Source of the DNA: Cellvibrio sp. UBA7671
GTDB taxonomy: Bacteria; Pseudomonadota; Gammaproteobacteria; Pseudomonadales; Cellvibrionaceae
NCBI GenBank assembly: GCA_002483145.1
Contig: DLHJ01000013.1
Location: 124,001-188,000, forward strand
Length of the DNA: 64,000 bases
Direction of reading: 5' to 3'
How positions within the stretch are numbered: position 1 is the stretch's first letter; the number at the start of each line of letters is the position of its first letter. This document shows positions 1 to 64,000 of this stretch, one piece after another. The notes beneath the pieces were generated by a model. That model was given only the letters and a program-made list of their open reading frames with translations. It had not been told where the DNA came from and did no database searches. The position numbers and the translations under genes are program-made.

Positions 1-910
1 AAATGTTTTCAATCATATCGGTGGGGATGCCGGGACCGTTGTCGATAATATCAATCCGGCAGACCAGCGAATGATGCTTGCGGCCAATGGTGTATTGGCG
101 ATGAATACGGGTACGCAGCTGGATCACACCATTGAGCACATTGGCTTCTACCAACGCTTGCATGGCATTGCGCACTATGTTGAGCAATGCCTGGATTAGC
201 ATCTCTTTGTCGCCTTGCATGGCGGGAATGCTGGGGTCGTAATCGCGCACAATCTTAATCGCATCGCTACTTTCGGCCTTGATGATATTGGCCACCCGCT
301 CAATCGCCTCGTGAATATTGAGCGACTGCCATTTGGGCAACTGATTTGGGCCGAGCATGCGGTCAACCAGGTTGCGCAGGCGGTCCGCCTCATCAATGAT
401 GATGTTGGTGTATTCGGTCAAACCGGAATTGGGCAGCTCACGCGCCAGTAATTGCGCGGCGCCGCGAATCCCGCCTAGGGGATTTTTAATCTCGTGCGCC
501 ATACCGCGCACCAGATTGCGCGTGGTTTCGTGGGAGGTGGTGAGCATCTCTTCGCGACTGATTCGCAGTAAGCGGTCAATCGGCTGGATTTCAATAATCA
601 GGCCGTCGTGGTCGCCAAAAGGGGTGACGGTGTAATCAACGGTGATGGAGCCGCCGCTAAGCAAACGCCACTCGGCATGGCGCTTGGTGTAATGATTGGC
701 CTGCGCCGCCGCGAGTTTCAGCTGGCGGTCGGTCTCATCCGACTCATAGAAAAAGTAAGTGATTGGCTCGCCGGTATTACTCTCGCAACTCATGGCGAGC
801 AGAGCTTCGGCGGCAGGGTTCATATGGCACAGCAGCAGGTCGGTATCCACCAAAATAATGGCGGTGCTCAAGCTATCCAATATGGGTTTGTAAATATCGC
901 GCGGACTCAC
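1..910 (-). CDS. ntrB: Nitrogen regulation sensor kinase NtrB (GlnL), C-terminus cut by window edge
   Basis: Cytoplasmic histidine kinase that phosphorylates or dephosphorylates NtrC according to nitrogen status signalled by PII. Read on the minus strand, the product opens with a PAS-like stretch (ILDSLSTAIILVDTD, then NPAAEALL), followed near residue 135-150 by the H-box GMAHEIKNPLGGIRGAAQLL, diagnostic for NtrB, and at the window edge by the ATP-binding motif DIIDNGPGIP. I chose the GTG at 910-908 because an AGGAGAG ribosome-binding site lies just upstream and the protein then begins as NtrB proteins usually do. The C-terminal end and the expected ntrC lie outside the window. The gene follows glnA and a DUF4124 gene on the same strand and has its own NtrC/sigma-54 signals. 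Confidence 0.95.
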   Translation of the reverse strand, partial: MSPRDIYKPILDSLSTAIILVDTDLLLCHMNPAAEALLAMSCESNTGEPITYFFYESDETDRQLKLAAAQANHYTKRHAEWRLLSGGSITVDYTVTPFGDHDGLIIEIQPIDRLLRISREEMLTTSHETTRNLVRGMAHEIKNPLGGIRGAAQLLARELPNSGLTEYTNIIIDEADRLRNLVDRMLGPNQLPKWQSLNIHEAIERVANIIKAESSDAIKIVRDYDPSIPAMQGDKEMLIQALLNIVRNAMQALVEANVLNGVIQLRTRIHRQYTIGRKHHSLVCRIDIIDNGPGIPTDMIENI

Positions 911-957
911 CAGCTACTGCTCTCCTGAACGCCTCGACAATGGGCATAGGCAGTGCT

Positions 958-972
958 GCAAAAACCAAACCA
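958..972 (-). promoter_or_regulatory. Candidate sigma-54 promoter of ntrB
   Basis: On the minus strand the sequence reads TGGTTTGGTTTTTGC, with GG and GC at the spacing required for the -24/-12 elements of sigma-54 promoters. The upstream element is weaker than consensus (TGGCAC). The predicted start of transcription is near 946, about 36 bases before the GTG. An NtrC palindrome lies about 108 bp upstream of that start, the same distance as at glnA, which raises my confidence. Confidence 0.6.
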
Positions 973-1046
973 AGTTAGAAATACCCCAGATTCGGTAGTT
1001 TTAGTTGCTGCACTCGTCCATTTTGGGGATTTTCAGGAAAATGATA

Positions 1047-1061
1047 GCACCAATTTGGTGC
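1047..1061. promoter_or_regulatory. NtrC-binding palindrome upstream of ntrB
   Basis: GCACCAATTTGGTGC is a perfect inverted repeat matching the NtrC consensus TGCACCA-N3-TGGTGCA. It sits directly after the stop codon of the DUF4124 gene, about 108 bp upstream of the predicted ntrB sigma-54 start. A further half-site (TTGGTGTG, 1069-1076) overlaps the end of the DUF4124 gene. By analogy with other NtrBC systems this would allow autoregulation of ntrBC. Confidence 0.8.
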
Positions 1062-1063
1062 GT

Positions 1064-1606
1064 CTATTTTGGTGTGGGCTTTGAAAGGGCATTGTTATGA
1101 ATGTTTGGGCGAATAATGTTCACGATGATAGGGGCAGATGTGCCCAATGATCGACCATTTTCATCTATAGCTTCCACGACTACTGTATGGGTGCCACGCG
1201 GAACATCCTTGACGATGATGTTATTCATGGTTGTCTCTTCCAGCAATTCACCGTTCATAAAGTACACCAGCAGGTGCCCTTGTTGGAGTTCCGGAGTGAG
1301 ATTGATGGCTATAGCCAGATCGCGTTGACCAACGGGAATCGTGACATCATTGCGCGGGCTGATAATGGTTATTTGGTAATTAAGTGCGGCAGGCTGGGCA
1401 TTCACTGGGTCGACAGCTACGGATTGAGGTAAACCCTGAGGTTGGGCGCCTGGCACAGTATTGATCTCGCGCAACTCCAGCTTTTCAGCTTTTTCGGTGC
1501 TGGGTTTGTCGGTGTATTTGATGTTGCCATCTTTATCGACGGTCTTGTACACATCAGCTGCACTCACTTGTGCTAAAAACACTATCACCATCAACACACT
1601 GCGCAT
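1064..1606 (-). CDS. DUF4124-domain periplasmic protein
   Basis: A 180-residue protein of unknown function. Residues 1-16 form a short signal peptide (MRSVLMVIVFLAQVSA), followed at once by the DUF4124 motif DVYKTVDKDGNIKYTDKP. The C-terminal half is rich in beta strand and turn patterns (RDNVTIPVGQRDLAIAINL; GTHTVVVEAIDENG) resembling an Ig-like or carbohydrate-binding fold; that is inference from pattern only. It lies between glnA and ntrB on the same strand, behind the glnA terminator, and its 3' end overlaps the NtrC half-site upstream of ntrB. DUF4124 genes are common beside glnA/ntrB in gammaproteobacteria, but no role in nitrogen control is established. Confidence 0.85.
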   Translation of the reverse strand: MRSVLMVIVFLAQVSAADVYKTVDKDGNIKYTDKPSTEKAEKLELREINTVPGAQPQGLPQSVAVDPVNAQPAALNYQITIISPRNDVTIPVGQRDLAIAINLTPELQQGHLLVYFMNGELLEETTMNNIIVKDVPRGTHTVVVEAIDENGRSLGTSAPIIVNIIRPNIHNNALSKPTPK

Positions 1607-1663
1607 TACCTGTCCCCTATTACCCGATCGGTTTTCCCTAGAGTACTCTTGCGCCCCACAAAG

Positions 1664-1697
1664 AAAAAGCCCGCGCCGTTTCCGGTGCGGGCTTTTT
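1664..1697 (-). terminator. Rho-independent terminator of glnA
   Basis: AAAAAGCCCGC pairs with GCGGGCTTTTT around a short GC-rich loop, giving a long stem with a T tract on the minus strand. It lies 45 bases downstream of the glnA stop codon. Confidence 0.9.
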
Positions 1698-1741
1698 CAC
1701 AGATTAACCGGACCTAAGCCCGTTTAGCCTGCCAGCAGGAC

Positions 1742-3142
1742 TTACACGCTGTAGTAGAGTTCGAATTCTACTGGGTGCGGAGTCATGTTGATGCGTTGGA
1801 TCTCTTGTTTCTTCAGGTCGATGTAAGCATCGATGAAGTCTTTAGAGAACACGCCGCCAGCCAACAGGAAGTCATGGTCTGCTTCCAGGTTAGCCAGTGC
1901 TTCTTCCAGAGAAGAACACACTTGTGGGATTTCGGCTTCTTCTTCCGGCTCCAGATCGTACAGATCTTTGGTCGCTGCTTCGCCCGGATGGATCTTGTTC
2001 AGAACACCGTCGATACCCGCCATCAGCAATGAAGCGAAGCACAGGTATGGGTTAGCAGTTGGATCAGGGAAACGGGTTTCGATACGCTTGGCTTTCTCAC
2101 CAACAGTGTAAGGAATACGGATAGAAGCAGAGCGGTTACGTGCAGAGTAAGCCAGCATTACTGGAGCTTCAAAGCCTGGAACCAAACGCTTGTATGAGTT
2201 GGTAGACGCGTTACAGAAAGCGTTCAACGCTTTAGCGTGCTTGATGATACCGCCAACATAGTACAGGGCAGTTTCAGACAAACCAGCGTAAGCGTCGCCA
2301 GCGAATTGGTTTTTGCCGTTCTTGGAGAAAGACTGGTGAACGTGCATACCTGAACCGTTATCACCGATCAGAGGCTTCGGCATAAAGGTAGCGGTTTTAC
2401 CGTATTGGTGCGCAACGTTGTGTACGCAGTACTTGAGGATCTGTACTTCGTCCGCTTTCTTAACCAGGGTGTTAGCGCCTACGCCGATTTCACATTGGCC
2501 AGCGTTAGCAACTTCATGGTGATGGATTTCGATTTCCAGGCCCATAGCTTCCATCGCGTTACACATAGCACCACGGATGTCGTGCAGTGAGTCGATTGGA
2601 GCAACCGGGAAGTAACCGCCTTTTACACGTGGAGCGTGGCCGTGTTTGCCTTCAACGTCGTCACCTGATTGCCATGCAGCTTCTTCAGATTTGATCTTGT
2701 AGAAAGCGCCGCCCATACCTGAGTGGAAATGAACGCTATCGAAAATGAAGAATTCTGGCTCTGGACCAAACAGGGCAACGTCGCCCAGACCAGTTGATTT
2801 CAGGTACTCTTCAGCGCGCAGGCCGATAGAGCGTGGGTCGCGGTCGTAACCTTGCATGGTTGCAGGCTCAACGATGTTGCAACGCACGTTGATGGTCGCT
2901 TCGTCGTAGAAAGGATCCAAAACGGCAGTTGAATCGTCCGGCATCAGGATCATGTCGGAATCGTTAATACCTTTCCAGCCAGCGATAGAAGAACCATCGA
3001 ACATTTTGCCATCAACGAAGAAGCTGTCGTTAACCACGCTTGATGGGAAAGTTACATGCTGCTCTTTACCTTTGAAATCGGTGAAGCGCAAATCAATCCA
3101 GCGAGCTTCGTGTTCTTTGATCAGGTCTAAAGTCTTAGACAT
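1742..3142 (-). CDS. glnA: Glutamine synthetase, type I (GSI-beta)
   Basis: Makes glutamine from glutamate, ammonia and ATP; the central enzyme of ammonia assimilation. The 466-residue length is typical of bacterial GSI. Recognisable motifs in order: N-terminal [14 protein letters not shown], the [10 protein letters not shown] segment, the metal and substrate residues of [20 protein letters not shown], and the C-terminal [15 protein letters not shown]. The tyrosine in [10 protein letters not shown] corresponds to the adenylylation site of the GSI-beta class, so the enzyme is probably controlled by GlnE. Transcription is predicted from a sigma-54 promoter at 3308-3322 with NtrC enhancer sites further upstream; a strong terminator follows the gene. 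Confidence 0.98.
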
Positions 3143-3307
3143 TGAATGCCTCCAAGTTGTAATAGCCCGAAGGCTACGGATTGTGAAAGTTGTTATTGCG
3201 GCCGGTAAACAATCCAGAAGGGCGGTTTACCTGAAAATTTTCCCCACTTCATCCGGGCTCGCGACTCATTTCGGTGAGCGGGGCAAGACTAGGGTGTCAG
3301 AAAAGGG

Positions 3308-3322
3308 GCAAAATATATGCCA
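3308..3322 (-). promoter_or_regulatory. Sigma-54 promoter of glnA
   Basis: The minus strand reads TGGCATATATTTTGC, matching the -24 (TGGCA) and -12 (TTGC) elements with correct spacing. The predicted start is near 3296, leaving a leader of about 150 bases before the glnA ATG. Confidence 0.88.
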
Positions 3323-3395
3323 TTTAAGGAAAATAGCAATAAGCGTTTAAAAATAAGGCTTTCCAGTGATAAGGAGAACTCGTAAAAAAAGACAT

Positions 3396-3443
3396 TGCAC
3401 CAAATTTGTGCGTATAATTTTCAATTTGCACCAAAATAATTCA
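3396..3443. promoter_or_regulatory. Two NtrC enhancer sites upstream of glnA
   Basis: Site 1, TGCACCAAATTTGTGC (3396-3411), is a near-palindromic match to the NtrC consensus. Site 2 (3427-3443) keeps only the left half, TGCACCA. The centres lie at about -108 and -139 relative to the predicted start, 31 bp apart, which is nearly the layout known for the enhancer of Escherichia coli glnAp2 (-108 and -140). The remaining part of the 3143-3724 intergenic region, up to the next gene, shows no further feature I can support. Confidence 0.85.
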
Positions 3444-3724
3444 AAATATATCGGTTTACCGCTATGCCTTTTACCTCTTAGCAAAACGAGCGCTAGTGTG
3501 CCAGCAGCATGCGCCAAATTGCATCACTTTTATGGCCGATTCCATGTAAATCCTTAAGGCGTCCATAGACCGCGATGGGAGTTAGTATTTTGCCTAAATT
3601 TACCATAGCGAATATCTATAAGGTTCGGATCGAATGGCGCAAAAAATCACTGTAGTTTGCGCCCTTCGTCAAATCGGCGATGATAAAAAACACAAAATAC
3701 ATATAAGAAGTAAGGGCTTAAAAA

Positions 3725-4933
3725 ATGCACATGACAACAACCGAAATTTTTCTGATTGCAATGGTGATCATTTTCACCATTCCTTACTTGATTTGGCGTC
3801 TCGGCCGGACGGATTATTGGGCGCCACTGGTAGTCGTACAAATCATTATGGGCATTGTGCTTGGCCCGGGTGTGCTGGGTAAGGCGTTTCCCGAGTACTA
3901 CACCTTTGTATTCAACCCGGACGTGATCAAATCACTCAACGGTATCGCCTGGTGGGCGGTGATGATTTTTGTGTGGATCGCCGGTATTGAGCTGGACCTG
4001 AAAAAAGCTTGGGAATACAAGCGCGAAAGCGGAATCACCGCCGGTTTGGCACTGGGTACGCCGCTGCTGTTTGGCTGCGGCGCCGCGCTGGTGATGATGT
4101 CCTTCAGTGACGGCTGGATGGGGCCGAAAGGCATGACCTGGCAGTTTATTCTCGGTGTGGGCATGGCCTGTGCGGTAACGGCATTGCCGATTTTGATCTT
4201 GTTGATGGAGAAGCTGGACATCCTGCGCCAGCCAATTGGCCAGCGGATCTTGCGCTATGCCAGCCTCGACGATATCGCTATCTGGGGCGTATTAGCGCTG
4301 ATTCTGCTGGATTGGGAACGCGTTGGTCGCCAGGGCATGTTCCTGATGGGCTTCGCCGTGGCCGCCTATTTGTTCCGCAAATTGATGGTGGCCATTCAAG
4401 AAAAAGACCGCTGGTATGCCGGGTTTATCTGGTTGGCCGTAATAGGTTTAGCGGCAGATTGGGCTGGCCTGCACTTTATGGTGGGTGCCTTCCTGGCCGG
4501 TGCAGTGATGGATGCCGACTGGTTTAACCAGGAAGATATGGACAAGCTGCGCTACTTCATTCTGCTGACCGTTATGCCGGTATTTTTCCTCAGTACCGGC
4601 CTGCGTACCAACTGGGATGTGGGCGGCTCAACGGTATTTATCGCCGCAGCAATCCTCCTGGTCGCGTCGGTCTCAGGCAAGCTTGTGGGCGTTCACGCCG
4701 CCGGCAAAATCCTGAAATGGCAAAAGGGCGAGGCATCCGTCATCGGCTGGCTGTTACAGACCAAGGCGCTGATTATGATCATCTTCGCCAACGTGCTGCT
4801 CGATAAACAAATCATCACCAGCGAGACCTTCACCGCGCTGCTGATTATGGCGGTCGCCAGTACCATGCTCACGGTGCCGGTGGTATCACCCAAGCTGCAA
4901 AAAATCAAAGAGCTGATCTTCCGCTCCAAATAA
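3725..4933 (+). CDS. Cation:proton antiporter, CPA2 (Kef-type) family
   Basis: An inner-membrane protein of 402 residues with about twelve hydrophobic segments from residue 8 to the end. The pattern fits the Na+/H+ exchanger domain of the CPA2 family: GIVLGPGVLG in an early helix, FVWIAGIELDLKK, and RYASLDDIAIWG holding the paired acidic residues expected at the ion-binding site. It ends soon after the last helix, so there is no cytoplasmic RCK/TrkA domain as in KefB/KefC. The transported ion cannot be told from sequence. The ATG six bases downstream (3731) is an alternative start. It is a single-gene unit with a terminator after it. Confidence 0.85.
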   Translation: MHMTTTEIFLIAMVIIFTIPYLIWRLGRTDYWAPLVVVQIIMGIVLGPGVLGKAFPEYYTFVFNPDVIKSLNGIAWWAVMIFVWIAGIELDLKKAWEYKRESGITAGLALGTPLLFGCGAALVMMSFSDGWMGPKGMTWQFILGVGMACAVTALPILILLMEKLDILRQPIGQRILRYASLDDIAIWGVLALILLDWERVGRQGMFLMGFAVAAYLFRKLMVAIQEKDRWYAGFIWLAVIGLAADWAGLHFMVGAFLAGAVMDADWFNQEDMDKLRYFILLTVMPVFFLSTGLRTNWDVGGSTVFIAAAILLVASVSGKLVGVHAAGKILKWQKGEASVIGWLLQTKALIMIIFANVLLDKQIITSETFTALLIMAVASTMLTVPVVSPKLQKIKELIFRSK

Positions 4934-4954
4934 TGCAGATCCCCCGCCCCAAAC

Positions 4955-4984
4955 AAAACCCCTGGCTCGTGAGCCGGGGGTTTT
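4955..4984 (+). terminator. Rho-independent terminator after the antiporter gene
   Basis: AAAACCCCTGGCTC and GAGCCGGGGGTTTT form a GC-rich stem with a four-base loop and a run of T, 20 bases after the stop codon. Confidence 0.88.
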
Positions 4985-5082
4985 GCATGTAGCAATAGAG
5001 CAATAGCCGATCCTCTCGCCTTGGTGTGGCGATAACCTATACTGACACTTAATTCCACGCAGTTTTCATTGCGGGCTTGCTT

Positions 5083-5088
5083 TATAAT
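5083..5088 (+). promoter_or_regulatory. Probable -10 element of thiI
   Basis: TATAAT lies 54 bases before the thiI ATG. I see no good -35 hexamer at 16-18 bp upstream. Confidence 0.5.
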
Positions 5089-5141
5089 CGCCGCCTTTTT
5101 ATCCAGCCAGCATCCGCTGCATCTTGTCAGGCGCACTTCCC

Positions 5142-6620
5142 ATGCATGTTGTTGTTAAAGTCTTTTCCGAAATCATCATTAAAAGCACCCCGGTCCGGAA
5201 GCGCTTTATCAAGCAATTGCGCGATAACCTACGCCTGTTGCTGGGGAGTTTAGGGGTAGATATCGATGTGCAGCGCGATTGGGAAAAAATTGAAATCCGT
5301 TGCCCAAATGCCGATGCTGAAATCGCCGCGCAGATCGCCGAGGTGCTGGCGCATACCCCAGGCATAGCTAACTTCGCCGTCTTACACGACTATCCACTCG
5401 GTGACCTGGACTCCATCTTTCAGCACACCCTGACCCACTGGCGCGACGCGCTTGCAGGCAAAACCTTTTGTGTGCGTGTCAAGCGAGTAGGTAAGCATCC
5501 CTATAGTTCGGTCGATGTTGAGCAATATGTCGGCGGTGGATTGCTACAGCATTCAGAGGCCAAGGGTGTAAGCCTGCATAAACCCGATGTCACCGTGCAC
5601 CTTGAAATTAAAGGTGAGCGCCTCTGGGTGCTTACCAGCAAAACCCAAGGCATGTGCGGTTATCCGCTCGGTGCGCAAGACCCGGTACTGTCATTGATTT
5701 CCGGTGGATTTGATTCAACGGTTTCGACTTATCTGTGCATCAAACGGGGCCTGCGCGCGCACTACTGTTTTTTTAATCTCGGTGGACGCGCCCATGAAAT
5801 TGGCGTAAAAGAAGTGGCCTATTATCTATGGAATAAATACGGCGCATCGCATCGCGTTAAATTTGTCACGGTGCCGTTTGAAGAAGTGGTGAAAGAAATT
5901 CTGGAGAAAGTAGACAACCCTTACATGGGTGTCACACTCAAGCGCATGATGCTGCGCGCGGCAGAAAAAGTGGCCGAGTCGCTGGAAATTCCCGCACTGG
6001 TCACCGGCGAAAGTGTAGCGCAGGTATCGAGCCAGACTCTCGTCAATTTAAATGCAATTGATCGCGCAATCGATATGTTAGTGCTGCGTCCACTCGCCAC
6101 TATGGACAAGGGCGACATCATTGATCTCTCACGCAAAATCGGCACCGAAAGTTTTGCTGCGAGCATGCCGGAATATTGCGGCGTAATCTCTGTGAACCCG
6201 ACCACTCGTGCCAAGTTGCCCAAGCTCGAATATGAAGAAAGTAAGTTCGACATGACCATTCTGGAGCGCGCAATTGCCGAGCGCCGCGCACAAAATATTG
6301 ATGAAATTGTCGATGAGTTGGATGCAGATTTATCGGTGCCGGTAGTGGGCGAAGTCAACGCGCCCGATGTGATTATCGATATTCGCCATCCGGACGAGCA
6401 AGAAGCCAGCCCACTGAAAGTGGTTGGCGTGGAAGTGCGTACAATTCCGTTTTATTCGCTCAACCACAACTTTGCCAATCTCGATATGAGCCGCCAATAT
6501 TATCTCTACTGCCAAAAAGGCGTGATGAGCCAATTGCATGCGGCAAATTTGAAGGATGCGGGAAAGTTGAATGTCGGCGTATATCGTCCAGAACCCAAGA
6601 GTGCCTGCGCTATTTCATGA
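5142..6620 (+). CDS. thiI: tRNA 4-thiouridine synthase / sulfurtransferase ThiI
   Basis: Transfers sulfur from IscS to uridine-8 of tRNA and to ThiS in thiamine thiazole synthesis. The 492-residue product has the N-terminal ferredoxin-like and THUMP region (to about residue 165), a PP-loop adenylation domain starting at the motif SGGFDST, and the C-terminal rhodanese domain, present only in the long gammaproteobacterial form. Both key cysteines are visible: MPEYCGVIS, and YCQKGVMSQLHA with the persulfide-carrying cysteine. I chose the ATG at 5142 rather than an in-frame TTG at 5124, because the protein then starts MHVVVKVFSEIIIKS, in line with E. coli ThiI. The stop overlaps the next gene by four bases. 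Confidence 0.97.
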   Translation: MHVVVKVFSEIIIKSTPVRKRFIKQLRDNLRLLLGSLGVDIDVQRDWEKIEIRCPNADAEIAAQIAEVLAHTPGIANFAVLHDYPLGDLDSIFQHTLTHWRDALAGKTFCVRVKRVGKHPYSSVDVEQYVGGGLLQHSEAKGVSLHKPDVTVHLEIKGERLWVLTSKTQGMCGYPLGAQDPVLSLISGGFDSTVSTYLCIKRGLRAHYCFFNLGGRAHEIGVKEVAYYLWNKYGASHRVKFVTVPFEEVVKEILEKVDNPYMGVTLKRMMLRAAEKVAESLEIPALVTGESVAQVSSQTLVNLNAIDRAIDMLVLRPLATMDKGDIIDLSRKIGTESFAASMPEYCGVISVNPTTRAKLPKLEYEESKFDMTILERAIAERRAQNIDEIVDELDADLSVPVVGEVNAPDVIIDIRHPDEQEASPLKVVGVEVRTIPFYSLNHNFANLDMSRQYYLYCQKGVMSQLHAANLKDAGKLNVGVYRPEPKSACAIS

Positions 6621-7675
6621 GTCTACCAACGGCCACCCTACAGAGGGAGCGACTCGCTGAATTTGATTACCTGCGCGGCATGGCAATTGCCATGATTGTG
6701 TTGGGGCATTCGATTTTTCTTGCTCAACCGGTATTCCCGGCGCTACTGGAAAATTTATTGCGCGGCGGCACTGGCTTGTTTGTGTTTATTTCCGGATTTT
6801 TCTTTCATCGTGTTTTTTATCCGCGTTTTGATTACACGCAATTTATCACCAAAAAAGCCAAGTCCCTGCTGATCCCGTTTCTAGTCACTTCCCTATTCGC
6901 CTTATCGATTCGCATGCTCGGTTGGTGGCAAGACGGTCTCAGCTGGCAACAAAATTTACTTAATGTGTGGTACACACTGCGCAATGGCTATGTGCTTTAT
7001 CCGCACTGGTATATTCCGTTTATTTTTATCACGTTTTTGTGTTCGCCATTGCACCTTGCTTATATTCGCGCAGGTTTATCGGCGCAAATTTTGTTGCTTG
7101 TCACTTTTTCTTTAATTGCGTTATTGATTCATCGTCCACAATCCAATTCCAACTTTTTACAATCGCTTATTTATTTCACACCTTATTATTTACTCGGGAT
7201 TTTATTTTCGCAGTATGACGAGCAGTTGCGCCGCTGGCATTGGCCATTGCTCAGTGTGAGTGTATTTGTTATCGCCACCACTGCGCTGGTGCAAACCTAC
7301 GTTCTGGTTCACGTTGGTAACTATCACAAAGCTGCATTTACCTATGAAGGCTGTGATTTGCAATTTATCCAAGTCCTGTTCGGCTGCATCGCCATGCTCG
7401 CATTGTGCCGCCATATCCGCCCCTGGCTACAGCAACATCTATGCTGGCTGGCGGAATTGAGCTTCCCGATTTTTTTTATCCACCCGCTGCTGACGATTGC
7501 GCTGGAAAATCTGGTGGCACTGGAGGCAATAAAACCGTTTTTTCCGGTCGCCAGTTTGGCGACCAGCTTGCTGGTGTTCAGCGTGGTGTTTTTGGTGCAG
7601 TTTTATGGATCGGCAGGGGTTGCAGTGGCAATCAAACACTTCGCCGGCAGCCGTAGCCGCTGGTTGATTGGCTAA
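6617..7675 (+). CDS. Membrane acyltransferase, family 3
   Basis: A 352-residue inner-membrane protein with about ten hydrophobic segments. The opening FDYLRGMAIAMIVLGHS with its early histidine is the hallmark of acyltransferase family 3 (OafA/NodX/WecH-like), which O-acylates sugars or peptidoglycan. FISGFFFHRVFYPR and a late FPIFFIHPLL agree with the family. The acceptor is unknown. Its ATG overlaps the thiI stop (ATGA), so it is probably translated from the same transcript, although no functional link with thiouridine or thiamine is known. Confidence 0.85.
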   Translation: MSLPTATLQRERLAEFDYLRGMAIAMIVLGHSIFLAQPVFPALLENLLRGGTGLFVFISGFFFHRVFYPRFDYTQFITKKAKSLLIPFLVTSLFALSIRMLGWWQDGLSWQQNLLNVWYTLRNGYVLYPHWYIPFIFITFLCSPLHLAYIRAGLSAQILLLVTFSLIALLIHRPQSNSNFLQSLIYFTPYYLLGILFSQYDEQLRRWHWPLLSVSVFVIATTALVQTYVLVHVGNYHKAAFTYEGCDLQFIQVLFGCIAMLALCRHIRPWLQQHLCWLAELSFPIFFIHPLLTIALENLVALEAIKPFFPVASLATSLLVFSVVFLVQFYGSAGVAVAIKHFAGSRSRWLIG

Positions 7676-7768
7676 AATCCCCCGCTCGACACCTCAAACC
7701 GCACCCCGGTAGCCCAAAAAATCACCAATTAATCCCTCGTAGTCATATCCGTGCAACACCTTCATAGG

Positions 7769-7774
7769 TATAAT
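7769..7774 (+). promoter_or_regulatory. Probable -10 element of typA
   Basis: TATAAT followed by a GC-rich start region lies 63 bases before the typA GTG. The -35 region is weak. Confidence 0.5.
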
Positions 7775-7836
7775 GCGCGCCTTTTTACGCTTCCCCTTTT
7801 GCCTCAGACAGGCGCATACCCAAGAGAAATCCCACA

Positions 7837-9663
7837 GTGACAGATCAATCAGCTATCGAAAAACTGCGCAATATCGCCATCATCGCCCACGTTGACCACG
7901 GTAAAACCTCCATGGTTGACCAGTTGTTGCGTCAATCCGGCACCCTCGACCGTCGCGATGAGAGCGCGGAATTAATCATGGATAGCAATGACCAGGAGCG
8001 CGAGCGCGGCATTACCATCCTGGCCAAGAACACTGCGATCAAGTGGAACGATTATCGAATCAATATCGTGGATACCCCCGGCCACGCCGACTTCGGCGGT
8101 GAAGTAGAGCGTGTATTGTCGATGGTTGATTCGGTATTGCTGATCGTTGATGCGGTTGGTGGCCCAATGCCACAAACCCGTTTCGTGACATCAAAAGCGT
8201 TTGAACAAGGGTTGAACCCGATTGTGGTTATCAACAAGATTGACCGCCCGGGCGCACGTCCTGAGTGGGTTGTTGACCAGGTATTTGATTTGTTCGACCG
8301 TTTGGGTGCGACTGAAGAGCAGCTCGACTTCCCCATCATTTATGCCTCTGCGCTGAATGGTGTTGCCGGCCTGTCACCCGATGACATCGCTGACGATATG
8401 ACCCCATTGTTCCAAATGATTGTCGATCGAGTGAAGGCGCCACAGGTTGACCTGGATGGCCCATTCCAGATGCAAATCTCGGCGTTGGATTACAGTAGCT
8501 ATGTAGGTGTTATCGGGATCGGCCGTATCACCCGCGGCAGCCTGTCGCCCAACCAGCAAATCGTGGTGGTTGATCACCAAGGCAACACCCGTAAAGCGAA
8601 AGTATTGCAAGTCATGGGCTATCACGGCTTGCAACGTATCGAGACTGACAAAGCCTATGCGGGCGATATCGTCTGTATTACCGGTGTGGATAAACTCGGC
8701 ATCTCCGATACCCTTTGTAGCCCGGATTGCATCGAAGCCTTGCCAGCCCTGTCGATCGACGAGCCAACCGTAAGCATGACCTTCCAGGTAAACGATTCTC
8801 CATTTGCCGGTAAAGAAGGCAAGTACGTGACCAGCCGTAACATCAAAGACCGCCTGGATCAGGAATTGATTGCCAACGTGGCACTGCGCGTTCAGCAAGG
8901 TGAAACGCCGGATAAATTTATCGTGTCTGGTCGCGGTGAATTGCATCTGTCAGTACTCATCGAAAATATGCGTCGCGAAGGTTACGAACTGGGCGTTTCA
9001 CGTCCTGAAGTAGTACAAAAAATCGTTGATGGCGTAATCCACGAGCCGTTCGAGCAAGTGGTTATCGACGTTGAAGAAAAAGACCAAGGTAAAGTGATGG
9101 AAGAGCTCGGCCTGCGCAAAGGCGAGTTGAACAACATGGAGCCGGATGGCAAAGGCCGTATCAAGTTGGAATTTCTCTGCCCATCGCGCGGTTTGATCGG
9201 TTTCCGTGGCCAATTCCTGACCATGACTTCCGGTTCAGGCATCATGACCAGTATTTTTGATCACTACGGCCCGGTAAAAGAAGGCGAAGTGGCCAAGCGT
9301 CAAAACGGCGTATTGATCTCTATGGTGAAGGGCAAAACTCTCGCCTATGGCCTGCACCCGCTGCAAGAGCGTGGCCGTTTGTTCTACGGCGCTGGTGTTG
9401 AAGTTTATGAAGGTCAAGTAGTGGGGATTCACTCGCGCAACAATGATCTGGTTGTAAACCCAACCAAAGCTAAACAATTGACCAACGTTCGTGCTTCCGG
9501 TACTGATGACGCGCTGACCCTGTCACCGCCAATCCGTCACACACTGGAACAAGCGCTGGAATTTATTGAAGATGATGAGTTGGTAGAAGTAACACCACTT
9601 AGCATCCGCGTGCGCAAAAAACTGCTTACTGAAAACGAGCGTAAGCGCGGCAAAAAAGCGTAA
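7837..9663 (+). CDS. typA: Ribosome-associated GTPase TypA/BipA
   Basis: A translational GTPase of the EF-G/LepA class that assists 50S assembly and growth under stress, especially cold. The 608-residue length is usual. G motifs are all present: AHVDHGKT (P-loop), the RERGITI switch I, DTPGH, NKID and SAL. The long C-terminal part contains [19 protein letters not shown] and the BipA-specific [16 protein letters not shown]. The start is a GTG at 7837 after CAAGAGAAA; an upstream in-frame ATG is not available nearby. It is a single-gene unit with its own promoter and terminator. Confidence 0.98.
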
Positions 9664-9688
9664 CGATTAGTTTTCGCTATGTGATGAG

Positions 9689-9723
9689 AAATCCCCGAAG
9701 TGAAAACAACGGGGATTTTTTTT
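9689..9723 (+). terminator. Rho-independent terminator of typA
   Basis: AAATCCCC pairs with GGGGATTT around an AT-rich loop and is followed by eight T residues. Confidence 0.9.
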
Positions 9724-9775
9724 GCCTATCTTCGGCATCCGTGCTGGTTTACCTGCCTATTATCGGACAACATTA

Positions 9776-10435
9776 ATGAGCATTAAACAATCCATCTTCG
9801 CCGCGCTCAAAAAAAATCTCTTACCCGGCTTAGTATTGCAGTTATTTGCCGCCAGCATTTTAGTTATTTACTTTTTTGTTCCCGCCTCCAGACCGCTATT
9901 CACTTTATTTGGTGAATTAAAACAAACCTACGGCTTTGGTTATTCTTTTATCGCCACGGCTTTGTTCGGCGGACTCATTCCCTTTTTATATTTACTGCTA
10001 ACAAAAAGCCTCGCCCCCAATCGCAACGTTGTAGGCCTACTGTTTTTTTATATTGTCTTTTGGGGGTTAAAAGGTATGGAGGTGGATTTTTTCTATCGTC
10101 TGCAGGCCGACTGGTTCGGCAACGGCAACGATATAAAAACCATCGCAACCAAAATGGCGATAGACCAATTCCTCTACAGCGCACTCTGGGCCGCACCGGG
10201 CATCACAATCGTGTATTTGTGGATGGAATCCAATTGGAATTTTACTGAAACAAAACAAGCGCTGACCAAAGAATTTTTCTGCGTAAAAATTCCCACGGTA
10301 ATTTTATCGAATTGGCTGGTATGGATTCCGGCGGTGTGTGTCGTCTACGCCATGCCAGCGGAGTTGCAGATACCCCTGTTTAATCTTGTGTTATGTTTTT
10401 GGGTATTGTTGTTGGCGGTATTAAACAAAAAGTAG
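9776..10435 (+). CDS. Conserved membrane protein with weak Mpv17/PMP22-like C-terminus
   Basis: A 219-residue protein with four or five hydrophobic segments. I do not recognise a firm family. The C-terminal portion, with WNFTETKQALTKEFF followed by NWLVWIPAVCVVYAMP, resembles the signature of the eukaryotic Mpv17/PMP22 family (tryptophan-rich W-x-VWP with a following proline), so it may be a bacterial member; this is a pattern match only. I chose the ATG at 9776 over an upstream in-frame start at 9722, which would lie inside the typA terminator. It is convergent with the PEP-CTERM gene downstream. Confidence 0.6.
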   Translation: MSIKQSIFAALKKNLLPGLVLQLFAASILVIYFFVPASRPLFTLFGELKQTYGFGYSFIATALFGGLIPFLYLLLTKSLAPNRNVVGLLFFYIVFWGLKGMEVDFFYRLQADWFGNGNDIKTIATKMAIDQFLYSALWAAPGITIVYLWMESNWNFTETKQALTKEFFCVKIPTVILSNWLVWIPAVCVVYAMPAELQIPLFNLVLCFWVLLLAVLNKK

Positions 10436-10447
10436 CATTACATCGCA

Positions 10448-10475
10448 TTCGATTGCGCCGGGCGGCGCAATCGAA
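10448..10475. terminator. Hairpin between convergent genes
   Basis: A perfect 12-bp inverted repeat, TTCGATTGCGCC and GGCGCAATCGAA with a four-base loop, sits between two convergent genes. There is no T tract on either side, so intrinsic termination is only probable. Confidence 0.6.
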
Positions 10476-10483
10476 TAACACCT

Positions 10484-11188
10484 TTACGCGCGGCGTTTTC
10501 TCGCTGCGCATAAACCTAATAAACCCAAGCCCATCAGCAGCAAACTGCCTGGCTCTGGTACTTCTTGCGCATCCACGGCGATACGGAAGATCAGGTATTC
10601 GTCGTGATTAAAACCAGGGGACGTTGGATTGGTATCACCATTACTGCTATACCATGACCAACGTGCAGCTGCATCAATCTCCGGGCGTAAACCCCATGGG
10701 CTTGCACCATTACCGTCACCTGCAGTAGTTGCAACCCAGCCACCGGAAGGGTTATTGCCCGCATTTGCCAACAACAATTGACTGGTCAGCTCAGCAAAAT
10801 CACTGGTTGTTCCAGAGTAAGGGGCAAAACCATAACGGCCAGTGGCAGTCACTTGCCATTGTGGGTCGTTACTGTAAAAACGGTCGTTGTTCAATAAGTT
10901 AGTAAATTGCGCCAGGAAACCTTGGGCAACAGCAATATCCGATTGAGTAACAACATAAATAAAATTGTTAGTCGGCAGATCGAAAGCGTAGCTCTCGGTG
11001 GTGGTCCAGTCGCTATCGCTGCCTACAAAGTTAGTTGCTTGTGTCTCTGTGCCGTAGTAAAGCGCGTAGGAATTATCGACGGTAATATCTACCTCAAACG
11101 GAATTGCATTTGCTTGCAACGCAACACCACTAAAAAGTAAACCGCCTAATATGTTGGTAAAGAGTGAAGATCGATTCTTGAAACTCAT
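10484..11188 (-). CDS. PEP-CTERM sorted exported protein
   Basis: A 234-residue exported protein with an N-terminal signal peptide (cleavage likely after residue 28, at LQANA) and a C-terminal sorting tag starting VPEPGSLLLMGLGLLGL and ending in the basic cluster AARKRRA. This tripartite tail is the PEP-CTERM signal processed by an exosortase. The central part is rich in Thr, Ser, Asn and aromatic residues, with no enzyme motif I recognise; such proteins are usually surface- or matrix-associated. Exosortase and exopolysaccharide genes are not in this window and must lie elsewhere. A second PEP-CTERM protein is encoded at 48917-49540. The 289 bases upstream of this gene show only weak AT-rich promoter-like sequence. 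Confidence 0.88.
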   Translation of the reverse strand: MSFKNRSSLFTNILGGLLFSGVALQANAIPFEVDITVDNSYALYYGTETQATNFVGSDSDWTTTESYAFDLPTNNFIYVVTQSDIAVAQGFLAQFTNLLNNDRFYSNDPQWQVTATGRYGFAPYSGTTSDFAELTSQLLLANAGNNPSGGWVATTAGDGNGASPWGLRPEIDAAARWSWYSSNGDTNPTSPGFNHDEYLIFRIAVDAQEVPEPGSLLLMGLGLLGLCAARKRRA

Positions 11189-11477
11189 GATTAATCCTTT
11201 GGGTAATTATTAAAACAAGGTTTGATTAAGGCATTGGTACTGCAGTTACTTCACCAAGAGCGTGTGCATAAAAACACCACGGCATTGTATGGCCAAGGGA
11301 GAATAAAAACATCTGTCGAGGATTTTTACAGGAAATTATCGGCTGGGGATCTGCATGGCAACGCGGTTGTCGTATAAATATGCACGAAACAAAAACGGGA
11401 ATTGTATTGCACGATTACTAGTTGCTGCACAAATATAAACAGCCACTATTAATCGCGCAACAGTGTGTGAAATGCGA

Positions 11478-12023
11478 TTAAAACGTATAAGTCGCACCAA
11501 CAGAAATCATATTAAGGTCATCAACAGCATCGAGATCAAGCACTTCATATTCGGCTCTGATACCAAAAGATCCAAAGCTCAGTTTTGCGCCCGCGCCATA
11601 GGCAGTTGCCGATTCTGAATCATTAAAATCAATATCATCGATAATTGAATCCATATCCGTATCGGAATAACCCAATTTACCGAATAACCCCAGCGGGCCA
11701 ACATTAAACCCAAGAACACCAAATAATTCTGATGACACAATTTCAGTATTCAGGTTCTCATTGCCAAATTTTCCGTACTCGCGATAATCGGCTTCAATCG
11801 CCAAATCCAAAAATGGTACTAACCCGAAGTTGTATCCAAAGAAAACCTTGTGGCCATTGTCCTCATCATCCAATTTGAACGATGTGTCGTCTCCAAAATC
11901 AGACTCAACCGAGGTTTGGCCGACACTACCACCAATGTAAAGCCCGGATTCAGATCCCGCCACAGCCACTAATGGCAAAGAGGTCAGCAGAAGGAACAAT
12001 GGCGCCACAATTAACTTTTTCAT
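11478..12023 (-). CDS. Small outer-membrane beta-barrel protein
   Basis: A 181-residue protein with a signal peptide ending near LVAVAG. The mature part alternates hydrophobic and polar residues through about eight strands (GLYIGGSVGQTSVE, HKVFFGYNFGL, FLDLAIEADYREYG, ELFGVLGFNVGPLGLFGKLGY, ATAYGAGAKLSFG, FGIRAEYEVLDL) and ends in ISVGATYTF, the terminal phenylalanine recognised by the BAM complex. This fits the OmpA-like/OmpW-like porin-opacity barrel class. The extracellular loops are strongly acidic (DFGDDTSFKLDDEDNG; DDIDFNDSES). The ligand or function is not known. Confidence 0.82.
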   Translation of the reverse strand: MKKLIVAPLFLLLTSLPLVAVAGSESGLYIGGSVGQTSVESDFGDDTSFKLDDEDNGHKVFFGYNFGLVPFLDLAIEADYREYGKFGNENLNTEIVSSELFGVLGFNVGPLGLFGKLGYSDTDMDSIIDDIDFNDSESATAYGAGAKLSFGSFGIRAEYEVLDLDAVDDLNMISVGATYTF

Positions 12024-12230
12024 AAAACACTCCTCTGGGCCGAACAGTTAATTAGGATAAGACAGGAATTATCTACAGCAAAAGTAAGATGCGTATTGGC
12101 GTAATGCACCTGTTAGATTACAGCCTAAACACTTACAGCGGGTTTGTCGATTGAGGTTTTGTGACGGGTGTGCAGTATCGGTCCTTAATTACTGCACAAT
12201 AAGAATTTTTTTCATTCCACAAGGCGCCAA

Positions 12231-13250
12231 CTAATGGCGACGGATTAAGTGTGCCAACGCATGAATATGATCGGCGCGGTCATTCAGCGCCGGTATGTAT
12301 TGGTAGTGTTCACCGCCGGCATCCATAAATGTATGGCGATTTTCTACCGCCAACTCTTCCAAGGTCTCCAAGCAATCGGCGCTAAACGCGGGCGATAAAA
12401 TTGCAATATTTTTAATACCTTCGGCGGGTAAGTTTTTCAGGGTTTCATCGGTATAGGGCTTCAGCCATTCGGCGTAACCGAAGCGCGACTGGAAACAGGC
12501 CATGTAATCATCTTTATTCAAACCTAATTTTTCCGCTACAAGACGTGTGGTTTTAATGCAGAGGCAGTAGTAGGGGTCACCCAATTCGAGATTGCGTTTG
12601 GGAGTGCCGTGATAAGAAAAAAGTATTTTTTGCGGTTTGCCATTTTTTTCAATGTGCTCGCGTACTGAATTCGCGAGTGCATCGATGTATAAAGGTTCGT
12701 CACAATAATTATTAATAAAATGCAATTCCGGCACCCAACGCCAATCCTTAAATTCTTTTGCAACAGCATCAAAGGTTGAGCCAGTAGTGGGCCCAGCGTA
12801 TTGTGGATAAAGCGGAAGCACTACGATTTTACGCACACCTTCATTTTGCAGTTCGCGTAAGGCGCTCGCGATAGACGGATTGCCGTAGCGCATACCGAGC
12901 TTCACGCTGTAACCATCACCCAGTTGTGCCTGTATCGCCGCTTGCTGCTGTTTACTGATAGCCAGCAGCGGCGAACCTTCACTAGTCCACACACCCTGGT
13001 AAAGCTTGGCAGATTTTTTCGGGCGCACGCGCAAAATAATACCGTGCAAAATAAAAAACCAAACCAGCTTTGGAATTTCGATTACCCGCGGGTCTGATAA
13101 AAACTCACCCAGATAACGACGCAGGGCCGATGCTGTCGGTGCATCGGGTGTACCAAGGTTTGCCAGTAGCACTCCCACCTTGGCGGGTGGTTTATTGGCG
13201 GCGTGGAAGACCGGATCAATATCATAATTCAGGGCGCGGAATTGGCTCAT
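12231..13250 (-). CDS. hemH: Ferrochelatase
   Basis: Inserts ferrous iron into protoporphyrin IX, the last step of heme synthesis. The 339-residue length fits bacterial HemH. Family landmarks are VGVLLANLGTPDAPT near the N-terminus, RRYLGEFLSDPRVIE, the region LPLYPQYAGPTTGST, the catalytic histidine in LFSYHGTPKRN, and SPAFSADCLETLEEL with the conserved glutamate. It is transcribed away from the DCC-family gene; the 157 bases between hold both promoters. Confidence 0.97.
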   Translation of the reverse strand: MSQFRALNYDIDPVFHAANKPPAKVGVLLANLGTPDAPTASALRRYLGEFLSDPRVIEIPKLVWFFILHGIILRVRPKKSAKLYQGVWTSEGSPLLAISKQQQAAIQAQLGDGYSVKLGMRYGNPSIASALRELQNEGVRKIVVLPLYPQYAGPTTGSTFDAVAKEFKDWRWVPELHFINNYCDEPLYIDALANSVREHIEKNGKPQKILFSYHGTPKRNLELGDPYYCLCIKTTRLVAEKLGLNKDDYMACFQSRFGYAEWLKPYTDETLKNLPAEGIKNIAILSPAFSADCLETLEELAVENRHTFMDAGGEHYQYIPALNDRADHIHALAHLIRRH

Positions 13251-13407
13251 GTAATTTCTCCGGGAGGGAAGTAGTCGGTAACAAAATGCCGCACAACATA
13301 CTCGCTCACTGAATGAAAATCCAGCGTGCGGGATGGTGATCGCAATAGCAGAAGCGTGCGTACAAACTCATGGAAGCTGATTATCCAGCATATCGAGGAT
13401 CAACCTT

Positions 13408-13788
13408 ATGCCATTGCCCCAGCCGACTAATCGCGCTCAGCTCTATTATGACGGCCGATGCCCATTGTGCGCGCGGGAAATGGCTTTTTTACGCAAATTC
13501 AAACATGCGGGACTAACTCTGGTTGATATACATCAGCTATTACAACTCACCGACGAAGAACAAGAGCAGATGCTGCGCAACTTGCATTTGCAAATGCCCG
13601 ACGGCAGTTGGCGTTTTGGCGTGGAAGCAAACGTAATTGCCTGGTCGTTTACCCCCATGGGATTTTTATGGAAGCCCTTGCGTTGGAAAATTTGGGCAGC
13701 TGTTGTCGATAAAATTTATCAGCGTTGGGCCGACCGCCGCTACTGTCGCAGCTATGCTTGCACTGTAACTCAAGGAGTTAAATCATGA
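13408..13788 (+). CDS. DCC-family (DUF393) thiol-disulfide oxidoreductase-like protein
   Basis: A 126-residue protein with the family's opening motif LYYDGRCPLCAREMAFLRK: an Asp-Gly followed by a CxxC pair on a thioredoxin-like beta-alpha unit. The rest is compact, with an amphipathic helix and a conserved tryptophan-rich section before a basic C-terminus. The biochemical role of this family is not settled; a redox function is inferred from the CxxC. Its stop overlaps the next gene's start by four bases, so the two are probably co-translated. Confidence 0.8.
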   Translation: MPLPQPTNRAQLYYDGRCPLCAREMAFLRKFKHAGLTLVDIHQLLQLTDEEQEQMLRNLHLQMPDGSWRFGVEANVIAWSFTPMGFLWKPLRWKIWAAVVDKIYQRWADRRYCRSYACTVTQGVKS

Positions 13789-14069
13789 CCATCAGTACTC
13801 GTGCATTGATTTTTAGTTACAGCGACTGCGTACACTATTTGGCAGGAATTACCGACGAACCTGAAGGGAAGAGTGAGCTAGCTCGATTGCTGAAAGATGA
13901 TGCGGGCAAGTTACGTAAATTTCCAAGCTTGTATCGCGCACAACTAGCATTGAAAGAAATGGGTTTTGAGCGTTGCTGGTTGGTAATGCACTCACCTTAC
14001 GACGAAATGATTGGCAATGGTGCAGCGCAAAAAACCGAGCTACCTATGCCGCTTGCGGCGATAAATTAA
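13785..14069 (+). CDS. Small conserved protein, DUF6482-like
   Basis: A 94-residue soluble protein of unknown function. The pattern of an N-terminal beta segment, a short helix, LYRAQLALKEMGFERCWLVM and the ending HSPYDEMIG resembles a small gammaproteobacterial family annotated as DUF6482. There is no catalytic motif. The start codon overlaps the stop of the DCC-family gene (ATGA), which argues for a shared transcript and possibly related function. Confidence 0.6.
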   Translation: MTISTRALIFSYSDCVHYLAGITDEPEGKSELARLLKDDAGKLRKFPSLYRAQLALKEMGFERCWLVMHSPYDEMIGNGAAQKTELPMPLAAIN

Positions 14070-14076
14070 GTTTGCC

Positions 14077-14469
14077 TTAAGGATTTAAAAAATCACCGCT
14101 GGAGATTTTTTCCAGCCCTGCGATGGGGTGCTGGTACGAATAAATCCATGCCATCAGCGAAGTGCCCTTATTAGTTATGACCGTTATTTGTTTACGCTGA
14201 TACTCTTGATCAGGTTGCGATGGATAAGTACATTCTTCGTAAGCATCCAGCCGTTGAAGCTGTTCGTTGGAGCTTAATCGATATACCTCCCCAAGCACCC
14301 AGTCCGCTGAATCATCCAGCACTAACGCGGGATAATAACTCACCCGATAAAGGCTGCCTCTAACGTTTGCACTACCAACAAATTCCGCATTCGCCAAATA
14401 GGTTTGATGCGCGCCTGTTGTGCAAGCGCGCCGCAGGGTGCCGTAGACAAAAATATATTCAGTCTGCAT
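14077..14469 (-). CDS. Gamma-glutamylcyclotransferase-like protein (AIG2/BtrG fold)
   Basis: A 130-residue protein opening with FVYGTLRRA, the glycine-rich YGTLR signature of the gamma-glutamylcyclotransferase-like fold; a later LDAYEECTYP carries the conserved acidic residue and the GEVYRL strand is also typical. Members release 5-oxoproline from gamma-glutamyl compounds, but many have unknown substrates. I chose the ATG at 14469 (MQTEYIFVYGTLR); an upstream in-frame ATG at 14487 adds only six residues. The 37 bases upstream, before the sugar dehydrogenase gene, consist almost wholly of a dispersed 27-mer repeat. Confidence 0.78.
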   Translation of the reverse strand: MQTEYIFVYGTLRRACTTGAHQTYLANAEFVGSANVRGSLYRVSYYPALVLDDSADWVLGEVYRLSSNEQLQRLDAYEECTYPSQPDQEYQRKQITVITNKGTSLMAWIYSYQHPIAGLEKISSGDFLNP

Positions 14470-14474
14470 GAAAA

Positions 14475-14501
14475 TTGGGCGCAGCAAGCGGCGCCCCTAC
14501 G
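14475..14501. repeat. Dispersed GC-rich 27-mer repeat, copy 1
   Basis: This 27-base sequence, which contains GGGCGC and GCGCCC able to form a small hairpin, occurs again as an exact reverse complement at 55993-56019. Both copies lie in short spaces between genes. Confidence 0.8.
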
Positions 14502-14506
14502 GGTTT

Positions 14507-15631
14507 TTATTGTGGGGATAGTTGGTAAATCTTTGCTTTGCTTTCATCGGTGACCAAATACACCAAGCCATCGGGCCCTTGTACGACATGACGCAGGCGT
14601 TGATCCAATTCTTTGGCTAGCAAGCGTTCTTCTTTGGTAATTTTTTCGCCATCGACTACTAAACGCACAAACGTTTTATCTTTCAGGCTGGTGAGTAGAA
14701 TATTATTTTTCCACTGCGGAAATTTGTCGCCCGTGTAAAAAATAAATCCAGCTGTGGCAATCGATGGCACCCATTTGTAATTGGGTTGTTCCATTCCTGC
14801 TTTGTGGGTGCCTTCGCCAATTTTTCCACCGCCGTAGTTTTCCCCGTAGGTAATCACTGGCCAACCGTAATTTTTTGCCGCGCGATCAATATTTAATTCA
14901 TCTCCACCCTGGGGGCCGTGCTCGCCAGTCCACAACTCTTTAGTGATGGGGTTTATTGCAGCGCCTTGCATATTGCGATGTCCATAGGACCAAATCTCTG
15001 GCAACGCACCAGGTGTTTTTACGAAAGGATTATCCTTGGGCACAGTACCATCGGCATTAATGCGAACCACTTTACCTTGATGGTTATCGAGTGTTTGTGC
15101 TTTGTCTTTTTCACTGTAGCGATCGCCCAAGGTGATAAACAGGGTGCCGTCCGGTGCCCAGACCAAACGCGAACCAAAATGTGCACCCGAATCAATTTTT
15201 GGTTGCTGGCTAAATACACGCGTGACATTTCCAAGTTTATTGCCATTGAGCGTGGCAAAACTCACAGCAGTGCTATTGCCGCCCTTGCCCGGCTCTGAAT
15301 AACTGAAATAGATTTTTTTGCTGCTGGTGAAATCCGGTGCGAGCACCACATCCAGTAACCCACCTTGACCCTGCGCATAAATTTCCGGCAGGCCTGCAAG
15401 AGGCTCACCCACTTTGCCGTCGGCACTCACAATGCGCATACGTCCACGACGCTCAGTGACCAGCATGCTGCCATCGGGTAAGAACGCCATGCCCCAAATA
15501 TTTTCCAGACCTTCGGCGATGGTTTTAACCTGAATATTGCCTGTTTCTGTTTTTACTGAAAGTGTTTTTGCGTTTGCAAAGGGGGTGATTGCGGCGATAC
15601 ACAGAACGAGACTGAGCGTGCGAAGTTTCAT
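14507..15631 (-). CDS. PQQ-dependent aldose sugar dehydrogenase (YliI/Asd-like)
   Basis: A 374-residue periplasmic protein with a signal peptide (residues 1-21, ending FANA). The body is a six-bladed beta-propeller of the soluble glucose dehydrogenase family, with repeats such as NIWGMAFLPDGSMLVTERRGRM, GGLLDVVLAPDF, and the active-site region SGAHFGSRLVWAPDGTLFITLGDR; GEHGPQGGDELN carries further conserved residues. By family it would oxidise aldose sugars in the periplasm using PQQ and pass electrons to the respiratory chain. PQQ synthesis genes are not in the window. It sits alone between the cyclotransferase-like gene and a WYL regulator. Confidence 0.88.
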   Translation of the reverse strand: MKLRTLSLVLCIAAITPFANAKTLSVKTETGNIQVKTIAEGLENIWGMAFLPDGSMLVTERRGRMRIVSADGKVGEPLAGLPEIYAQGQGGLLDVVLAPDFTSSKKIYFSYSEPGKGGNSTAVSFATLNGNKLGNVTRVFSQQPKIDSGAHFGSRLVWAPDGTLFITLGDRYSEKDKAQTLDNHQGKVVRINADGTVPKDNPFVKTPGALPEIWSYGHRNMQGAAINPITKELWTGEHGPQGGDELNIDRAAKNYGWPVITYGENYGGGKIGEGTHKAGMEQPNYKWVPSIATAGFIFYTGDKFPQWKNNILLTSLKDKTFVRLVVDGEKITKEERLLAKELDQRLRHVVQGPDGLVYLVTDESKAKIYQLSPQ

Positions 15632-15704
15632 ATTGATCTCCTGAGAAGTTGGTTCAGGGTAACAAGGCGGTTGTGCAAGGGCAATTCAAGGTTTGTTAAG
15701 CAGG

Positions 15705-16430
15705 TTAACATTCGTGCGGCGCAGTTGCTTCCGGCTCCTGCGCGTATTTTTCTTTCATAAGGTGCAGAAAATGTTTGAGACTTTTGCTATCGCTGGTATC
15801 AAATTTTTCATCGGTCACCACAATCGACTGAATGCGGTCCAGGCGGAAGGTGCGATAGTCATCGCGCAGATGACACCAAGCCACCAGCGTCCACACCTTG
15901 CCCCAAAAAATCATGCCGAGAGGTTCGATGGTGCGCGAGCTGTGCTGTTCGTCGGCGCGCACATAATCGATCGCCACCCGCTGGCGCAAACGGATCGCCT
16001 CGCGCATCGGCTGGCTGTGGGCGGTGTAATACTTTTGCACTTCCTCCATATTTGGCACCAGCAGCGGCAAGCTCTCATCGCTGTGGCGCAAATGATCGGG
16101 TAATACGGAGAGAATTTTCTGGATCGCCTGATTAGCGTGGATAGCCATATCCGTATCACCCCAACTGCTAACCATGCGCGCACCGAGCAGCAGCGCCTCG
16201 ACCTCTTCGCGGTCAAACATCAGGGGCGGCAACTGATAGCGGTGCGACAGGCGATACCCCACGCCCGCCTCCCCCTCAATCGGCACGCCGGACAAACTGA
16301 GCGATTGAATATCGCGGTAAATGGTTCGCTCGGAAACGCGCAGGTGCTCACTCATCTGCTTGGCAGTGAGCACGGTGCGACGGTTGCGCAACAGTGTGGT
16401 GAGTTGAAACAGGCGTTCGGCGCGATGCAT
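15705..16430 (-). CDS. YafY-type transcriptional regulator (HTH + WYL domain)
   Basis: A 241-residue DNA-binding protein. Residues 1-60 contain an HTH_11 winged helix (MSEHLRVSERTIYRDIQSL); from about residue 140 to 225 comes the WYL ligand-binding domain, with VAIDYVRADEQHSSRTIEPLG and the core WTLVAWCHLRDDYRTFRLDRI. WYL regulators sense small ligands or nucleic acid, but this one's signal is unknown. It is divergent from the proline iminopeptidase gene; a 17-bp palindrome in between (16479-16495) is a candidate operator. Confidence 0.88.
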   Translation of the reverse strand: MHRAERLFQLTTLLRNRRTVLTAKQMSEHLRVSERTIYRDIQSLSLSGVPIEGEAGVGYRLSHRYQLPPLMFDREEVEALLLGARMVSSWGDTDMAIHANQAIQKILSVLPDHLRHSDESLPLLVPNMEEVQKYYTAHSQPMREAIRLRQRVAIDYVRADEQHSSRTIEPLGMIFWGKVWTLVAWCHLRDDYRTFRLDRIQSIVVTDEKFDTSDSKSLKHFLHLMKEKYAQEPEATAPHEC

Positions 16431-16478
16431 AAAAGACTCGGGAGCAGGAAGGAGGGTGCGCTATGCTAACCAGCGTCC

Positions 16479-16495
16479 CTGACAGTTTATGTCAG
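16479..16495. promoter_or_regulatory. Candidate operator of the YafY/WYL regulator
   Basis: CTGACAGTTTATGTCAG is a perfect 6+5+6 palindrome, 49 bases upstream of the regulator's start codon. Binding by the regulator is inferred only from position and symmetry. Confidence 0.5.
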
Positions 16496-16671
16496 TAAGC
16501 GATTAAATGTTAAACGGCCTTTCAGCATGTACGCCCTAAATACCGGTCAATTTGTGCTAAAGGTCTGTTTTTCGCTGCAAAAAGTGATCGCTTACGATAG
16601 TTGCTGTGCTACCTTTATTGGACGTTATCCCGCGCGCATCCCCATGTGATTGACCCGAACAAGGCGAGTTT

Positions 16672-17643
16672 ATGCAGATTTTTTATCCCGAGATAAAACC
16701 CTACCAGCGTCACCAAATTGCCGTAGAGCCTCCCCACGAACTGTATGTCGATGAATCCGGCAACCCAGATGGCATCCCCGTGCTGTTTGTCCACGGTGGG
16801 CCAGGCGCAGGTTGCGGCAAGTATGACCGCCGCTTTTTTGATCCGGAAGTCTATCGCATTGTCCTGTTTGACCAGCGCGGCGCAGGCCGTTCGCGCCCGC
16901 ATGCGGAACTGGAAGGCAACACCACGCAAAAACTGGTGGAAGATATTGAAGTAATCCGCACTACACTCGGCATCGATAAATGGGTGTTATTCGGTGGCTC
17001 ATGGGGCTCAACGCTTAGCCTGGTCTACGCCCAAACCTATCCCGAGCGCGTGCTGGGTTTAATTTTGCGCGGCATTTTCCTCTGTCGCCGCGAAGACCTG
17101 CTCTGGTTTTATCAGGAGGGCGCCAGCCGCTTGTTCCCTGATTATTGGGATGACTTTGTTGCGCAAATTCCCGAAGCGGAACGCAGCGATATGATTGGCG
17201 CTTACTATCGCCAACTAATCGGCGACAACCAAATCCAGCAAATGACTGCGGCAAAAATCTGGTCGGGCTGGGAAGGGCGCACCGCTACCCTCAAACCCTG
17301 CCAGGATGTTGTGGATTCCTTTACCGAGCCACATCGCGCACTCTCACTCGCGCGCATTGAAGCCCACTATTTTGTGAACGATGCCTTTCTTGGGCACAAC
17401 CAGATTTTGCGCGATGCCCATAAACTTGCCGGAATTCCCGGCACCATTGTGCATGGCCGCTACGATGTGATCTGCCCGCTCGATAACGCCTACGCATTGC
17501 ACAAAGCCTGGCCTGGATCAGAACTGCAGATTATCCGCGAAGCGGGCCACGCCTCGCGCGAGCCGGGCATAGTGGATGCATTGATCCGTGCCACCGATGA
17601 CTTAGCCAAAAGTTTGCTGCACACCGGTGATCAATTGGCCTAA
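16672..17643 (+). CDS. pip: Proline iminopeptidase
   Basis: An alpha/beta-hydrolase of 323 residues that removes N-terminal proline from peptides. The family signature is complete: oxyanion-hole region FVHGGPGAG, DQRGAGRSRPHAE, the nucleophile serine in FGGSWGSTLSLVYAQ, the catalytic aspartate in GRYDVICP and the histidine in REAGHAS. Length and motif spacing match the S33 family of bacterial Pip. It is monocistronic, with an AAGGCGAG ribosome-binding site and a terminator after it. Confidence 0.95.
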   Translation: MQIFYPEIKPYQRHQIAVEPPHELYVDESGNPDGIPVLFVHGGPGAGCGKYDRRFFDPEVYRIVLFDQRGAGRSRPHAELEGNTTQKLVEDIEVIRTTLGIDKWVLFGGSWGSTLSLVYAQTYPERVLGLILRGIFLCRREDLLWFYQEGASRLFPDYWDDFVAQIPEAERSDMIGAYYRQLIGDNQIQQMTAAKIWSGWEGRTATLKPCQDVVDSFTEPHRALSLARIEAHYFVNDAFLGHNQILRDAHKLAGIPGTIVHGRYDVICPLDNAYALHKAWPGSELQIIREAGHASREPGIVDALIRATDDLAKSLLHTGDQLA

Positions 17644-17668
17644 TCATCCTGGTAACCAAAACGGTAAC

Positions 17669-17699
17669 AACGGAGCCGCTGGGCTCCGTTGTTATTTTT
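17669..17699 (+). terminator. Rho-independent terminator of pip
   Basis: AACGGAGCC pairs with GGCTCCGTT, followed by GTTATTTTTG. Confidence 0.85.
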
Positions 17700-17875
17700 G
17701 CAGCGGCGTTTTATAGCCGCTTTTTGTACTAGACAATTCGATGTTATGATCCAGACCGCAGACTCAAGATCTGCCACTATCGCACTTGCGTACAGTGATA
17801 ATAAACACCTTACTGACGATCAGGCTGAGTAGATAATTAATAAGATGCCGTACAGCCGCAGCGGAGCAGTGACCT

Positions 17876-19060
17876 ATGTATGACGTCATTTTTAACACCC
17901 ATGATGTAGTGCTGTTAATGACAGCCTATCAATGTATTTTATTTGCACTCTTGTTGCTTACAATCAAGCGCGACAAATATATCCGCAATGTTTTTCTCGC
18001 CTTTTTTTTGCTACAGCAAGCCGCTATTCCCTTGGATATCTTAATCAGCTTCGGCGCCGAGTTCCGCCATATCGCGATTAAGTGGTCCCCGGATTTATTT
18101 TACGTATTTGGTTTTGGTTACTGGCTAGAAGGCCCTCTGCTACTCTGGTATACCCGCTCGCTGATCTACAAAGACTATCGTTTGCGTTTAAGAGACATTA
18201 TTTATTTGCTGCCGTTTATCGCCTACGCGGGCTATCAATTAATTTTTTATTACAGCTTGGATGTGACCGATAAAGTCAGCATCCAGGAAGAGTACGATTT
18301 ATCTGTCGCGCCACAAATCATGAATTACGTTACCCTGTTCCGCGAACTCTTCCGTGTGGCATTGGGGATCATTTGCCTGATTGAAATCAAACGCTACACC
18401 CAACACATCCGTACCAATTTTTCAGACATCGATAAAATCGACTTAACCTGGTTAAAAATTCTGGTGATCGGGTTTTTGGCGATTCGTTTTTGGGCAGTAT
18501 TGGTCGCAGCCATGATTATTCTTGCCATTAGCTTTGGCATCAGTACCAATTTTGAAATCATGGGTTTGATTGGCAACTACACAACCTTCTTTATGGTAAG
18601 TGTGTTGATCTTCTTTGGCCTGGGGCACTCCAGTGTATTTGAAGGATTGGAGCAACGGCAAACGCCTAACGAAGAGCCCGCAAAAGATGAGCCAGAGCAG
18701 GCTAAAGAAAAAATAACCCCCGAACTGATCGCGCAAATTACGCAGTATATGGAAACCGAAAAGCCGTATCTAACCCCGGCACTAACGCTGGAAAAACTGG
18801 CGATACAAATGCGCATTCCCGCGCGGCTATTATCCAATATTATTAATCGTCATTTTAATTGTCATTTTTTTGAGTTTATTAACTCCTATCGTATCGATGA
18901 AGCCAAGCACATGCTGTCCAACCAGAATCAATCGGACAAAACGGTGCTCGATATCATGTTGGATGTTGGCTTTAATAGTAAGGCTACCTTCAATACTCTG
19001 TTTAAGAAAAAAGTGGGCATGACCCCGAGCGAATACCGTAAGTCGGTGAATACGCTTTAA
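17876..19060 (+). CDS. Membrane-bound 7TM-AraC family transcriptional regulator
   Basis: A 394-residue protein whose first about 240 residues hold seven hydrophobic helices and whose C-terminal about 100 residues form an AraC-type DNA-binding domain ([23 protein letters not shown], then [34 protein letters not shown]). A charged linker ([15 protein letters not shown]) separates them. The two HTH motifs are well preserved. This layout suggests a membrane sensor that binds DNA while anchored; the ligand is unknown. The 175 bases before it show no clear promoter. A second protein of the same design is encoded at 50025-51305, beside a cellulase gene. Confidence 0.88.
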
Positions 19061-19092
19061 TTTTATTGAGTAAGTTTTATGCTAGGTACTTT

Positions 19093-19533
19093 ATGTTAGG
19101 TCTCATACAGCGCGTCAAAAAAGCATCTGTTACTGTCAATGAAGAAATCACCGGCGAAATCCAACAGGGCATTTTATTACTGCTCGGTATCCAAAAAAAT
19201 GATACCGAAGAAACCGCCAACAAACTGATCGATAAAATCCTTGCCTACCGGATTTTTTCCGATGAAAACAACAAAATGAATTGTAATGTCCAGCAGATCG
19301 ACGGCGGTGTTCTGGTCGTCTCACAATTCACCCTCGCCGCCGACACCAAAAAAGGCCTGCGCCCCAGCTTCTCTTCCGCTGCACCACCCGCACAAGCTGA
19401 AGCGCTCTACGATTATTTTGTGGCACAGATGCGCAGCAAACACTCGCAGGTTGCCACTGGGATTTTCGCGGCGGATATGCAGGTGAGTTTAGTGAACGAC
19501 GGGCCAGTGACGTTTATGTTGGAGATGGAATAG
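19093..19533 (+). CDS. dtd: D-aminoacyl-tRNA deacylase
   Basis: Hydrolyses D-amino acids (and glycine) mischarged onto tRNA, a translation quality-control step. The 146-residue length matches bacterial DTD. Both cross-subunit signature motifs are present: SQFTLAAD and the GPVT of [13 protein letters not shown] chose ATG 19093, giving [15 protein letters not shown] as in other DTDs, over an upstream in-frame TTG at 19066. The gene follows the 7TM-AraC regulator by 32 bases. Confidence 0.96.
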
Positions 19534-19580
19534 AACATCTCCCAACCTATAAAGTTTACTTTTAATCACGGAACCGATTT

Positions 19581-20000
19581 ATGCAAATTCAATTAGCAAA
19601 CACACCCGAAGAAAAAATCGCATGTTTTGCAGTCATGTCTGAACTGCGCCCACACCTGTCACTTGACGCTTTCATGGCACTTGTTGAGCGAATGCGCAAG
19701 ACTCATGGCTATGAGTTGGCTTATCTGGATGATAACGGCATTAAAGCGGTGGCGGGAGTTCGTATTGCAGAATGGCTATACACGGGTAAATATCTGGAAA
19801 TAGACGATCTGATTACAACGGCGACAGAACGATCGAAGGGTTATGGCGCCGTATTGTTTGATTGGGTTGCAAACTACGCACGCGAACACAACTGTATTCA
19901 GGTGCGGTTGGTATCCGGCGTGCAAAGAATTGATGCACACCGGTTTTATATCAACATGGGAATGAAATTCGAAGCTAAATATTTTTCGTTGAATCTGTAA
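19581..20000 (+). CDS. GNAT-family N-acetyltransferase
   Basis: A 139-residue protein with the GNAT fold: an N-terminal beta-alpha unit, LAYLDDNGIKAVAGVRIAEWL, the acetyl-CoA binding stretch ITTATERSKGYGAVLFDWV (motif A, with RSKGYGA standing for the usual Q/R-x-x-G-x-G/A), and the closing DAHRFYINMGMKFEAKYFS. The substrate cannot be predicted. It lies 48 bases after dtd on the same strand and converges on the mechanosensitive channel gene. Confidence 0.85.
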   Translation: MQIQLANTPEEKIACFAVMSELRPHLSLDAFMALVERMRKTHGYELAYLDDNGIKAVAGVRIAEWLYTGKYLEIDDLITTATERSKGYGAVLFDWVANYAREHNCIQVRLVSGVQRIDAHRFYINMGMKFEAKYFSLNL

Positions 20001-20040
20001 TAAATTATCCTGAGCAATCATCTATCGATTTAAGATAAAT

Positions 20041-21309
20041 CTATGTATCAGTGCGCGCACCCATATTCTGCATATCGTAGCCTGAGGGTGCTTGATAAAC
20101 CCGCAAACCAAATTCTGGCACTATGGCAAAAATGTGATCAAAAATATCCGCTTGGATTGCCTCGTAATTAGCCCAGCCAGTGTCATTCGAAAATGCATAA
20201 ATCTCCAGCGGGATGCCGTTCGCATCTGGTGCAAGTTGGCGCACGATTTGCGACATGTTGGGATGAATGGATTTGTGCTGCTTCAAATACATGCGCAAAT
20301 ACGCGCGAAATGTCCCAAGGTTAGTCAAGCGGCGGCCGTTCACAGGCGAGCTTAAATCGATCTTGGTTTGATTATTTTCAATTTCTATCTCGGTAAGTTT
20401 TTGCTCGATGTAATCGCTGAGTAACGCAGCGCGACGCAAACGTTTGATATCCTCCGGCTGCAAAAATGTTACGCTGGTAGCATCAATATGAATGGCACGT
20501 TTAATCCGTCGTCCGCCCGATTCGGTCATGCCGCGCCAATTTTTAAACGAATCGGAAATCAATGCATAGGCGGGAATCGTGGTAATGGTGTTATCCCAGT
20601 TGCGAACCTTCACCGTCGTCAGGCTGATGTCAATTACTTCGCCGTCGGCGCCAAATTTAGGCATCTCGAGCCAATCGCCCACTGCCAGCATTTCATTCGC
20701 AGAAAGCTGAATGCCTGCAACAAATCCGAGAATGGTGTCCTTGAATACCAACAGTAGTACCGCAGTCATTGCGCCTAAACCGCTGAATAATAAAACTGGC
20801 GATTTGCCGATTAACAGCGAGAGTGAAAAAATAATTGCGATAAGTGCTGCAATCAGTTTGACACTTTGAAAAATTCCACGGATAGGTAAATTTCGTTTTT
20901 GACTAGCAGGCCGAAAAATATCTTCCAGAAAATTCAGCAGCGAAAAGAGTGATAAGAGCAAGTAAAACAAAATCCACAAATGTGCAACCGTACTCACCAG
21001 GCTAAATATGTCAGAATCTTTGGGTAGCCAAATGCGCGCCTGCACCAAAAACACAAAACCCTGAAACACCAATGCAATGCGGCTGAGTAACTTGTGTTGG
21101 TAGAGCGCCAGGCTCCAGGGGATTTGTGATTTATGCGCACTGCGTTTAAACCAGCGTAAGATTACTGAGTGCAGTAAAAAATGCAGCACCAGCGCCGTCA
21201 CTAAAAAAATTCCCGCCACTATCAGCGCGTAAGCCCATTCACTGTATTCCCAGTTATTGGTTTTAAGCCACTGTACAATGTGCACTTTCAGTGTTTCTCC
21301 AAGCTGCAT
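20041..21309 (-). CDS. Mechanosensitive channel of the MscS superfamily, YbdG-like
   Basis: A 422-residue inner-membrane protein with about five transmembrane helices, the last being the pore helix VLLLVFKDTILGFVAGIQL, then the MscS beta domain (VGDWLEMPKFGADGEVIDI; TVKVRNWDNTITTIPAYALISDSFKNW) and a large cytoplasmic C-terminus. The overall size and the RGMTESGGRRIKR stretch fit E. coli YbdG, a low-conductance channel of mild osmotic downshift. I chose the ATG at 21309 because AGAGGAA lies six bases upstream; the longer in-frame version from 21381 has no such site. Confidence 0.87.
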   Translation of the reverse strand: MQLGETLKVHIVQWLKTNNWEYSEWAYALIVAGIFLVTALVLHFLLHSVILRWFKRSAHKSQIPWSLALYQHKLLSRIALVFQGFVFLVQARIWLPKDSDIFSLVSTVAHLWILFYLLLSLFSLLNFLEDIFRPASQKRNLPIRGIFQSVKLIAALIAIIFSLSLLIGKSPVLLFSGLGAMTAVLLLVFKDTILGFVAGIQLSANEMLAVGDWLEMPKFGADGEVIDISLTTVKVRNWDNTITTIPAYALISDSFKNWRGMTESGGRRIKRAIHIDATSVTFLQPEDIKRLRRAALLSDYIEQKLTEIEIENNQTKIDLSSPVNGRRLTNLGTFRAYLRMYLKQHKSIHPNMSQIVRQLAPDANGIPLEIYAFSNDTGWANYEAIQADIFDHIFAIVPEFGLRVYQAPSGYDMQNMGARTDT

Positions 21310-21402
21310 GGTGGTTCCTCTGGCGGTGTGGATAGTGCGGTCGCCGGAGTATAACAGAGCATAAAAAATATCAGTCATCACGCCGCTAACTAACCGGCAG
21401 CC

Positions 21403-21431
21403 ATAAAAAAACCCAGCACGAGGCGGGGTTT
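21403..21431 (-). terminator. Rho-independent terminator of kduD
   Basis: On the minus strand AAACCCCGCC...GGGTTTTTTT forms a hairpin with a T tract 24 bases after the kduD stop. It separates the pectin locus from the YbdG-like gene. Confidence 0.8.
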
Positions 21432-21454
21432 GGATGCAAGGGAATGTTAGTCAA

Positions 21455-22249
21455 TCACGCCTCATTGCTCGGCTTGCCAATCGTGGCCAATATCCCACCA
21501 TCCACATACACAATTTGCCCGGTCACAAAATCACTAGCTTTCGAAGCAAGGAAAATCGTAGCGCCTTGCAAATCATCCGGGTCACCCCATTTGCCTGCGG
21601 GGGTGCGATTGATGATGAAATCATTGAACGGATGACCGTCTATGCGAATCGCTTCAGTTTGGCTGGTGGCGAAATAGCCGGGGCCAATGCCGTTGACTTG
21701 CACACTGTATTTTGCCCATTCGGTGGCCATGTTTTTGGTGAGCATTTTCAAGCCGCCTTTTGCGGCGGCGTAAGCGCCGACAGAATTACGGCCTAATTCG
21801 CTCATCATCGAACAGATGTTAATAATTTTTCCCTGCCGACGTTCAACCATTTTGCGTGCGATGGGGCGGGTCATGGTAAATACACCGGTCAAATCGATTT
21901 TGATCACTTCTTCAAAATCTTCCAGAGTCATTTCTAATAAAGGTGTGCGTTTGATGATGCCAGCGTTATTCACCAGAATATCAATTGGGCCGTGGTCTTT
22001 TTCGATTTGATCGACAGCAGCGATAACCTGCGCTTCATCAGTCACATTAAATTTATAACCAAAGGCTTTAAAACCTTTTTCGCGATATTCGTTTACCGCG
22101 ATGTCGATTTTTTCTTGTGAAGAGTTGCCGTTGATAATTAAAGTGGCGCCCGCACTTGCGAGGCCGCTGGCCATGGCCATGCCCAAGCCATGGGTCGCGC
22201 CGGTGACCAGTGCAATTTTTCCGGTTAAATCAAAGAGTGGGTGATTCAT
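21455..22249 (-). CDS. kduD: 2-dehydro-3-deoxy-D-gluconate 5-dehydrogenase KduD
   Basis: A short-chain dehydrogenase that reduces 2,5-diketo-3-deoxygluconate to KDG, the step after KduI in oligogalacturonate breakdown. The 264 residues include the cofactor motif TGATHGLGMAMA, NNAGI, the catalytic serine region NICSMMSELG, and YAAAKGG with the active Tyr and Lys. The C-terminal SDFVTGQIVYVDGG is typical. It lies 88 bases downstream of kduI on the same strand. The assignment is supported by the neighbour kduI and by the sequence pattern. Confidence 0.92.
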   Translation of the reverse strand: MNHPLFDLTGKIALVTGATHGLGMAMASGLASAGATLIINGNSSQEKIDIAVNEYREKGFKAFGYKFNVTDEAQVIAAVDQIEKDHGPIDILVNNAGIIKRTPLLEMTLEDFEEVIKIDLTGVFTMTRPIARKMVERRQGKIINICSMMSELGRNSVGAYAAAKGGLKMLTKNMATEWAKYSVQVNGIGPGYFATSQTEAIRIDGHPFNDFIINRTPAGKWGDPDDLQGATIFLASKASDFVTGQIVYVDGGILATIGKPSNEA

Positions 22250-22337
22250 GTTTTTATCTCTATCGAGAAAGAAGATATTTGTCTAAACAGCTACCCGTAT
22301 TTCGTTAGGCTCCATACGGGCTACAGGTAAAAAATAA

Positions 22338-23177
22338 TTATTTCAATTCGCTCGGCTTATGGAAATCCATATCGGTGTAATCCATATTCTCACCTGCCAT
22401 GCCCCAAATAAAGGTGTAGTTGGCGGTGCCGACACCTGAGTGCATTGACCATGGTGGCGATACTACGGCTTGCTCATTGCCCACCCAAATATGACGAGTT
22501 TCATTCGCTGGACCCATAAAATGGCACACCGCATGAGTGTCAGGAATATTGAAATAAAAATAGGCTTCCATACGGCGGCTGTGGGTGTGCATTGGCATGG
22601 TATTCCAGATGCTGCCGGGTTTTAATTCGGTCATGCCCATTTGCAGTTGGCAAGTATCGAGTACGGTGCTAATCATCAATTGATAAATGTCGCGCTCGTT
22701 ACAAGTGTCGCCGGCGCCCATATGCAGTACTTTGCTATTCTCCTTGTTCACTTTTTTGGTCGGATGACTGGTGTGCGCAGGTGTGGAGTTCAAATAAAAC
22801 TTGGCGGGATTGGTTGCATCATCACTGCTAAAAAAAACTGCTTTGGCTCCGCGACCAATGTAGATGGCTTCTTTATTGCCTATCTCATAGACTTCGCCAT
22901 CAACAGATACCTTGCCGCTGCCGCCAATATTAATTGCACCTAATTCACGGCGATCCAAAAAGAAATCCATCTTGAGTTGATCGTAGGTTTCCAGTTGTAC
23001 GGATTTGCTAACCGGCATAACGCCGCCCACCATCAAGCGCTCGTAATGGGTATAAGTGAATTGCACTTCATCGGCCACAAAAACGCTTTCTACTAAAAAG
23101 TGTTTGCGCAATTTTTCGGTGTCGTAGTGTTTGTAGTCGTCGAGGTGGACGGCAAAACGCTCTTCAAGGACTTTCAT
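22338..23177 (-). CDS. kduI: 5-dehydro-4-deoxy-D-glucuronate isomerase KduI
   Basis: Isomerises 5-keto-4-deoxyuronate, the sugar that arises when unsaturated galacturonate residues open, into 2,5-diketo-3-deoxygluconate. The 279-residue cupin protein has the family opening LEERFAVHLDDYKHYDTEKL, RLMVGGVMPV, and the metal-binding run NTMPMHTHSRRMEAYFYF, with a later PPWSMHSGVGTANYTFIWGM. The ATG at 23177, behind AAGGTTTATT, gives a length equal to E. coli KduI (278); an in-frame upstream start at 23219 adds residues foreign to the family. Confidence 0.96.
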   Translation of the reverse strand: MKVLEERFAVHLDDYKHYDTEKLRKHFLVESVFVADEVQFTYTHYERLMVGGVMPVSKSVQLETYDQLKMDFFLDRRELGAINIGGSGKVSVDGEVYEIGNKEAIYIGRGAKAVFFSSDDATNPAKFYLNSTPAHTSHPTKKVNKENSKVLHMGAGDTCNERDIYQLMISTVLDTCQLQMGMTELKPGSIWNTMPMHTHSRRMEAYFYFNIPDTHAVCHFMGPANETRHIWVGNEQAVVSPPWSMHSGVGTANYTFIWGMAGENMDYTDMDFHKPSELK

Positions 23178-23291
23178 AATAAACCTTCTGTTTTCGGCTA
23201 GGCCATTGCAAAACGGCATTCATGGTTGATAACTAAACGGTGTTGTGTACGCAAGCCAGTGAAAAATTAACACTGGCTATGCGGAGCATTA

Positions 23292-25799
23292 TTATTTTTT
23301 AAGTAATTTATACATTTCCACACCCGCCAGAATAAACGGGGTGTTGCCTTTTGCATCATTAGAGACAATGCGCTCGGTCATGTAATAGTCGTAGCTGCCG
23401 TCGCGGCCGAAACCTAAACCGGCAACCAAGCATTGATCATTCATGCTAACTTTTCCATCGGCATGCACAGTCACAAATTCATTGATCATGCCTTGGTAAC
23501 TTTTTATCGCAACGTCGCGATAGAATTCCGGCAAGTAACCTTTGTTAACGCCCTTGATATAAAAATAGGTGAACATAGCACTAGCGGTTGATTCGCGATA
23601 GTTGGCGATGGCGCCGGGCTTGTCGATAATTTGCCACCAGGTACTTGTCTCAGCATCTTGGTAACGCAAAATATCGGCCGCTAATTCCACGCTGATATCG
23701 ATTAAGGTTTTGCGCAGTTCAGTTTCTGATTCTGGAATAAAATCCAACACATCTACCAAGGCCATCGCATACCAGCCAATGCCGCGTGCCCAAAATTGCG
23801 ATGCACGGCCATGTTCTTTATCTGCCCACAGAGCTTGTTTTGATTCATCCCATGCGTGGAAATACAAACCAGTTTGCGGATCGCGCAATTGATTACGTGC
23901 AATCACAAATTCATGCACTGCTTCTTTAAAACTTTCATGTTGTTGTTCGCCGGTTTCATAGAGCGATGCGTATTGCGCGAGAAAGGGCATGCCCATGTAA
24001 ACACCGTCGAGCCACAACTGATTGGGGTAGGTTGCACGATGCCAGAATGCGCCTTCGCTGGTACGTGGATGACGCTTTAAATTTTCCCGCAAAAAATCTA
24101 CCGCTTTGCGATATTTTTCTTGCTTGGTGCGCTGCTCCAGCAGAATGACCATTTGACCTGGTTTGGTTAAATCGATACTGAATAGATCCGGTTCAAACGT
24201 GTGAATATGGCCGTCGTCGCGGATATAACTACCCGTTACCGTTTCCAATGCTTTTTGATAGGCGGGATTAGGGCTGATGCTGTCCAATTCTTGCAGTGCA
24301 TGAATTTGCATGCCCACCACATCGTATTCAAATTTGCCGGGGCGCTTGCGGTATTCATCCCAACCTTGATAGTGATAGTTCAGGGTTTTGCGTTCCAATT
24401 CTGAATCCGCCAAACCTTTAGCCCATTTCAATGCCGCTTCTGCATCAACCGGATTTTTCTTCGCATCAGCACTGAGTGTTGATTCAAAACGCACACGCGG
24501 TGCTTTGGTCAAGCGCCCCACTTCGCGGTCGAGATAGGCTTTAAAATCCGCTTCGGTTTTGATGCCATCCAATTCGTGTTCCCAGGCTGCGAGGAAATAA
24601 TATTCCAGTTCGCCACCTTTATCTTTCATCACCGATACATAAGAATTTTCATCGGTGGTTTGTTCAGCGCGATCATCGCGGCGGAAAATAACCGCCATAC
24701 CCAAATGATCATTCTCGCCACTTAAACTTTGTTTGCCCCAGCTTGCCACATAAGTCCAGGCGTAACCGCTAATATTCTGGTTTCCTTCAATAAGCGTGGT
24801 GCCTTTATGTTTTACTAAACCAATTGCGAGGTTAGGTAATTGTTGACTGGATTTGAGTTTGACATTGACCAAGCGACTGCCAGCATTCATAGAAAAATGC
24901 GCACCCAAATCCACTTTTTGATTGTTGATTTGCCAGCCGTTGTAATTGATTTTGAAACCGGAATAGAGATTACCATTGTTGGTGATAATCGCATCGCGTG
25001 TATCCACGAGCGAAACCAGATCAACACTTTTTCCATTCCAGAAACCAAAACCGCCCATGCCGAGCGATTTACCGACTTTTAAAACGTCCACTCCCCAATC
25101 AGCATTCAAGTGATAGGAATCGTAACCATCAAGCCCTACATTTTGCAAAACCACATCGCTGGTTTTTTTACCGAAGATATCAAAACCATTGCGCCAATCG
25201 AGATACACACGGTAGGCAACTTTATCCGATTCAATACCGGGGCCTTCGTAGCGAATCCAATAAGAGTGATCAGTGTATTGCGGTGGTGGCGTTACGCTTT
25301 GCACATTTTTAAAGGTGCCGCCGATATATTCTTTACCTTTCCACTCGCCGCCTTCTTTGATCGAAATTTCTGCTTGAGTTTGTTTTTTCAGTGCGGGTTT
25401 GGCGATCGCAGGATCACTGGAAATAGTGAAAGATTTAATTTCTGCTGGATTAAAATCTGCGGCCAACAACAGGCCATCGAGCGTGCCGTCGCCATCGCTA
25501 TCAACTGTTTGGGAAGGCTGTGCAACATTGCCAGCAAGTACATTGAGGCTTTTAACGGCATCGCTTTGCGCGTTTATGCCGAGATCATAAAACGGAAAAT
25601 AGATTGGCTCTTGCTGCAATGCAAAATTATTGGCATTGGTAATTTCTGCTGTCGCCAATTGATGGTTAACAGCTATGTGTTGCGCAACAGGTGTTGTAGC
25701 AGTGGTTTGTTGTTCGTCGGTTTTTTCTGGTGAGCAACCCGTTAATGCTGCCAGAAAAATACCACCATAAATCACTCTACTTTTAAACAATACACTCAC
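23292..25799 (-). CDS. DUF4861-GH105 fusion lipoprotein: unsaturated rhamnogalacturonyl/galacturonyl hydrolase
   Basis: An 835-residue two-domain lipoprotein. With the GTG at 25799 (AGAGGTG upstream) the product opens with a 21-residue signal and the lipobox LTGC. Residues about 60-440 form a DUF4861 beta-rich domain with an acidic DSDGDGTLDG loop that could bind calcium. Residues about 450-835 form a GH105 alpha/alpha barrel, with the catalytic aspartate region QLWLDGVYMGMPFLAQY, WARGIGWYAMALVDVLDF and a terminal GTPFILAGVEMYKL-like segment. GH105 enzymes remove the unsaturated uronate at the non-reducing end of pectic oligomers left by lyases, giving the substrate of KduI next door. The longer in-frame start at 25832 spoils the signal peptide. 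Confidence 0.9.
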   Translation of the reverse strand: MSVLFKSRVIYGGIFLAALTGCSPEKTDEQQTTATTPVAQHIAVNHQLATAEITNANNFALQQEPIYFPFYDLGINAQSDAVKSLNVLAGNVAQPSQTVDSDGDGTLDGLLLAADFNPAEIKSFTISSDPAIAKPALKKQTQAEISIKEGGEWKGKEYIGGTFKNVQSVTPPPQYTDHSYWIRYEGPGIESDKVAYRVYLDWRNGFDIFGKKTSDVVLQNVGLDGYDSYHLNADWGVDVLKVGKSLGMGGFGFWNGKSVDLVSLVDTRDAIITNNGNLYSGFKINYNGWQINNQKVDLGAHFSMNAGSRLVNVKLKSSQQLPNLAIGLVKHKGTTLIEGNQNISGYAWTYVASWGKQSLSGENDHLGMAVIFRRDDRAEQTTDENSYVSVMKDKGGELEYYFLAAWEHELDGIKTEADFKAYLDREVGRLTKAPRVRFESTLSADAKKNPVDAEAALKWAKGLADSELERKTLNYHYQGWDEYRKRPGKFEYDVVGMQIHALQELDSISPNPAYQKALETVTGSYIRDDGHIHTFEPDLFSIDLTKPGQMVILLEQRTKQEKYRKAVDFLRENLKRHPRTSEGAFWHRATYPNQLWLDGVYMGMPFLAQYASLYETGEQQHESFKEAVHEFVIARNQLRDPQTGLYFHAWDESKQALWADKEHGRASQFWARGIGWYAMALVDVLDFIPESETELRKTLIDISVELAADILRYQDAETSTWWQIIDKPGAIANYRESTASAMFTYFYIKGVNKGYLPEFYRDVAIKSYQGMINEFVTVHADGKVSMNDQCLVAGLGFGRDGSYDYYMTERIVSNDAKGNTPFILAGVEMYKLLKK

Positions 25800-25849
25800 G
25801 CTGCACACCTCTTGTCGTTCAATAAAAGTCACGCACTAATAATCAAATA

Positions 25850-25873
25850 GGGATGCCAGCAAGCTGGCATCCC
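25850..25873. terminator. Hairpin downstream of the TonB receptor gene
   Basis: GGGATGCCAGC and GCTGGCATCCC form a perfect 11-bp stem with a two-base loop, 45 bases after the receptor's stop. The T tract is better on the plus strand (CCCTTTTTG) than on the minus strand, so it may also act as an mRNA 3' stabiliser. Confidence 0.7.
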
Positions 25874-25917
25874 TTTTTGTTTTACACACTTTCTACAAAA
25901 TGACGATCAAACATTTA

Positions 25918-28635
25918 TCAGTATTTGTACTGAACACCCAAGTTATATTGGATGCCGGTGTTGTGGTAGTAAGACAGACGTTGTTCGTTTTCTGAACCAA
26001 CCCATTGATCGTCTACCTCATCGGTCAAGTTCAATGCTTCAAAAGTGAGTTTCAAATTATCGCTGAACTGATAACCGAAAGAGGCGTCCACGTTGGTGGT
26101 TTCATTGGTGCCTTCTTCATCATTGCCATCACGCCCAATTGGGGTGGTCAAATAACCGCTACGGCTTGCCAAAGAAACACGACCACTAAATACATCATTT
26201 TCCCAATAAAGCGTTGCACTGGTTGTTTCATCAGACAGGTTTATTAACGGCTTGGTTGCTTGCACCACACCAGCGGTATTCAAATAATCCAGGTCTGAAT
26301 CCACACTGGTATAAGACCCAATGAAACCAAAGTTGCTCAAGAAACCGGGAAGGAAAGTAAAAGGTTGCTGATAACTGATCTCATAACCGTCCAAATCACC
26401 GCCTGGACCATTTGCAGGTGCAGAGAAATTCCATGGTAGATTTTCATTGCAGTTAGGACCATAACCGCCCAATGAGGCGCCTTGTGTATTACATGCATTC
26501 ACGGCCGCTTCAATTGGTAAACCAGTTTCAGTATAGATTGGAGTAGAGCGTAAGGTTTGGATATGGCTTTCAATTTCTTTCTTGAACAACGTTACGCTAA
26601 CCAAACCGCCTTCACCAAAATACCACTCAGCACCCAAGTCATAGCTTTTTGCTTTGGTTGGTTCAAGCAGAGGGTTTGCACCAGAAATATTCAGGTTGGT
26701 GCCGGCAACGCCCACACTAACAGCAGGAACAATTGAACCAAGGCCTGCACGTGAAATACCTTCCGAGTAACTTGCGCGAAGTACAACGTCTTCCATTGGT
26801 TCAACTTTTATATTGAGTGCAGGCAGCGTGTCTGAATAATTGTGTTCAACAGTAACGTAAGAGCGACTAGCCAGCGTGCCATTGAGCCAGCCACTGGATG
26901 TTTGATCGGTTTCAAAACGACGTACACCAATATCACCACTTACAGGCACTGAACCAATTTCAAAATTAAAATCGATTTGCGCAAATACGCCGGTTGTTTC
27001 TTCACCTACTTCATAGTTGCTGCCATAGTTTGGAACCAAGGCCAGATCAAATAGATTGTAGGATTCCATAATCAGCGCGCGGTTTGGGATTAACCAAGGC
27101 TGATCATCGCCAAGCCCAGAATCATATTCAGTAATAAAATCAGGATTGGATTGGATGTTAACGCCATTTGCACCTTCAGAGGCGTAAGCATATTGATCAG
27201 TGCTGAAACTGAAATCTTTATAATCAGTGCCAATTTTCAGTTTGATGCTATCGCTAACGTCGTACTCAAATGCAACAGTTGCGGCATCGTTTTCATTTAC
27301 CGTTGTCTGTGGGCGTTGACGTACACCTGTGGCAGTCCAAGATGCTTTGTTGTACGCCGCAGTGCCGAAAGTCAACACAGGGCTGCTGTAATCGCGATAG
27401 TCGTAAGTAAAGCGTTGGTTGTTTGCTTGCATCAACAAGGTATTTTGAATCGGGTTATCGTAATCCGATTTAGTGCTACCTAGCATTGCTTTGAGGCGGA
27501 ATGTATCGGTGAAGTCTTGCTTCAGAGTAATAGTGCCTTGCGAAAAATCGGTAGACATTTCGTCATAACGATTTTCAGAAAGTAGGCGAGCACCTTCAAT
27601 ATCAGCATATACGAGTGTATTACCTTCGATAGCATAGTCGAGTACGTTACTGGTTGCGTTTGCACCAGGGTTGAGTGAACCCTGCATAAACACTTCCTGG
27701 CGGTTTGCATCAAATTTCGCCCAGAGCCCATCAAGACTAATTTCGGTGGAATCAGTAGGGCGGAATTGCAGCGACAAACTTGAACCTAAACGCTCCATTT
27801 CATGCTGGTAGGAATCGTAACGAGGAATACGTGGACGAAATGCGGTATTTATTTCATTAGTTGGAGTGATTGTTGCGCCTTTATATTTTCCGAAGCTTTG
27901 CGCAGATGCATTAGTCCAGCGGACAGTACTCGAACCTTCGTCTTGCACACTACGTTCAGAATAAGAGAGAGAAAAAAGCGCACCAAATTTACCGTCGGCA
28001 AAAATATTACTAACAAGAAATGCGGCACCCGGATCACTTTCTTCAGAGAGATCGTTATAGCCCAATGATCCTGATGCTGTGAGCACAAAATCATCGTAAT
28101 CAAATGGTTGAGCAGCCTTGAGGTCTACAGTTGCGCCCAAAGAACCCTCTTGCACTTCGGCGGAGTTGGTTTTACGCACGGTTAATGAGCTGAACAAATC
28201 AGATGAGAAGGTATTAAAGTCAAAGCCGCGACCACGGTTGTTACCGCCGACAGCGTCGGTGCCGCCTGTTGTAGAAATAGTTTCCATGCCATTCAGGCGC
28301 ACAGTAGTGAATCCCGGGCCAAGACCACGTACGGTAATATTGCGCCCTTCGCCACCGGAGCGGGAAATTGCAACACCGGGTACACGTTGCAAAGATTCTG
28401 CAAGGTTGTTATCGGGAAATTCAGCGATATCCGATGCAACAATCGCATCGACAAAGCCGTTTTGATTCTTTTTGATATTCATTGCGTTCTGCAAACTATC
28501 GCGGAAGCTGCCGGTTACAACAACTTCCTCAACAGTGCCGTCGCCAGAGTCTTGCGTGTCTTGCGCGTAAACACTCATTGGCAGTGTGCAGGCTGCCATG
28601 GCTAATACGAGTGGATTGAGTTTGAACATTCTCAT
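25918..28635 (-). CDS. TonB-dependent receptor, probably for pectic oligosaccharides
   Basis: An outer-membrane active transporter of 905 residues. The start is ATG 28635 (GGGGAA upstream): MRMFKLNPLVLAMAACTLPM forms the signal peptide, ending SVYAQ. A TonB-box-like EEVVVTGSFRDSLQNA opens the plug, with DIAEFPDNNLAESLQRVPG and RGLGPGFTTVRLNG following, as in the proteobacterial TIGR01782-type receptors that often import plant oligosaccharides. The rest is a large barrel ending in the aromatic residue of NLGVQYKY. It lies between GH28 and GH105 genes on the same strand; its substrate is inferred from this context. The 301 bases upstream of the start hold its promoter region; I could not fix the hexamers. 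Confidence 0.9.
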   Translation of the reverse strand: MRMFKLNPLVLAMAACTLPMSVYAQDTQDSGDGTVEEVVVTGSFRDSLQNAMNIKKNQNGFVDAIVASDIAEFPDNNLAESLQRVPGVAISRSGGEGRNITVRGLGPGFTTVRLNGMETISTTGGTDAVGGNNRGRGFDFNTFSSDLFSSLTVRKTNSAEVQEGSLGATVDLKAAQPFDYDDFVLTASGSLGYNDLSEESDPGAAFLVSNIFADGKFGALFSLSYSERSVQDEGSSTVRWTNASAQSFGKYKGATITPTNEINTAFRPRIPRYDSYQHEMERLGSSLSLQFRPTDSTEISLDGLWAKFDANRQEVFMQGSLNPGANATSNVLDYAIEGNTLVYADIEGARLLSENRYDEMSTDFSQGTITLKQDFTDTFRLKAMLGSTKSDYDNPIQNTLLMQANNQRFTYDYRDYSSPVLTFGTAAYNKASWTATGVRQRPQTTVNENDAATVAFEYDVSDSIKLKIGTDYKDFSFSTDQYAYASEGANGVNIQSNPDFITEYDSGLGDDQPWLIPNRALIMESYNLFDLALVPNYGSNYEVGEETTGVFAQIDFNFEIGSVPVSGDIGVRRFETDQTSSGWLNGTLASRSYVTVEHNYSDTLPALNIKVEPMEDVVLRASYSEGISRAGLGSIVPAVSVGVAGTNLNISGANPLLEPTKAKSYDLGAEWYFGEGGLVSVTLFKKEIESHIQTLRSTPIYTETGLPIEAAVNACNTQGASLGGYGPNCNENLPWNFSAPANGPGGDLDGYEISYQQPFTFLPGFLSNFGFIGSYTSVDSDLDYLNTAGVVQATKPLINLSDETTSATLYWENDVFSGRVSLASRSGYLTTPIGRDGNDEEGTNETTNVDASFGYQFSDNLKLTFEALNLTDEVDDQWVGSENEQRLSYYHNTGIQYNLGVQYKY

Positions 28636-28936
28636 AGCTATTCCCCATCTTTTATTGTGATTAATTACATTTGAGCTAGCGGAGCTGGTGCTGTTCACCG
28701 CAATAACACGCGACGGCGAGCACTTTTTCACAAACATCACAGATTTTTTGCGCAACTGCAGCGGCAAATCCGTTGTAATTTGTAACCTGTGTAATCGACT
28801 TTTTGAGCTTAGTCGATATATATCAAGTGTCATGGTGGTCGCATGACTTAGCTATCATTAATCCTGTTTATATTTCAATTTGCTGTATCAATAAAAAAAT
28901 AAAGCCCATTTTGATGTAAAGAAATTGCTTTCTTTA

Positions 28937-30400
28937 TCAAATCGTAAATTCAACGCCTTTGATGGTTACGTTGGTGGCGGCAAAATTATCCAATTTCTCC
29001 AATACACCAATGGCATCAACTTCTTTAAAGTGGCAGTTGGTGAGATGCAAATTTTGGATGGGCGAGCGCGCATAACCGCGCACTTGGAAAACCTGCTTGG
29101 CTTTTTGGCAGATAAGATTACGTATATCGATATTGCGCACTGTCGGTGTAAATTTTCCAGCGTCGCCTTCTTCATAATCAAAGTCGATCACAATGGCTGT
29201 TTGCACTTCGCCAATCGTCACGTTGCGCACAAAGAGGTTCTCGATCAGGCCGCCGCGCACCGAATTGGTTTTAACGCGAATACCGCGCTCCAACTCCGGG
29301 CTGCTCATTTCGCAATTTTCCACAAACACATTGCGTACGCCGCCAGAAATTTCGCTGCCAATAACTACGCCGCCGTGACCGTTGCGCATTTTGCAATTGC
29401 TGATCAGGATATTTTCTGAAGGCGTTTTTAAACGACGACCGTCGGCATTGCGTCCCGATTTAATCGCGATGCAATCATCTCCTGTATCAAAAAAACAATT
29501 TTTGATCACCACATTTTTGCAGGATTCAGGATCACAACCGTCGGAGTTTGGCCCTATGCTGGCAAAGGTTACTGCATCGATAGTGACGTTTTCGCACAGC
29601 ACCGGATTGAGCAACCAGAAGGGTGCGTTGGTGATGGTGATGCCTTCTATTAATACGTTGGTGCAGTTGTAGGGCTGGATAAACACCGGGCGAAGATAAG
29701 AGCCCTCAGCATAAATACGCTCTGCAACGGGAACATTATTTTCCATGTCCTGCATTAATTTATTGCGGGCTTCAGTCTGGGTTGGCACGCCGGCAATACC
29801 CCAATCAACGCTGCTGAAATTGCTACCTTTCCACGGCCACCACGTGGTGCGATTAGCTTGGCCATCGACAGTGCCTGCGCCAGTGACGGCGATGTTGGTT
29901 TGACCATAGGCGTAAATCAGCGGCGAGTAGCCCATGATCTCCATACCTTCCCAGCGGGTGAATACCGCCGGTAAGTAAGCGTTGGGATCAGTAATAAAAG
30001 CGATGGTCGCGTCTTTGGTGATATGCAGGTTTACATTGGATAACAGGTGGATGGTGCCGCAAAGGTATTTGCCCTGGGTGACCAACACTTTTCCGCCCCC
30101 CGCTTTATGGCAGGCAGTTATTGCAGCGGCAAAGGCTTTGGAGTTGTCATGCGCGCTATCACCCTTGGCGCCAAAGTCGCGTACATCAAAAATGCGGTCA
30201 GGAAATTCTGGGGCACGTACTTGCGTGCGAATCTGTTCTGCTTGGGCCCAGGCGTCAGTTGCCTTGGTAGCTATCGTGGTCGATGTTCGGGAACTGGCAC
30301 AACCTGCGAGCGTGCCCAGCGCACAGCAGCTCACCACACTGTTGAGAGTGTTGCTAATAAAGGCACGGCGGCTTGGCTGTAATAGGCAAAAATCTGTCAC
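28937..30400 (-). CDS. GH28 polygalacturonase, probable Tat-exported lipoprotein
   Basis: A pectin-hydrolysing enzyme of 487 residues. The N-terminus has a twin arginine (PSRRAFISNTL) followed by the hydrophobic stretch ending LAGC, a Tat-type lipoprotein signal. The parallel beta-helix shows all GH28 landmarks: NSDGCDPESCKNVVI, DTGDDCIAIKSGRN with paired aspartates, GHGGVVIGSE with the catalytic histidine, and GIRVKTN with the R-x-K pair. Family members cut homogalacturonan, exo or endo. The start used is a GTG at 30400 with GAGAG upstream; no in-frame ATG is near. The upstream region holds two LacI-type operator-like sites. Confidence 0.92.
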   Translation of the reverse strand: MTDFCLLQPSRRAFISNTLNSVVSCCALGTLAGCASSRTSTTIATKATDAWAQAEQIRTQVRAPEFPDRIFDVRDFGAKGDSAHDNSKAFAAAITACHKAGGGKVLVTQGKYLCGTIHLLSNVNLHITKDATIAFITDPNAYLPAVFTRWEGMEIMGYSPLIYAYGQTNIAVTGAGTVDGQANRTTWWPWKGSNFSSVDWGIAGVPTQTEARNKLMQDMENNVPVAERIYAEGSYLRPVFIQPYNCTNVLIEGITITNAPFWLLNPVLCENVTIDAVTFASIGPNSDGCDPESCKNVVIKNCFFDTGDDCIAIKSGRNADGRRLKTPSENILISNCKMRNGHGGVVIGSEISGGVRNVFVENCEMSSPELERGIRVKTNSVRGGLIENLFVRNVTIGEVQTAIVIDFDYEEGDAGKFTPTVRNIDIRNLICQKAKQVFQVRGYARSPIQNLHLTNCHFKEVDAIGVLEKLDNFAATNVTIKGVEFTI

Positions 30401-30625
30401 CGGTGTTAGCTCTCATGTTGTCTGCCACTGATGTAGCTTTTTCTTAATTAGCTAATAGATGTGATCTCTTGGCTGGGGATTGATGACTTACTGCCATCTG
30501 TTACTGCCAAGAAGATACATATCCTCATATAGAGTGAAAATCATTCTGTATGTCATGTTGGATAAAATCAACCTGTGCTCCAAAAAAACACCTAAAAAAT
30601 CAAATTCTGAGTATTTTTTTCCCAC

Positions 30626-30680
30626 ATTATCAAATGTATACGTTTACATTTAATCAATCATTGATTTGTAAACGTTTTCA
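30626..30680 (-). promoter_or_regulatory. GH28 promoter with two LacI-type operator candidates
   Basis: TGTATACGTTTACA (30635-30648) and TGTAAACGTTTTCA (30667-30680) are near-perfect copies of the palindrome TGTAAACGTTTACA, with centres 32 bp apart (about three turns). A -10-like GATAAT on the minus strand (30626-30631) lies just downstream of the first site, so a bound repressor would cover the promoter. The central CG is typical of LacI-family operators. The same pair with the same spacing occurs before tpiA (57001-57046). No LacI-family gene is in the window. Confidence 0.65.
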
Positions 30681-30849
30681 TATGTGTATCGATAAAAATT
30701 ATTTAAAAAATAATTGATTTAGTGAAAAGAATATTTGTCCTAATTTGTCGCGAAATTAATGGTTTTCTTCACTTATAAGACAAGATGATTTTGTGTAACA
30801 GGCTAAATTGATCTTTCGATGCCTATGAAATCGGTTACATTCGCTATTT

Positions 30850-30957
30850 TCAGGGTTTTGGGGCTGTTGCCGAGGTGAAAATTCAGGGGTAGATTTGATC
30901 CCGGTATTGACCGAATACCATTGCCGATTTTGAGGCGCCGCAAGGCGCCTTTTTTTT
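30850..30957 (+). ncRNA. Candidate small RNA or uxaA leader ending in an orphan terminator
   Basis: The 701-base space between the divergent GH28 and uxaA genes holds a textbook plus-strand terminator (30932-30957) with no plus-strand gene before it. Just upstream is a small hairpin, GGTATT-GACCG-AATACC (30903-30919). This could mark a small RNA or an attenuated uxaA leader. The 5' end given is arbitrary, as I found no convincing promoter. Confidence 0.3.
30932..30957 (+). terminator. Orphan rho-independent terminator upstream of uxaA
   Basis: GGCGCC-GCAA-GGCGCC followed by eight T residues. A second small hairpin, GTGCGC...GCGCAC (around 30983-31002), follows before uxaA. Confidence 0.85.
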
Positions 30958-31101
30958 CGGGACAGTTTTCAGGGAGAGAAAAGTGCGCCTAAATCAGCGC
31001 ACCTATGAGGAGTAATTGGCGTAGCGAACTACACTCATTAAGAGATAGTGGCAAACGGCATAAATCCATTTATCGGTTAACGAATCGAGAGAGAGATCAG
31101 C

Positions 31102-32622
31102 GTGAGCAGCATTATCGTTTTGCATGACAGTGATAACGTCGGTATTTGTAAAGTATCACTCCCCGCTGGTGTTTTATTTGCAGAAAAAGATGTCACCCTC
31201 CTGCGTGACATCCCCGCCATGCATAAAGTTGCTGTGCGCAACATCGCCAAGGGCGACGCCATTCTTAAATACGGCCAGACCATCGGCTTTGCCGGCCAGG
31301 ATATTCCGGCGGGCGAGCATGTTCATGTGCACAACTGTGTCATGGGCGATCTGGAAAAAGACTATGGTTTTTGTGAAGAAGCCAAGCCCACCGAATTTGT
31401 CCCTGCCGATAAGCGCGCAACCTTCCAAGGTTACAGGCGTATCAACGGTAAGGTTGGTACGCGCAATTATGTTGGCATCCTCACTACCGTGAATTGCTCC
31501 GCGACTGTGGCCAAGGCTATTGCCCAGCACTTCACCTACTCCGGCGAATTGGAAAACTATCCGCATATCGACGGCGTCGTCGCCATGACCCATGACAGCG
31601 GTTGCGGTATGCGCTCCGACGGCGATGGTTATGAAACCCTGCGTCGCACCTTTAATGGCTACGCGCGCCACCCAAATTTTGGCGGCGTGATGATGGTCGG
31701 CCTCGGCTGCGAAACCATGCAGATTCAACGGGTGATGGAAGAGTGTGGCCTCTCCAATTCCAAAACCTTTACTGCCTATACAATTCAAGATGTGGGCGGC
31801 ACTCGCCTCGCAATTGAAAAAGGTATCGAAACCCTGCGCGCCATGTTGCTGCTGGTAAATGAATGTCAGCGCGAAACTGTTCCCGCGAGTGAATTGATTA
31901 TTGGTTTGCAATGCGGCGGTTCCGATGCGCTCTCCGGTGTGACTGCGAACCCTGCACTCGGTATTGCGGGTGATATTCTCGTGCGTCACGGCGGCACAGT
32001 GATTTTGTCGGAGACGCCGGAAATTTTTGGTGCGGAACATTTGTTGACGCGCCGCGCTGAATCGCCTGAGGTCGCCCAAAAACTATTGGATCGTATCAGC
32101 TGGTGGGAAGATTACACCGCGCGCAATGATTTTGAATTAAACAATAATCCTTCGCCGGGCAATAAGGCTGGCGGACTCACCACGATTATTGAAAAATCCC
32201 TCGGTGCGCAAGCAAAAAGTGGCTCAACCAATTTGCGCGATGTTTTTCTCTACGGTGAAGACATTACCACAAAAGGTTTTGTATTTATGGATAGCCCGGG
32301 TTACGACCCGGTATCTGCCACCGGTCAGGTTGCATCGGGTGCGCAAATTTTGTGTTTCACCACCGGTCGTGGTTCTGCCTTTGGCTGCAAACCGGCGCCG
32401 AGTATTAAATTGGCGACCAACAGTAAAATCTATAACCACATGCAAGAGGATATGGATTTGAACTGCGGCAAAGTGTCCGATGGTGAAATCAGCTTGGAGG
32501 AATCCGGCCAGGAAATTTTTGAAGAAATTCTGGCAGTTGCTTCCGGCAAGCCAACCAAAAGTGAATTGCTCGGCTATGGCGATAATGAATTTATTCCGTG
32601 GAAAATTGGTGCGGTGGTTTAA
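31102..32622 (+). CDS. uxaA: Altronate dehydratase UxaA
   Basis: Dehydrates D-altronate to 2-keto-3-deoxygluconate, a late step of galacturonate use. The 506-residue length is close to E. coli UxaA (495). Residues 1-95 form the SAF domain (AVRNIAKGDAILKYGQ, HVHVHNCVMGDLEKDYGF); the rest is the galactarate/altronate dehydratase domain with GTRNYVGILTTVNCSATVA, HDSGCGMRSDGDG, GLQCGGSDALSGVTANPALG and FTTGRGSAFGCKPAPSIK. The start is GTG at 31102 after AGAGAGAGATCA. A long inverted-repeat element follows the gene. Confidence 0.95.
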   Translation: MSSIIVLHDSDNVGICKVSLPAGVLFAEKDVTLLRDIPAMHKVAVRNIAKGDAILKYGQTIGFAGQDIPAGEHVHVHNCVMGDLEKDYGFCEEAKPTEFVPADKRATFQGYRRINGKVGTRNYVGILTTVNCSATVAKAIAQHFTYSGELENYPHIDGVVAMTHDSGCGMRSDGDGYETLRRTFNGYARHPNFGGVMMVGLGCETMQIQRVMEECGLSNSKTFTAYTIQDVGGTRLAIEKGIETLRAMLLLVNECQRETVPASELIIGLQCGGSDALSGVTANPALGIAGDILVRHGGTVILSETPEIFGAEHLLTRRAESPEVAQKLLDRISWWEDYTARNDFELNNNPSPGNKAGGLTTIIEKSLGAQAKSGSTNLRDVFLYGEDITTKGFVFMDSPGYDPVSATGQVASGAQILCFTTGRGSAFGCKPAPSIKLATNSKIYNHMQEDMDLNCGKVSDGEISLEESGQEIFEEILAVASGKPTKSELLGYGDNEFIPWKIGAVV

Positions 32623-32644
32623 CTTTAATCTCGCCGCGCCATGG

Positions 32645-32740
32645 ACTTTGTTATTTATTCTGAGACCGTCTGAGCCATGGATGGCGAAGATGAGCCTACA
32701 TGGATGTATTTACGGCGTGTCTCAGAATAAATAACGGAGT
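32645..32740 (+). repeat. Nested stem-loop element, copy 1
   Basis: A 17-bp perfect inverted repeat (arms 32650-32666 and 32719-32735, extendable to about 22 bp with G-U pairs) encloses a 52-base loop. The loop contains TGAGCCATGGATGGCGAA and CATGGATG, shared with the element at 36371-36476, while the arms differ between copies. It lies 22 bases after the uxaA stop, with its core in uxaA's direction. The rest of the 343-base space before pntAA shows nothing further. Confidence 0.85.
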
Positions 32741-32965
32741 TCATAAGCCATCCACGATCTAACGAATATAAAAAACAAACCGAGGCCAGTCAAAGAATTG
32801 GCCCGTCCAAAAACTTGGTGAGAGCCAAGTCATATAAAAAGAAATTCACTAGAAAGCAAATTACGGCAGCTCCATTCACATTGATGAAAACATTGATGCG
32901 ACTTTTTATTAGCAAAAAATAGCTATTGCCAAAAATTTGCCACTATTACAGAGGGCGACAAAAAA

Positions 32966-34123
32966 ATGAAAATCGTTATTCCAAAAGAAAGGCGCGCGCA
33001 TGAGCGCCGCGTTGCCGCAACACCCGATACCGTAAAAAAATTCATTGCATTGGGCTTTGAAGTTGCGATCGAAAAAGATGCCGGTATCGCCAGCCGAATT
33101 ACCAATGAATCCTATCAAGAAGCGGGCGCAACACTCAGCGATGATCTTGCAGGTTTATTGGGCTCTGCGGATATCGTCTTAAAAGTCCAACGTCCCCTTT
33201 TAGCTGGTGAGGGTGACGTGAACGAACTGGCGCCGATAAAGCGCGGTGCAGTATTAATTGCAATGCTGTCGCCCTATTCCGATCCTGCGGCCATTGCGCA
33301 ATACGCCGATGCAGGCATCACCACCATGACGCTCGAATTTGTGCCGCGTATTACGCGCGCGCAATCCATGGATGTATTGAGTTCACAATCCAACCTGGCC
33401 GGTTATCGAGCTGTATTGGAAGCGATCAATGTGTACGACCGCGCAATGCCGATGATGATGACGGCGGCAGGCACTATTGCTCCCGCACGTGTGATGGTGC
33501 TCGGCGCCGGTGTTGCCGGTTTGCAGGCGATCGCAACAGCAAAACGTTTGGGAGCAATCGTATCGGCAACCGATGTGCGCGCAGCATCTAAAGAACAAGT
33601 CGAAAGCCTCGGCGGAAAATTTGTGATGGTGGAAAGCGAAGAAGTAAAAAACGCTGAAACTGCCGGTGGTTACGCCAAAGAAATGAGCGATGACTACAAG
33701 CTTCGTCAGGCAGAGTTGGTTGCCGAAACCTTAAAGAAACAAGATATCGCTATTTGCACTGCATTAATTCCCGGTCGCAAAGCGCCGACCTTAATTAATG
33801 ACGATATGGTGCACAGCATGCGCCCAGGCTCGGTGATTGTTGATCTCGCTGCTGAGCAGGGTGGTAACTGCACACTCACCAAGCCGGGCGAAGTCGTTGA
33901 AGTGAATGGTGTAACGATTATTGGTCTATTTAATATTCCCAGTCGTTTGTCTGCTGATGCCAGCGCGCTCTACGCCAAAAATGTATTGAATTTTTTAACT
34001 CCGATGATGAATGCCGATAAACAATTCAGTGTGAATTGGCAGGATGAAATTATTTCCGCGACGGTGCTCACGCGCGACGGCGCCATCGTTCATCCTAATT
34101 TCAAACCGGCCAGCGCCGCTTAA
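32966..34123 (+). CDS. pntAA: NAD(P) transhydrogenase subunit alpha, part 1 (PntAA)
   Basis: The soluble NAD(H)-binding component of the proton-translocating transhydrogenase, which uses the proton gradient to move hydride between NADH and NADP+. The 385 residues open KIVIPKERRAHERRVAATPDTV, continue with the RAQSMDVLSSQSNLAGYRAV segment, and hold the Rossmann motif VLGAGVAGLQAIATAKRLGA. The gene is separate from the membrane part, as in Rhodospirillum rubrum, whereas E. coli has a single PntA. Only 13 bases separate it from pntAB, so the three pnt genes form one operon, embedded here among pectin catabolic genes. Confidence 0.95.
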   Translation: MKIVIPKERRAHERRVAATPDTVKKFIALGFEVAIEKDAGIASRITNESYQEAGATLSDDLAGLLGSADIVLKVQRPLLAGEGDVNELAPIKRGAVLIAMLSPYSDPAAIAQYADAGITTMTLEFVPRITRAQSMDVLSSQSNLAGYRAVLEAINVYDRAMPMMMTAAGTIAPARVMVLGAGVAGLQAIATAKRLGAIVSATDVRAASKEQVESLGGKFVMVESEEVKNAETAGGYAKEMSDDYKLRQAELVAETLKKQDIAICTALIPGRKAPTLINDDMVHSMRPGSVIVDLAAEQGGNCTLTKPGEVVEVNGVTIIGLFNIPSRLSADASALYAKNVLNFLTPMMNADKQFSVNWQDEIISATVLTRDGAIVHPNFKPASAA

Positions 34124-34136
34124 TCGGGAGTTAATT

Positions 34137-34436
34137 ATGGAAACCAATTTTGTTTCGCAGTTATCCATTTTTGTATTGGCCATTTTCGTTGGCTACTACG
34201 TTGTGTGGAGTGTAACCCCTGCATTGCATACGCCGCTTATGGCGGTAACCAATGCCATTTCGAGTGTGATTATTGTCGGCGCATTAATTGCCGTTGGCCC
34301 AGAAGGCATGAGCTTATCCAAAGTGCTCGGCTTTTGCGCCATGGTCTTGGCATCGATTAATATTTTTGGCGGCTTTACTGTCACCCATCGCATGCTCGCC
34401 ATGTATAAAAAGAAAAATAAAGTGGGAGAGAAATAA
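34137..34436 (+). CDS. pntAB: NAD(P) transhydrogenase subunit alpha, part 2 (PntAB)
   Basis: A 99-residue membrane subunit with three hydrophobic helices (SIFVLAIFVGYYVVW, ISSVIIVGALIAVG, VLGFCAMVLASINIFGGF) followed by the signature TVTHRMLAMYKKK. It forms the proton channel together with PntB. I chose the ATG at 34137, directly behind GGGAG; longer in-frame starts would lie within pntAA. The stop is two bases before the pntB start. Confidence 0.95.
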   Translation: METNFVSQLSIFVLAIFVGYYVVWSVTPALHTPLMAVTNAISSVIIVGALIAVGPEGMSLSKVLGFCAMVLASINIFGGFTVTHRMLAMYKKKNKVGEK

Positions 34437-34438
34437 TT

Positions 34439-35845
34439 ATGTCGCCTCTCAATGAAAGTTTAACCTCGCTTGCGTACCTGGTCGCAGCGGTGTTGTTCAT
34501 TATGGCATTGCGCGGTTTGTCATCGCCCGAGTCATCGCGCAAAGGCAATTTGTTTGGCATGTTGGGTATGCTGATCGCGGTGATCACTACCGTGTTAAGT
34601 CCCGCAGTAACATCGTATGGTTGGATTTTATCGGCGCTGGCGATTGGTGCGGTGATTGGTATTTTTATCGCACGCAAAATTGCGATGACTGCCATGCCGC
34701 AATTGGTTGCTGCTTTTCATAGTCTTGTTGGCATGGCGGCGGTATTGGTTGCAGGTGCAGCGTTTAGTAATCCGGCAGCCTTTGGAATTTTAAATGCAGC
34801 GGGCGAAATTTATATCGCCAGCCGAATCGAAATGGGCTTGGGTGTCGTCATAGGTGCAATTACTTTTTCTGGTTCTGTTATCGCGTTTACCAAGCTGCAA
34901 GGTTTGGTATCGGGCAAGCCGATTGTGTTTGGTGGGCAGCATTTCATTAATGCCATTCTTGGTGCCGCAATTCTCGGATTGATTGGATATTTTTGTGTTG
35001 ATCAATCGCCCTGGGTTTTCTGGGGGATGACGGCACTGGCGTTTGTGATTGGTGTGCTGCTGATTATTCCTATTGGTGGGGCCGATATGCCGGTAGTAGT
35101 TTCCATGCTCAACTCTTACTCAGGTTGGGCGGCGGCGGGTATTGGTTTCACATTGCATAATGACGCATTGATTGTAACTGGTGCACTAGTCGGCTCGTCA
35201 GGCGCAATTCTCTCCTATATTATGTGCAAAGGCATGAATCGTTCGTTCTTTAATGTGATTCTCGGTGGTTTTGGTGCAGATACTTCTGCGGCTGCGGCAG
35301 CTGGTGATCAGGAAGAGCGTCCGGTAAAGCGCGGCAGTGCAGAAGATGCTGCATTTATTATGAAGAACGCCGGTTCAGTAATAATTGTCCCCGGTTACGG
35401 TATGGCAGTTGCCCAGGCGCAACATGCGCTGCGTGAAATGTGTGAAGAATTGAAAAAAGCCGGAGTAAAAATTAGCTACGCGATTCATCCGGTTGCCGGT
35501 CGTATGCCAGGGCATATGAATGTGTTGCTCGCTGAAGCGAATGTGCCCTATGACGAAGTATTTGAGTTGGATGATATCAACAACGAATTCCAAACTGCCG
35601 ATGTGGCTTTTGTGATCGGCGCCAACGATGTAACCAATCCTGCCGCGAAAACCAATCCGCAAAGCCCGATTTTCGGTATGCCAATTTTGGAAGTGGAAAA
35701 AGCGCGCACAGTATTATTTGTGAAGCGCTCTATGGCCTCGGGTTATTCGGGTGTGGAAAACGAACTTTTTTACAAAGATAACACCATGATGTTGTTTGGC
35801 GATGCCAAAAAAATGGTGGAAACGATAGTAAAAAATATTGCGTAA
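34439..35845 (+). CDS. pntB: NAD(P) transhydrogenase subunit beta (PntB)
   Basis: A 468-residue protein with eight or nine membrane helices in the first about 270 residues, then the NADP(H)-binding domain III. Diagnostic features are MPVVVSMLNSYSGWAAAGIGF, SSGAILSYIMCKGMNRSF, the NADP site VPGYGMAVAQAQHALREM, HPVAGRMPGHMNVLLAEA and IGANDVTNPAAK. Translation is coupled to pntAB. The pnt operon ends here; the downstream VOC-family gene starts 98 bases later. Confidence 0.97.
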   Translation: MSPLNESLTSLAYLVAAVLFIMALRGLSSPESSRKGNLFGMLGMLIAVITTVLSPAVTSYGWILSALAIGAVIGIFIARKIAMTAMPQLVAAFHSLVGMAAVLVAGAAFSNPAAFGILNAAGEIYIASRIEMGLGVVIGAITFSGSVIAFTKLQGLVSGKPIVFGGQHFINAILGAAILGLIGYFCVDQSPWVFWGMTALAFVIGVLLIIPIGGADMPVVVSMLNSYSGWAAAGIGFTLHNDALIVTGALVGSSGAILSYIMCKGMNRSFFNVILGGFGADTSAAAAAGDQEERPVKRGSAEDAAFIMKNAGSVIIVPGYGMAVAQAQHALREMCEELKKAGVKISYAIHPVAGRMPGHMNVLLAEANVPYDEVFELDDINNEFQTADVAFVIGANDVTNPAAKTNPQSPIFGMPILEVEKARTVLFVKRSMASGYSGVENELFYKDNTMMLFGDAKKMVETIVKNIA

Positions 35846-35943
35846 GTGTATGGAGCTCCTACTGAGTGCCTCTTCTTAAGTTTAAGATCAGGCACTCCTT
35901 TTTAGGGCTTCAGTAAAAATTGTTTATTCAAATAGATACTTTT

Positions 35944-36339
35944 ATGAAAATTGAACATTTTGCCATTAACGTAAAAGATCCCATCGCTATGGCGGCTTGG
36001 TATGTGGCACATATGGGTTTAACCATTGTGCGCAAACAGGATGGTGGTGCTAATACGCATTTTCTGGGAGACGACAGTGGCGATGTAATGTTGGAAATTT
36101 ACAATAACCCGCCCGATCAGGTGCCTGATTACGCGAATATGAATCCGCTCTTGGTACATTTGGCGTTTGTGTGTGAAAACCCGATAGAGAAACGTACTGA
36201 ACTGGAAGCGGTTGGTGCAAGTTTTGCGGAAGAGGTGCATATCAAAGATGGTTCACATCTGGTGATGATGCGTGACCCATGGGGTTTGGCAATCCAGCTG
36301 TGTAAGCGCGGTAATAAAATGTTGCGCTGTCAGCAGTAG
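35944..36339 (+). CDS. Glyoxalase/VOC-superfamily protein
   Basis: A 131-residue protein with the beta-alpha-beta-beta-beta repeats of the vicinal oxygen chelate fold. It starts KIEHFAINVKDPIAMAAWY, with the first metal-ligand histidine, and has LLVHLAFVCENP and MMRDPWGLAIQL, where the acidic or glutamine ligand is expected. The substrate is unknown. The ATG at 35944 fits the fold; an in-frame ATG 24 bases upstream adds residues outside it. It stands downstream of pntB on the same strand. Confidence 0.8.
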   Translation: MKIEHFAINVKDPIAMAAWYVAHMGLTIVRKQDGGANTHFLGDDSGDVMLEIYNNPPDQVPDYANMNPLLVHLAFVCENPIEKRTELEAVGASFAEEVHIKDGSHLVMMRDPWGLAIQLCKRGNKMLRCQQ

Positions 36340-36370
36340 ATTTATAAAAGTTTTTTTGTGCTTCGAATAC

Positions 36371-36476
36371 GTTTGCCGTTAATGCTTCTGTTTCAAAAAC
36401 GCATAAACCCATCCATGGGGCTCACATTCGCCATCCATGGCTCAAGTGTTTTGAAACAGAAACATTAACGACAAAC
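36371..36476 (-). repeat. Nested stem-loop element, copy 2
   Basis: The two 28-base arms (36371-36398 and 36449-36476) pair at 26 of 28 positions. The 50-base loop, read on the minus strand, contains TTGAGCCATGGATGGCGAA and CATGGATG, shared with the loop of copy 1 at 32645-32740, while the arms are unrelated in sequence. It lies 30 bases after the kdgK stop and its core reads in the direction of kdgK transcription. Confidence 0.85.
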
Positions 36477-36505
36477 TGGCAGTGTGCAATTTTGCAGAGT
36501 GCGGC

Positions 36506-37447
36506 CTAAGCGCCAAGTTCTTTATCAAAAATAGCCTTATCAATAATCGCACCGCGGTGGCGAATGATAATGCCTGCGCAGCGAATACCCTGCTTGGCAG
36601 AATCTTCGAGTGATTTATTCATCAAGCGCCCGGCTAAATAACCGGCATTAAAGGTATCGCCTGCACCGGTAGTATCAATTACACCTTGCACCGGTGGAAC
36701 AGGAACGCGGATTTCTGCATCGGGCGTGATAATAATCGCATCGTCAGCTCCTCGCTTTAATAGCAGCTCGCCGAGATTAAATGCGGCGTAGCGCTGCTTG
36801 CAGCCTTCAACGCTGTCGTCGCCCCAGAGCAGTTGTTCATCGTCGAGTGTCAGGAGAGCGATATCGGTATATTGCATAATCGACAGCATTGCCTGTTGCG
36901 CTTCAAATTTATCGCGCCATAAACGCGGGCGATAGTTGCTATCGAATGCAACTATCACATCTTGCTGGCGCAACTTGTGCAAACTGTTGTACAAAAACTC
37001 GCGCGATTTCTCGCCGATAATCGCCAGTGTAATTCCGCTCAGATAAACGCAATTGCAGTGAACCAGTTTTTGACAAAGTTGATCAGCAGCTTCTTGTGAT
37101 GAAAACAGCTCGCGTGCCGGTGCCTCTTTGCGCCAGTAGAAAAATTCGCGCTCGCCATCAGGGGTGTTGCGAATGATGTATAGACCGGGTGAGCGACCGG
37201 AAAGTTGTTTAATCATGCCGGTGCCAATTTTTTCATTGGCCATACGTTGCATAATTTGTTCACTGTAAGGATCTTCACCGAGTTGGGTAACGTAATCGGT
37301 TTTTAAACCAAGGCGCGCCATATACACCGAGGTGTTATAGGTGTCGCCCGCAAAAGATAAGGCCATTGTTTCACGGCCATTGCTGTCGGCAGTGGGGAAT
37401 GGAGCCAGCTCCACCATGACTTCGCCAATCGCTGCTATGTGTGCCAT
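36506..37447 (-). CDS. kdgK: 2-dehydro-3-deoxygluconokinase
   Basis: Phosphorylates 2-keto-3-deoxygluconate, the product common to the KduI/KduD and UxaA routes, to KDPG for aldolase cleavage. The 313 residues fit the PfkB family: IGEVMVELAPF at the start, LSFAGDTYNTSVYMARLG, DYVTQLGEDPYS, and the ATP/anion-hole signature DTTGAGDTFNAGYLAG with the catalytic aspartate. It is divergent from the uxuB-like gene; the 293-base space between is AT-rich and holds both promoters, but I could not assign them. The KDPG aldolase gene is not in the window. Confidence 0.93.
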   Translation of the reverse strand: MAHIAAIGEVMVELAPFPTADSNGRETMALSFAGDTYNTSVYMARLGLKTDYVTQLGEDPYSEQIMQRMANEKIGTGMIKQLSGRSPGLYIIRNTPDGEREFFYWRKEAPARELFSSQEAADQLCQKLVHCNCVYLSGITLAIIGEKSREFLYNSLHKLRQQDVIVAFDSNYRPRLWRDKFEAQQAMLSIMQYTDIALLTLDDEQLLWGDDSVEGCKQRYAAFNLGELLLKRGADDAIIITPDAEIRVPVPPVQGVIDTTGAGDTFNAGYLAGRLMNKSLEDSAKQGIRCAGIIIRHRGAIIDKAIFDKELGA

Positions 37448-37740
37448 TTAAGTAATTCCAGGAGTTATTAAAAGCGTTAAATGATGTTTTATTTTGCCGA
37501 AAACACTGTGTTTTTGTAGTAAAAAAATAAAACCAAAATATAGCACTCTTAAGCCGTTAAAAATAGAAAATTATGGATTGCAAATCGATATACTGTACAA
37601 AATCGACAAGATGAGTAAGGTTGTTTTAATCATTATTCCGCAGTCGCGGTGAATTCAATTGAAGACTGAAAATCAAATTTTTTCGTTATAAATATTTGTG
37701 TGCCTGATGTTGGCGCAATCAACCTTTCTGGATTTTTCTA

Positions 37741-39216
37741 ATGAATCGTTTAAACAAAAATGTAATTGCTGACTTACCGAAAGATATTATTCTGCCCAGC
37801 TATGATCGCAGCGCATTAAAGCCGGGCATTGTGCACTTGGGCATAGGTGCATTTCATCGCGCTCACCAGGCATTTTATACCGAGGCGGCATTGAATAAAT
37901 TTGGTGGCAATTGGGGAATCATCGGTAGCAGTCTACGTTCGGCGAGTGTGCGCGATCAATTAGTACCACAGGATTGCCTCTACACCTTGGTTGAACGCTC
38001 CGGGGAAGGTGAAAAATTACAAATTATTGGCGCTGTGCTCGATACGCTTGTGGGGCCGGAAAACCCTGCAGCATTGGTTGCACAGATGGCCGCCAGCAAT
38101 ATAAAAATTGTCTCGCTGACCATTACCGAAAAAGGTTACTGCCACGATCCGGCAACCGGTAATTTAAATCTCGCTCACCCCGATATTATTCACGACCTTG
38201 AACATCTGGATGCACCGGCTTCTGCCATTGGTTTTCTTGTCGCCGCATTAAAACATCGTTTCGATAATAATCAAAAAGCATTTACGCTACTCAGCTGCGA
38301 TAACCTGCCCAACAACGGCGAAGTATTGGAAAAAGTCGTTACCCAATTTGCCCAAAAAATTTCACCGGAATTTTCCGCCTGGATAAAAGCAAACGCTACT
38401 TTCCCTTGCACCATGATTGACCGTATTGTGCCAGCAACAACCGAGGATGACCGTCGCGATATTGAAGCTCGTATGGGAGTGCGCGATGAAGGAATGGTGG
38501 TATGCGAACCTTTTACGCAATGGGTAGTAGAAGATAAATTTGCCGATGGCCGCCCAGAGTGGGACAAGGTCGGTGTGTTGTTAGTTGAAGATGTGCGCGT
38601 GTTTGAGAAAATCAAATTGCGTTTATTAAACGGTGCGCACTCCACCATGGCCTACACAGGTTATCTTTCCGGCTTCCAATACATCAGCGAAGTTATGGAG
38701 CAACCAGCGTTCGTCAATCTGGTAAAAACCTATATGGCGCGCGAGGCGGGTGAAACTGTTGTCGCGCCAGCGGGTTTTGATATCGAGGCATACAAACAAC
38801 AATTGCGCGAACGTTTCTCTAATAAGGCCTTGAAGCACCGCACCTGGCAAATCGCAATGGATGGTTCGCAAAAATTACCACAGCGGTTATTGGAAACCCT
38901 GCGCGAACAATTAGCGGGTAATGGCCATATCGATATTTTGTGCTTGGGTGTTGCAGCCTGGATTCGCTATGTATCAGGTGTTGATGAAAAAGGTGCGGTC
39001 ATTGAAGTTTCAGATCCACTCGCTAAAGAATTGCGCGCGGCTTGCGATGCCAATCAAAGTAATCCTGCGGGCATGGTAAAGGCGGTAGTCGGAATACAAA
39101 AAGTATTTGGTGCTGATTTAATTAATGAAACGCGTTTTGTTGAAACGACCACACAGTGGTTGGAGCGCTTTTACGCTAAAGGTGTATTAGCATCGGTACA
39201 GGATGCATTTAATTAA
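37741..39216 (+). CDS. UxuB-like hexuronate reductase (mannitol dehydrogenase family)
   Basis: An NAD-dependent long-chain polyol dehydrogenase of 491 residues. The run PGIVHLGIGAFHRAHQAFYT, the TITEKGYCHDPATGNLNLAHP stretch, CTMIDRIVPATT, the catalytic lysine region KLRLLNGAHSTMAYTGYL and HRTWQIAMDGSQKLPQRLLE closely follow E. coli UxuB, fructuronate reductase. The nearby dehydratase is UxaA, which takes altronate rather than mannonate, so this enzyme may reduce tagaturonate here, or fructuronate feeding a mannonate dehydratase encoded elsewhere. It lies divergent from kdgK. Confidence 0.85.
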   Translation: MNRLNKNVIADLPKDIILPSYDRSALKPGIVHLGIGAFHRAHQAFYTEAALNKFGGNWGIIGSSLRSASVRDQLVPQDCLYTLVERSGEGEKLQIIGAVLDTLVGPENPAALVAQMAASNIKIVSLTITEKGYCHDPATGNLNLAHPDIIHDLEHLDAPASAIGFLVAALKHRFDNNQKAFTLLSCDNLPNNGEVLEKVVTQFAQKISPEFSAWIKANATFPCTMIDRIVPATTEDDRRDIEARMGVRDEGMVVCEPFTQWVVEDKFADGRPEWDKVGVLLVEDVRVFEKIKLRLLNGAHSTMAYTGYLSGFQYISEVMEQPAFVNLVKTYMAREAGETVVAPAGFDIEAYKQQLRERFSNKALKHRTWQIAMDGSQKLPQRLLETLREQLAGNGHIDILCLGVAAWIRYVSGVDEKGAVIEVSDPLAKELRAACDANQSNPAGMVKAVVGIQKVFGADLINETRFVETTTQWLERFYAKGVLASVQDAFN

Positions 39217-39224
39217 CACCTACT

Positions 39225-39289
39225 GTCGTCATACCCGCGCGCGGGTGTCCAGCTTTTAAAATGGATCCCCACTTCGCGAGGATGACGAC
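39225..39289. repeat. Intergenic inverted-repeat element
   Basis: GTCGTCAT (39225-39232) pairs with ATGACGAC (39282-39289), enclosing the palindrome CCCGCGCGCGGG and a GGATCCCC...CGCGAGG half. It resembles the widespread class of genomic palindromes beginning GTCATTCCCGCG that are found between genes in many proteobacteria. It lies directly after the uxuB-like gene. Confidence 0.75.
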
Positions 39290-39375
39290 TCCCTGCTCAT
39301 CCTTTACTCCCATCTCTGCTTGGGAGCGTATACACTAAAATCATTTACAAATTCTTACTAAGCGGAGATTAATTA

Positions 39376-40479
39376 ATGATCGCTCGCCTGTTGTTTCGAA
39401 CCTATTGCATTATCCTCGCAACATTCATTATCTCCGGCTGCACCAATCAACCCAAGTCCACATACAATGCACTGGTGAGCCAGACCGCCAAACCTGCGGC
39501 TAACAGTTTTACCAGTATCCAGGCTGCACTCGATGCTGCACCCATCAACTCTCCGGTGCCCTACACCATATTTATCGCCGCTGGTGATTACTACGAAAAA
39601 CTTAATGTCACTAAACCCAATATCCTGTTGCTGGGCGAAAGCGCAAATACAACTCGTATTTATTACGATGCCTATGCCGGAAAAACTTATGCAGAGGGGA
39701 AAACCTGGGGCACACCTGGCTCGGCAACAGTTACCATCCGTGCAACCAACATCCAAGTGCACCAACTGACTATCGAAAATACCTTTGATTTTTTAAGCAA
39801 TGATGCACTGGCAAATGATGATGCAAAACGCGTAGCCAACAGCCAGGCAGTTGCATTATTTTTGGATGCAGGCAGCGACAAATTTTTAGCACGCGATGTC
39901 CGCTTATTAGGTTATCAAGATACCTTGTTCGTAAATTCCGGCCGCAGCTGGTTTGATAAAAGCTTTATCGCTGGCAATGTCGATTTTATTTTCGGTAAAG
40001 GCAATGCACTGTTTACTGATTCCGAAATCCGCACGCTCGGGCGCGGCAAGCCCAATAACCCGCATGGTTATCTCGTTGCCCCATCAACACAAATTGCCGA
40101 TGAATTCGGGTTAACTTTTATCGATTGCAAACTCACCCGCACCGAAGCAGCTCCCGATAATTCCGTCCCGCTCGGCCGCCCCTGGCACCCCACCACCCAA
40201 TTTGCCGATGGCCGCTACGCCGACCCTAACGCAATTGGCAAAGCAGTATTTATTAATACCTGGATGGATTCCCACATTACCCTCGATGGTTGGTATTCCA
40301 TGAATGGCACCGCAAAAGACGGAACCAAAATTCCTTTCTTGCCGGAAGACGCACGTTTCTTTGAGTACAACAGCAGTGGCCCAGGCGCAGTGGTTAATAG
40401 CAAACGTCGTCAATTAAGTGGTGAAGAAGTAAAAAATTATACGCGCGAAAAAATATTGGGAGATTGGCGGCTGGATTAG
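39376..40479 (+). CDS. Pectin methylesterase, CE8 family, lipoprotein
   Basis: Removes methyl esters from homogalacturonan so that polygalacturonases and lyases can act. The 367-residue protein has a lipoprotein signal (ATFIISGC, lipobox cysteine near residue 22). The CE8 beta-helix motifs are in order: FTSIQAALDAAP at the start, the QAVALFLDAGSDKF oxyanion region, LLGYQDTLF with the first catalytic aspartate, GNVDFIFGKGNALF with the second, and PLGRPWHPTTQF with the arginine. It follows the uxuB-like gene on the same strand and converges with the thioredoxin-like gene. Confidence 0.93.
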   Translation: MIARLLFRTYCIILATFIISGCTNQPKSTYNALVSQTAKPAANSFTSIQAALDAAPINSPVPYTIFIAAGDYYEKLNVTKPNILLLGESANTTRIYYDAYAGKTYAEGKTWGTPGSATVTIRATNIQVHQLTIENTFDFLSNDALANDDAKRVANSQAVALFLDAGSDKFLARDVRLLGYQDTLFVNSGRSWFDKSFIAGNVDFIFGKGNALFTDSEIRTLGRGKPNNPHGYLVAPSTQIADEFGLTFIDCKLTRTEAAPDNSVPLGRPWHPTTQFADGRYADPNAIGKAVFINTWMDSHITLDGWYSMNGTAKDGTKIPFLPEDARFFEYNSSGPGAVVNSKRRQLSGEEVKNYTREKILGDWRLD

Positions 40480-40509
40480 ATTAGGTCGCTACCTTTAAGA
40501 AGCTAGGTA

Positions 40510-41037
40510 TCACCTTATTTTTTCTTCATTTGCAGGGCCTTGAAACTGCGTGTCATCCATAGGCAAACCATCTCTTTGTGTTGGGTCTCGCTCTACAAGC
40601 AACCAGAGTATTTTTAGTTGTGAGTTCTCCTTAATAAAAGTCTCTACCTCTTTCATCTGATCCTGGCATGGCCAGCAGTTTTCTGCCCAATACTGCACAA
40701 ATACATATTTATAGCCCTTGGTTGCATCAAATGAAAATGCGCTATTGGGTGGAATAACTGCCGCAGCAAGTACGGTTTTTAATTGTCGAGTACCAGTTGT
40801 AGGTTTTTGCAGTGCCTGTGCCAGGCCATCTTTAAAATTAGTTGGTATGATTTTGCTGTGGTAAATACTAATTTGATCGGCGTTAAAAACTTCGAGCTCG
40901 GGCAACGCGTAGGCTTTCATATCATTTTTTTTAAGTGTTTCGTACATTGCAATTGGCGGTATACGTAATTCAATGCGTTCTGCTTTTGCCAAAAGCGGGA
41001 ATAAAAAAAATAGAATAAAAATCCTGATGTTTTTCAT
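40510..41037 (-). CDS. Thioredoxin-fold periplasmic protein with a CWPC motif
   Basis: A 175-residue protein with a signal peptide (MKNIRIFILFFLFPLLAKA). The C-terminal half has the start of a thioredoxin fold, YVFVQYWAENCWPCQDQMKEV, where CWPC replaces the usual CGPC. The second half of the fold looks short, and the usual cis-proline is not evident, so the domain may be cut down. The N-terminal half has no known motif. I chose the ATG at 41037; upstream in-frame codons to 41118 would precede the signal peptide. Function unknown. It is upstream of no partner on its strand and stands after the ABC exporter operon's terminator. Confidence 0.65.
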   Translation of the reverse strand: MKNIRIFILFFLFPLLAKAERIELRIPPIAMYETLKKNDMKAYALPELEVFNADQISIYHSKIIPTNFKDGLAQALQKPTTGTRQLKTVLAAAVIPPNSAFSFDATKGYKYVFVQYWAENCWPCQDQMKEVETFIKENSQLKILWLLVERDPTQRDGLPMDDTQFQGPANEEKIR

Positions 41038-41072
41038 GGGGTAGAAATTCCTGTTATCTCTATAGCGATAGG

Positions 41073-41101
41073 GAAAAAGACCCCACCTAAAAATGGTGGG
41101 G
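41073..41101 (-). terminator. Terminator of the ABC exporter operon
   Basis: On the minus strand CCCCACC-ATTTTTA-GGTGGGG is followed by TCTTTTTCCC, 65 bases after the permease stop. Confidence 0.82.
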
Positions 41102-41165
41102 CTAAGACTTCCTGTCAATGCGGGGCTGAGGGATGGCTATGGTCGCCCCTTATTGGTTTAGGAAT

Positions 41166-43661
41166 TTATTCGTCGCGTAGCACTTCGGCCGGGCGTAAAT
41201 GACCAATGCTGAGCGAGTGAAGCGTGACAGTGAGCCACACTACCAATAAAGAAATCGCCAGTGCGGCAGCGCAGAATACGGGCAACCATAACGCCAATGA
41301 AAAGTGTTGATGAAAATTCTCCAACCAACTGCTAACCGCATAAAGTGCAATTGGCCAGGCAATCAAATTAGCAAGAATGGCAATTAAGGAAAAATCGCGA
41401 TTTAACAAGTGAATAATTTGCGAATGTTTTGCTCCATGTAATTTACGTAGCGCAATTTCACGTGCGCGCTTTTGCGTATTGAGCGCAGTGATTCCATAAA
41501 TTCCCAAAAGCCCAATCATCAGCGCGACTAGCGCAAACCCCGACATAAATAATTGCAGTCGCCGTTCATTGCGGTAGCGGTCTACAAGGGAGTTGGCAAA
41601 TAGCCAGTGGTGCGGTGGTGTGCCTGCCGCGTTAGTCCAGAGGGATTTAATACTTTCAATTTCTTGCGGGCTCAGTTCATGATCAAAATTCATCGCGAAT
41701 GGCATACCACCCACGCCAATAGAGTTGAGTGTCATATACATGCAATCCAAGGGGGCTTTTTTGTGGTCGCCTATATGGACGTTCTCAATGACACCAATAA
41801 TCTTTGCTGAAGGTCCGATAGGCCTTCCTGGTTGTTTGAATACGTCAATGGTTTGGCCTAGCGCCTCTTGGGGCGATGAAAATCCCAGCGCTGCAATTGT
41901 TGCACGGCAGAGGATGGCGTCCATTGGGTCGTTCTGGTCCCTTGAGAAAGGTTTGTTCAAACTCGTGTTAATGTTTTCTTTTGTTCCGGCGATTAAGGCA
42001 ATGCCATAGGTTTCAAAATAATCCGCATCAATTACCCAATCATAAATAACCTTTTTTTCACGCAGCTCGTCATTCACCATGGAGCTAATATCCATCGTAT
42101 GTTCATTGCGTCCGGGAATATCGCCCATAGGCGATGCTGCTGCAATAAAGCCGGGCATCTTGGCTAATTCTTGCTTAAGGGGTTCGCGCTGAATTTTGCC
42201 GAGACTGGTGCTGCCCTGCCCGATAACCATAACAATTCCCTCCGTTTTATAACCCGGCTGATATTGATTGATCAATTTGAGTTGGCCGTGAATAGCCGCA
42301 AGGCCAATCACCAGGGACACTAACGCAATAAATTGAACCAGTAGCAATAAATTGCGCGTAATAATGGATGCAGGGGTTTCGGTTGAGCGATTCGCACGCA
42401 GAATAATAGCCGGATTCATTCTGGAAAAATAAATGGCGGGATAGCAGGCAATTAGTAGCGATACCAACAGCACCATGGCAGCGCAGATAAGTGCCAATAC
42501 GGGGCTCACGAAAATTCCATCCACTAGTGGAAACTGCAACAGTCCAGCCAAGTGAGGCAGAAATAGTTCGCAAATAATCAGCGCCAACAAAAACGCTACA
42601 GCGACATACACTAAATTTTCCAGCCAGTACTGCGCCACTAACTGCGCAATACCCGCGCCCTGCATACGCCTCAGTGCAACTTCTTTTTGCCGTGCGACAT
42701 ATCCAGCCAATCCAAGGCTAATAAAATTTCCAATAGCGACGATCAAAATGACTATTCCAAGTAATGATAGGATCATTACGCGTGTGCGGTTACCATCACT
42801 TGTCTTGTCGTTCATGTGGCGGTCAGCAATCGGCATTAGGGAATACTTTACACGTCTATATTTATTTTCTTCCTCATCGGTAGATAGACTGAGCTCACCC
42901 GCTTTATTCAGTAGGGTCTCTATATCGCTTTTAGCGATGCTTATTTTCGCTTTTATATAAGTGTCGCGTATATAAGACGCTTGATCAGCTTGAATAGTTG
43001 GATATTGCAAACGGGGAAAAAAGATAGATGGCTGAATATGGCTGCGTGAGTTATCTATAGCGACTACCGCAATAATGCGCACCTGCTGCAATGCCGGTCG
43101 CTCACCTGAATGCTGTTGTGTCACTGTTGGTATGAGGCGGAATTGCAGTACTTTCCCCAAAGGATTGTCTTGGCCAAAAATCTGCTCTGCAATAGTCTGG
43201 CTAATAACGGCAACATCGGGATGCTGGGAAAAAGTGCTGATGTCACCGGCCAATACCTCTGGTTGGAAAATAGTTAAAAAATCAGGGTCAACTTGAGTAA
43301 TGGGCATCGGCTTTGGCAGCGGTAAGGATTGTTTAGCGTCAATCAAACTGACTTCAGTATTGCTGCTTTCAACTTTTGTCATCCAGATCTGATCATTTAG
43401 GCTGGCGCGCAATTGCGGATAATGAATCTCGTTAATTCCATCCATTACATCCTGCCGGCTGCCAATCCGTGATTCGCTGCGCACTAAATAAATTTGATCG
43501 GCATCCTGCCAAAATGAATCCCAAGTTAGTTCACTGTAGTTAACAATAATCACCGTCAGCACTGCGGCCAATCCCAAACCCAGCCCAATAATTTTAATTG
43601 CGCTGTTAATTTTGTTCTTCACAAGATTGCGCAACGCAATAATCAAATAGTGTTTAAACAT
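41166..43661 (-). CDS. ABC transporter permease, MacB/FtsX-type
   Basis: An 831-residue inner-membrane permease of the ABC3 class: an N-terminal helix (MFKHYLIIALRNLVKNKINS leading in), a large periplasmic MacB_PCD-like domain to about residue 290, FtsX-type helices about 300-440, a second periplasmic domain, and a final helix group (LLGIYGITALNTQKRAREIALRKLHGAK; LPVFCAAALAISLLVVW). The repeated cytoplasmic ALRRMQGA and ALRKLHGA segments are the coupling loops of this family. With the ATPase and adaptor it would form a MacAB-like mechanotransmission exporter. The cargo is unknown; antimicrobial peptides, lipids or siderophores are all possible. Confidence 0.88.
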   Translation of the reverse strand: MFKHYLIIALRNLVKNKINSAIKIIGLGLGLAAVLTVIIVNYSELTWDSFWQDADQIYLVRSESRIGSRQDVMDGINEIHYPQLRASLNDQIWMTKVESSNTEVSLIDAKQSLPLPKPMPITQVDPDFLTIFQPEVLAGDISTFSQHPDVAVISQTIAEQIFGQDNPLGKVLQFRLIPTVTQQHSGERPALQQVRIIAVVAIDNSRSHIQPSIFFPRLQYPTIQADQASYIRDTYIKAKISIAKSDIETLLNKAGELSLSTDEEENKYRRVKYSLMPIADRHMNDKTSDGNRTRVMILSLLGIVILIVAIGNFISLGLAGYVARQKEVALRRMQGAGIAQLVAQYWLENLVYVAVAFLLALIICELFLPHLAGLLQFPLVDGIFVSPVLALICAAMVLLVSLLIACYPAIYFSRMNPAIILRANRSTETPASIITRNLLLLVQFIALVSLVIGLAAIHGQLKLINQYQPGYKTEGIVMVIGQGSTSLGKIQREPLKQELAKMPGFIAAASPMGDIPGRNEHTMDISSMVNDELREKKVIYDWVIDADYFETYGIALIAGTKENINTSLNKPFSRDQNDPMDAILCRATIAALGFSSPQEALGQTIDVFKQPGRPIGPSAKIIGVIENVHIGDHKKAPLDCMYMTLNSIGVGGMPFAMNFDHELSPQEIESIKSLWTNAAGTPPHHWLFANSLVDRYRNERRLQLFMSGFALVALMIGLLGIYGITALNTQKRAREIALRKLHGAKHSQIIHLLNRDFSLIAILANLIAWPIALYAVSSWLENFHQHFSLALWLPVFCAAALAISLLVVWLTVTLHSLSIGHLRPAEVLRDE

Positions 43662-43685
43662 AACTCATCCTTATTTTTAAGCTTA

Positions 43686-44369
43686 TCAAGCTGCCGCCAA
43701 TTGGCTTTGCGCAACAATTTTTCCGTCAAACAAATTAATACGGCGCTGGGCGTAGCTGGCGTGTTCGTTGGAGTGAGTGACTATCACCACTGTGGCGCCT
43801 TCTTGGTTTAAGGTCTTGAGCAAGCGCATCACTTCTTGGCCGTGTACAGAATCCAGATTTCCCGTAGGTTCGTCGGCAAGAATTAATTTGGGGTTGGCGA
43901 CCAGCGCGCGCGCAACTGCAACGCGCTGCTGCTGGCCGCCGGAGAGTTGGTTGGGCATGTGTTGCGCGCGGTGGGCAATTTCCATTTTTTCGATAACCGC
44001 TTGCACACGTGCTCGGCGCTCGGCCGCGGGAATTTTGTGGTAGAGCAGCGCCAGCTCGATATTTTCAAACACACTGAGTTCATCGATTAGATTAAAGCTC
44101 TGGAAAATAAAACCTATATTGTGTTTACGTAATTCACTTAATTTTGACTCGGAATGACGTGCAATATTATCGCCATTAAAAAAATAATCGCCTTGGTCCG
44201 GGTTGTCTAACATGCCCAGGATATTTAGCAGAGTCGATTTTCCACAACCCGATGGCCCCATGATGGCAACAAACTCACCTTGTTTGATCTCCAGGCTGAT
44301 ATTCCCCAGTGCTTTGGTTTCTATCGCTTCAGTGCGAAATATTTTGTCAATATTGTTAAGGCGTATCAT
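43686..44369 (-). CDS. ABC transporter ATP-binding protein, MacB/LolD-type
   Basis: A 227-residue ATPase. Walker A is GPSGCGKST, the Q-loop [10 protein letters not shown], the ABC signature [15 protein letters not shown], Walker [14 protein letters not shown] and the H-loop VTHS. Length and the opening [20 protein letters not shown] fit the LolD/MacB/FtsE subfamily, in which the nucleotide-binding domain is separate from the permease. It lies between the adaptor and permease genes on the same strand, with gaps of 32 and 24 bases. Confidence 0.95.
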
Positions 44370-44401
44370 GTTCTTCTCCCTGCTGTTTTTATATTGAATG
44401 T

Positions 44402-45658
44402 TTAGTAAATTTTCAGGAAATCAATATCGTTATAGGTGGTGTAGGGGCTAACAATGACACGCTCGTTTATATTCAAGCCTGCAAGCACTTCGATAAACTG
44501 GCTATTGCGCCGCCCCAGTTTTATATCGCGCCGATAGGCACGCTTGCCATCGGCCGATACAACAAAAATCCAATGTCCGCCCGTATCCTGAAAAAAAGAA
44601 TTGTTGGGAATTAGTTGTGCAGGCTCATTAGCACCCATTTGCAAGCGTAACTGCAAGGTTTGACCGCGGCTGATATTGGCAGGCTGCGCGCTGGTAAACA
44701 CCAAATCAACACGGAATTGTCCATCAATGACCTGCGGGTAAATTTTTTTTATGCGCAGTGGAAATTCTTGCTGATCCACTTTTGCCAGTGCAGTTTGGTC
44801 AACCCGGGTACGGTTCATATAAAACTCGTCCATCTGTGCCATTAGCTTGAAATGATCCGGGTCATCAATTTGGCCAAAACGTTCGCCGGGCATCAATGAT
44901 TGCCCTGGCTCCAGATTAAATGCTGTCAGGCGGCCAGCAATAGGTGCCTTTACATTGAGGCTTGCTAAATTGGTGCGCGCAAAAGTTAAGTTGTTATTGA
45001 GCGATGTGACTGAATCGCGTAATTGCTTCATTTGCGCTGCTTGCAAGGCTTGGTCTACTTCGCGCGCTTCGCGGATTAATTGCTGGCGCTTTTTTAAATA
45101 GACCAGATTATCTTCAGTCTCTTTCAATTCTGCTGCGGAAATTAATTGCTGTTTTATTAGCGGGCGCATTCGCGCCAATCGTTGGCTCTCAATAGCTATT
45201 TGATGATCCAAATCATTCAAGTTGCGCTTATGTTCAAGATCGTTGCGCGCCAGATTTAATTCCTGAGTCTGCAATAAATTAATTTGCTCACTTACCTGCG
45301 CTTCGCGGGTGATGGATTCCAATTGCAGGCGGGTGTTGGAGATATCCACAATCGCCGCTCCCTCTTCAATCGTTGCTCCATCTTCCAAATGGATTTTTTC
45401 TACCCGTCCGCCTTCAATCGCATCAAGATAAAGCGTGCGGAAGGGCATCACCTCGCCGCGCAGTGGAATTACATCTTCAAAAATTCCCTGTTGAACTGAC
45501 GCGATAACCAAATCCTTTACATCCACACGCAGTGTGCGCTCACTGCTTGGCGCGGCCATCACCCAGAGCGCGGCAAGCGCAGCAACCAGAAAGAGTGCGC
45601 TGATTACTTTGCGCCATTTCTGCCAAAAATTTATTTGTCTGGGTTTATCCATTGTCAT
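44402..45658 (-). CDS. HlyD/MacA-type membrane-fusion adaptor protein
   Basis: The periplasmic adaptor of the exporter. With the ATG at 45658 it has 418 residues: a short cytoplasmic start, one membrane helix (ISALFLVAALAALWVMAAP), a first lipoyl half (EGGRVEKIHLEDGATIEEGAAIVDI), a long coiled-coil hairpin (roughly residues 110-220), the second lipoyl half (LNVKAPIAGRLTAFNLEPGQSL) and beta-barrel domains. Starts are uncertain: a GTG at 45751 is also open but lies only about 12 bases after the predicted sigma-54 transcription start, and neither has a strong ribosome-binding site. It is the first gene of the exporter operon. Confidence 0.88.
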   Translation of the reverse strand: MTMDKPRQINFWQKWRKVISALFLVAALAALWVMAAPSSERTLRVDVKDLVIASVQQGIFEDVIPLRGEVMPFRTLYLDAIEGGRVEKIHLEDGATIEEGAAIVDISNTRLQLESITREAQVSEQINLLQTQELNLARNDLEHKRNLNDLDHQIAIESQRLARMRPLIKQQLISAAELKETEDNLVYLKKRQQLIREAREVDQALQAAQMKQLRDSVTSLNNNLTFARTNLASLNVKAPIAGRLTAFNLEPGQSLMPGERFGQIDDPDHFKLMAQMDEFYMNRTRVDQTALAKVDQQEFPLRIKKIYPQVIDGQFRVDLVFTSAQPANISRGQTLQLRLQMGANEPAQLIPNNSFFQDTGGHWIFVVSADGKRAYRRDIKLGRRNSQFIEVLAGLNINERVIVSPYTTYNDIDFLKIY

Positions 45659-45774
45659 TGGGGTCTTTTTATCAACTCGTTCGTTTTGTTGCGGCTTGAT
45701 TAAAAAATATCGCGCTATCAACGGCTTATCGCTCTGGGTAGCCTTATCCACCGAGCAGCGCTGCTACTTATGTC

Positions 45775-45789
45775 GCAACAGCTATGCCA
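45775..45789 (-). promoter_or_regulatory. Sigma-54 promoter of the ABC exporter operon
   Basis: The minus strand reads TGGCATAGCTGTTGC, a clear -24/-12 pair with correct spacing, predicting a start near 45763. It points into the adaptor gene and lies downstream of two operator-like palindromes next to the gene of a sigma-54 activator. Confidence 0.85.
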
Positions 45790-45854
45790 TTTAATAAAAG
45801 CCAATAATTTCAATTGGTTATCGTTGTTTTGGTAGGTGCCTCGTGGCTTGATGT

Positions 45855-45889
45855 GTTCGATTTCGAACGCTTGTTGTTCGCAATCGAAC
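45855..45889. promoter_or_regulatory. Two upstream activator sites for the adjacent sigma-54 regulator
   Basis: GTTCGATTTCGAAC (45855-45868) and GTTCGCAATCGAAC (45876-45889) both fit GTTCG-N4-CGAAC. Their centres are 21 bp apart (two turns) and about 99 and 120 bp upstream of the predicted exporter start, where enhancer-binding proteins usually bind. They are also close to the regulator's own start, so they may serve autoregulation. Confidence 0.72.
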
Positions 45890-45943
45890 GACATAAACTG
45901 CGATTACGCTCACTAGAAAACAATAATGCCAGGGATATTTCTC

Positions 45944-47341
45944 ATGACAGTAATTGCTGGACATCTGTTAGTGCTCGATGACGATGAGGATATTTTGTTG
46001 TCGGCGCGCCTGTTGCTCAAACGCCAGATAAAAACCTTGAGCTGTTTAAATGACGCGGCCGAGCTGCCAGAGTTTTTAGCGCATCACATGGTTGATGTAG
46101 TATTGCTGGATATGAATTTTACCCTCGGCGATAACTCTGGTCGCGATGGTTTTGAATGGCTCGCCTATTTGCGAACACATTATCCGCAGATTGTGGTAGT
46201 GGTGATGACGGCTTATGCCGGTGTTGAATTGGCGGTCAATGCGATTAAGGCGGGTGCAACAGATTTTGTGATAAAACCCTGGAGCAATGAAAAATTAATT
46301 GCGACTCTGCACAGCGCTGTGGCGTTGGCACAGGCGCGCAATAAAAACCAATTATTGCAGGGTGAAAATGTCGCATTGCGCGGTTCGTTAGAGCATTTGT
46401 CGCAGATGCAAAAGCCGGCTTGTTTTATCGGCGAGACAACCAGCATGCGTGAGCTACTGCGCAAACTTAGCCTCTGCGCACCTACCGAAGCCAATGTTTT
46501 AATTTTGGGTGAAAATGGTTCCGGTAAAGAGTTACTCGCACGTGAGATTCACGCGCGCTCCAAACGCGCCGGCAATATTTTTATGGCTATTGATATGGGC
46601 GCAATTCCGGAAAATCTATTTGAATCGGAATTGTTTGGCTATAAAAAAGGGGCGTTTACCGGTGCAAATGAAAATCGCATGGGGAGATTGGTCGCCGCCA
46701 ACGGCGGGACTTTATTCCTCGATGAAATCGCCAATCTTGCACTGCATCTGCAGGTAAAGTTGTTGCGTGTGCTGGAGCAACGCCAGGTAACACCAGTTGG
46801 CGATGAAAAACCCTTTGCATTAAATGTGCGTGTTATTGCCGCAACTAATGCTAGCTACGTGCACTTAACGGATGAGCGGCAATTTCGCCAGGATTTATTA
46901 TATCGCCTGAATACCGTAGAACTTACTCTGCCGCCGCTGCGCGAACGCAAAGACGATATCCCATTGTTAGCCGATCATTTCCTTAGCGTTTATGCACAAA
47001 AATATCAACGCAAAAAGCCACTACTTAGCCACAAAGCGCTGGCCGCACTGCAGGAATATTCCTGGCCAGGCAATGTGCGTGCGCTAAATCATGCCATTGA
47101 GCGGGCGCTGGTGTTGAGTGATAAAGATACCTTGCAAGCGGAAGATTTTGCCCTCGCACCTGTGGCTGAAAATTCTCTATCTGATTCAGTACAAACTAAC
47201 TGTTTAAATTTGGAAATATTAGAGCGCAATGCAGTTGAGAAGGCGCTAAAAAAACATGCGGGCAATATTTCACAAGCGGCGCGGGAATTGGGCTTAACGC
47301 GCATGGCGCTCTATCGCAGGATGGAAAAACATGATCTCTAA
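45944..47341 (+). CDS. Sigma-54-dependent response regulator (NtrC family)
   Basis: A 465-residue enhancer-binding protein in three domains: a receiver (DDDED acidic pocket, phospho-acceptor aspartate in VVLLDMNF, lysine in VIKPW) to about residue 120; an AAA+ domain with Walker A GENGSGKE, the sigma-54 contact loop GAFTGA, Walker B GTLFLDEI and the RFRQDLLYRLN-like arginine region; and a Fis-type HTH at the end (AARELGLTRMALYRRMEKH). I chose ATG 45944 with AGGGA upstream; an ATG 18 bases earlier has no ribosome-binding site. It overlaps the kinase gene by 11 bases. Its likely target is the divergent exporter operon. Confidence 0.94.
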   Translation: MTVIAGHLLVLDDDEDILLSARLLLKRQIKTLSCLNDAAELPEFLAHHMVDVVLLDMNFTLGDNSGRDGFEWLAYLRTHYPQIVVVVMTAYAGVELAVNAIKAGATDFVIKPWSNEKLIATLHSAVALAQARNKNQLLQGENVALRGSLEHLSQMQKPACFIGETTSMRELLRKLSLCAPTEANVLILGENGSGKELLAREIHARSKRAGNIFMAIDMGAIPENLFESELFGYKKGAFTGANENRMGRLVAANGGTLFLDEIANLALHLQVKLLRVLEQRQVTPVGDEKPFALNVRVIAATNASYVHLTDERQFRQDLLYRLNTVELTLPPLRERKDDIPLLADHFLSVYAQKYQRKKPLLSHKALAALQEYSWPGNVRALNHAIERALVLSDKDTLQAEDFALAPVAENSLSDSVQTNCLNLEILERNAVEKALKKHAGNISQAARELGLTRMALYRRMEKHDL

Positions 47342-48710
47342 CGCTGTGATGTCAATCAAGTCAGGATTGACGGATTTTCGTATCAATATACTGCTGCGGT
47401 TAGTGCTGATTCTTTGCACTATGTTGCTCTTGGCCGGTATTTATCACGCGGAACCATTTTTACTATTCAGTATGATTGGCATAGCGATATTATTGTCGGT
47501 ACAGATTTATTTACTTTTTAGTTATATGCAATCCACCCAGAGCGAAATGGAAAATTTTTTTGACGCAGTGCGTTATGAAGACGGCGCACGCCGAATCAAT
47601 ACCCGCTTTAAACAAAGCCAAAACCTCAAAGTCCTGTGGGAGGAATTGCAAACGCAGTTACAACAGTTACGACAGAAAAATGAAGAACTGGTGCGCTATT
47701 ACAGTTTGCTGCTGGAAAAAGTCCCTGTTGCGCTAGTGGTTGTTGAAGATAAGGGTGAAGGCGCAAAAATTGAATTGGTCAATGTGGCCGCGCAGCAATT
47801 ATTTAAACGCAGCTACCTGGCGGCAGTCGATCAGTTGCAGGAATACGGCGCTCAACTGGCGCAGGACATCCAGCAAATAACGGCAGGCGAACAGCGCAGT
47901 TCCCATCTGTTGAGTGATCAAGTGTCTATAGCAGTGGCACTGTCGGCGGCAGCGATTCAATTACAAGGTGGAACCAAAAAAGTCATTAGTATTCAGCCTA
48001 TCCAACGCGAACTGGATAGGCAGGAAATTCTCGCCTGGCAAAATTTGGTACAGGTATTTACCCACGAAATTATGAATTCAATGACGCCCGTCGCGTCACT
48101 GAGCAAAACGGCAGATGAATTATTGTTGACGCAATTAGATAACCATGGGAATACCGATGAGTCTTTGCAGGATGCGCAACAAGCGATCCATACGGTGGCG
48201 CGCCGCGCTGAACATTTAATGCAATTTGTGCAGGCTTATCGACGTATTGCCAATCCACCGCAACTAAATTGCGTGGATATAGTTGTGCAGGATTTACTGA
48301 AGAATGTATGCCGCTTGTTTCAGGTGCAGGCAGGTGAGCGGAAAATCACATTGGAGTGCAACGCAACTCCTGGACATCTTAAATTACATGGTGACCCTGC
48401 CCAAATTGAGCAGGCGCTAATCAATTTAGTGAAAAATTCAATGGACGCCTTATCTTCAATGAACAATGGCCGAATCTATTTACATGCTTACATTGGTCAT
48501 GGCGGCAATTTATTAATCGATGTGATTGATAATGGAATAGGAATTCCAATAGACAAATTGGAACAAATTTTTGTGCCTTTTTACACCTCAAAACGAGATG
48601 GCACTGGTGTTGGGTTGTTTTTGGTGAAACAAATTATGCAGGCGCATCGCGGATCGGTTTGTGCACTATATGATGAAAAAGGTGGAAGTCTTTTGCGGTT
48701 GATGTTTTAG
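47331..48710 (+). CDS. Membrane sensor histidine kinase, partner of the sigma-54 regulator
   Basis: A 459-residue kinase with two membrane helices near residues 20-70 joined by a very short periplasmic loop, a cytoplasmic coiled-coil (LWEELQTQLQQLRQKNEELV), a PAS-like region (YSLLLEKVPVALVVVED, then IELVNVAAQQLF), the phospho-acceptor FTHEIMNSMTPVASLS, and an HATPase_c domain with LINLVKNSMDAL, DNGIGIP and GTGVGLFLVKQIM. The tiny periplasmic part suggests that it senses a signal within the membrane or cytoplasm. It overlaps the response-regulator gene by 11 bases. The last residues after the G2 box are short but complete. Confidence 0.94.
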   Translation: MISNAVMSIKSGLTDFRINILLRLVLILCTMLLLAGIYHAEPFLLFSMIGIAILLSVQIYLLFSYMQSTQSEMENFFDAVRYEDGARRINTRFKQSQNLKVLWEELQTQLQQLRQKNEELVRYYSLLLEKVPVALVVVEDKGEGAKIELVNVAAQQLFKRSYLAAVDQLQEYGAQLAQDIQQITAGEQRSSHLLSDQVSIAVALSAAAIQLQGGTKKVISIQPIQRELDRQEILAWQNLVQVFTHEIMNSMTPVASLSKTADELLLTQLDNHGNTDESLQDAQQAIHTVARRAEHLMQFVQAYRRIANPPQLNCVDIVVQDLLKNVCRLFQVQAGERKITLECNATPGHLKLHGDPAQIEQALINLVKNSMDALSSMNNGRIYLHAYIGHGGNLLIDVIDNGIGIPIDKLEQIFVPFYTSKRDGTGVGLFLVKQIMQAHRGSVCALYDEKGGSLLRLMF

Positions 48711-48832
48711 GCTTTGCGCTATTGTGCCCAAATGTGTGACATTTTGAGAGATTCTTTTGAATAAACGGAGATAGCGGCTGTATTGCTAAAAAGACTAGGT
48801 TAAGATTTAGTTGCCATCAAACGGAAGGCGCT

Positions 48833-48850
48833 CGTCGAAATCATTCGACG
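48833..48850 (+). other. Small hairpin upstream of the PEP-CTERM gene
   Basis: CGTCGAA-ATCA-TTCGACG is a perfect seven-bp stem with a four-base loop, about 67 bases before the start codon. It could lie in the leader of the PEP-CTERM mRNA or end transcription from the kinase gene, though there is no T tract. Confidence 0.4.
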
Positions 48851-48916
48851 CATATATAGTTCAAGGAGAAATGGTGCAAAACAAATCAAATAACAGTGAT
48901 ACTTAAGGAGAAACCT

Positions 48917-49540
48917 TTGAAAATTTTAACTTCATTAGTGATATTTTGTTTATCGGCAGTGGCATTAAGCAGCAATGCAACGATCATTTGGGATGAAAGT
49001 ATTAATGGTAGCTCTGAGGGCATGCCAATGCTTAATTTGCAGATGGGGGCAAATGAAATTTTAGGCTCAACCCGTTGGATTGGTGATGACATCGATCCGT
49101 TTATTTATACCGAAGCAAATCGGTACGTTTTGAGCTTACAAGAAGGATATAGCATAAAATCCATAACCGCTGAGATCTTTAATTCTGTACTAGATTCTCA
49201 GGAGTCACTTGACAGCCTGTGGGCAACGACATTTTGGTCACTGCAAGATTTTACCTATGACTTCAAGTGGTACGAATATACCCGCATTGGTGAACCGTCA
49301 CCTTATGCTAGTTTCAGTAATCTTCCGCTCAACGGTTTCAATAATTTTCTCTTGAATCAAGCTGCTGGGCTTTCTATTTCGGGGCCGTTTGATCTTTCCT
49401 GGGATTATAGAGTGACTATTGAAGTAGTTAATTCAGTTCCCGAGCCATCATCATTATGGTTGGTGCTGTTCGCACTTGCTGTCATCTTTGGGCACAAATA
49501 TCAACTAAGAAACGTGTCAGCCCTTTGCAAAATATTCTAG
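48917..49540 (+). CDS. PEP-CTERM sorted exported protein
   Basis: A 207-residue exported protein. The start is best taken as the TTG at 48917, eight bases after AAGGAGA; it then begins MKILTSLVIFCLSAVALSS, a good signal peptide ending near SSNA. The end carries VPEPSSLWLVLFALAVIFG followed by HKYQLR, the PEP-CTERM tag for exosortase processing, though a few residues (NVSALCKIF) extend beyond the basic cluster, which is unusual. The mature part is rich in Ser, Trp, Tyr and Asp; no enzyme motif is visible. It is unrelated in sequence to the PEP-CTERM protein at 10484-11188 except for the tag. Confidence 0.8.
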   Translation: MKILTSLVIFCLSAVALSSNATIIWDESINGSSEGMPMLNLQMGANEILGSTRWIGDDIDPFIYTEANRYVLSLQEGYSIKSITAEIFNSVLDSQESLDSLWATTFWSLQDFTYDFKWYEYTRIGEPSPYASFSNLPLNGFNNFLLNQAAGLSISGPFDLSWDYRVTIEVVNSVPEPSSLWLVLFALAVIFGHKYQLRNVSALCKIF

Positions 49541-49706
49541 TCATTTACACGGCGGTATCGCTGTAGAGGGCTTTGGAAATTATTGATCGTGGTACAGCTT
49601 CTTTTTGCTAGATAGCAAAAAACAGATTAATGCTTCTCGACACTTTTGGCGGCTAATGCGCAGCATGACCGCCAGATTGAAAATCTTTTATGCCGTACAT
49701 TTTCCT

Positions 49707-49733
49707 CCGGTTTGTTCGTTATGAACAAACCGG
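49707..49733 (-). terminator. Hairpin directly after the fbp relic
   Basis: CCGGTTTGTTC-GTTAT-GAACAAACCGG is a perfect 11-bp inverted repeat. It abuts the TAA of the fbp fragment and may be the old gene's terminator; no T tract remains on the minus strand. Confidence 0.55.
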
Positions 49734-49850
49734 TTATTTTCCAAAATAGCCCAAACATTCATCCACTTCATTTGCGGAACCTAAAATGACTGCAACGTGT
49801 TCAAGTAATTGTTGCGGTTGAATTTCCAAAGTGCGTTGCTGCTCGCTCCA
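49734..49850 (-). pseudogene. 3' relic of a second fructose-1,6-bisphosphatase gene
   Basis: Translated on the minus strand, this stretch reads SEQQRTLEIQPQQLLEHVA, then [15 protein letters not shown] and FGK before a stop. It matches the last about 37 codons of the intact fbp at 53773-54759 ([19 protein letters not shown], then [15 protein letters not shown]) with some 80 percent residue identity but clearly different codons. Homology ends abruptly at the tryptophan codon at 49848-49850. No start or upstream part exists, so it is a gene remnant. The rest of the 49541-50024 space has no other feature I can name. Confidence 0.88.
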
Positions 49851-50024
49851 GGTATTTCTTATTGTGTCCTCAATTAATATCGGTTAGGTAACAGAATTAT
49901 TGGCTATCGCCCTTGGCTGATTCTCAATCAATGATTTAAGCTATGATTTTTACAATGCAGCTGACCATATTTTGTGGGTGAGTGAACTATTACAATAACA
50001 AACAAGATTTCACCGGAGTAGCTT

Positions 50025-51305
50025 ATGCAAGCACAAAGGTATTTGGCATCTCTACTAATATTCATGTGTACCATTTGTATGGCGGCAAATGCCCCGGCGC
50101 AATCGCCGGATTCTGTACTCGTTAATTCAACATTGCCTGTTGCAAAAATGCCCTTTTTTAATCTGCACGATTTTGTTTCATTGCTGACTGCGGCGATTTG
50201 TGTACTGCTGGTGATTTACCAATTTTTCTTACCAAAGACCAAACCCCTGTCGGCGGTGTTGTTGGGCTTGTTTTTCCTCAGCTTGGGCGCTGCTGCGGTT
50301 TCAAATGTATTGCTGTGGAATGCGTACATTAGTATCAACTCAATACTGTTAAAAAATTTAATCCCATGGTTTTTTTCAATAGTCTCTATCACCAAAGGTG
50401 TATTTTTATATTTATATGTGGCGTCGTTAACGCAGCATGACTTCAAAATTAATTACAAACATTTTCTATATGCAACACCGCTATTGATTGTGTTAGTTAT
50501 GTTGTGGGTGTTTCAAATTGATGCCGATAATTTGCGTTTTATCGGTGTGCACAAATCTCCAGAGGATATACAGCATGTTGTGTGGGTATGGCACTTTTTA
50601 CGCATAACACCGTTTATCTATGCGATTTTGGCGGTAATCATGACATTCTATTATCACAATAATTTAAAGGAATATTATTCGAGTTACACCGTCAATGGAC
50701 CTGTTTGGCTTAGTGTGTTGACAATTGGTTTTGCGCTGAATTGGGGATGGGCGTTGGCAACGCATTTCGGGGGGCGGTATTTACCTGTGGCAATCGCTGA
50801 TTCGCTTGGCATAGCCGATAATTACATTACGTTGGTGTTGCTCAATGGAATTTTTATTTACAGTTTTGTCTATAGTCATAAATTAGAAGCGACCAAAACG
50901 CTGCCAAAAGGTGCTGAGGCGGCGGATGTGACGCACAGCTCTCTATCCGGTGATGAACTAACAAAAATTAGAAATGGAATGGAAGTTGATCAGTTATATT
51001 TGAAAAACAATTTGAATATAGAAGAGTTTTCAAAATGCATCGGTCTTTCTTATCGGGAGGTGTCGAGCATTATCAATAAACACTTCCAGACGAACTTTTA
51101 TGAATTTGTTAATTTGTACCGCGTGAATAAGGCAAAACAGTTATTACTCAATCCGGATTATGCCGATAGAACCATTTTAGATATTTTTTTGGAATCCGGC
51201 TTCAACAGTAAGTCGGCATTCAATCGGTTTTTTAAACGTTATGTGGGAGTTACTGCCACTGAATTCCGTAAAAATCCACTCGCCCAACAAAAACGGGAAG
51301 GCTAA
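50025..51305 (+). CDS. Membrane-bound 7TM-AraC family transcriptional regulator
   Basis: A 426-residue protein with a signal-like first helix (ending NAPAQ), seven further hydrophobic helices (about residues 50-285), and a C-terminal AraC-type domain (NIEEFSKCIGLSYREVSSIINKHF; TILDIFLESGFNSKSAFNRFFKRYVGVTATEFRKN). The second HTH is close to that of the 17876-19060 protein, although the membrane parts differ. It is convergent with the GH5 cellulase gene; regulation of that gene or another plant-wall enzyme is plausible but not shown. The coding end and stop codon lie inside the shared terminator hairpin. Confidence 0.87.
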   Translation: MQAQRYLASLLIFMCTICMAANAPAQSPDSVLVNSTLPVAKMPFFNLHDFVSLLTAAICVLLVIYQFFLPKTKPLSAVLLGLFFLSLGAAAVSNVLLWNAYISINSILLKNLIPWFFSIVSITKGVFLYLYVASLTQHDFKINYKHFLYATPLLIVLVMLWVFQIDADNLRFIGVHKSPEDIQHVVWVWHFLRITPFIYAILAVIMTFYYHNNLKEYYSSYTVNGPVWLSVLTIGFALNWGWALATHFGGRYLPVAIADSLGIADNYITLVLLNGIFIYSFVYSHKLEATKTLPKGAEAADVTHSSLSGDELTKIRNGMEVDQLYLKNNLNIEEFSKCIGLSYREVSSIINKHFQTNFYEFVNLYRVNKAKQLLLNPDYADRTILDIFLESGFNSKSAFNRFFKRYVGVTATEFRKNPLAQQKREG

Positions 51306-51317
51306 GCCTTCCCGTTT
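51291..51317 (-). terminator. Terminator shared by the 7TM-AraC and GH5 genes
   Basis: AAACGGGAAGGC-TAA-GCCTTCCCGTTT: the three-base loop is the stop codon of the AraC-type gene. The T tract (CCCGTTTTTG) is on the minus strand, favouring termination of the GH5 gene; the plus side has only three T. Confidence 0.85.
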
Positions 51318-51341
51318 CAGGTTAATTCACCAAGCGGTAAC

Positions 51342-53357
51342 TTAGTAGCAACCAGCGTTGATGCGTGTATTGCCATCCCACGCACATTGACCGGTGATAC
51401 AGTCAACCAAATTGTTGTTAAAGCTGTTCGTTGCATGGCTGAAAATGGTGAACCAGCCACCGTCGTCCCATACTGCAGTCGGATAGTTGCGCGAACGAGC
51501 TTCCAGCGAGTGCATTTGTTGGTACCACAAACGAATGTTGTTGCAGGTCATGGTGGGCTTGTTCTTGGCCCAGCCTACCCCCCATTCACTTACATACACT
51601 GGCATACCTTTGCCGACCGAATCAGCCCAATTTTTTACCCGCGTCAGAGGATCAGCGATGGTGGCAGTCGTCCAGGCCATTGCATGGTTTCCGTCTTGAC
51701 CGGAAAAGGTGAAGGGCTCGTAGTGGTGATGGGAGGCCATTATGTAGGGATCATTACCGTTGCCGACCGGGCTAAGGTCGTACCACACGTTACCCAACTC
51801 GTAAGACCCAAACCATTGGTTGCCGCCAATCATCACAATACGCTGTGGATTTACTGCGCGAATCTTTTGATAAGCCCGGCCACTCATCGCGCGGATGTTG
51901 GCGACTGGCATTGCACTACCATCAGAAAGATGTGGCTCATTCAGCAACTGGAACATCAGGCGCGTGTTGCGATTGCCAAAAATATCCACCACGTCTTGCC
52001 ACAGACGCTCAAGTACCGCGGCGCGGTTGTTGTCTTTCAGGCCGTATTCGTGGTGGGCGTTGATGACAACATGCATGCCCGGCAGGGAGAGCGCATAGTC
52101 AACCGTCTGCTGAAGTTGTGCGAGCCTTGGATGGTTGCGGTCAACCACTCCAGTAAGTTGGTTAGCCAGGCGCGAACCGTTAATGGTTTCAGTCCAGGTA
52201 ACCGGGATGCGCACATTACGGAAGCCTTTGGCGTAGTAAGCATCGATTTTGGGTTTGGCATTGGCGAAGGTTGACGCGTTCTGCTCGCCTTCGAACATGT
52301 TCCCCAAATTAAAGCCTGCACCCATATCCGTTGCTGCTTGTGCAGCAGTTTTCCATTGGCTGGCCGGTGCTGAGCTGGACGTACTTGTGGCGCTGGATGA
52401 ACTTGGAGTAGATGTGTTTGTGCCAGAAACGATTTCAATCCAATCCAGATTGAATCCGCCCACCGCCATAAACATACCCAGGTCGTAGGTGCCGGCCTGG
52501 ATAGTCACGTTAGCCTGGATGGTCTGGAAGTTTTGCCAATCGCCGGTGTTGGGGATCACCATATTGGTGAGGAAAGTTGCGCCGCTGTTTAGATCAACTG
52601 CAAATTGGGCCCCGGTATTGGGGCTCGCAACCCGTGCGCGGATGGTGTACTGGCCGGAGGTTGGAATGACAACATCAGTAAATTTGAGCCATTCATTGGC
52701 AACGATCCAACCTACATTAAATCCGCCACCCGCGGCCAGTGCTTGTATATCCACTGCGTCGTTACGATAGGCTGCGCCGCTATTACCGGCTGTGGTATCA
52801 AAGAACTCATCGTAGTCTTCCGCTTGCAAGCGGAGATTGGTGCCTGCCGCCACAGATGACCTGCTGGATGAGCTTGCCGCACACTTGTCGGTCAGGCTAA
52901 ACCAATTCAGGTTCCAGCCGCCTGCAGGTACAACAATGCCCAAGCCCTGTGCACCGCCGGGGAGGGTGATATCACGAGTGATGGTGACCCAGTTTTGCCA
53001 GCCGCCAGTGTTGGGTACCGGGAGTGTGTCATAAGTGGCACCTCCACCCGATTTCTCCAGCACCAGCACCGAGCCGGTCACTGCGCTCGCTACACGGTAT
53101 TGGACGGTGTAAGTACCCGCGCAGGGCAAGTTGAGCGTTGGGTAAGAAATCCAGTCGCCGGCATCGGTATAACCCACATTCAGTCCGCCGCCGGTATCGG
53201 TCGTCGCCTGGGTTTGGATGCCGAGCATATTGTTAAAGCTTTCGGCCTGGACAGTGGTGGTCGCAGCATTGACCTGTGCAGCTAGAAGGCCAAGCAGCAT
53301 GCCTCCCACAGCAGCAGTGCCCCTGAGGGCTTTTTGAGCATCAAGATATGTAGTCAT
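51342..53357 (-). CDS. Secreted GH5 cellulase/endoglucanase with two CBM6-like modules
   Basis: A 671-residue secreted enzyme. After the signal peptide (to about residue 32, VNAAT) come a CBM6-like module (VQAESFNN to about 160, with NVGYTDAGDWISYPTLNLP), a serine-rich linker (CAASSSSRSSVAAG), a second CBM6-like module (LQAEDYDEFFD, then NVGWIVANEWLKFTDV), a second linker (STPSSSSATSTSSSAP), and a GH5 catalytic domain from about residue 340. Catalytic residues are visible: acid/base Glu in FQLLNEPHLSDG, nucleophile Glu in VYVSEWGVGW, plus RNVRIPVTW and NAHHEYG. Polyserine linkers are typical of Cellvibrio and Saccharophagus cellulases. CBM6 modules commonly bind xylan or beta-glucan chains. 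Confidence 0.92.
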   Translation of the reverse strand: MTTYLDAQKALRGTAAVGGMLLGLLAAQVNAATTTVQAESFNNMLGIQTQATTDTGGGLNVGYTDAGDWISYPTLNLPCAGTYTVQYRVASAVTGSVLVLEKSGGGATYDTLPVPNTGGWQNWVTITRDITLPGGAQGLGIVVPAGGWNLNWFSLTDKCAASSSSRSSVAAGTNLRLQAEDYDEFFDTTAGNSGAAYRNDAVDIQALAAGGGFNVGWIVANEWLKFTDVVIPTSGQYTIRARVASPNTGAQFAVDLNSGATFLTNMVIPNTGDWQNFQTIQANVTIQAGTYDLGMFMAVGGFNLDWIEIVSGTNTSTPSSSSATSTSSSAPASQWKTAAQAATDMGAGFNLGNMFEGEQNASTFANAKPKIDAYYAKGFRNVRIPVTWTETINGSRLANQLTGVVDRNHPRLAQLQQTVDYALSLPGMHVVINAHHEYGLKDNNRAAVLERLWQDVVDIFGNRNTRLMFQLLNEPHLSDGSAMPVANIRAMSGRAYQKIRAVNPQRIVMIGGNQWFGSYELGNVWYDLSPVGNGNDPYIMASHHHYEPFTFSGQDGNHAMAWTTATIADPLTRVKNWADSVGKGMPVYVSEWGVGWAKNKPTMTCNNIRLWYQQMHSLEARSRNYPTAVWDDGGWFTIFSHATNSFNNNLVDCITGQCAWDGNTRINAGCY

Positions 53358-53645
53358 TTGGAAAACCTCTATGAATTTATTATTCGGTGTTGTGCTGCTG
53401 GCGATTGCCGATCAGTTTTGGTAATGCATCCTCTTTGTTATTCCGTTGTATAAGGATTCAAGCCAGCTACCCGATAGTAAATTTTGTGCAAGCCGACGCG
53501 CGCCAGAAGTTGCACAGCGTCAAAGTTGGTGCGCACCAGCTTCGCGGCGAAACTGGCACCTGTAGTTTTTGTGCTAAACAGCCACTTTTTTATAGAGCTG
53601 GTTCAAATTTTTAGGATGCGGCGGGATTTATAAAACAAGGGGAAT

Positions 53646-53681
53646 AAAAAAGCCCCGGTAGTGAGTGGATTACCGGAGCTT
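53646..53681 (-). terminator. Probable fbp terminator in the GH5-fbp space
   Basis: On the minus strand CCGGTAATCCACTCACTACCGG is flanked by AAGCT and GGCTTTTTTATT, giving a hairpin with a T tract. It lies about 90 bases after the fbp stop. The remainder of 53358-53772 should hold the GH5 promoter; I could not fix it. It also contains an isolated palindrome, TGGTGCGCACCA (53527-53538). Confidence 0.72.
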
Positions 53682-53772
53682 CGTTTAAGGTCGAACGTTA
53701 TGACAAAACAGTTAATGCAATCTGCTCGATATCAAGCAAACGACCCTTGCACAGGCTTCTGCTTGTGGTCTT

Positions 53773-54759
53773 CTAATACGCTGTCGGATGCGCTTGCAGA
53801 TAACCTAAACACTCGTCCACTTCATTCGCAGAGCCCAATATTACCGCCACTCGCTCATGCAATTGTTTGGGTTGGATTGCCAAAATTCGCTGCTGTTCAC
53901 TAAAGGCTTTTCCGCCGGCATTTTCAATTAACAGTGCCATGGGATTTGCTTCGTACAACAGACGCAATTTTGCCGGTTGTTTGGCGTTGCGTTTATCTGA
54001 TGGGTATAAAAATATGCCGCCGCGCGTAAGCACGCGGTGCACATCGCCCACCATTGCCGCGTTCCAGCGCATGTTGTAGCGCTTCTGGCGCGGGCCGGTT
54101 TCGCCGAGGATTAAATCCCCAATATAGCAGTGCATATCGTCGTTCCAGAACCGCGAGTTGCTCATATTGATGGCAAATTCCTGGGTGTCTTTTGTGATCT
54201 GGATATTATCTGCCGTTAATAAAAAAGTGCCCTGGGTTGAGTCCAGGGTAAAGCAGCGCGTGCCTTTGCCGGTGGTAATGGCGAGCAGGGTCGACGGCCC
54301 ATAGAGCACATAACCGGCGCAGACTTGTTGTGTCCCCTGCTGGTTAAATTGCAATTCGCTGTTGTGCGGAACTGAATCGAGTGCGCGGTAAATACTGAAT
54401 ATAGTTCCAATCTGGCCGTTGATATCGATATTGGATGAGCCGTCAAGTGGATCAAAGGCCACCAGATATTGTCCCTCTGGATTGGCCGCGACGACGCTAT
54501 CTTCCTCTTCCGAGGCGAGAGCCGCTACAGGTGCACAGGCGAGTAACAAGTCTTTCAATAATTGGTTGGATATGACATCCAATTGTTTTTGGGTTTCGCC
54601 CTGGATATTTTCATCTTGCGTTGAACCGAGCACTCCCGCGAGCGCACCTTGGCGCACGCGGAACGCAATTTCTTTGCTCGCATCAATAACGGTTTCAATT
54701 ACTCGCATCAACTCTGCTTCGACATCGTCCTCGCGCAGTACATTCAGTAAATTTTTCAT
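53773..54759 (-). CDS. fbp: Fructose-1,6-bisphosphatase class 1
   Basis: Hydrolyses fructose-1,6-bisphosphate to fructose-6-phosphate, the committed step of gluconeogenesis. The 328-residue length and motifs fit class I FBPase: [15 protein letters not shown], the metal site [36 protein letters not shown] with the conserved Asp pairs, [13 protein letters not shown], and the C-terminal [21 protein letters not shown]. It lies 25 bases downstream of fba on the same strand, forming a gluconeogenic pair. A relic of a second fbp lies 4 kb away on the same strand. Confidence 0.96.
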
Positions 54760-54784
54760 TCAATTACCTGTTGCGGCTTTTTTG

Positions 54785-55867
54785 TTAGATATAGCGATTG
54801 ATACAATTTAAATCGGCGAAGGATTGTTCCAAACGCTTAACCATATGTTCTTCGCTTTGGCGCAGCCAGACGCGCGGATCGTAATATTTTTTGTTAGGTT
54901 TTTCATCGCCATCGGGGTTGCCAATCTGGCTTTGCAAATATTCAGCGTTGGCTTTGTAGTATTCCATTGTCCCTTCCCAAAATGCCCATTGGGTATCGGT
55001 ATCGATATTCATTTTTACAACACCGTAGTGGATCGCTTGGGCAATGTCGTCTGCTTCAGAACCTGAGCCGCCGTGGAAAACAAAATCCAGGCTGTTGTGC
55101 GGCACACCAAATTTTTCACTCACAAAGGTTTGGGAGTTGCGCAAAATTTCCGGCGTGAGTTTTACATTGCCCGGTTTGTAAACGCCGTGCACATTGCCGA
55201 AAGACGCCGCTATAGTGAAGCGGGGGCTTATGGGGCGCAATTTCTCGTAGGCGTAGGCCACATCCTGTGGTTGGGTATAGAGCGCGGAATTATCCAGATG
55301 GCTGTTGTCCACGCCATCTTCTTCGCCTCCCGTGCAGCCTAACTCGATTTCCAGTGTGATGCCGAGCTTGTGCATGCGTGTTAAATAAGCGGCAGAAATT
55401 TCGATATTTTCTTGCAGCGATTCCTCCGATAAATCGATCATGTGTGAACTAAATAGAGGTGTGCCAGTTTGCGCAAAATGTTTTTCGCTTGCATCGAGCA
55501 GTCCATCGATCCAGGGTAATAATTTTTTCGCGGCGTGATCGGTGTGCAATATCACCGGCACACCGTAGGCTTCTGCCACTGTATGTACATAGTGTGCAGC
55601 GGCGATTGAGCCTAGTATCGAACTACCTTGGCCATCGAGCTTGACACTTTTGCCGAGAAAAAAAGCGGAGCCGCCCTGCGACAATTGCACAATCACCGGC
55701 GAATTCACTTTGCGTGCCGCTTCGAGTGTAGCGTTAATCGTATTGGTGTTGGCTGCATTGACCGCGGGATAGGCAAAACCACCGGCTTTGGCGGCATTGA
55801 ATAAGGTTTTTACGGCATCGCCAGTGGCAACGCCAGGGGCAACGAGGTTCGCGAGACTGTTCATCAT
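54785..55867 (-). CDS. fba: Fructose-bisphosphate aldolase class II
   Basis: Zinc-dependent aldolase interconverting fructose-1,6-bisphosphate and two triose phosphates. The 360 residues follow the E. coli FbaA type: NAANTNTINATLEAA, VILHTDHAAKKLLPW with the catalytic aspartate and a zinc ligand, the LEIELGCTGGEEDGVDN segment, AASFGNVHGVYKPG with another zinc histidine, DFVFHGGSGSEADDI and MNIDTDTQWAFWEG. I chose the ATG at 55867, six bases after CAGGA, over a TTG one codon upstream. It is upstream of fbp and, after a 175-base space containing a repeat, downstream of tpiA. Confidence 0.96.
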   Translation of the reverse strand: MMNSLANLVAPGVATGDAVKTLFNAAKAGGFAYPAVNAANTNTINATLEAARKVNSPVIVQLSQGGSAFFLGKSVKLDGQGSSILGSIAAAHYVHTVAEAYGVPVILHTDHAAKKLLPWIDGLLDASEKHFAQTGTPLFSSHMIDLSEESLQENIEISAAYLTRMHKLGITLEIELGCTGGEEDGVDNSHLDNSALYTQPQDVAYAYEKLRPISPRFTIAASFGNVHGVYKPGNVKLTPEILRNSQTFVSEKFGVPHNSLDFVFHGGSGSEADDIAQAIHYGVVKMNIDTDTQWAFWEGTMEYYKANAEYLQSQIGNPDGDEKPNKKYYDPRVWLRQSEEHMVKRLEQSFADLNCINRYI

Positions 55868-55992
55868 CAAATCCTGAGCTGTGGTTGATTTTTTGTGATG
55901 ACCGAGTTATTCGCCGATTGGATTTTTTAGTTTTTCTTTTTTATGTCGAATATAAATTTATGTGCACGACTTCATTTCTCGTTGCACTGACT

Positions 55993-56019
55993 CGTAGGGG
56001 CGCCGCTTGCTGCGCCCAA
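55993..56019. repeat. Dispersed GC-rich 27-mer repeat, copy 2
   Basis: Exact reverse complement of 14475-14501, located in the space between tpiA and fba. The GGGCGC/GCGCCC arms could fold back in RNA and reduce read-through between these genes. Confidence 0.8.
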
Positions 56020-56045
56020 CTCTCGCCGAACGCGCCCAAGGTTTT

Positions 56046-56816
56046 CTAGTCATCAATCTCCGCAAGTTCCGACGCCTGTTCGCAAATCGCAACAAAGTGA
56101 CCCGGGTCCAAACTCGCACCGCCCACTAACAAACCATCGATATCTGCTTGCTGTAATAAATCGCGCGCATTGCTTTTAGTTACGCTGCCGCCGTACAAAA
56201 TGCGCACGCGATTGGCAGTAGCTTCATCAAAAATGCGCGTGAGTTCTGCGCGGATAAACTGATGCACTTCTTGTGCAATTGCGGGTGTTGCTGCAAGGCC
56301 GGTGCCAATCGCCCAGACAGGTTCGTAGGCGATGCACAGGTCTTTGCCGTGCAGGTCAATACCGGTGAGGCCGCCGCGCAATTGTTCACGCAATACTTGC
56401 TCGGTGATATTGGTTTCGCGCTGCTGTTGGTTTTCACCGACACAGAGCACTGGCAATAATTCGTGGTTCAAGGCAGTGCGCACTTTGATTTGGCAGCCCT
56501 CGTTATTTTCCGCAAACATCGCGCGGCGTTCGGAGTGGCCTATTAAACACAGTGAGCAGCCCGCTTGCTTGAGCATTTGTGCCGAGGTCTCGCCGGTGTA
56601 GGCGCCTGATTCGTAGCGGCTCACATTTTGGCTGCCGATTTGCAATTCGGAATACTGCAAAAAAGTCAGCATATCGCGCATATACAAATAGGGTGGGCAG
56701 ATGGCGATTTGCGCCGCAAAGTGTTTGCCGATAAACGAGGCCACCGAAGTGCAAATCAAATCCAGACCGCCGTTGAGTTTCCAGTTGGCGATCACTATGG
56801 GTTTACGTTGTTTCAT
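56046..56816 (-). CDS. tpiA: Triosephosphate isomerase
   Basis: Interconverts dihydroxyacetone phosphate and glyceraldehyde-3-phosphate. The 256 residues contain the family motifs: IVIANWKLNGG with the catalytic Lys, GSQNVSRYESGAYTGE, LIGHSERRAM with the catalytic His, AYEPVWAIGTG with the catalytic Glu and the start of the flexible loop (tglaatpa), and LYGGSVTKSN with GLLVGGASLDP. The loop differs a little from that of the usual housekeeping enzyme, so this might be a second, cluster-specific isomerase. It heads the tpiA-fba-fbp series and has two LacI-type operator candidates in its promoter region. Confidence 0.95.
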   Translation of the reverse strand: MKQRKPIVIANWKLNGGLDLICTSVASFIGKHFAAQIAICPPYLYMRDMLTFLQYSELQIGSQNVSRYESGAYTGETSAQMLKQAGCSLCLIGHSERRAMFAENNEGCQIKVRTALNHELLPVLCVGENQQQRETNITEQVLREQLRGGLTGIDLHGKDLCIAYEPVWAIGTGLAATPAIAQEVHQFIRAELTRIFDEATANRVRILYGGSVTKSNARDLLQQADIDGLLVGGASLDPGHFVAICEQASELAEIDD

Positions 56817-56982
56817 GAAATCTACTCAAAAGAAGACGTGCACAAGAGTGCGGCGATAAAAATGGGTCGTCGGCGATTGGCGAGCTGATAAGTGAAAATG
56901 CTACACAGCGGAATGAAATCGAGCAATAGTCGATTGAAATTATATTGCTTTAAATTGGGTTTTTTTAGAAATTAAATCCTAA

Positions 56983-57046
56983 ATTATCGTGAAAAACATG
57001 TGTAAACGTTTCATTTTTGTACATTCACAAAATGTAATCGTTTACA
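56983..57046 (-). promoter_or_regulatory. tpiA promoter region with two LacI-type operator candidates
   Basis: TGTAAACGTTTCA (57001-57013) and TGTAATCGTTTACA (57033-57046) match the palindrome TGTAAACGTTTACA and have centres 32 bp apart, exactly as in the pair upstream of the GH28 gene. A -10-like GATAAT lies on the minus strand at 56983-56988. The second site is the centre of a larger palindrome (57022-57057). Confidence 0.65.
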
Positions 57047-57057
57047 TTTTGTGAATG
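57022..57057. repeat. 36-bp palindrome after the diguanylate cyclase gene
   Basis: CATTCACAAAATGTAA and TTACATTTTGTGAATG are perfect 16-base arms around TCGT, ending one base before the stop codon of the diguanylate cyclase gene. It embeds the second operator-like site. It could be a terminator stem for the cyclase gene (though AT-rich and lacking a T tract) or an extended binding site. Confidence 0.75.
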
Positions 57058-57058
57058 T

Positions 57059-58669
57059 TTAGTTGTTGGCCGTAAGGGGTAGGTCGTTGTCGCTGGGGTC
57101 ATAAAATGCGTAGTTGTTTTTGCCCTGCCGTTTGACGATGTACATAGCCTGGTCAGCATGTTTGCGCACGCTCAGTGCGTTGTCGCCATGCTCGGGGTAG
57201 AGCGCTATGCCGATGCTCATGCCGATTTTTTCCAGCACTCCGGGTTGTATTTCGATGGGGGCTTGTTGTGCATCGAGAATTTTTTGCGCGATGCGTTTGA
57301 TGGTGTCGATTTTGCCAGCGTGGTTGAGGATCAATAAAAACTCATCGCCACCCAGACGTGCGACCACATCGGAGTCGCGCACCAATTTGCGCAGGCGCGC
57401 AGCGATAGTGACCAGCACTTTATCGCCCGCATCGTGGCCGTAGGTATCGTTGATGGTTTTAAATCGGTCGAGGTCGATCAACATCACCGCAAATTCTTTG
57501 CCGCCCACCGGGGCTTGCTGGATAAGTTCTTCCAGTGCACTTTCAGCTGCCTGCCGGTTGCTCAAACCGGTGAGGCTGTCTTTTTCGGCCAGCTCGCGAA
57601 TGCGTTCTTCGGAATATTTGCGCTGGGTAACGTCGTACATCACCCCTTCTACAGTAGCGCCCTGTTGGGTATTGCCCGCGGGCGAAAAAATGCAGTGGAC
57701 CCAGCGCACCTGATTATCTTGTTCGGTGCGGATGCGCAAATCGGCGGAGTGTGGACGCTTGCTGATCAAGGATAATTTAATCAGCGATGAAGCTTGTTCG
57801 TGGTCGAGAAAAACGCGCGCGATAATATTGTCATCACCTGTTGCAGACTGCGGTATTTCGGTTAAGCCGGTGAGATGAAAAAATGCCGGATTGGCGGTGA
57901 CTAAAGTACCTCGCTCGCGCACTAAAAAAATACCTGCGCTGCTGTCTTCAAAAATGCCGCGAAAGCGCGTCTCCAATAATTCTACGCGATGGCGCAATTG
58001 CCGCTCTTCCTCAAGCATGGTTTCAACGGTGTGCAGGAGGGCATTGATATCGCCTGCGAGCAAGCCGATTTCATCCCCGCGGTGTACACCAGCCACATCA
58101 AGCCGGTTGCCATCGCCGGGCGTGATGCGATGCAAACGGCCGGAGAGATACGACAGCGGGCGCGTCATCATCCAATACACCAGAATTAATACCAGCAATG
58201 CAACTACAGCGGCTTGCGCCGCTAAACCTATCGCAGTAGCCATGGCGGAATCGCGTGCGCGCAGTGCAATGAGCGGAAAATTGGGCACCACGGCGAGCTC
58301 GCCCACCTTTTCTTTTTCATCGAAGGGCGCGTTTAGGCTAATCGAAATCAATTGCTGTTTTGCATCGGCATTGGTTCGACCGTGCTGGCCAATAATTTCC
58401 TTGTTGGCAACAATTTTTGCGCCTACCACTATATCGTTTTGCGTTAACCCGGTGACCACTTGCTGCGCGAGTTCACGGTTGCCAACGTAAGCTGCAATAG
58501 CTGCAGTTGCCTGTACGGTTTCCAATAATTGTTGTACCGAGCGCTCGCTGTCGGCAAAGGATTTTTCATAACTGCGCTGGTAAAAAAATTGTGATGACAA
58601 GAGCACAACAAAGAGCGCTGCGGCAGCGACACTAAGCGAGACTTTAATGTGCAGGCTTTGGATATTCAT
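57059..58669 (-). CDS. Membrane diguanylate cyclase with CHASE8-like sensor, HAMP, PAS and GGDEF
   Basis: Makes cyclic di-GMP. The 536 residues contain an N-terminal helix, a CHASE8-like periplasmic domain (about 35-150, SFADSERSVQQLLETVQATAAIA), a second helix (about 153-175), a HAMP region (GDEIGLLAGDINALLHTVE), a PAS domain (about 240-370, GIFEDSSAGIFLVRERGTLV), and GGDEF (about 375-525). The active site is intact, RLGGDEFLLIL, and an inhibitory I-site RDSD lies five residues before GGDEF, so product feedback is expected. The ATG overlaps the stop of the upstream gene (ATGA), pointing to translational coupling with the periplasmic-binding-protein-like partner. Confidence 0.93.
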   Translation of the reverse strand: MNIQSLHIKVSLSVAAAALFVVLLSSQFFYQRSYEKSFADSERSVQQLLETVQATAAIAAYVGNRELAQQVVTGLTQNDIVVGAKIVANKEIIGQHGRTNADAKQQLISISLNAPFDEKEKVGELAVVPNFPLIALRARDSAMATAIGLAAQAAVVALLVLILVYWMMTRPLSYLSGRLHRITPGDGNRLDVAGVHRGDEIGLLAGDINALLHTVETMLEEERQLRHRVELLETRFRGIFEDSSAGIFLVRERGTLVTANPAFFHLTGLTEIPQSATGDDNIIARVFLDHEQASSLIKLSLISKRPHSADLRIRTEQDNQVRWVHCIFSPAGNTQQGATVEGVMYDVTQRKYSEERIRELAEKDSLTGLSNRQAAESALEELIQQAPVGGKEFAVMLIDLDRFKTINDTYGHDAGDKVLVTIAARLRKLVRDSDVVARLGGDEFLLILNHAGKIDTIKRIAQKILDAQQAPIEIQPGVLEKIGMSIGIALYPEHGDNALSVRKHADQAMYIVKRQGKNNYAFYDPSDNDLPLTANN

Positions 58670-59091
58670 TCGTGCGAGGGTAACTCCGTTACAATTTTTA
58701 CATTCTTGGGTAGCGCCTGGCGTGTGACATACGCAATCGCTTCGGTATTGCGGGCCACTTCAGCAATCAAGGTTTGTTCATCGACCAGTTGTTTGGGGGG
58801 CGACATACGCCCGGCAAAAATCAGTGTGGCCCAATAGGCATCTACCTGGGCTTCATTTTTGCCGGTGAGGATTTTGTAAAAGTGGGCGCGCAAGGGTGTA
58901 CCGGTTTTTAAATCCAGGGTTTCGGCTGACTGCCCGTTGGGAAACGCGGAGGCTCGACCCATAAACAAATCCATTACCTGTTTTTTTTCCAGTGCACTGA
59001 CGGAATTCTGCGCGTTGACGATCACCAGTATCTCAGCCTGGAGTTGGCCGCTGAAGATCAGCGCTGCGATCAACATAATCACTTTCGCCAT
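58666..59091 (-). CDS. Small periplasmic solute-binding-protein-like protein
   Basis: A 141-residue protein with a signal peptide (MAKVIMLIAALIFSGQLQA). The mature part is one lobe of a phosphate/PstS-like binding protein: VNAQNSVSALEKKQVMDLFMGRASAFPNG, ATLIFAGRMSPPKQLV and AIAYVTRQALP are typical of this family, often found beside sensor genes. I chose the ATG at 59091 because it overlaps the stop codon of the porin gene (TAATG) and fits the signal peptide; an in-frame start at 59109 is less likely. It is flanked by a porin gene and a diguanylate cyclase gene, both translationally coupled, suggesting that it feeds a periplasmic signal to the CHASE8 domain. Confidence 0.78.
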   Translation of the reverse strand: MAKVIMLIAALIFSGQLQAEILVIVNAQNSVSALEKKQVMDLFMGRASAFPNGQSAETLDLKTGTPLRAHFYKILTGKNEAQVDAYWATLIFAGRMSPPKQLVDEQTLIAEVARNTEAIAYVTRQALPKNVKIVTELPSHE

Positions 59092-60356
59092 TAGAAGAGC
59101 ACATCCCATGCAAGGCTAAGGACAACAGGTTTTTGGTCTGCAAGGATCGGCTGGGTATTGTCAGTGCGCAACCAGAGGTTGGTGCCGGTTTTATCTACGT
59201 CAAATTGTTCCAGTTGGATTTTCAAGGCCATTTTTGCAGTGAAATCCCAGCGTGCGCCTACACCATAACTGCGCTGCTTGATACGCACACCATTCAGGGT
59301 GCGCTCGGTGGCAACAACCAGGTAATCCAATTGGGATTGAAAGGGCTCAGGCAGCACAATGGAGGGATAAGGTACGTAAACCGATGGGTTTTTGGGTTCC
59401 GCATAACCGGCCAAACCGTAAATGCTCAGGCTACCAAAGCGCTTGCCCAGACTGGCATAGGCGTGTTTGCCGCTGGCAACCAGTGCCAGCTCCGACCCCA
59501 ATTGCAAAAACTCACCTTGAAACCACCAGTCGTTGTTGTCGTAGTTCACACCTATCTGGTTGTAATCAAAACTTTTATCAAGGGTTTCCAGTTCGGACAT
59601 AAAAAGCGTGGCGGGCGGCCATATCGAAGCCACTTGTGCTAATCCCTCGCGCAGGGGTTTGGCGTGGTCACTTTTGACTTTCACTTTGGCGTAGGTGTAG
59701 CGCAGCTTCCAGTAATTCCATTCCATGCTAGTGCTGGCACCATAGAGATCGAACTCCACGTGAATGCCTTGGTCGTTATTGAAACCGGTGGGATATTCCT
59801 CATCCGAGTTGCCGTAAAACGCTTTGATATTGAGTGCGGCATCGCCCAGTTCGATGCGCTTGGTAACGTCTGCACCGTCAAAATGATAGAGGGAGGCAAG
59901 GCCGTAAAGGTCATGGGGCGGGCGTACCCAAGGGATGGCATAACCGACTTGCCGATACTCAGAGAGCATAAACACATCGGCGCCCAAGCGCCCCAGGCGC
60001 AGATCCAGGCCATCGGTGGGGCGATAGCGGACAAATGCCCACTCGATGGAATTGGCGAGGCTGTTATTAAAGCGGTCTTTCGCCACCAGCTGCACCATGG
60101 TACCCCATTCGGGTGACCAATCTCCCTGCCATTGCAGGCCTAGCAGGGAGTCGCTTTTCCAGCTGCCGCTATGCTTGTAGGCGCCGTCATCTTTGGTGAT
60201 GTCGCGTCTGAACACAAGCTTGGGGTTATCGCTCATCGCGATACCCAGGGTGGCAAAGCCAGAGAGGCGATGCTCTGCATCAGCGCTTGCGAGTGGTGCA
60301 ACACACACTAGCAAGAGCGCTAGTAGTGGCGGGAAAATGCGATTTTCAAACATCAT
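59091..60356 (-). CDS. Outer-membrane porin-like beta-barrel protein
   Basis: A 421-residue protein with a signal peptide (to about residue 25, APLASA) and a long run of amphipathic strands: HRLSGFATLGIAMSDN, DSLLGLQWQGDWSPEWG, DLRLGRLGADVFMLSE, SYGVGARWDFTAKMALKIQL and the C-terminal SLAWDVLF, ending in phenylalanine as outer-membrane proteins do. The FATLG opening and QW repeats resemble the porin-like family found with periplasmic-binding and GGDEF genes in other gammaproteobacteria. The substrate is unknown. It is the first gene of a three-gene unit with the downstream solute-binding-like and cyclase genes. Confidence 0.82.
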   Translation of the reverse strand: MMFENRIFPPLLALLLVCVAPLASADAEHRLSGFATLGIAMSDNPKLVFRRDITKDDGAYKHSGSWKSDSLLGLQWQGDWSPEWGTMVQLVAKDRFNNSLANSIEWAFVRYRPTDGLDLRLGRLGADVFMLSEYRQVGYAIPWVRPPHDLYGLASLYHFDGADVTKRIELGDAALNIKAFYGNSDEEYPTGFNNDQGIHVEFDLYGASTSMEWNYWKLRYTYAKVKVKSDHAKPLREGLAQVASIWPPATLFMSELETLDKSFDYNQIGVNYDNNDWWFQGEFLQLGSELALVASGKHAYASLGKRFGSLSIYGLAGYAEPKNPSVYVPYPSIVLPEPFQSQLDYLVVATERTLNGVRIKQRSYGVGARWDFTAKMALKIQLEQFDVDKTGTNLWLRTDNTQPILADQKPVVLSLAWDVLF

Positions 60357-60448
60357 GGGAAAGGCAACCTGAAAATCCGCTAGTGGCTGGACATCAACAT
60401 TGATGGAGACATGGACTGAGTATAGCCAGCGAGCCGTGCTTTGCAGGT

Positions 60449-61345
60449 TTACATTTGGGCGATATATTTGGACAGTGTTTCGAATTTTTCCGCATCGTTA
60501 TCGACAAAGCGGATAACGATTTTAACTACGCTGGTATCGGGACGGTTCTCGCCCGCCTGGATGCTGTGGACATAGCCGTTGACGCGCGCGAGGTTGCTGC
60601 CGTCACCAGTTTCAATATCGACGACGGCCTGCTCAAACACCGTGGGCAGATCATCTGTCCGCTGCATTAAACAGCTCATCAGTTGCAATGACATCTCGCG
60701 AATAACACAAGCAAAAGTGCGGTTGTTAGAAAAGCGCAATTGCGCCTTGCCTTTGGCGGCCTTGGGAGTTTCTACTGCTTTAATGACGGGGGCTGAGGGC
60801 GCCGCCGGTTTTGCGCCCAATGCGCCAGCGCTGTTATTGGCGAAGGGATTGATGGGTTTGGGGGCAACCGCTTTAGGTGTGCCACCTCCACTGCCGGTCA
60901 ATACATCCACCGAGGCAAAGGCAATCCCTTGGGTGCTGGCGGTACGCACCGCTTGCGTGGGTGATTTACCGGCAAGTTTCAATTGCTTGAAGACTTTTTT
61001 CAGCAGCTCTTCAGCCGAAAACGGTTTGGTTAAATAATCGGATACGCCCAGTTCGATCGCCTTAACGATATGGTTGCGGTCGCCGCGGCTGGAAATCATC
61101 ACGAAGGGAATAGTGCCGTCGTGGGGCATGGCGCGTACGGCGGTGAGCAATTCGGCGCCGGTCATATTGGGCATTTCCCAATCGGAGAGAATCAGGTCGA
61201 CCGCTTGGCCTTTGAGTTGCGCCAATGCCCGTGCGCCATCGGGAGCATCAAATACTTCCACGCCGGGAATTTTATCGCGCAGTTGTTTTTTGATCATATC
61301 GCGGATAAAGGTGGCATCGTCCACCACCAGAATACGAATGCCCAT
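60449..61345 (-). CDS. CheY-like response regulator with a PilZ-like C-terminal domain
   Basis: A 298-residue protein. Residues 1-125 are a receiver: acidic pocket VVDDATFIRDMI, phospho-acceptor aspartate in LILSDWEMPNMTG, MISSRG and the lysine of YLTKPFSAEELLKKV. A long Ala/Pro/Lys-rich linker (about 130-200) follows. The end (KAQLRFSNNRTFACVIREMSLQ through VVKIVIRFVD) has a beta-rich pattern somewhat like a degenerate PilZ domain, without the RxxxR motif needed for c-di-GMP. Such receivers often act in chemotaxis or twitching. Its partner kinase is not in the window. It lies upstream of the porin operon on the same strand, 92 bases away. Confidence 0.78.
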   Translation of the reverse strand: MGIRILVVDDATFIRDMIKKQLRDKIPGVEVFDAPDGARALAQLKGQAVDLILSDWEMPNMTGAELLTAVRAMPHDGTIPFVMISSRGDRNHIVKAIELGVSDYLTKPFSAEELLKKVFKQLKLAGKSPTQAVRTASTQGIAFASVDVLTGSGGGTPKAVAPKPINPFANNSAGALGAKPAAPSAPVIKAVETPKAAKGKAQLRFSNNRTFACVIREMSLQLMSCLMQRTDDLPTVFEQAVVDIETGDGSNLARVNGYVHSIQAGENRPDTSVVKIVIRFVDNDAEKFETLSKYIAQM

Positions 61346-61429
61346 AGGTCATCCCTCTAACGATTATCCTTTTAGCCTAGCCCAGCTTTGATAATTTGCG
61401 CGCAATCCCGGGCAGGTAGAAATACCTAA

Positions 61430-61813
61430 TCACGCGCGTGCATGCAGGTGGCGGATGGGTGTATCGAGGCAGGTTTCGTCGTCGCGGAAGTCGCCAATTT
61501 GCGCCGCCTCCACCGCGATACGCAGCCAGTGTTTCAATTCGGCTGGTTGGTCGAGCACTTCATTGGGCAGTTGGAAGAAGGAGGATTCCACATTAACTGC
61601 CGCGCGCGGCTGGAACGCGGCCATGCCTTTTTGCTGGTAAAGCGCGCGCGAGTGTTCGTCGGCGCGGAAATAGAGGTGGTCGTTGATCACAATGGCAAAC
61701 TGCACGCCGCGATAATAAATGCCGACACCATTGAAAATCCGGCGATAGGAAACCTCTGCCACTTGCGACAAGCGGGCAATGATGCGATCCAGATACGCAT
61801 GGCTGAGGTTCAT
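61430..61813 (-). CDS. TfoX N-terminal domain protein
   Basis: A 127-residue protein made of a single TfoX_N-type domain. Recognisable: RRIFNGVGIYYRGVQFAIVINDHLYFRAD, where FNGVGI resembles the GG-G-F/Y core of the family (FGGxGLF in typical members), and YQQKGMAAFQPRAA. In some bacteria TfoX controls competence; here the protein lacks the C-terminal TfoX domain, so a regulatory role is uncertain. It stands between the CheY-like gene and the divergent DUF1456 gene. Confidence 0.82.
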   Translation of the reverse strand: MNLSHAYLDRIIARLSQVAEVSYRRIFNGVGIYYRGVQFAIVINDHLYFRADEHSRALYQQKGMAAFQPRAAVNVESSFFQLPNEVLDQPAELKHWLRIAVEAAQIGDFRDDETCLDTPIRHLHARA

Positions 61814-61978
61814 TGGGTGATTTCCTATCCTGACTATTATTTAAAAAGCCCCAAAACTTTATGGAGCTGCGCATCCGTTTGCAACGACCTGCTAAGATCG
61901 TTTTCTGCGCCAAAATGAGGATAGTTGAATTTTTGACTATATACAGTTTACTGCTGAAAACGGGCGTATTTATGCAAA

Positions 61979-62008
61979 TTGGGTGTGACGAATAAATACT
62001 GCTATAGT
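61979..62008 (+). promoter_or_regulatory. Candidate sigma-70 promoter of the DUF1456 gene
   Basis: TTGGGT (61979-61984), 18-bp spacer, TATAGT (62003-62008), 30 bases before the ATG. Confidence 0.55.
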
Positions 62009-62038
62009 GCCCGGCTTTTTTAGGTTCAGGATTTGCTT

Positions 62039-62530
62039 ATGACCAACAATGATATTCTCCGCCGCCTGCGTTTTATTTTTGATTTTGGCGATGCGCAAAT
62101 GATGGCGCTGTTTGCATCAGGTGGTTTCAATGCATCGCGCGAGCTGGTGAGCGATTGGTTGAAAGCGGATGATAAACCCGACTACAAAGAGTTGCGCGAT
62201 GTGCAGTTGGCTATCTTTTTGAATGGCCTGATCAATAAAAAACGTGGCAAGCGCGAGGGCGAGCAGCCCGAGCCAGAAAAAAGACTCAATAACAATATTA
62301 TCCTGCGCAAATTAAAAATCGCGTTGGATTTTAAAGATGAGCAAATTCTGGAAGTGATGGAACTGGCTGGTTTTCCCCTGAGTAAACACGAGTTGAGTGC
62401 ATTTTTCCGTAAGCCTGGGCACAACAATTATCGTGAGTGCCAGACACAAGTACTGCGTAATTTTTTAAAGGGCTTGCAATTCAAGATGCGTGGCAGCGCC
62501 GTTGATGCAATGGAGCCTGCGTCCGAATAA
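62039..62530 (+). CDS. DUF1456 family protein (YehS-like)
   Basis: A 163-residue protein composed of two repeats of the DUF1456 motif: NNDILRRLRFIFDFGDAQMMALFASGGF and NNIILRKLKIALDFKDEQILEVMELAGF, each followed by a second half ending FLNGLINKKRG or FLKGLQFKMRG. The family, including E. coli YehS, has no known function; its helices suggest binding of protein or nucleic acid. I chose the ATG at 62039 rather than an in-frame TTG two codons upstream. The next gene (PilZ) follows after 164 bases. Confidence 0.9.
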   Translation: MTNNDILRRLRFIFDFGDAQMMALFASGGFNASRELVSDWLKADDKPDYKELRDVQLAIFLNGLINKKRGKREGEQPEPEKRLNNNIILRKLKIALDFKDEQILEVMELAGFPLSKHELSAFFRKPGHNNYRECQTQVLRNFLKGLQFKMRGSAVDAMEPASE

Positions 62531-62694
62531 CATGTCGCTTACATTCTAAAGTCCGTACTAACGAAATAGTTCGTTCTAAATGTATGGCCTCTTCATAACA
62601 ATTGCTTCCGTTCCAGACGAGATTGCTGGATTACACTTTTAAGTACCCCTACTTATCACGTGTTGATCCAGTTCATCTGCTGCGAGTCATTGTT

Positions 62695-63111
62695 ATGCGC
62701 ACTTATATCCGCCACCCCACATCGATTCCCATTCAAGTCTGCGCCGGCGGCGACGAAGATTCGCGCGTTCGGGTGCGCAATTTGAGCGCGGGTGGCTTAT
62801 GTTTCATCACCGATAAGCCGGTAAAAGTTGGCACCCTGGTCGAATTTGATATTCCGGTCACCAAACCGGATTATCACGGACGCGGTGTAATCGTGTGGCG
62901 CCGCGAGCAGTCATCGACGAAATATGAGGTGGGTGTGCGCTTTACCAGCGACGATGAGTTTTTCCGTACGCGCATGGTGGAGCAGGTGTGCCAAATTGAG
63001 GATTATCGCCAGCGCCTGGCGTTAAAGGGTCGGCAGTTGAGTAGCGAGGAGGCGGCACTGGAGTGGATTGAACGCTACTCGGCGAGTTTTGATCATCACG
63101 CGCAGCATTAA
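62695..63111 (+). CDS. PilZ-domain protein, probable cyclic di-GMP receptor
   Basis: A 138-residue cytoplasmic protein with a single PilZ domain. Both c-di-GMP contact motifs are present: RTYIR (R-x-x-x-R) at the N-terminus and NLSAGG (N/D-x-S-x-x-G) some 25 residues later; GVRFTSDDEFFRTRMVEQV follows the barrel. A C-terminal helical stretch of 40 residues ends the protein. The ATG at 62695 puts the R-x-x-x-R motif immediately at the N-terminus, as in short PilZ proteins; an in-frame start at 62602 is possible but unsupported. The window's diguanylate cyclase (57059-58669) could supply its ligand. Confidence 0.88.
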   Translation: MRTYIRHPTSIPIQVCAGGDEDSRVRVRNLSAGGLCFITDKPVKVGTLVEFDIPVTKPDYHGRGVIVWRREQSSTKYEVGVRFTSDDEFFRTRMVEQVCQIEDYRQRLALKGRQLSSEEAALEWIERYSASFDHHAQH

Positions 63112-63134
63112 TAAAAGCAGGTTATCAAAAAAAC

Positions 63135-63164
63135 AAAACCCGGCCATGAGCCGGGTTTTGTTTG
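63135..63164. terminator. Bidirectional terminator between the PilZ and MFS genes
   Basis: AAAACCCGGC-CATGA-GCCGGGTTTT with T-rich flanks on both strands, between convergent genes. Confidence 0.9.
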
Positions 63165-63175
63165 TTGATGGCATC

Positions 63176-64000
63176 TTAGTCGTGTTTTTGATGGAAGGGT
63201 GCGAGCCAGCAAATCAGAAAAGATGGAATAGTTGCTACCATCACAAAAATAAAATAACCGGTATAACCCATCGCTTCCTGCAATACTCCACTCACCATAC
63301 CGGTGAGCATCATGCACAATCCCATTAGCGCTGTGCCGAATGCATAATGCGCTGTCGTGTATTTGCCGGGAGCGAGCTGCTGCATCAAATAAATCATAAA
63401 GCCCACAGAGCCAATACCAAAAAAGAACTGCTCAACTATGACGCCGGTAGCTATCAATGCGTAGCTTTCCGGTTGGATAACGGAAAGCAGTAAAAATGTG
63501 ACATTGGGAATATTAATCGCGCAGCAAAGAGGGAAGAGTGCCTTTTTCAGTCCTTTTTTGGCAACATAAAATCCGCCGATTAAAGAACCAATGATCATGG
63601 CTATCAGGCCAAAGACGGAATAGATAAGTCCAAATTCCTGATTGGTTAATGAAAGTCCTCCATTTTCCATTGAGTCTTTCATAAACAACATGCTGGGTGC
63701 CAACAAAAAACCATAGCTGAGACGGAACAAGAGTGCGAAACCAATCATCATCCAAATTCCTTTTTTCTGGAAGAAGGTGATGAATGCATCAAGCAGAGTT
63801 GCACTTGCTTCTTTCACACTTGTGGGGGTATTTTCAGAGCGCGAGCCATCGGGCATAAATTTCCAGTGCCAAGCTGCCATTGCCAGCATAACGGCACCCA
63901 ATAACGCGAAGGCAATTTGCCAGGATTGAGTCCAGTCAGTGCCATTTACCAAGGGATCGTGACCAAAAACATTTTCATGTAAAAAACCGGTCAAAATAAT
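63176..64000 (-). CDS. MFS transporter, N-terminal part beyond the window
   Basis: The C-terminal 275 residues of a major facilitator protein; the reading frame stays open to the window edge. About eight helices are visible, with a central cytoplasmic loop near FMPDGSRSENTPTSVKEASATL, and segments such as IGSLIGGFYVAKKGLKKALFP and LMQQLAPGKYTTAHYAFGTALMG. The pattern resembles AmpG-type permeases for muropeptides or related sugar-peptide importers, but the diagnostic N-terminal half is missing, so the substrate stays open. Confidence 0.82.
   Translation of the reverse strand: MILTGFLHENVFGHDPLVNGTDWTQSWQIAFALLGAVMLAMAAWHWKFMPDGSRSENTPTSVKEASATLLDAFITFFQKKGIWMMIGFALLFRLSYGFLLAPSMLFMKDSMENGGLSLTNQEFGLIYSVFGLIAMIIGSLIGGFYVAKKGLKKALFPLCCAINIPNVTFLLLSVIQPESYALIATGVIVEQFFFGIGSVGFMIYLMQQLAPGKYTTAHYAFGTALMGLCMMLTGMVSGVLQEAMGYTGYFIFVMVATIPSFLICWLAPFHQKHD

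Follow-up and report, generated by a model that had tools for sequence, protein, structure and literature searches.

The circuits of NtrBC, ZraSR and AtoSC combine tandem activator sites, a -24/-12 promoter, an IHF-induced bend and an operator located by the promoter of the regulator itself, and sigma-54 enhancers are generally held to tolerate changes in distance. In BceRS-BceAB, a short-loop kinase is associated with an OmpR-type regulator and a 10-helix permease; for E. coli YbbAP, we know of no adaptor or two-component system. Sigma-54 promoters have been found, in silico, to be enriched at ABC permeases and ATPases of COG0577 and COG1136, linking sigma-54 with FtsX-type ABC transporters in γ-Proteobacteria, Opitutia and Bacteroidia (PMC12316311). 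Beyond that report, no described sigma-54/MacB-type two-component system was recognized in the open-licence PMC literature.

The window—the whole stretch of 64,000 nucleotides of Cellvibrio sp. UBA7671 DNA analyzed here—holds a divergent arrangement, with an adaptor-ATPase-permease operon on one strand, a GAFTGA-containing regulator and its kinase on the other, and the putative activator sites and predicted promoter between them (Table 1). The regulator and kinase genes overlap by 11 nt. The adaptor ORF offers alternative upstream starts at 45751 or 45658; the latter had been assigned in an earlier, sequence-only reading of this DNA, but a comparison by eye indicates that the ATG at 45652, six bases further in, is the one common to the orthologues. 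A further ATG is present in the regulator ORF at 45926. No recurrent non-core neighbor gene was widespread, the largest cluster covering five of 26 loci; one member of this cluster is a chemoreceptor. A thioredoxin-like ORF (40510-41118) was considered as a part of the module and dropped, as tblastn found nothing matching it in orthologous loci at E 1e-8.

Table 1. Features of the exporter-regulator locus, in window positions.
Feature	Position	Strand	Basis
Duplicated FtsX/MacB_PCD permease, 831 aa	41166..43661	-	Pfam FtsX (two stretches) and MacB_PCD
LolD/MacB-type ABC ATPase, 227 aa	43686..44369	-	Pfam ABC_tran
Periplasmic adaptor (membrane fusion protein)	44402..45652	-	Pfam HlyD_D23/HlyD_3; RND_mfp above cut-off
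Predicted sigma-54 -24/-12 promoter of the exporter operon, TGGCATAGCTGTTGCG	45774..45789	-	Motif match and conserved position
IHF-like site, TTTCAATTGGTTA	45808..45820	+	One mismatch to WATCAANNNNTTR
Promoter-proximal putative activator site, GTTCGATTTCGAAC	45855..45868	.	GTTCG-N4-CGAAC palindrome
Candidate vegetative promoter of the regulator, TTGTTG-17-TAAACT	45871..45899	+	Weak consensus
Distal putative activator site, GTTCGCAATCGAAC	45876..45889	.	GTTCG-N4-CGAAC palindrome
NtrC-type response regulator, REC-AAA-HTH_8	45944..47341	+	Pfam and intact GAFTGA
Histidine kinase (HATPase)	47331..48710	+	H, N and G box sequences; two N-terminal helices

The regulator contains the Pfam domains Response_reg, Sigma54_activat and HTH_8, with the phosphoacceptor at D56, GAFTGA at position 236 and Walker motifs—the receiver aspartate, AAA+ GAFTGA and Fis-type HTH that characterize NtrC-type sigma-54 response regulators. 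Upstream of its gene, the two palindromes were found where the sequence-only reading had placed them, 21 bp apart from start to start. Two exact copies in the window compare with 0.08 expected, and none of 100 shuffles gave two; a chance origin is further disfavored by conservation in relatives and by the absence of the palindrome upstream of paralogous regulators (0/20). The genome (5.04 Mb) contains three exact copies of the palindrome, the third lying inside an ORF read by eye as smpB. The relaxed motif GTNCGN4CGNAC has 36 exact places genome-wide, fewer than its mirror control (98), and the only pair within 100 bp is that of the window. None of the other 34 has a partner that close, and a wider regulon of the operator was rejected on this basis for exact matches. 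With no second exact pair of this kind in the genome, sequence allows the regulator to be assigned to its target.

A -24/-12 element with the GG/GC spacing points toward the exporter, as previously proposed, and its position is conserved in relatives. It departs by one mismatch from TGGCAYN5TTGCW, and since such matches number six in the window against nine expected, which alone is not significant, the element is credible because of its place and conservation rather than the match itself. With the start point taken ~12 nt past the -12 element (~45763), the centers of the two sites fall near -98 and -119, in keeping with the enhancer position first suggested for them. The gap between the proximal site and the promoter is 65 bp in the window, 63-65 bp in all five Cellvibrio regions and 62-65 bp in 26 of 30 loci of family f48. 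In a spacing comparison into which 72 loci were entered, gap values come from the 56 loci whose paired sites stand 21 bp apart, and 38 of these gave 63-67 bp. Outside Cellvibrio and f48, 18 of the 21 loci with a 21-bp pair had a promoter score of at least 10—sigma-54 and IHF scores being relative here—and the gaps mostly shift by about one helical turn (R 0.72 at period 10.5, P 6e-5 under a uniform null). The best promoter lay at 130-220 bp in three of these 21 loci, and the 88-89 bp gaps of L160 and L120 differ from 64 by a non-integral number of helical turns. The operator-promoter distance is thus near-constant or mostly altered by helical turns.

Between operator and promoter lies an IHF-like site. 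Such sites, with at most one mismatch to the consensus, occur at nearly the same offset in 5/5 Cellvibrio regions (0.85 expected), and also in 20/30 f48 loci (6.85 expected) and 5/7 others (1.23 expected); none was detected in the 14 loci of family f84, against 30 of 42 loci outside it. Both rpoN and himA are encoded in the genome. The sequence-only reading had noted neither this IHF-like site nor the spacing rule, nor that the operator sits in the promoter region of the regulator.

Orthologous regions had been set beforehand as the place where the proposed circuit could be refuted, and its elements were retained there. Two sites, the promoter and the spacing are present in all five exporter-bearing Cellvibrio regions, counting the window—one of the two sites in G013 having a mismatch—and in most loci of other families. 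Of 76 related loci, 73 could be oriented (L068, L072 and L083 could not), with L009 (contig end) and the codirectional L085-L089 left out of the count; one relative search gave 50 matches, of which 20 without a locus were set aside. A divergent adaptor stands beside the regulator and kinase in 67 of the 73; in 66 of these 67, a site carrying no more than one mismatch lies within 200 bp of the regulator, and 57 have a 20-24 bp pair, counts that are not independent, because the loci are related by descent. The numbers of genomes are lower bounds, because the genome searches scored the best 4-11 candidates per genome, at differing E thresholds (1e-125, 1e-130, 1e-140). An initial set of 24 loci gave exact sites in 17 (0.045 expected from shuffles), sites differing by one base or none in 21 (1.07) and pairs in 16 (0.23). 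Even when one mismatch was allowed, no site was present in L011, L069, L071, L084 or the Bacteroidales locus L058, and in G020 the regulator and kinase adjoin a permease remnant without the operator. A single-protein scan of genome contigs returned seven loci.

The circuit had also been called unusual, a description that finds no support here. The same grammar recurs in four paralogous modules of the genus, the contig carries another two-component exporter operon with a -24/-12 element at a distance of ~61 kb, and enrichment of sigma-54 promoters at FtsX-type permeases has already been reported (PMC12316311). The four modules are those, out of 19 loci of the codirectional class scanned, that have the palindrome before the adaptor, and they were selected for holding it; in them the sites are 20 bp apart, the gap is 62-63 bp and an IHF-like site lies near the promoter. 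In the codirectional loci L100, L113, L114 and L116, no good -24/-12 element was seen before the adaptor (best scores 6.1-9.2). Sigma-54 control of all MacB-like operons of the genome was rejected, as the element precedes the adaptor in two of the six operons read: that of the window and L182, both beside this NtrC-type regulator. For L178-L181, no -24/-12 element scoring at least 13 precedes the first exporter gene, and the one in L178 (score 14.8) lies inside a permease gene. Different dyads, with TCCC and TGTCTCA half sites, were seen by eye before the paralogous exporters, and these may represent a specificity code.

Conservation across relatives supports the reading of activator, two sites and exporter promoter as a single circuit. 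We consider it highly probable that the locus forms a self-contained module, in which the kinase-regulator pair acts on the operator, IHF-like site and sigma-54 promoter to control the exporter, with probable autoregulation. The hairpin kinase would phosphorylate the NtrC-type regulator, which would bind the tandem operator (GTnCG-N4-CGnAC twice) upstream of the exporter operon; IHF could then bend the operator-promoter stretch such that the AAA+ oligomer meets sigma-54 RNA polymerase at -24/-12, switching on all three exporter genes. As the operator sits a short way before the regulator gene (38-187 bp across loci), its occupation is likely to tune the amount of the sensor pair as well. The distal site overlaps the candidate vegetative promoter, for which TTG[TC]TG and TA[AGC]ACT stand 17 bp apart in 5/5 Cellvibrio regions; this candidate was not reported by a consensus scan, and no fixed -10 was seen in f48. 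Such proximity, together with a -24/-12 match that is not significant by itself, might suggest that the palindromes serve autoregulation only, the exporter being driven otherwise and the match coincidental. This is very improbable, however, as the promoter-operator spacing is tighter than that between operator and regulator, and the four paralogous modules hold sites and promoter before the exporter, with no site in the 200 bp that precede the regulator.

The likeliest role of the exporter is the clearance of a membrane-active or periplasmic compound, which the kinase may feel via the membrane or the exporter. Secretion of an endogenous product, instead of clearance of a foreign compound, seems a rather doubtful alternative. 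It would fit the small secreted ORFs found in f84 between regulator and adaptor, downstream of the -24/-12 element, five of the ten submitted being UrcA-family, and the darobactin exporter DarBCD provides the top-scoring NCBIfam models for ATPase and adaptor. Yet UrcA is described as a periplasmic protein with no assigned function (PMC8963506), the adaptor of the window is preceded by a leader of just ~111 nt from the presumed start point, no biosynthetic gene recurs beside the module, and identity with the darobactin exporter was rejected as all scores fall below cut-off (bits/cut-off: DarD 284.9/375, DarC 229.6/450, DarB 66.2/700). As for the signal, the kinase has almost no periplasmic loop, as the sequence-only reading had it: hydropathy gives two helices with a 6-residue gap. 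The ~185 residues between this hairpin and the H box, along with best NCBIfam matches to AtoS and ZraS (far below their cut-offs), leave room for a cytoplasmic signal read by the post-hairpin stretch, with the membrane part as a mere anchor. We regard this option as unlikely, since Pfam recognizes no sensor domain in the kinase and a hairpin with a 3-12 residue loop is retained in 23 of the 24 kinases read (25 surveyed, L108 unresolved). The dedicated sensor also offers a route to the substrate, as any inducer of the promoter becomes a candidate cargo.

Compared with known systems, the exporter resembles MacAB-TolC in pairing an adaptor with a MacB-superfamily (type VII ABC) permease, the MacB_PCD and FtsX Pfam models both scoring above cut-off and the ADOP subfamily model below it. 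The adaptor is of the MacA type by HlyD_D23 and RND_mfp, although the MacA model itself stays below cut-off and matches to MacA among solved structures are weak. MacAB proper is excluded: instead of a fused ATPase-permease with four helices, the ATPase is separate (227 aa) and the duplicated permease has eight predicted helices and two large periplasmic regions by hydropathy. The operon also differs in lacking an outer membrane gene; an OEP-family gene does occur in the exporter operon of one relative, L184 (G202). The AlphaFold model of the permease (pLDDT 79.5) matched E. coli YbbAP best (14% identity over the alignment, TM-score 0.44-0.45), then MacB, with LolCDE and BceAB also among the matches; because TM-scores to full chains are low, this backs the superfamily rather than a function.

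The two-helix, short-loop kinase beside an FtsX-fold ABC transporter recalls BceRS-BceAB, from which the locus differs by its NtrC-type regulator, 8-helix permease and adaptor. Tentatively, and with the odds against it, the module could be a Gram-negative counterpart of Bce-type need-based sensing, in which the hairpin kinase would read the working state of the exporter and a sigma-54 activator, replacing the OmpR-type regulator, would drive the exporter through a phase-locked enhancer-IHF-promoter unit across families of Pseudomonadota. NtrBC, ZraSR and AtoSC share with the locus the regulator domains, GAFTGA, tandem upstream sites, the -24/-12 promoter, the IHF-like bend and an operator near the regulator's own promoter; by contrast, the present module has one exact paired operator in the genome, a near-fixed or helical-turn spacing, an exporter as target and a kinase without a recognized sensor domain. 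Its parts—activator sites, DNA-bending site and sigma-54 promoter—are of known kinds, and their spacing appears nearly the same in several bacterial families. In the available part of PMC12316311, the sigma-54-linked permeases and ATPases are assigned no regulator, operator, IHF site or spacing rule, and the present locus turns the statistical link between sigma-54 promoters and FtsX-type permeases into a concrete candidate circuit whose components are individually testable.

The locus summarised in the table below lies in a 5.04 Mb genome (window at G000:C5:124001-188000) that holds both rpoN and himA. The sequence-only reading had described here a complete sigma-54 circuit—an activator, its two sites and the exporter promoter it should drive—and it had read a real circuit from raw sequence: both palindromes and the -24/-12 element sit where it had placed them, and the gene layout was confirmed. 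A genome-wide search found the exact palindrome pair a single time in G000.

Features of the locus and its surroundings, in the coordinates of the window
Feature	Position	Strand	Remark
Intergenic region of the two divergent operons	45652 to 45944
-24/-12 element	45774-45789	minus
Palindrome GTTCG-N4-CGAAC	45855-45868
Palindrome GTTCG-N4-CGAAC	45876-45889
Exporter operon: adaptor, ABC ATPase, 831-aa permease		minus
NtrC-type regulator	45944-47341	plus	11-nt overlap with the kinase gene
Histidine kinase	47331-48710	plus
PEP-CTERM protein	48896-49540		immediately 3' of the kinase gene
Small ORF	40510-41118		downstream of the permease gene; CWPC motif (by eye); absent beside orthologues at E 1e-8
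Perfect -24/-12 match shared with L048	56292-56307		at 1254 in L048

At a threshold of E 1e-120, seven of the 21 Cellvibrio genomes contained an orthologue of the regulator, and in five of these seven, the window included, the exporter adjoins the regulator across an intact intergenic region. The comparison of orthologous regions that had been proposed as a check did not refute the circuit: both palindromes, 21 bp apart, and the -24/-12 element are kept in all five intact regions—one site in G013 having a mismatch—and the sequence around them is much drifted (mean column identity of 57%). Outside these five, the regulator locus of G001 begins at a contig end, and in G020 (loci L041 and L011) regulator and kinase are retained, a permease remnant is all that is left of the exporter and the operator is gone; this locus is a module in decay.

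Beyond the genus, a search with a regulator profile, in which the best candidates per genome were scored so that genome counts are lower bounds, yielded relatives in at least 11 of 293 genomes from the order and at least 15 of 398 from the phylum (G000 being counted in each set), in at least 47 of 147 genomes of f48, a family of the same class, and in at least 23 of 149 of f84, a family of another class in the phylum that we guess, from UrcA and composition, to be alphaproteobacterial. The rarity claimed for the circuit was overrated. A divergent adaptor was present in 67 of the 73 loci that could be oriented; of these 67, 66 carry a site with one mismatch or fewer no more than 200 bp from the regulator, and 57 have two sites spaced 20-24 bp apart. 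In an initial set of 24 loci, 17 have exact sites where shuffles give an expectation of 0.045, 21 have sites when one mismatch is allowed (1.07 expected) and 16 have site pairs (0.23 expected), with the promoter score higher towards the exporter than towards the regulator in 22 and past P 0.05 in the exporter direction in 18. The regions upstream of 20 paralogous regulators, searched in the same way as a negative control, contained none.

The gap between the promoter-proximal site and the -24/-12 element, taken as the best-scoring match, measures 63-65 bp in all five Cellvibrio loci and 62-65 bp in 26 of the 30 f48 loci read; two of the four exceptions (L076 and L162) have their second-best match at 64. 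The f48 site pair stands at 21 bp in 30/30 loci, with the consensus TGTACG-N4-YGAACA, a 5-bp linker like CTnGG and TGTACG-N4-TGAACA. Many f48 promoters have TTGTA rather than TTGCA at -12 and score lower for it; we argue that they are real because their place is fixed. A further 21 loci have their pair at 21 bp: in 18 of them a promoter scoring at least 10 lies at a gap of 53-56, 63-66, 74-77 or 89 bp, and the best matches of the remaining three lie at 130, 179 and 220. These 18 gaps, from related loci, cluster at a helical period (R 0.72 at 10.5; uniform null, P 6e-5), and gaps of 88-89 bp (L160, L120) do not differ from 64 by whole turns. Scored against an IHF consensus, IHF-like sequences with at most one mismatch fall inside the gap in 5/5 Cellvibrio loci (0.85 expected), 20/30 f48 loci (6.85 expected), 5/7 other loci (1.23 expected) and 0/14 f84 loci (0.48 expected); most Cellvibrio and f48 matches take one of two offsets and orientations.

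The rule is repeated in some paralogous modules in which regulator, kinase and exporter share one strand. From 19 such loci scanned, four of the same genus (L043, L044, L045, L049) were picked for a palindrome before the adaptor; they have two sites 20 bp apart, a gap of 62-63 bp and the promoter TGGCACAGAC[TC]TTGTA, with an IHF-like site 5-6 bp away from the promoter that is an exact match in three of the four. Ten further loci were inspected: L046, L048, L051, L054 and L115 have -24/-12 elements before the adaptor (score 11-16), several with different dyads by eye, as does L035 (score 14.2), and L100, L113, L114 and L116 have no such element there (best 6.1-9.2). The dyads seen by eye before the adaptor in L046, L048, L051, L114, L115 and L116 (TCCC..GGGA, TGTCTCA.. 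and similar) hint at a half-site specificity code. L035, also read as L182 (G000:C5:103000-120000), is a second two-component exporter operon of G000, on one strand throughout; it contains inserted Acyl_transf_3 and TPR genes and has TGGCATGGAAGCTGCT before the adaptor. The perfect -24/-12 match TGGCACCGGCCTTGCA common to the window and L048, in two genomes, may simply be coding sequence.

In the 56 loci measured, the regulator follows the operator at a distance of 38-187 bp, so the operator likely affects the regulator's own expression as well, whether up or down. TTG[TC]TG and TA[AGC]ACT, a weak consensus, flank the distal site at a spacing of 17 bp in 5/5 Cellvibrio regions; the promoter scan reported no vegetative promoter for the regulator, and no fixed -10 was seen in f48 loci. 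Six f84 loci (L080, L081, L129, L135, L136, L139) have a TGGCAYG-N4-TTGAT-like sequence right before the operator on the regulator's strand, and the regulator gene itself may have a sigma-54 promoter in some f84 genomes. Of the 24 f84 loci read (L080, L081, L119-L140), 15 have an additional pair of sites closer to the adaptor, and several encode a small secreted ORF in the interval from the first -24/-12 element to the adaptor. Ten of these ORFs were submitted for family assignment: five fall in the UrcA family, all above the cut-off, and the other five in no family. The pertinent passages of PMC8963506 describe UrcA of Caulobacter, whose function is unknown, as a periplasmic protein that uranium induces via another two-component system; the UrcA-family ORF may be an accessory or a cargo.

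Hydropathy resolved 24 of 25 kinases, 23 with two helices and 3-12 residues between the predicted cores, a topology termed intramembrane-sensing, and one (L090) with a single clear helix; Pfam found no sensor domain in the kinase. In L183 (G121:C37), the kinase ORF appears by eye to lack the membrane hairpin, the stretch read holds no exporter, and operator and -24/-12 element point at an RHS-repeat gene ~1.4 kb off. The permease has eight helices and two periplasmic regions, and its AlphaFold model (17 sequences, pLDDT 79.5, pTM 0.72) is nearest to E. coli YbbAP, followed by MacB, LolCDE and, lower down, BceAB. An OEP-family gene within the exporter operon of one relative (L184) supports a tripartite machine. 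The permease is the fastest-changing part (82, 46, 29, 30 and 30% identity to that of the window in five Cellvibrio copies) and is present as two side-by-side copies in two Cellvibrio genomes. Because it diverges fast and the ATPase (80-98% identity) and regulator (67-94%) are conserved, these comparisons suggest that the exporter's substrate range shifts while the switch is kept.

Among the papers listed by searches of open-licence literature, we recognised no described two-component sigma-54/MacB-type system. Sigma-54 has been tied in general to the cell exterior (PMC3162934, in its relevant passages), and PMC12316311 reports an enrichment of sigma-54 promoters at COG0577 permeases of γ-Proteobacteria, Opitutia and Bacteroidia, which it presents as the first evidence for a connection between sigma-54 and systems of this kind; the passages considered describe no activator, activator sites or spacing rule. 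What the present analysis adds is the conserved promoter grammar and its breadth.
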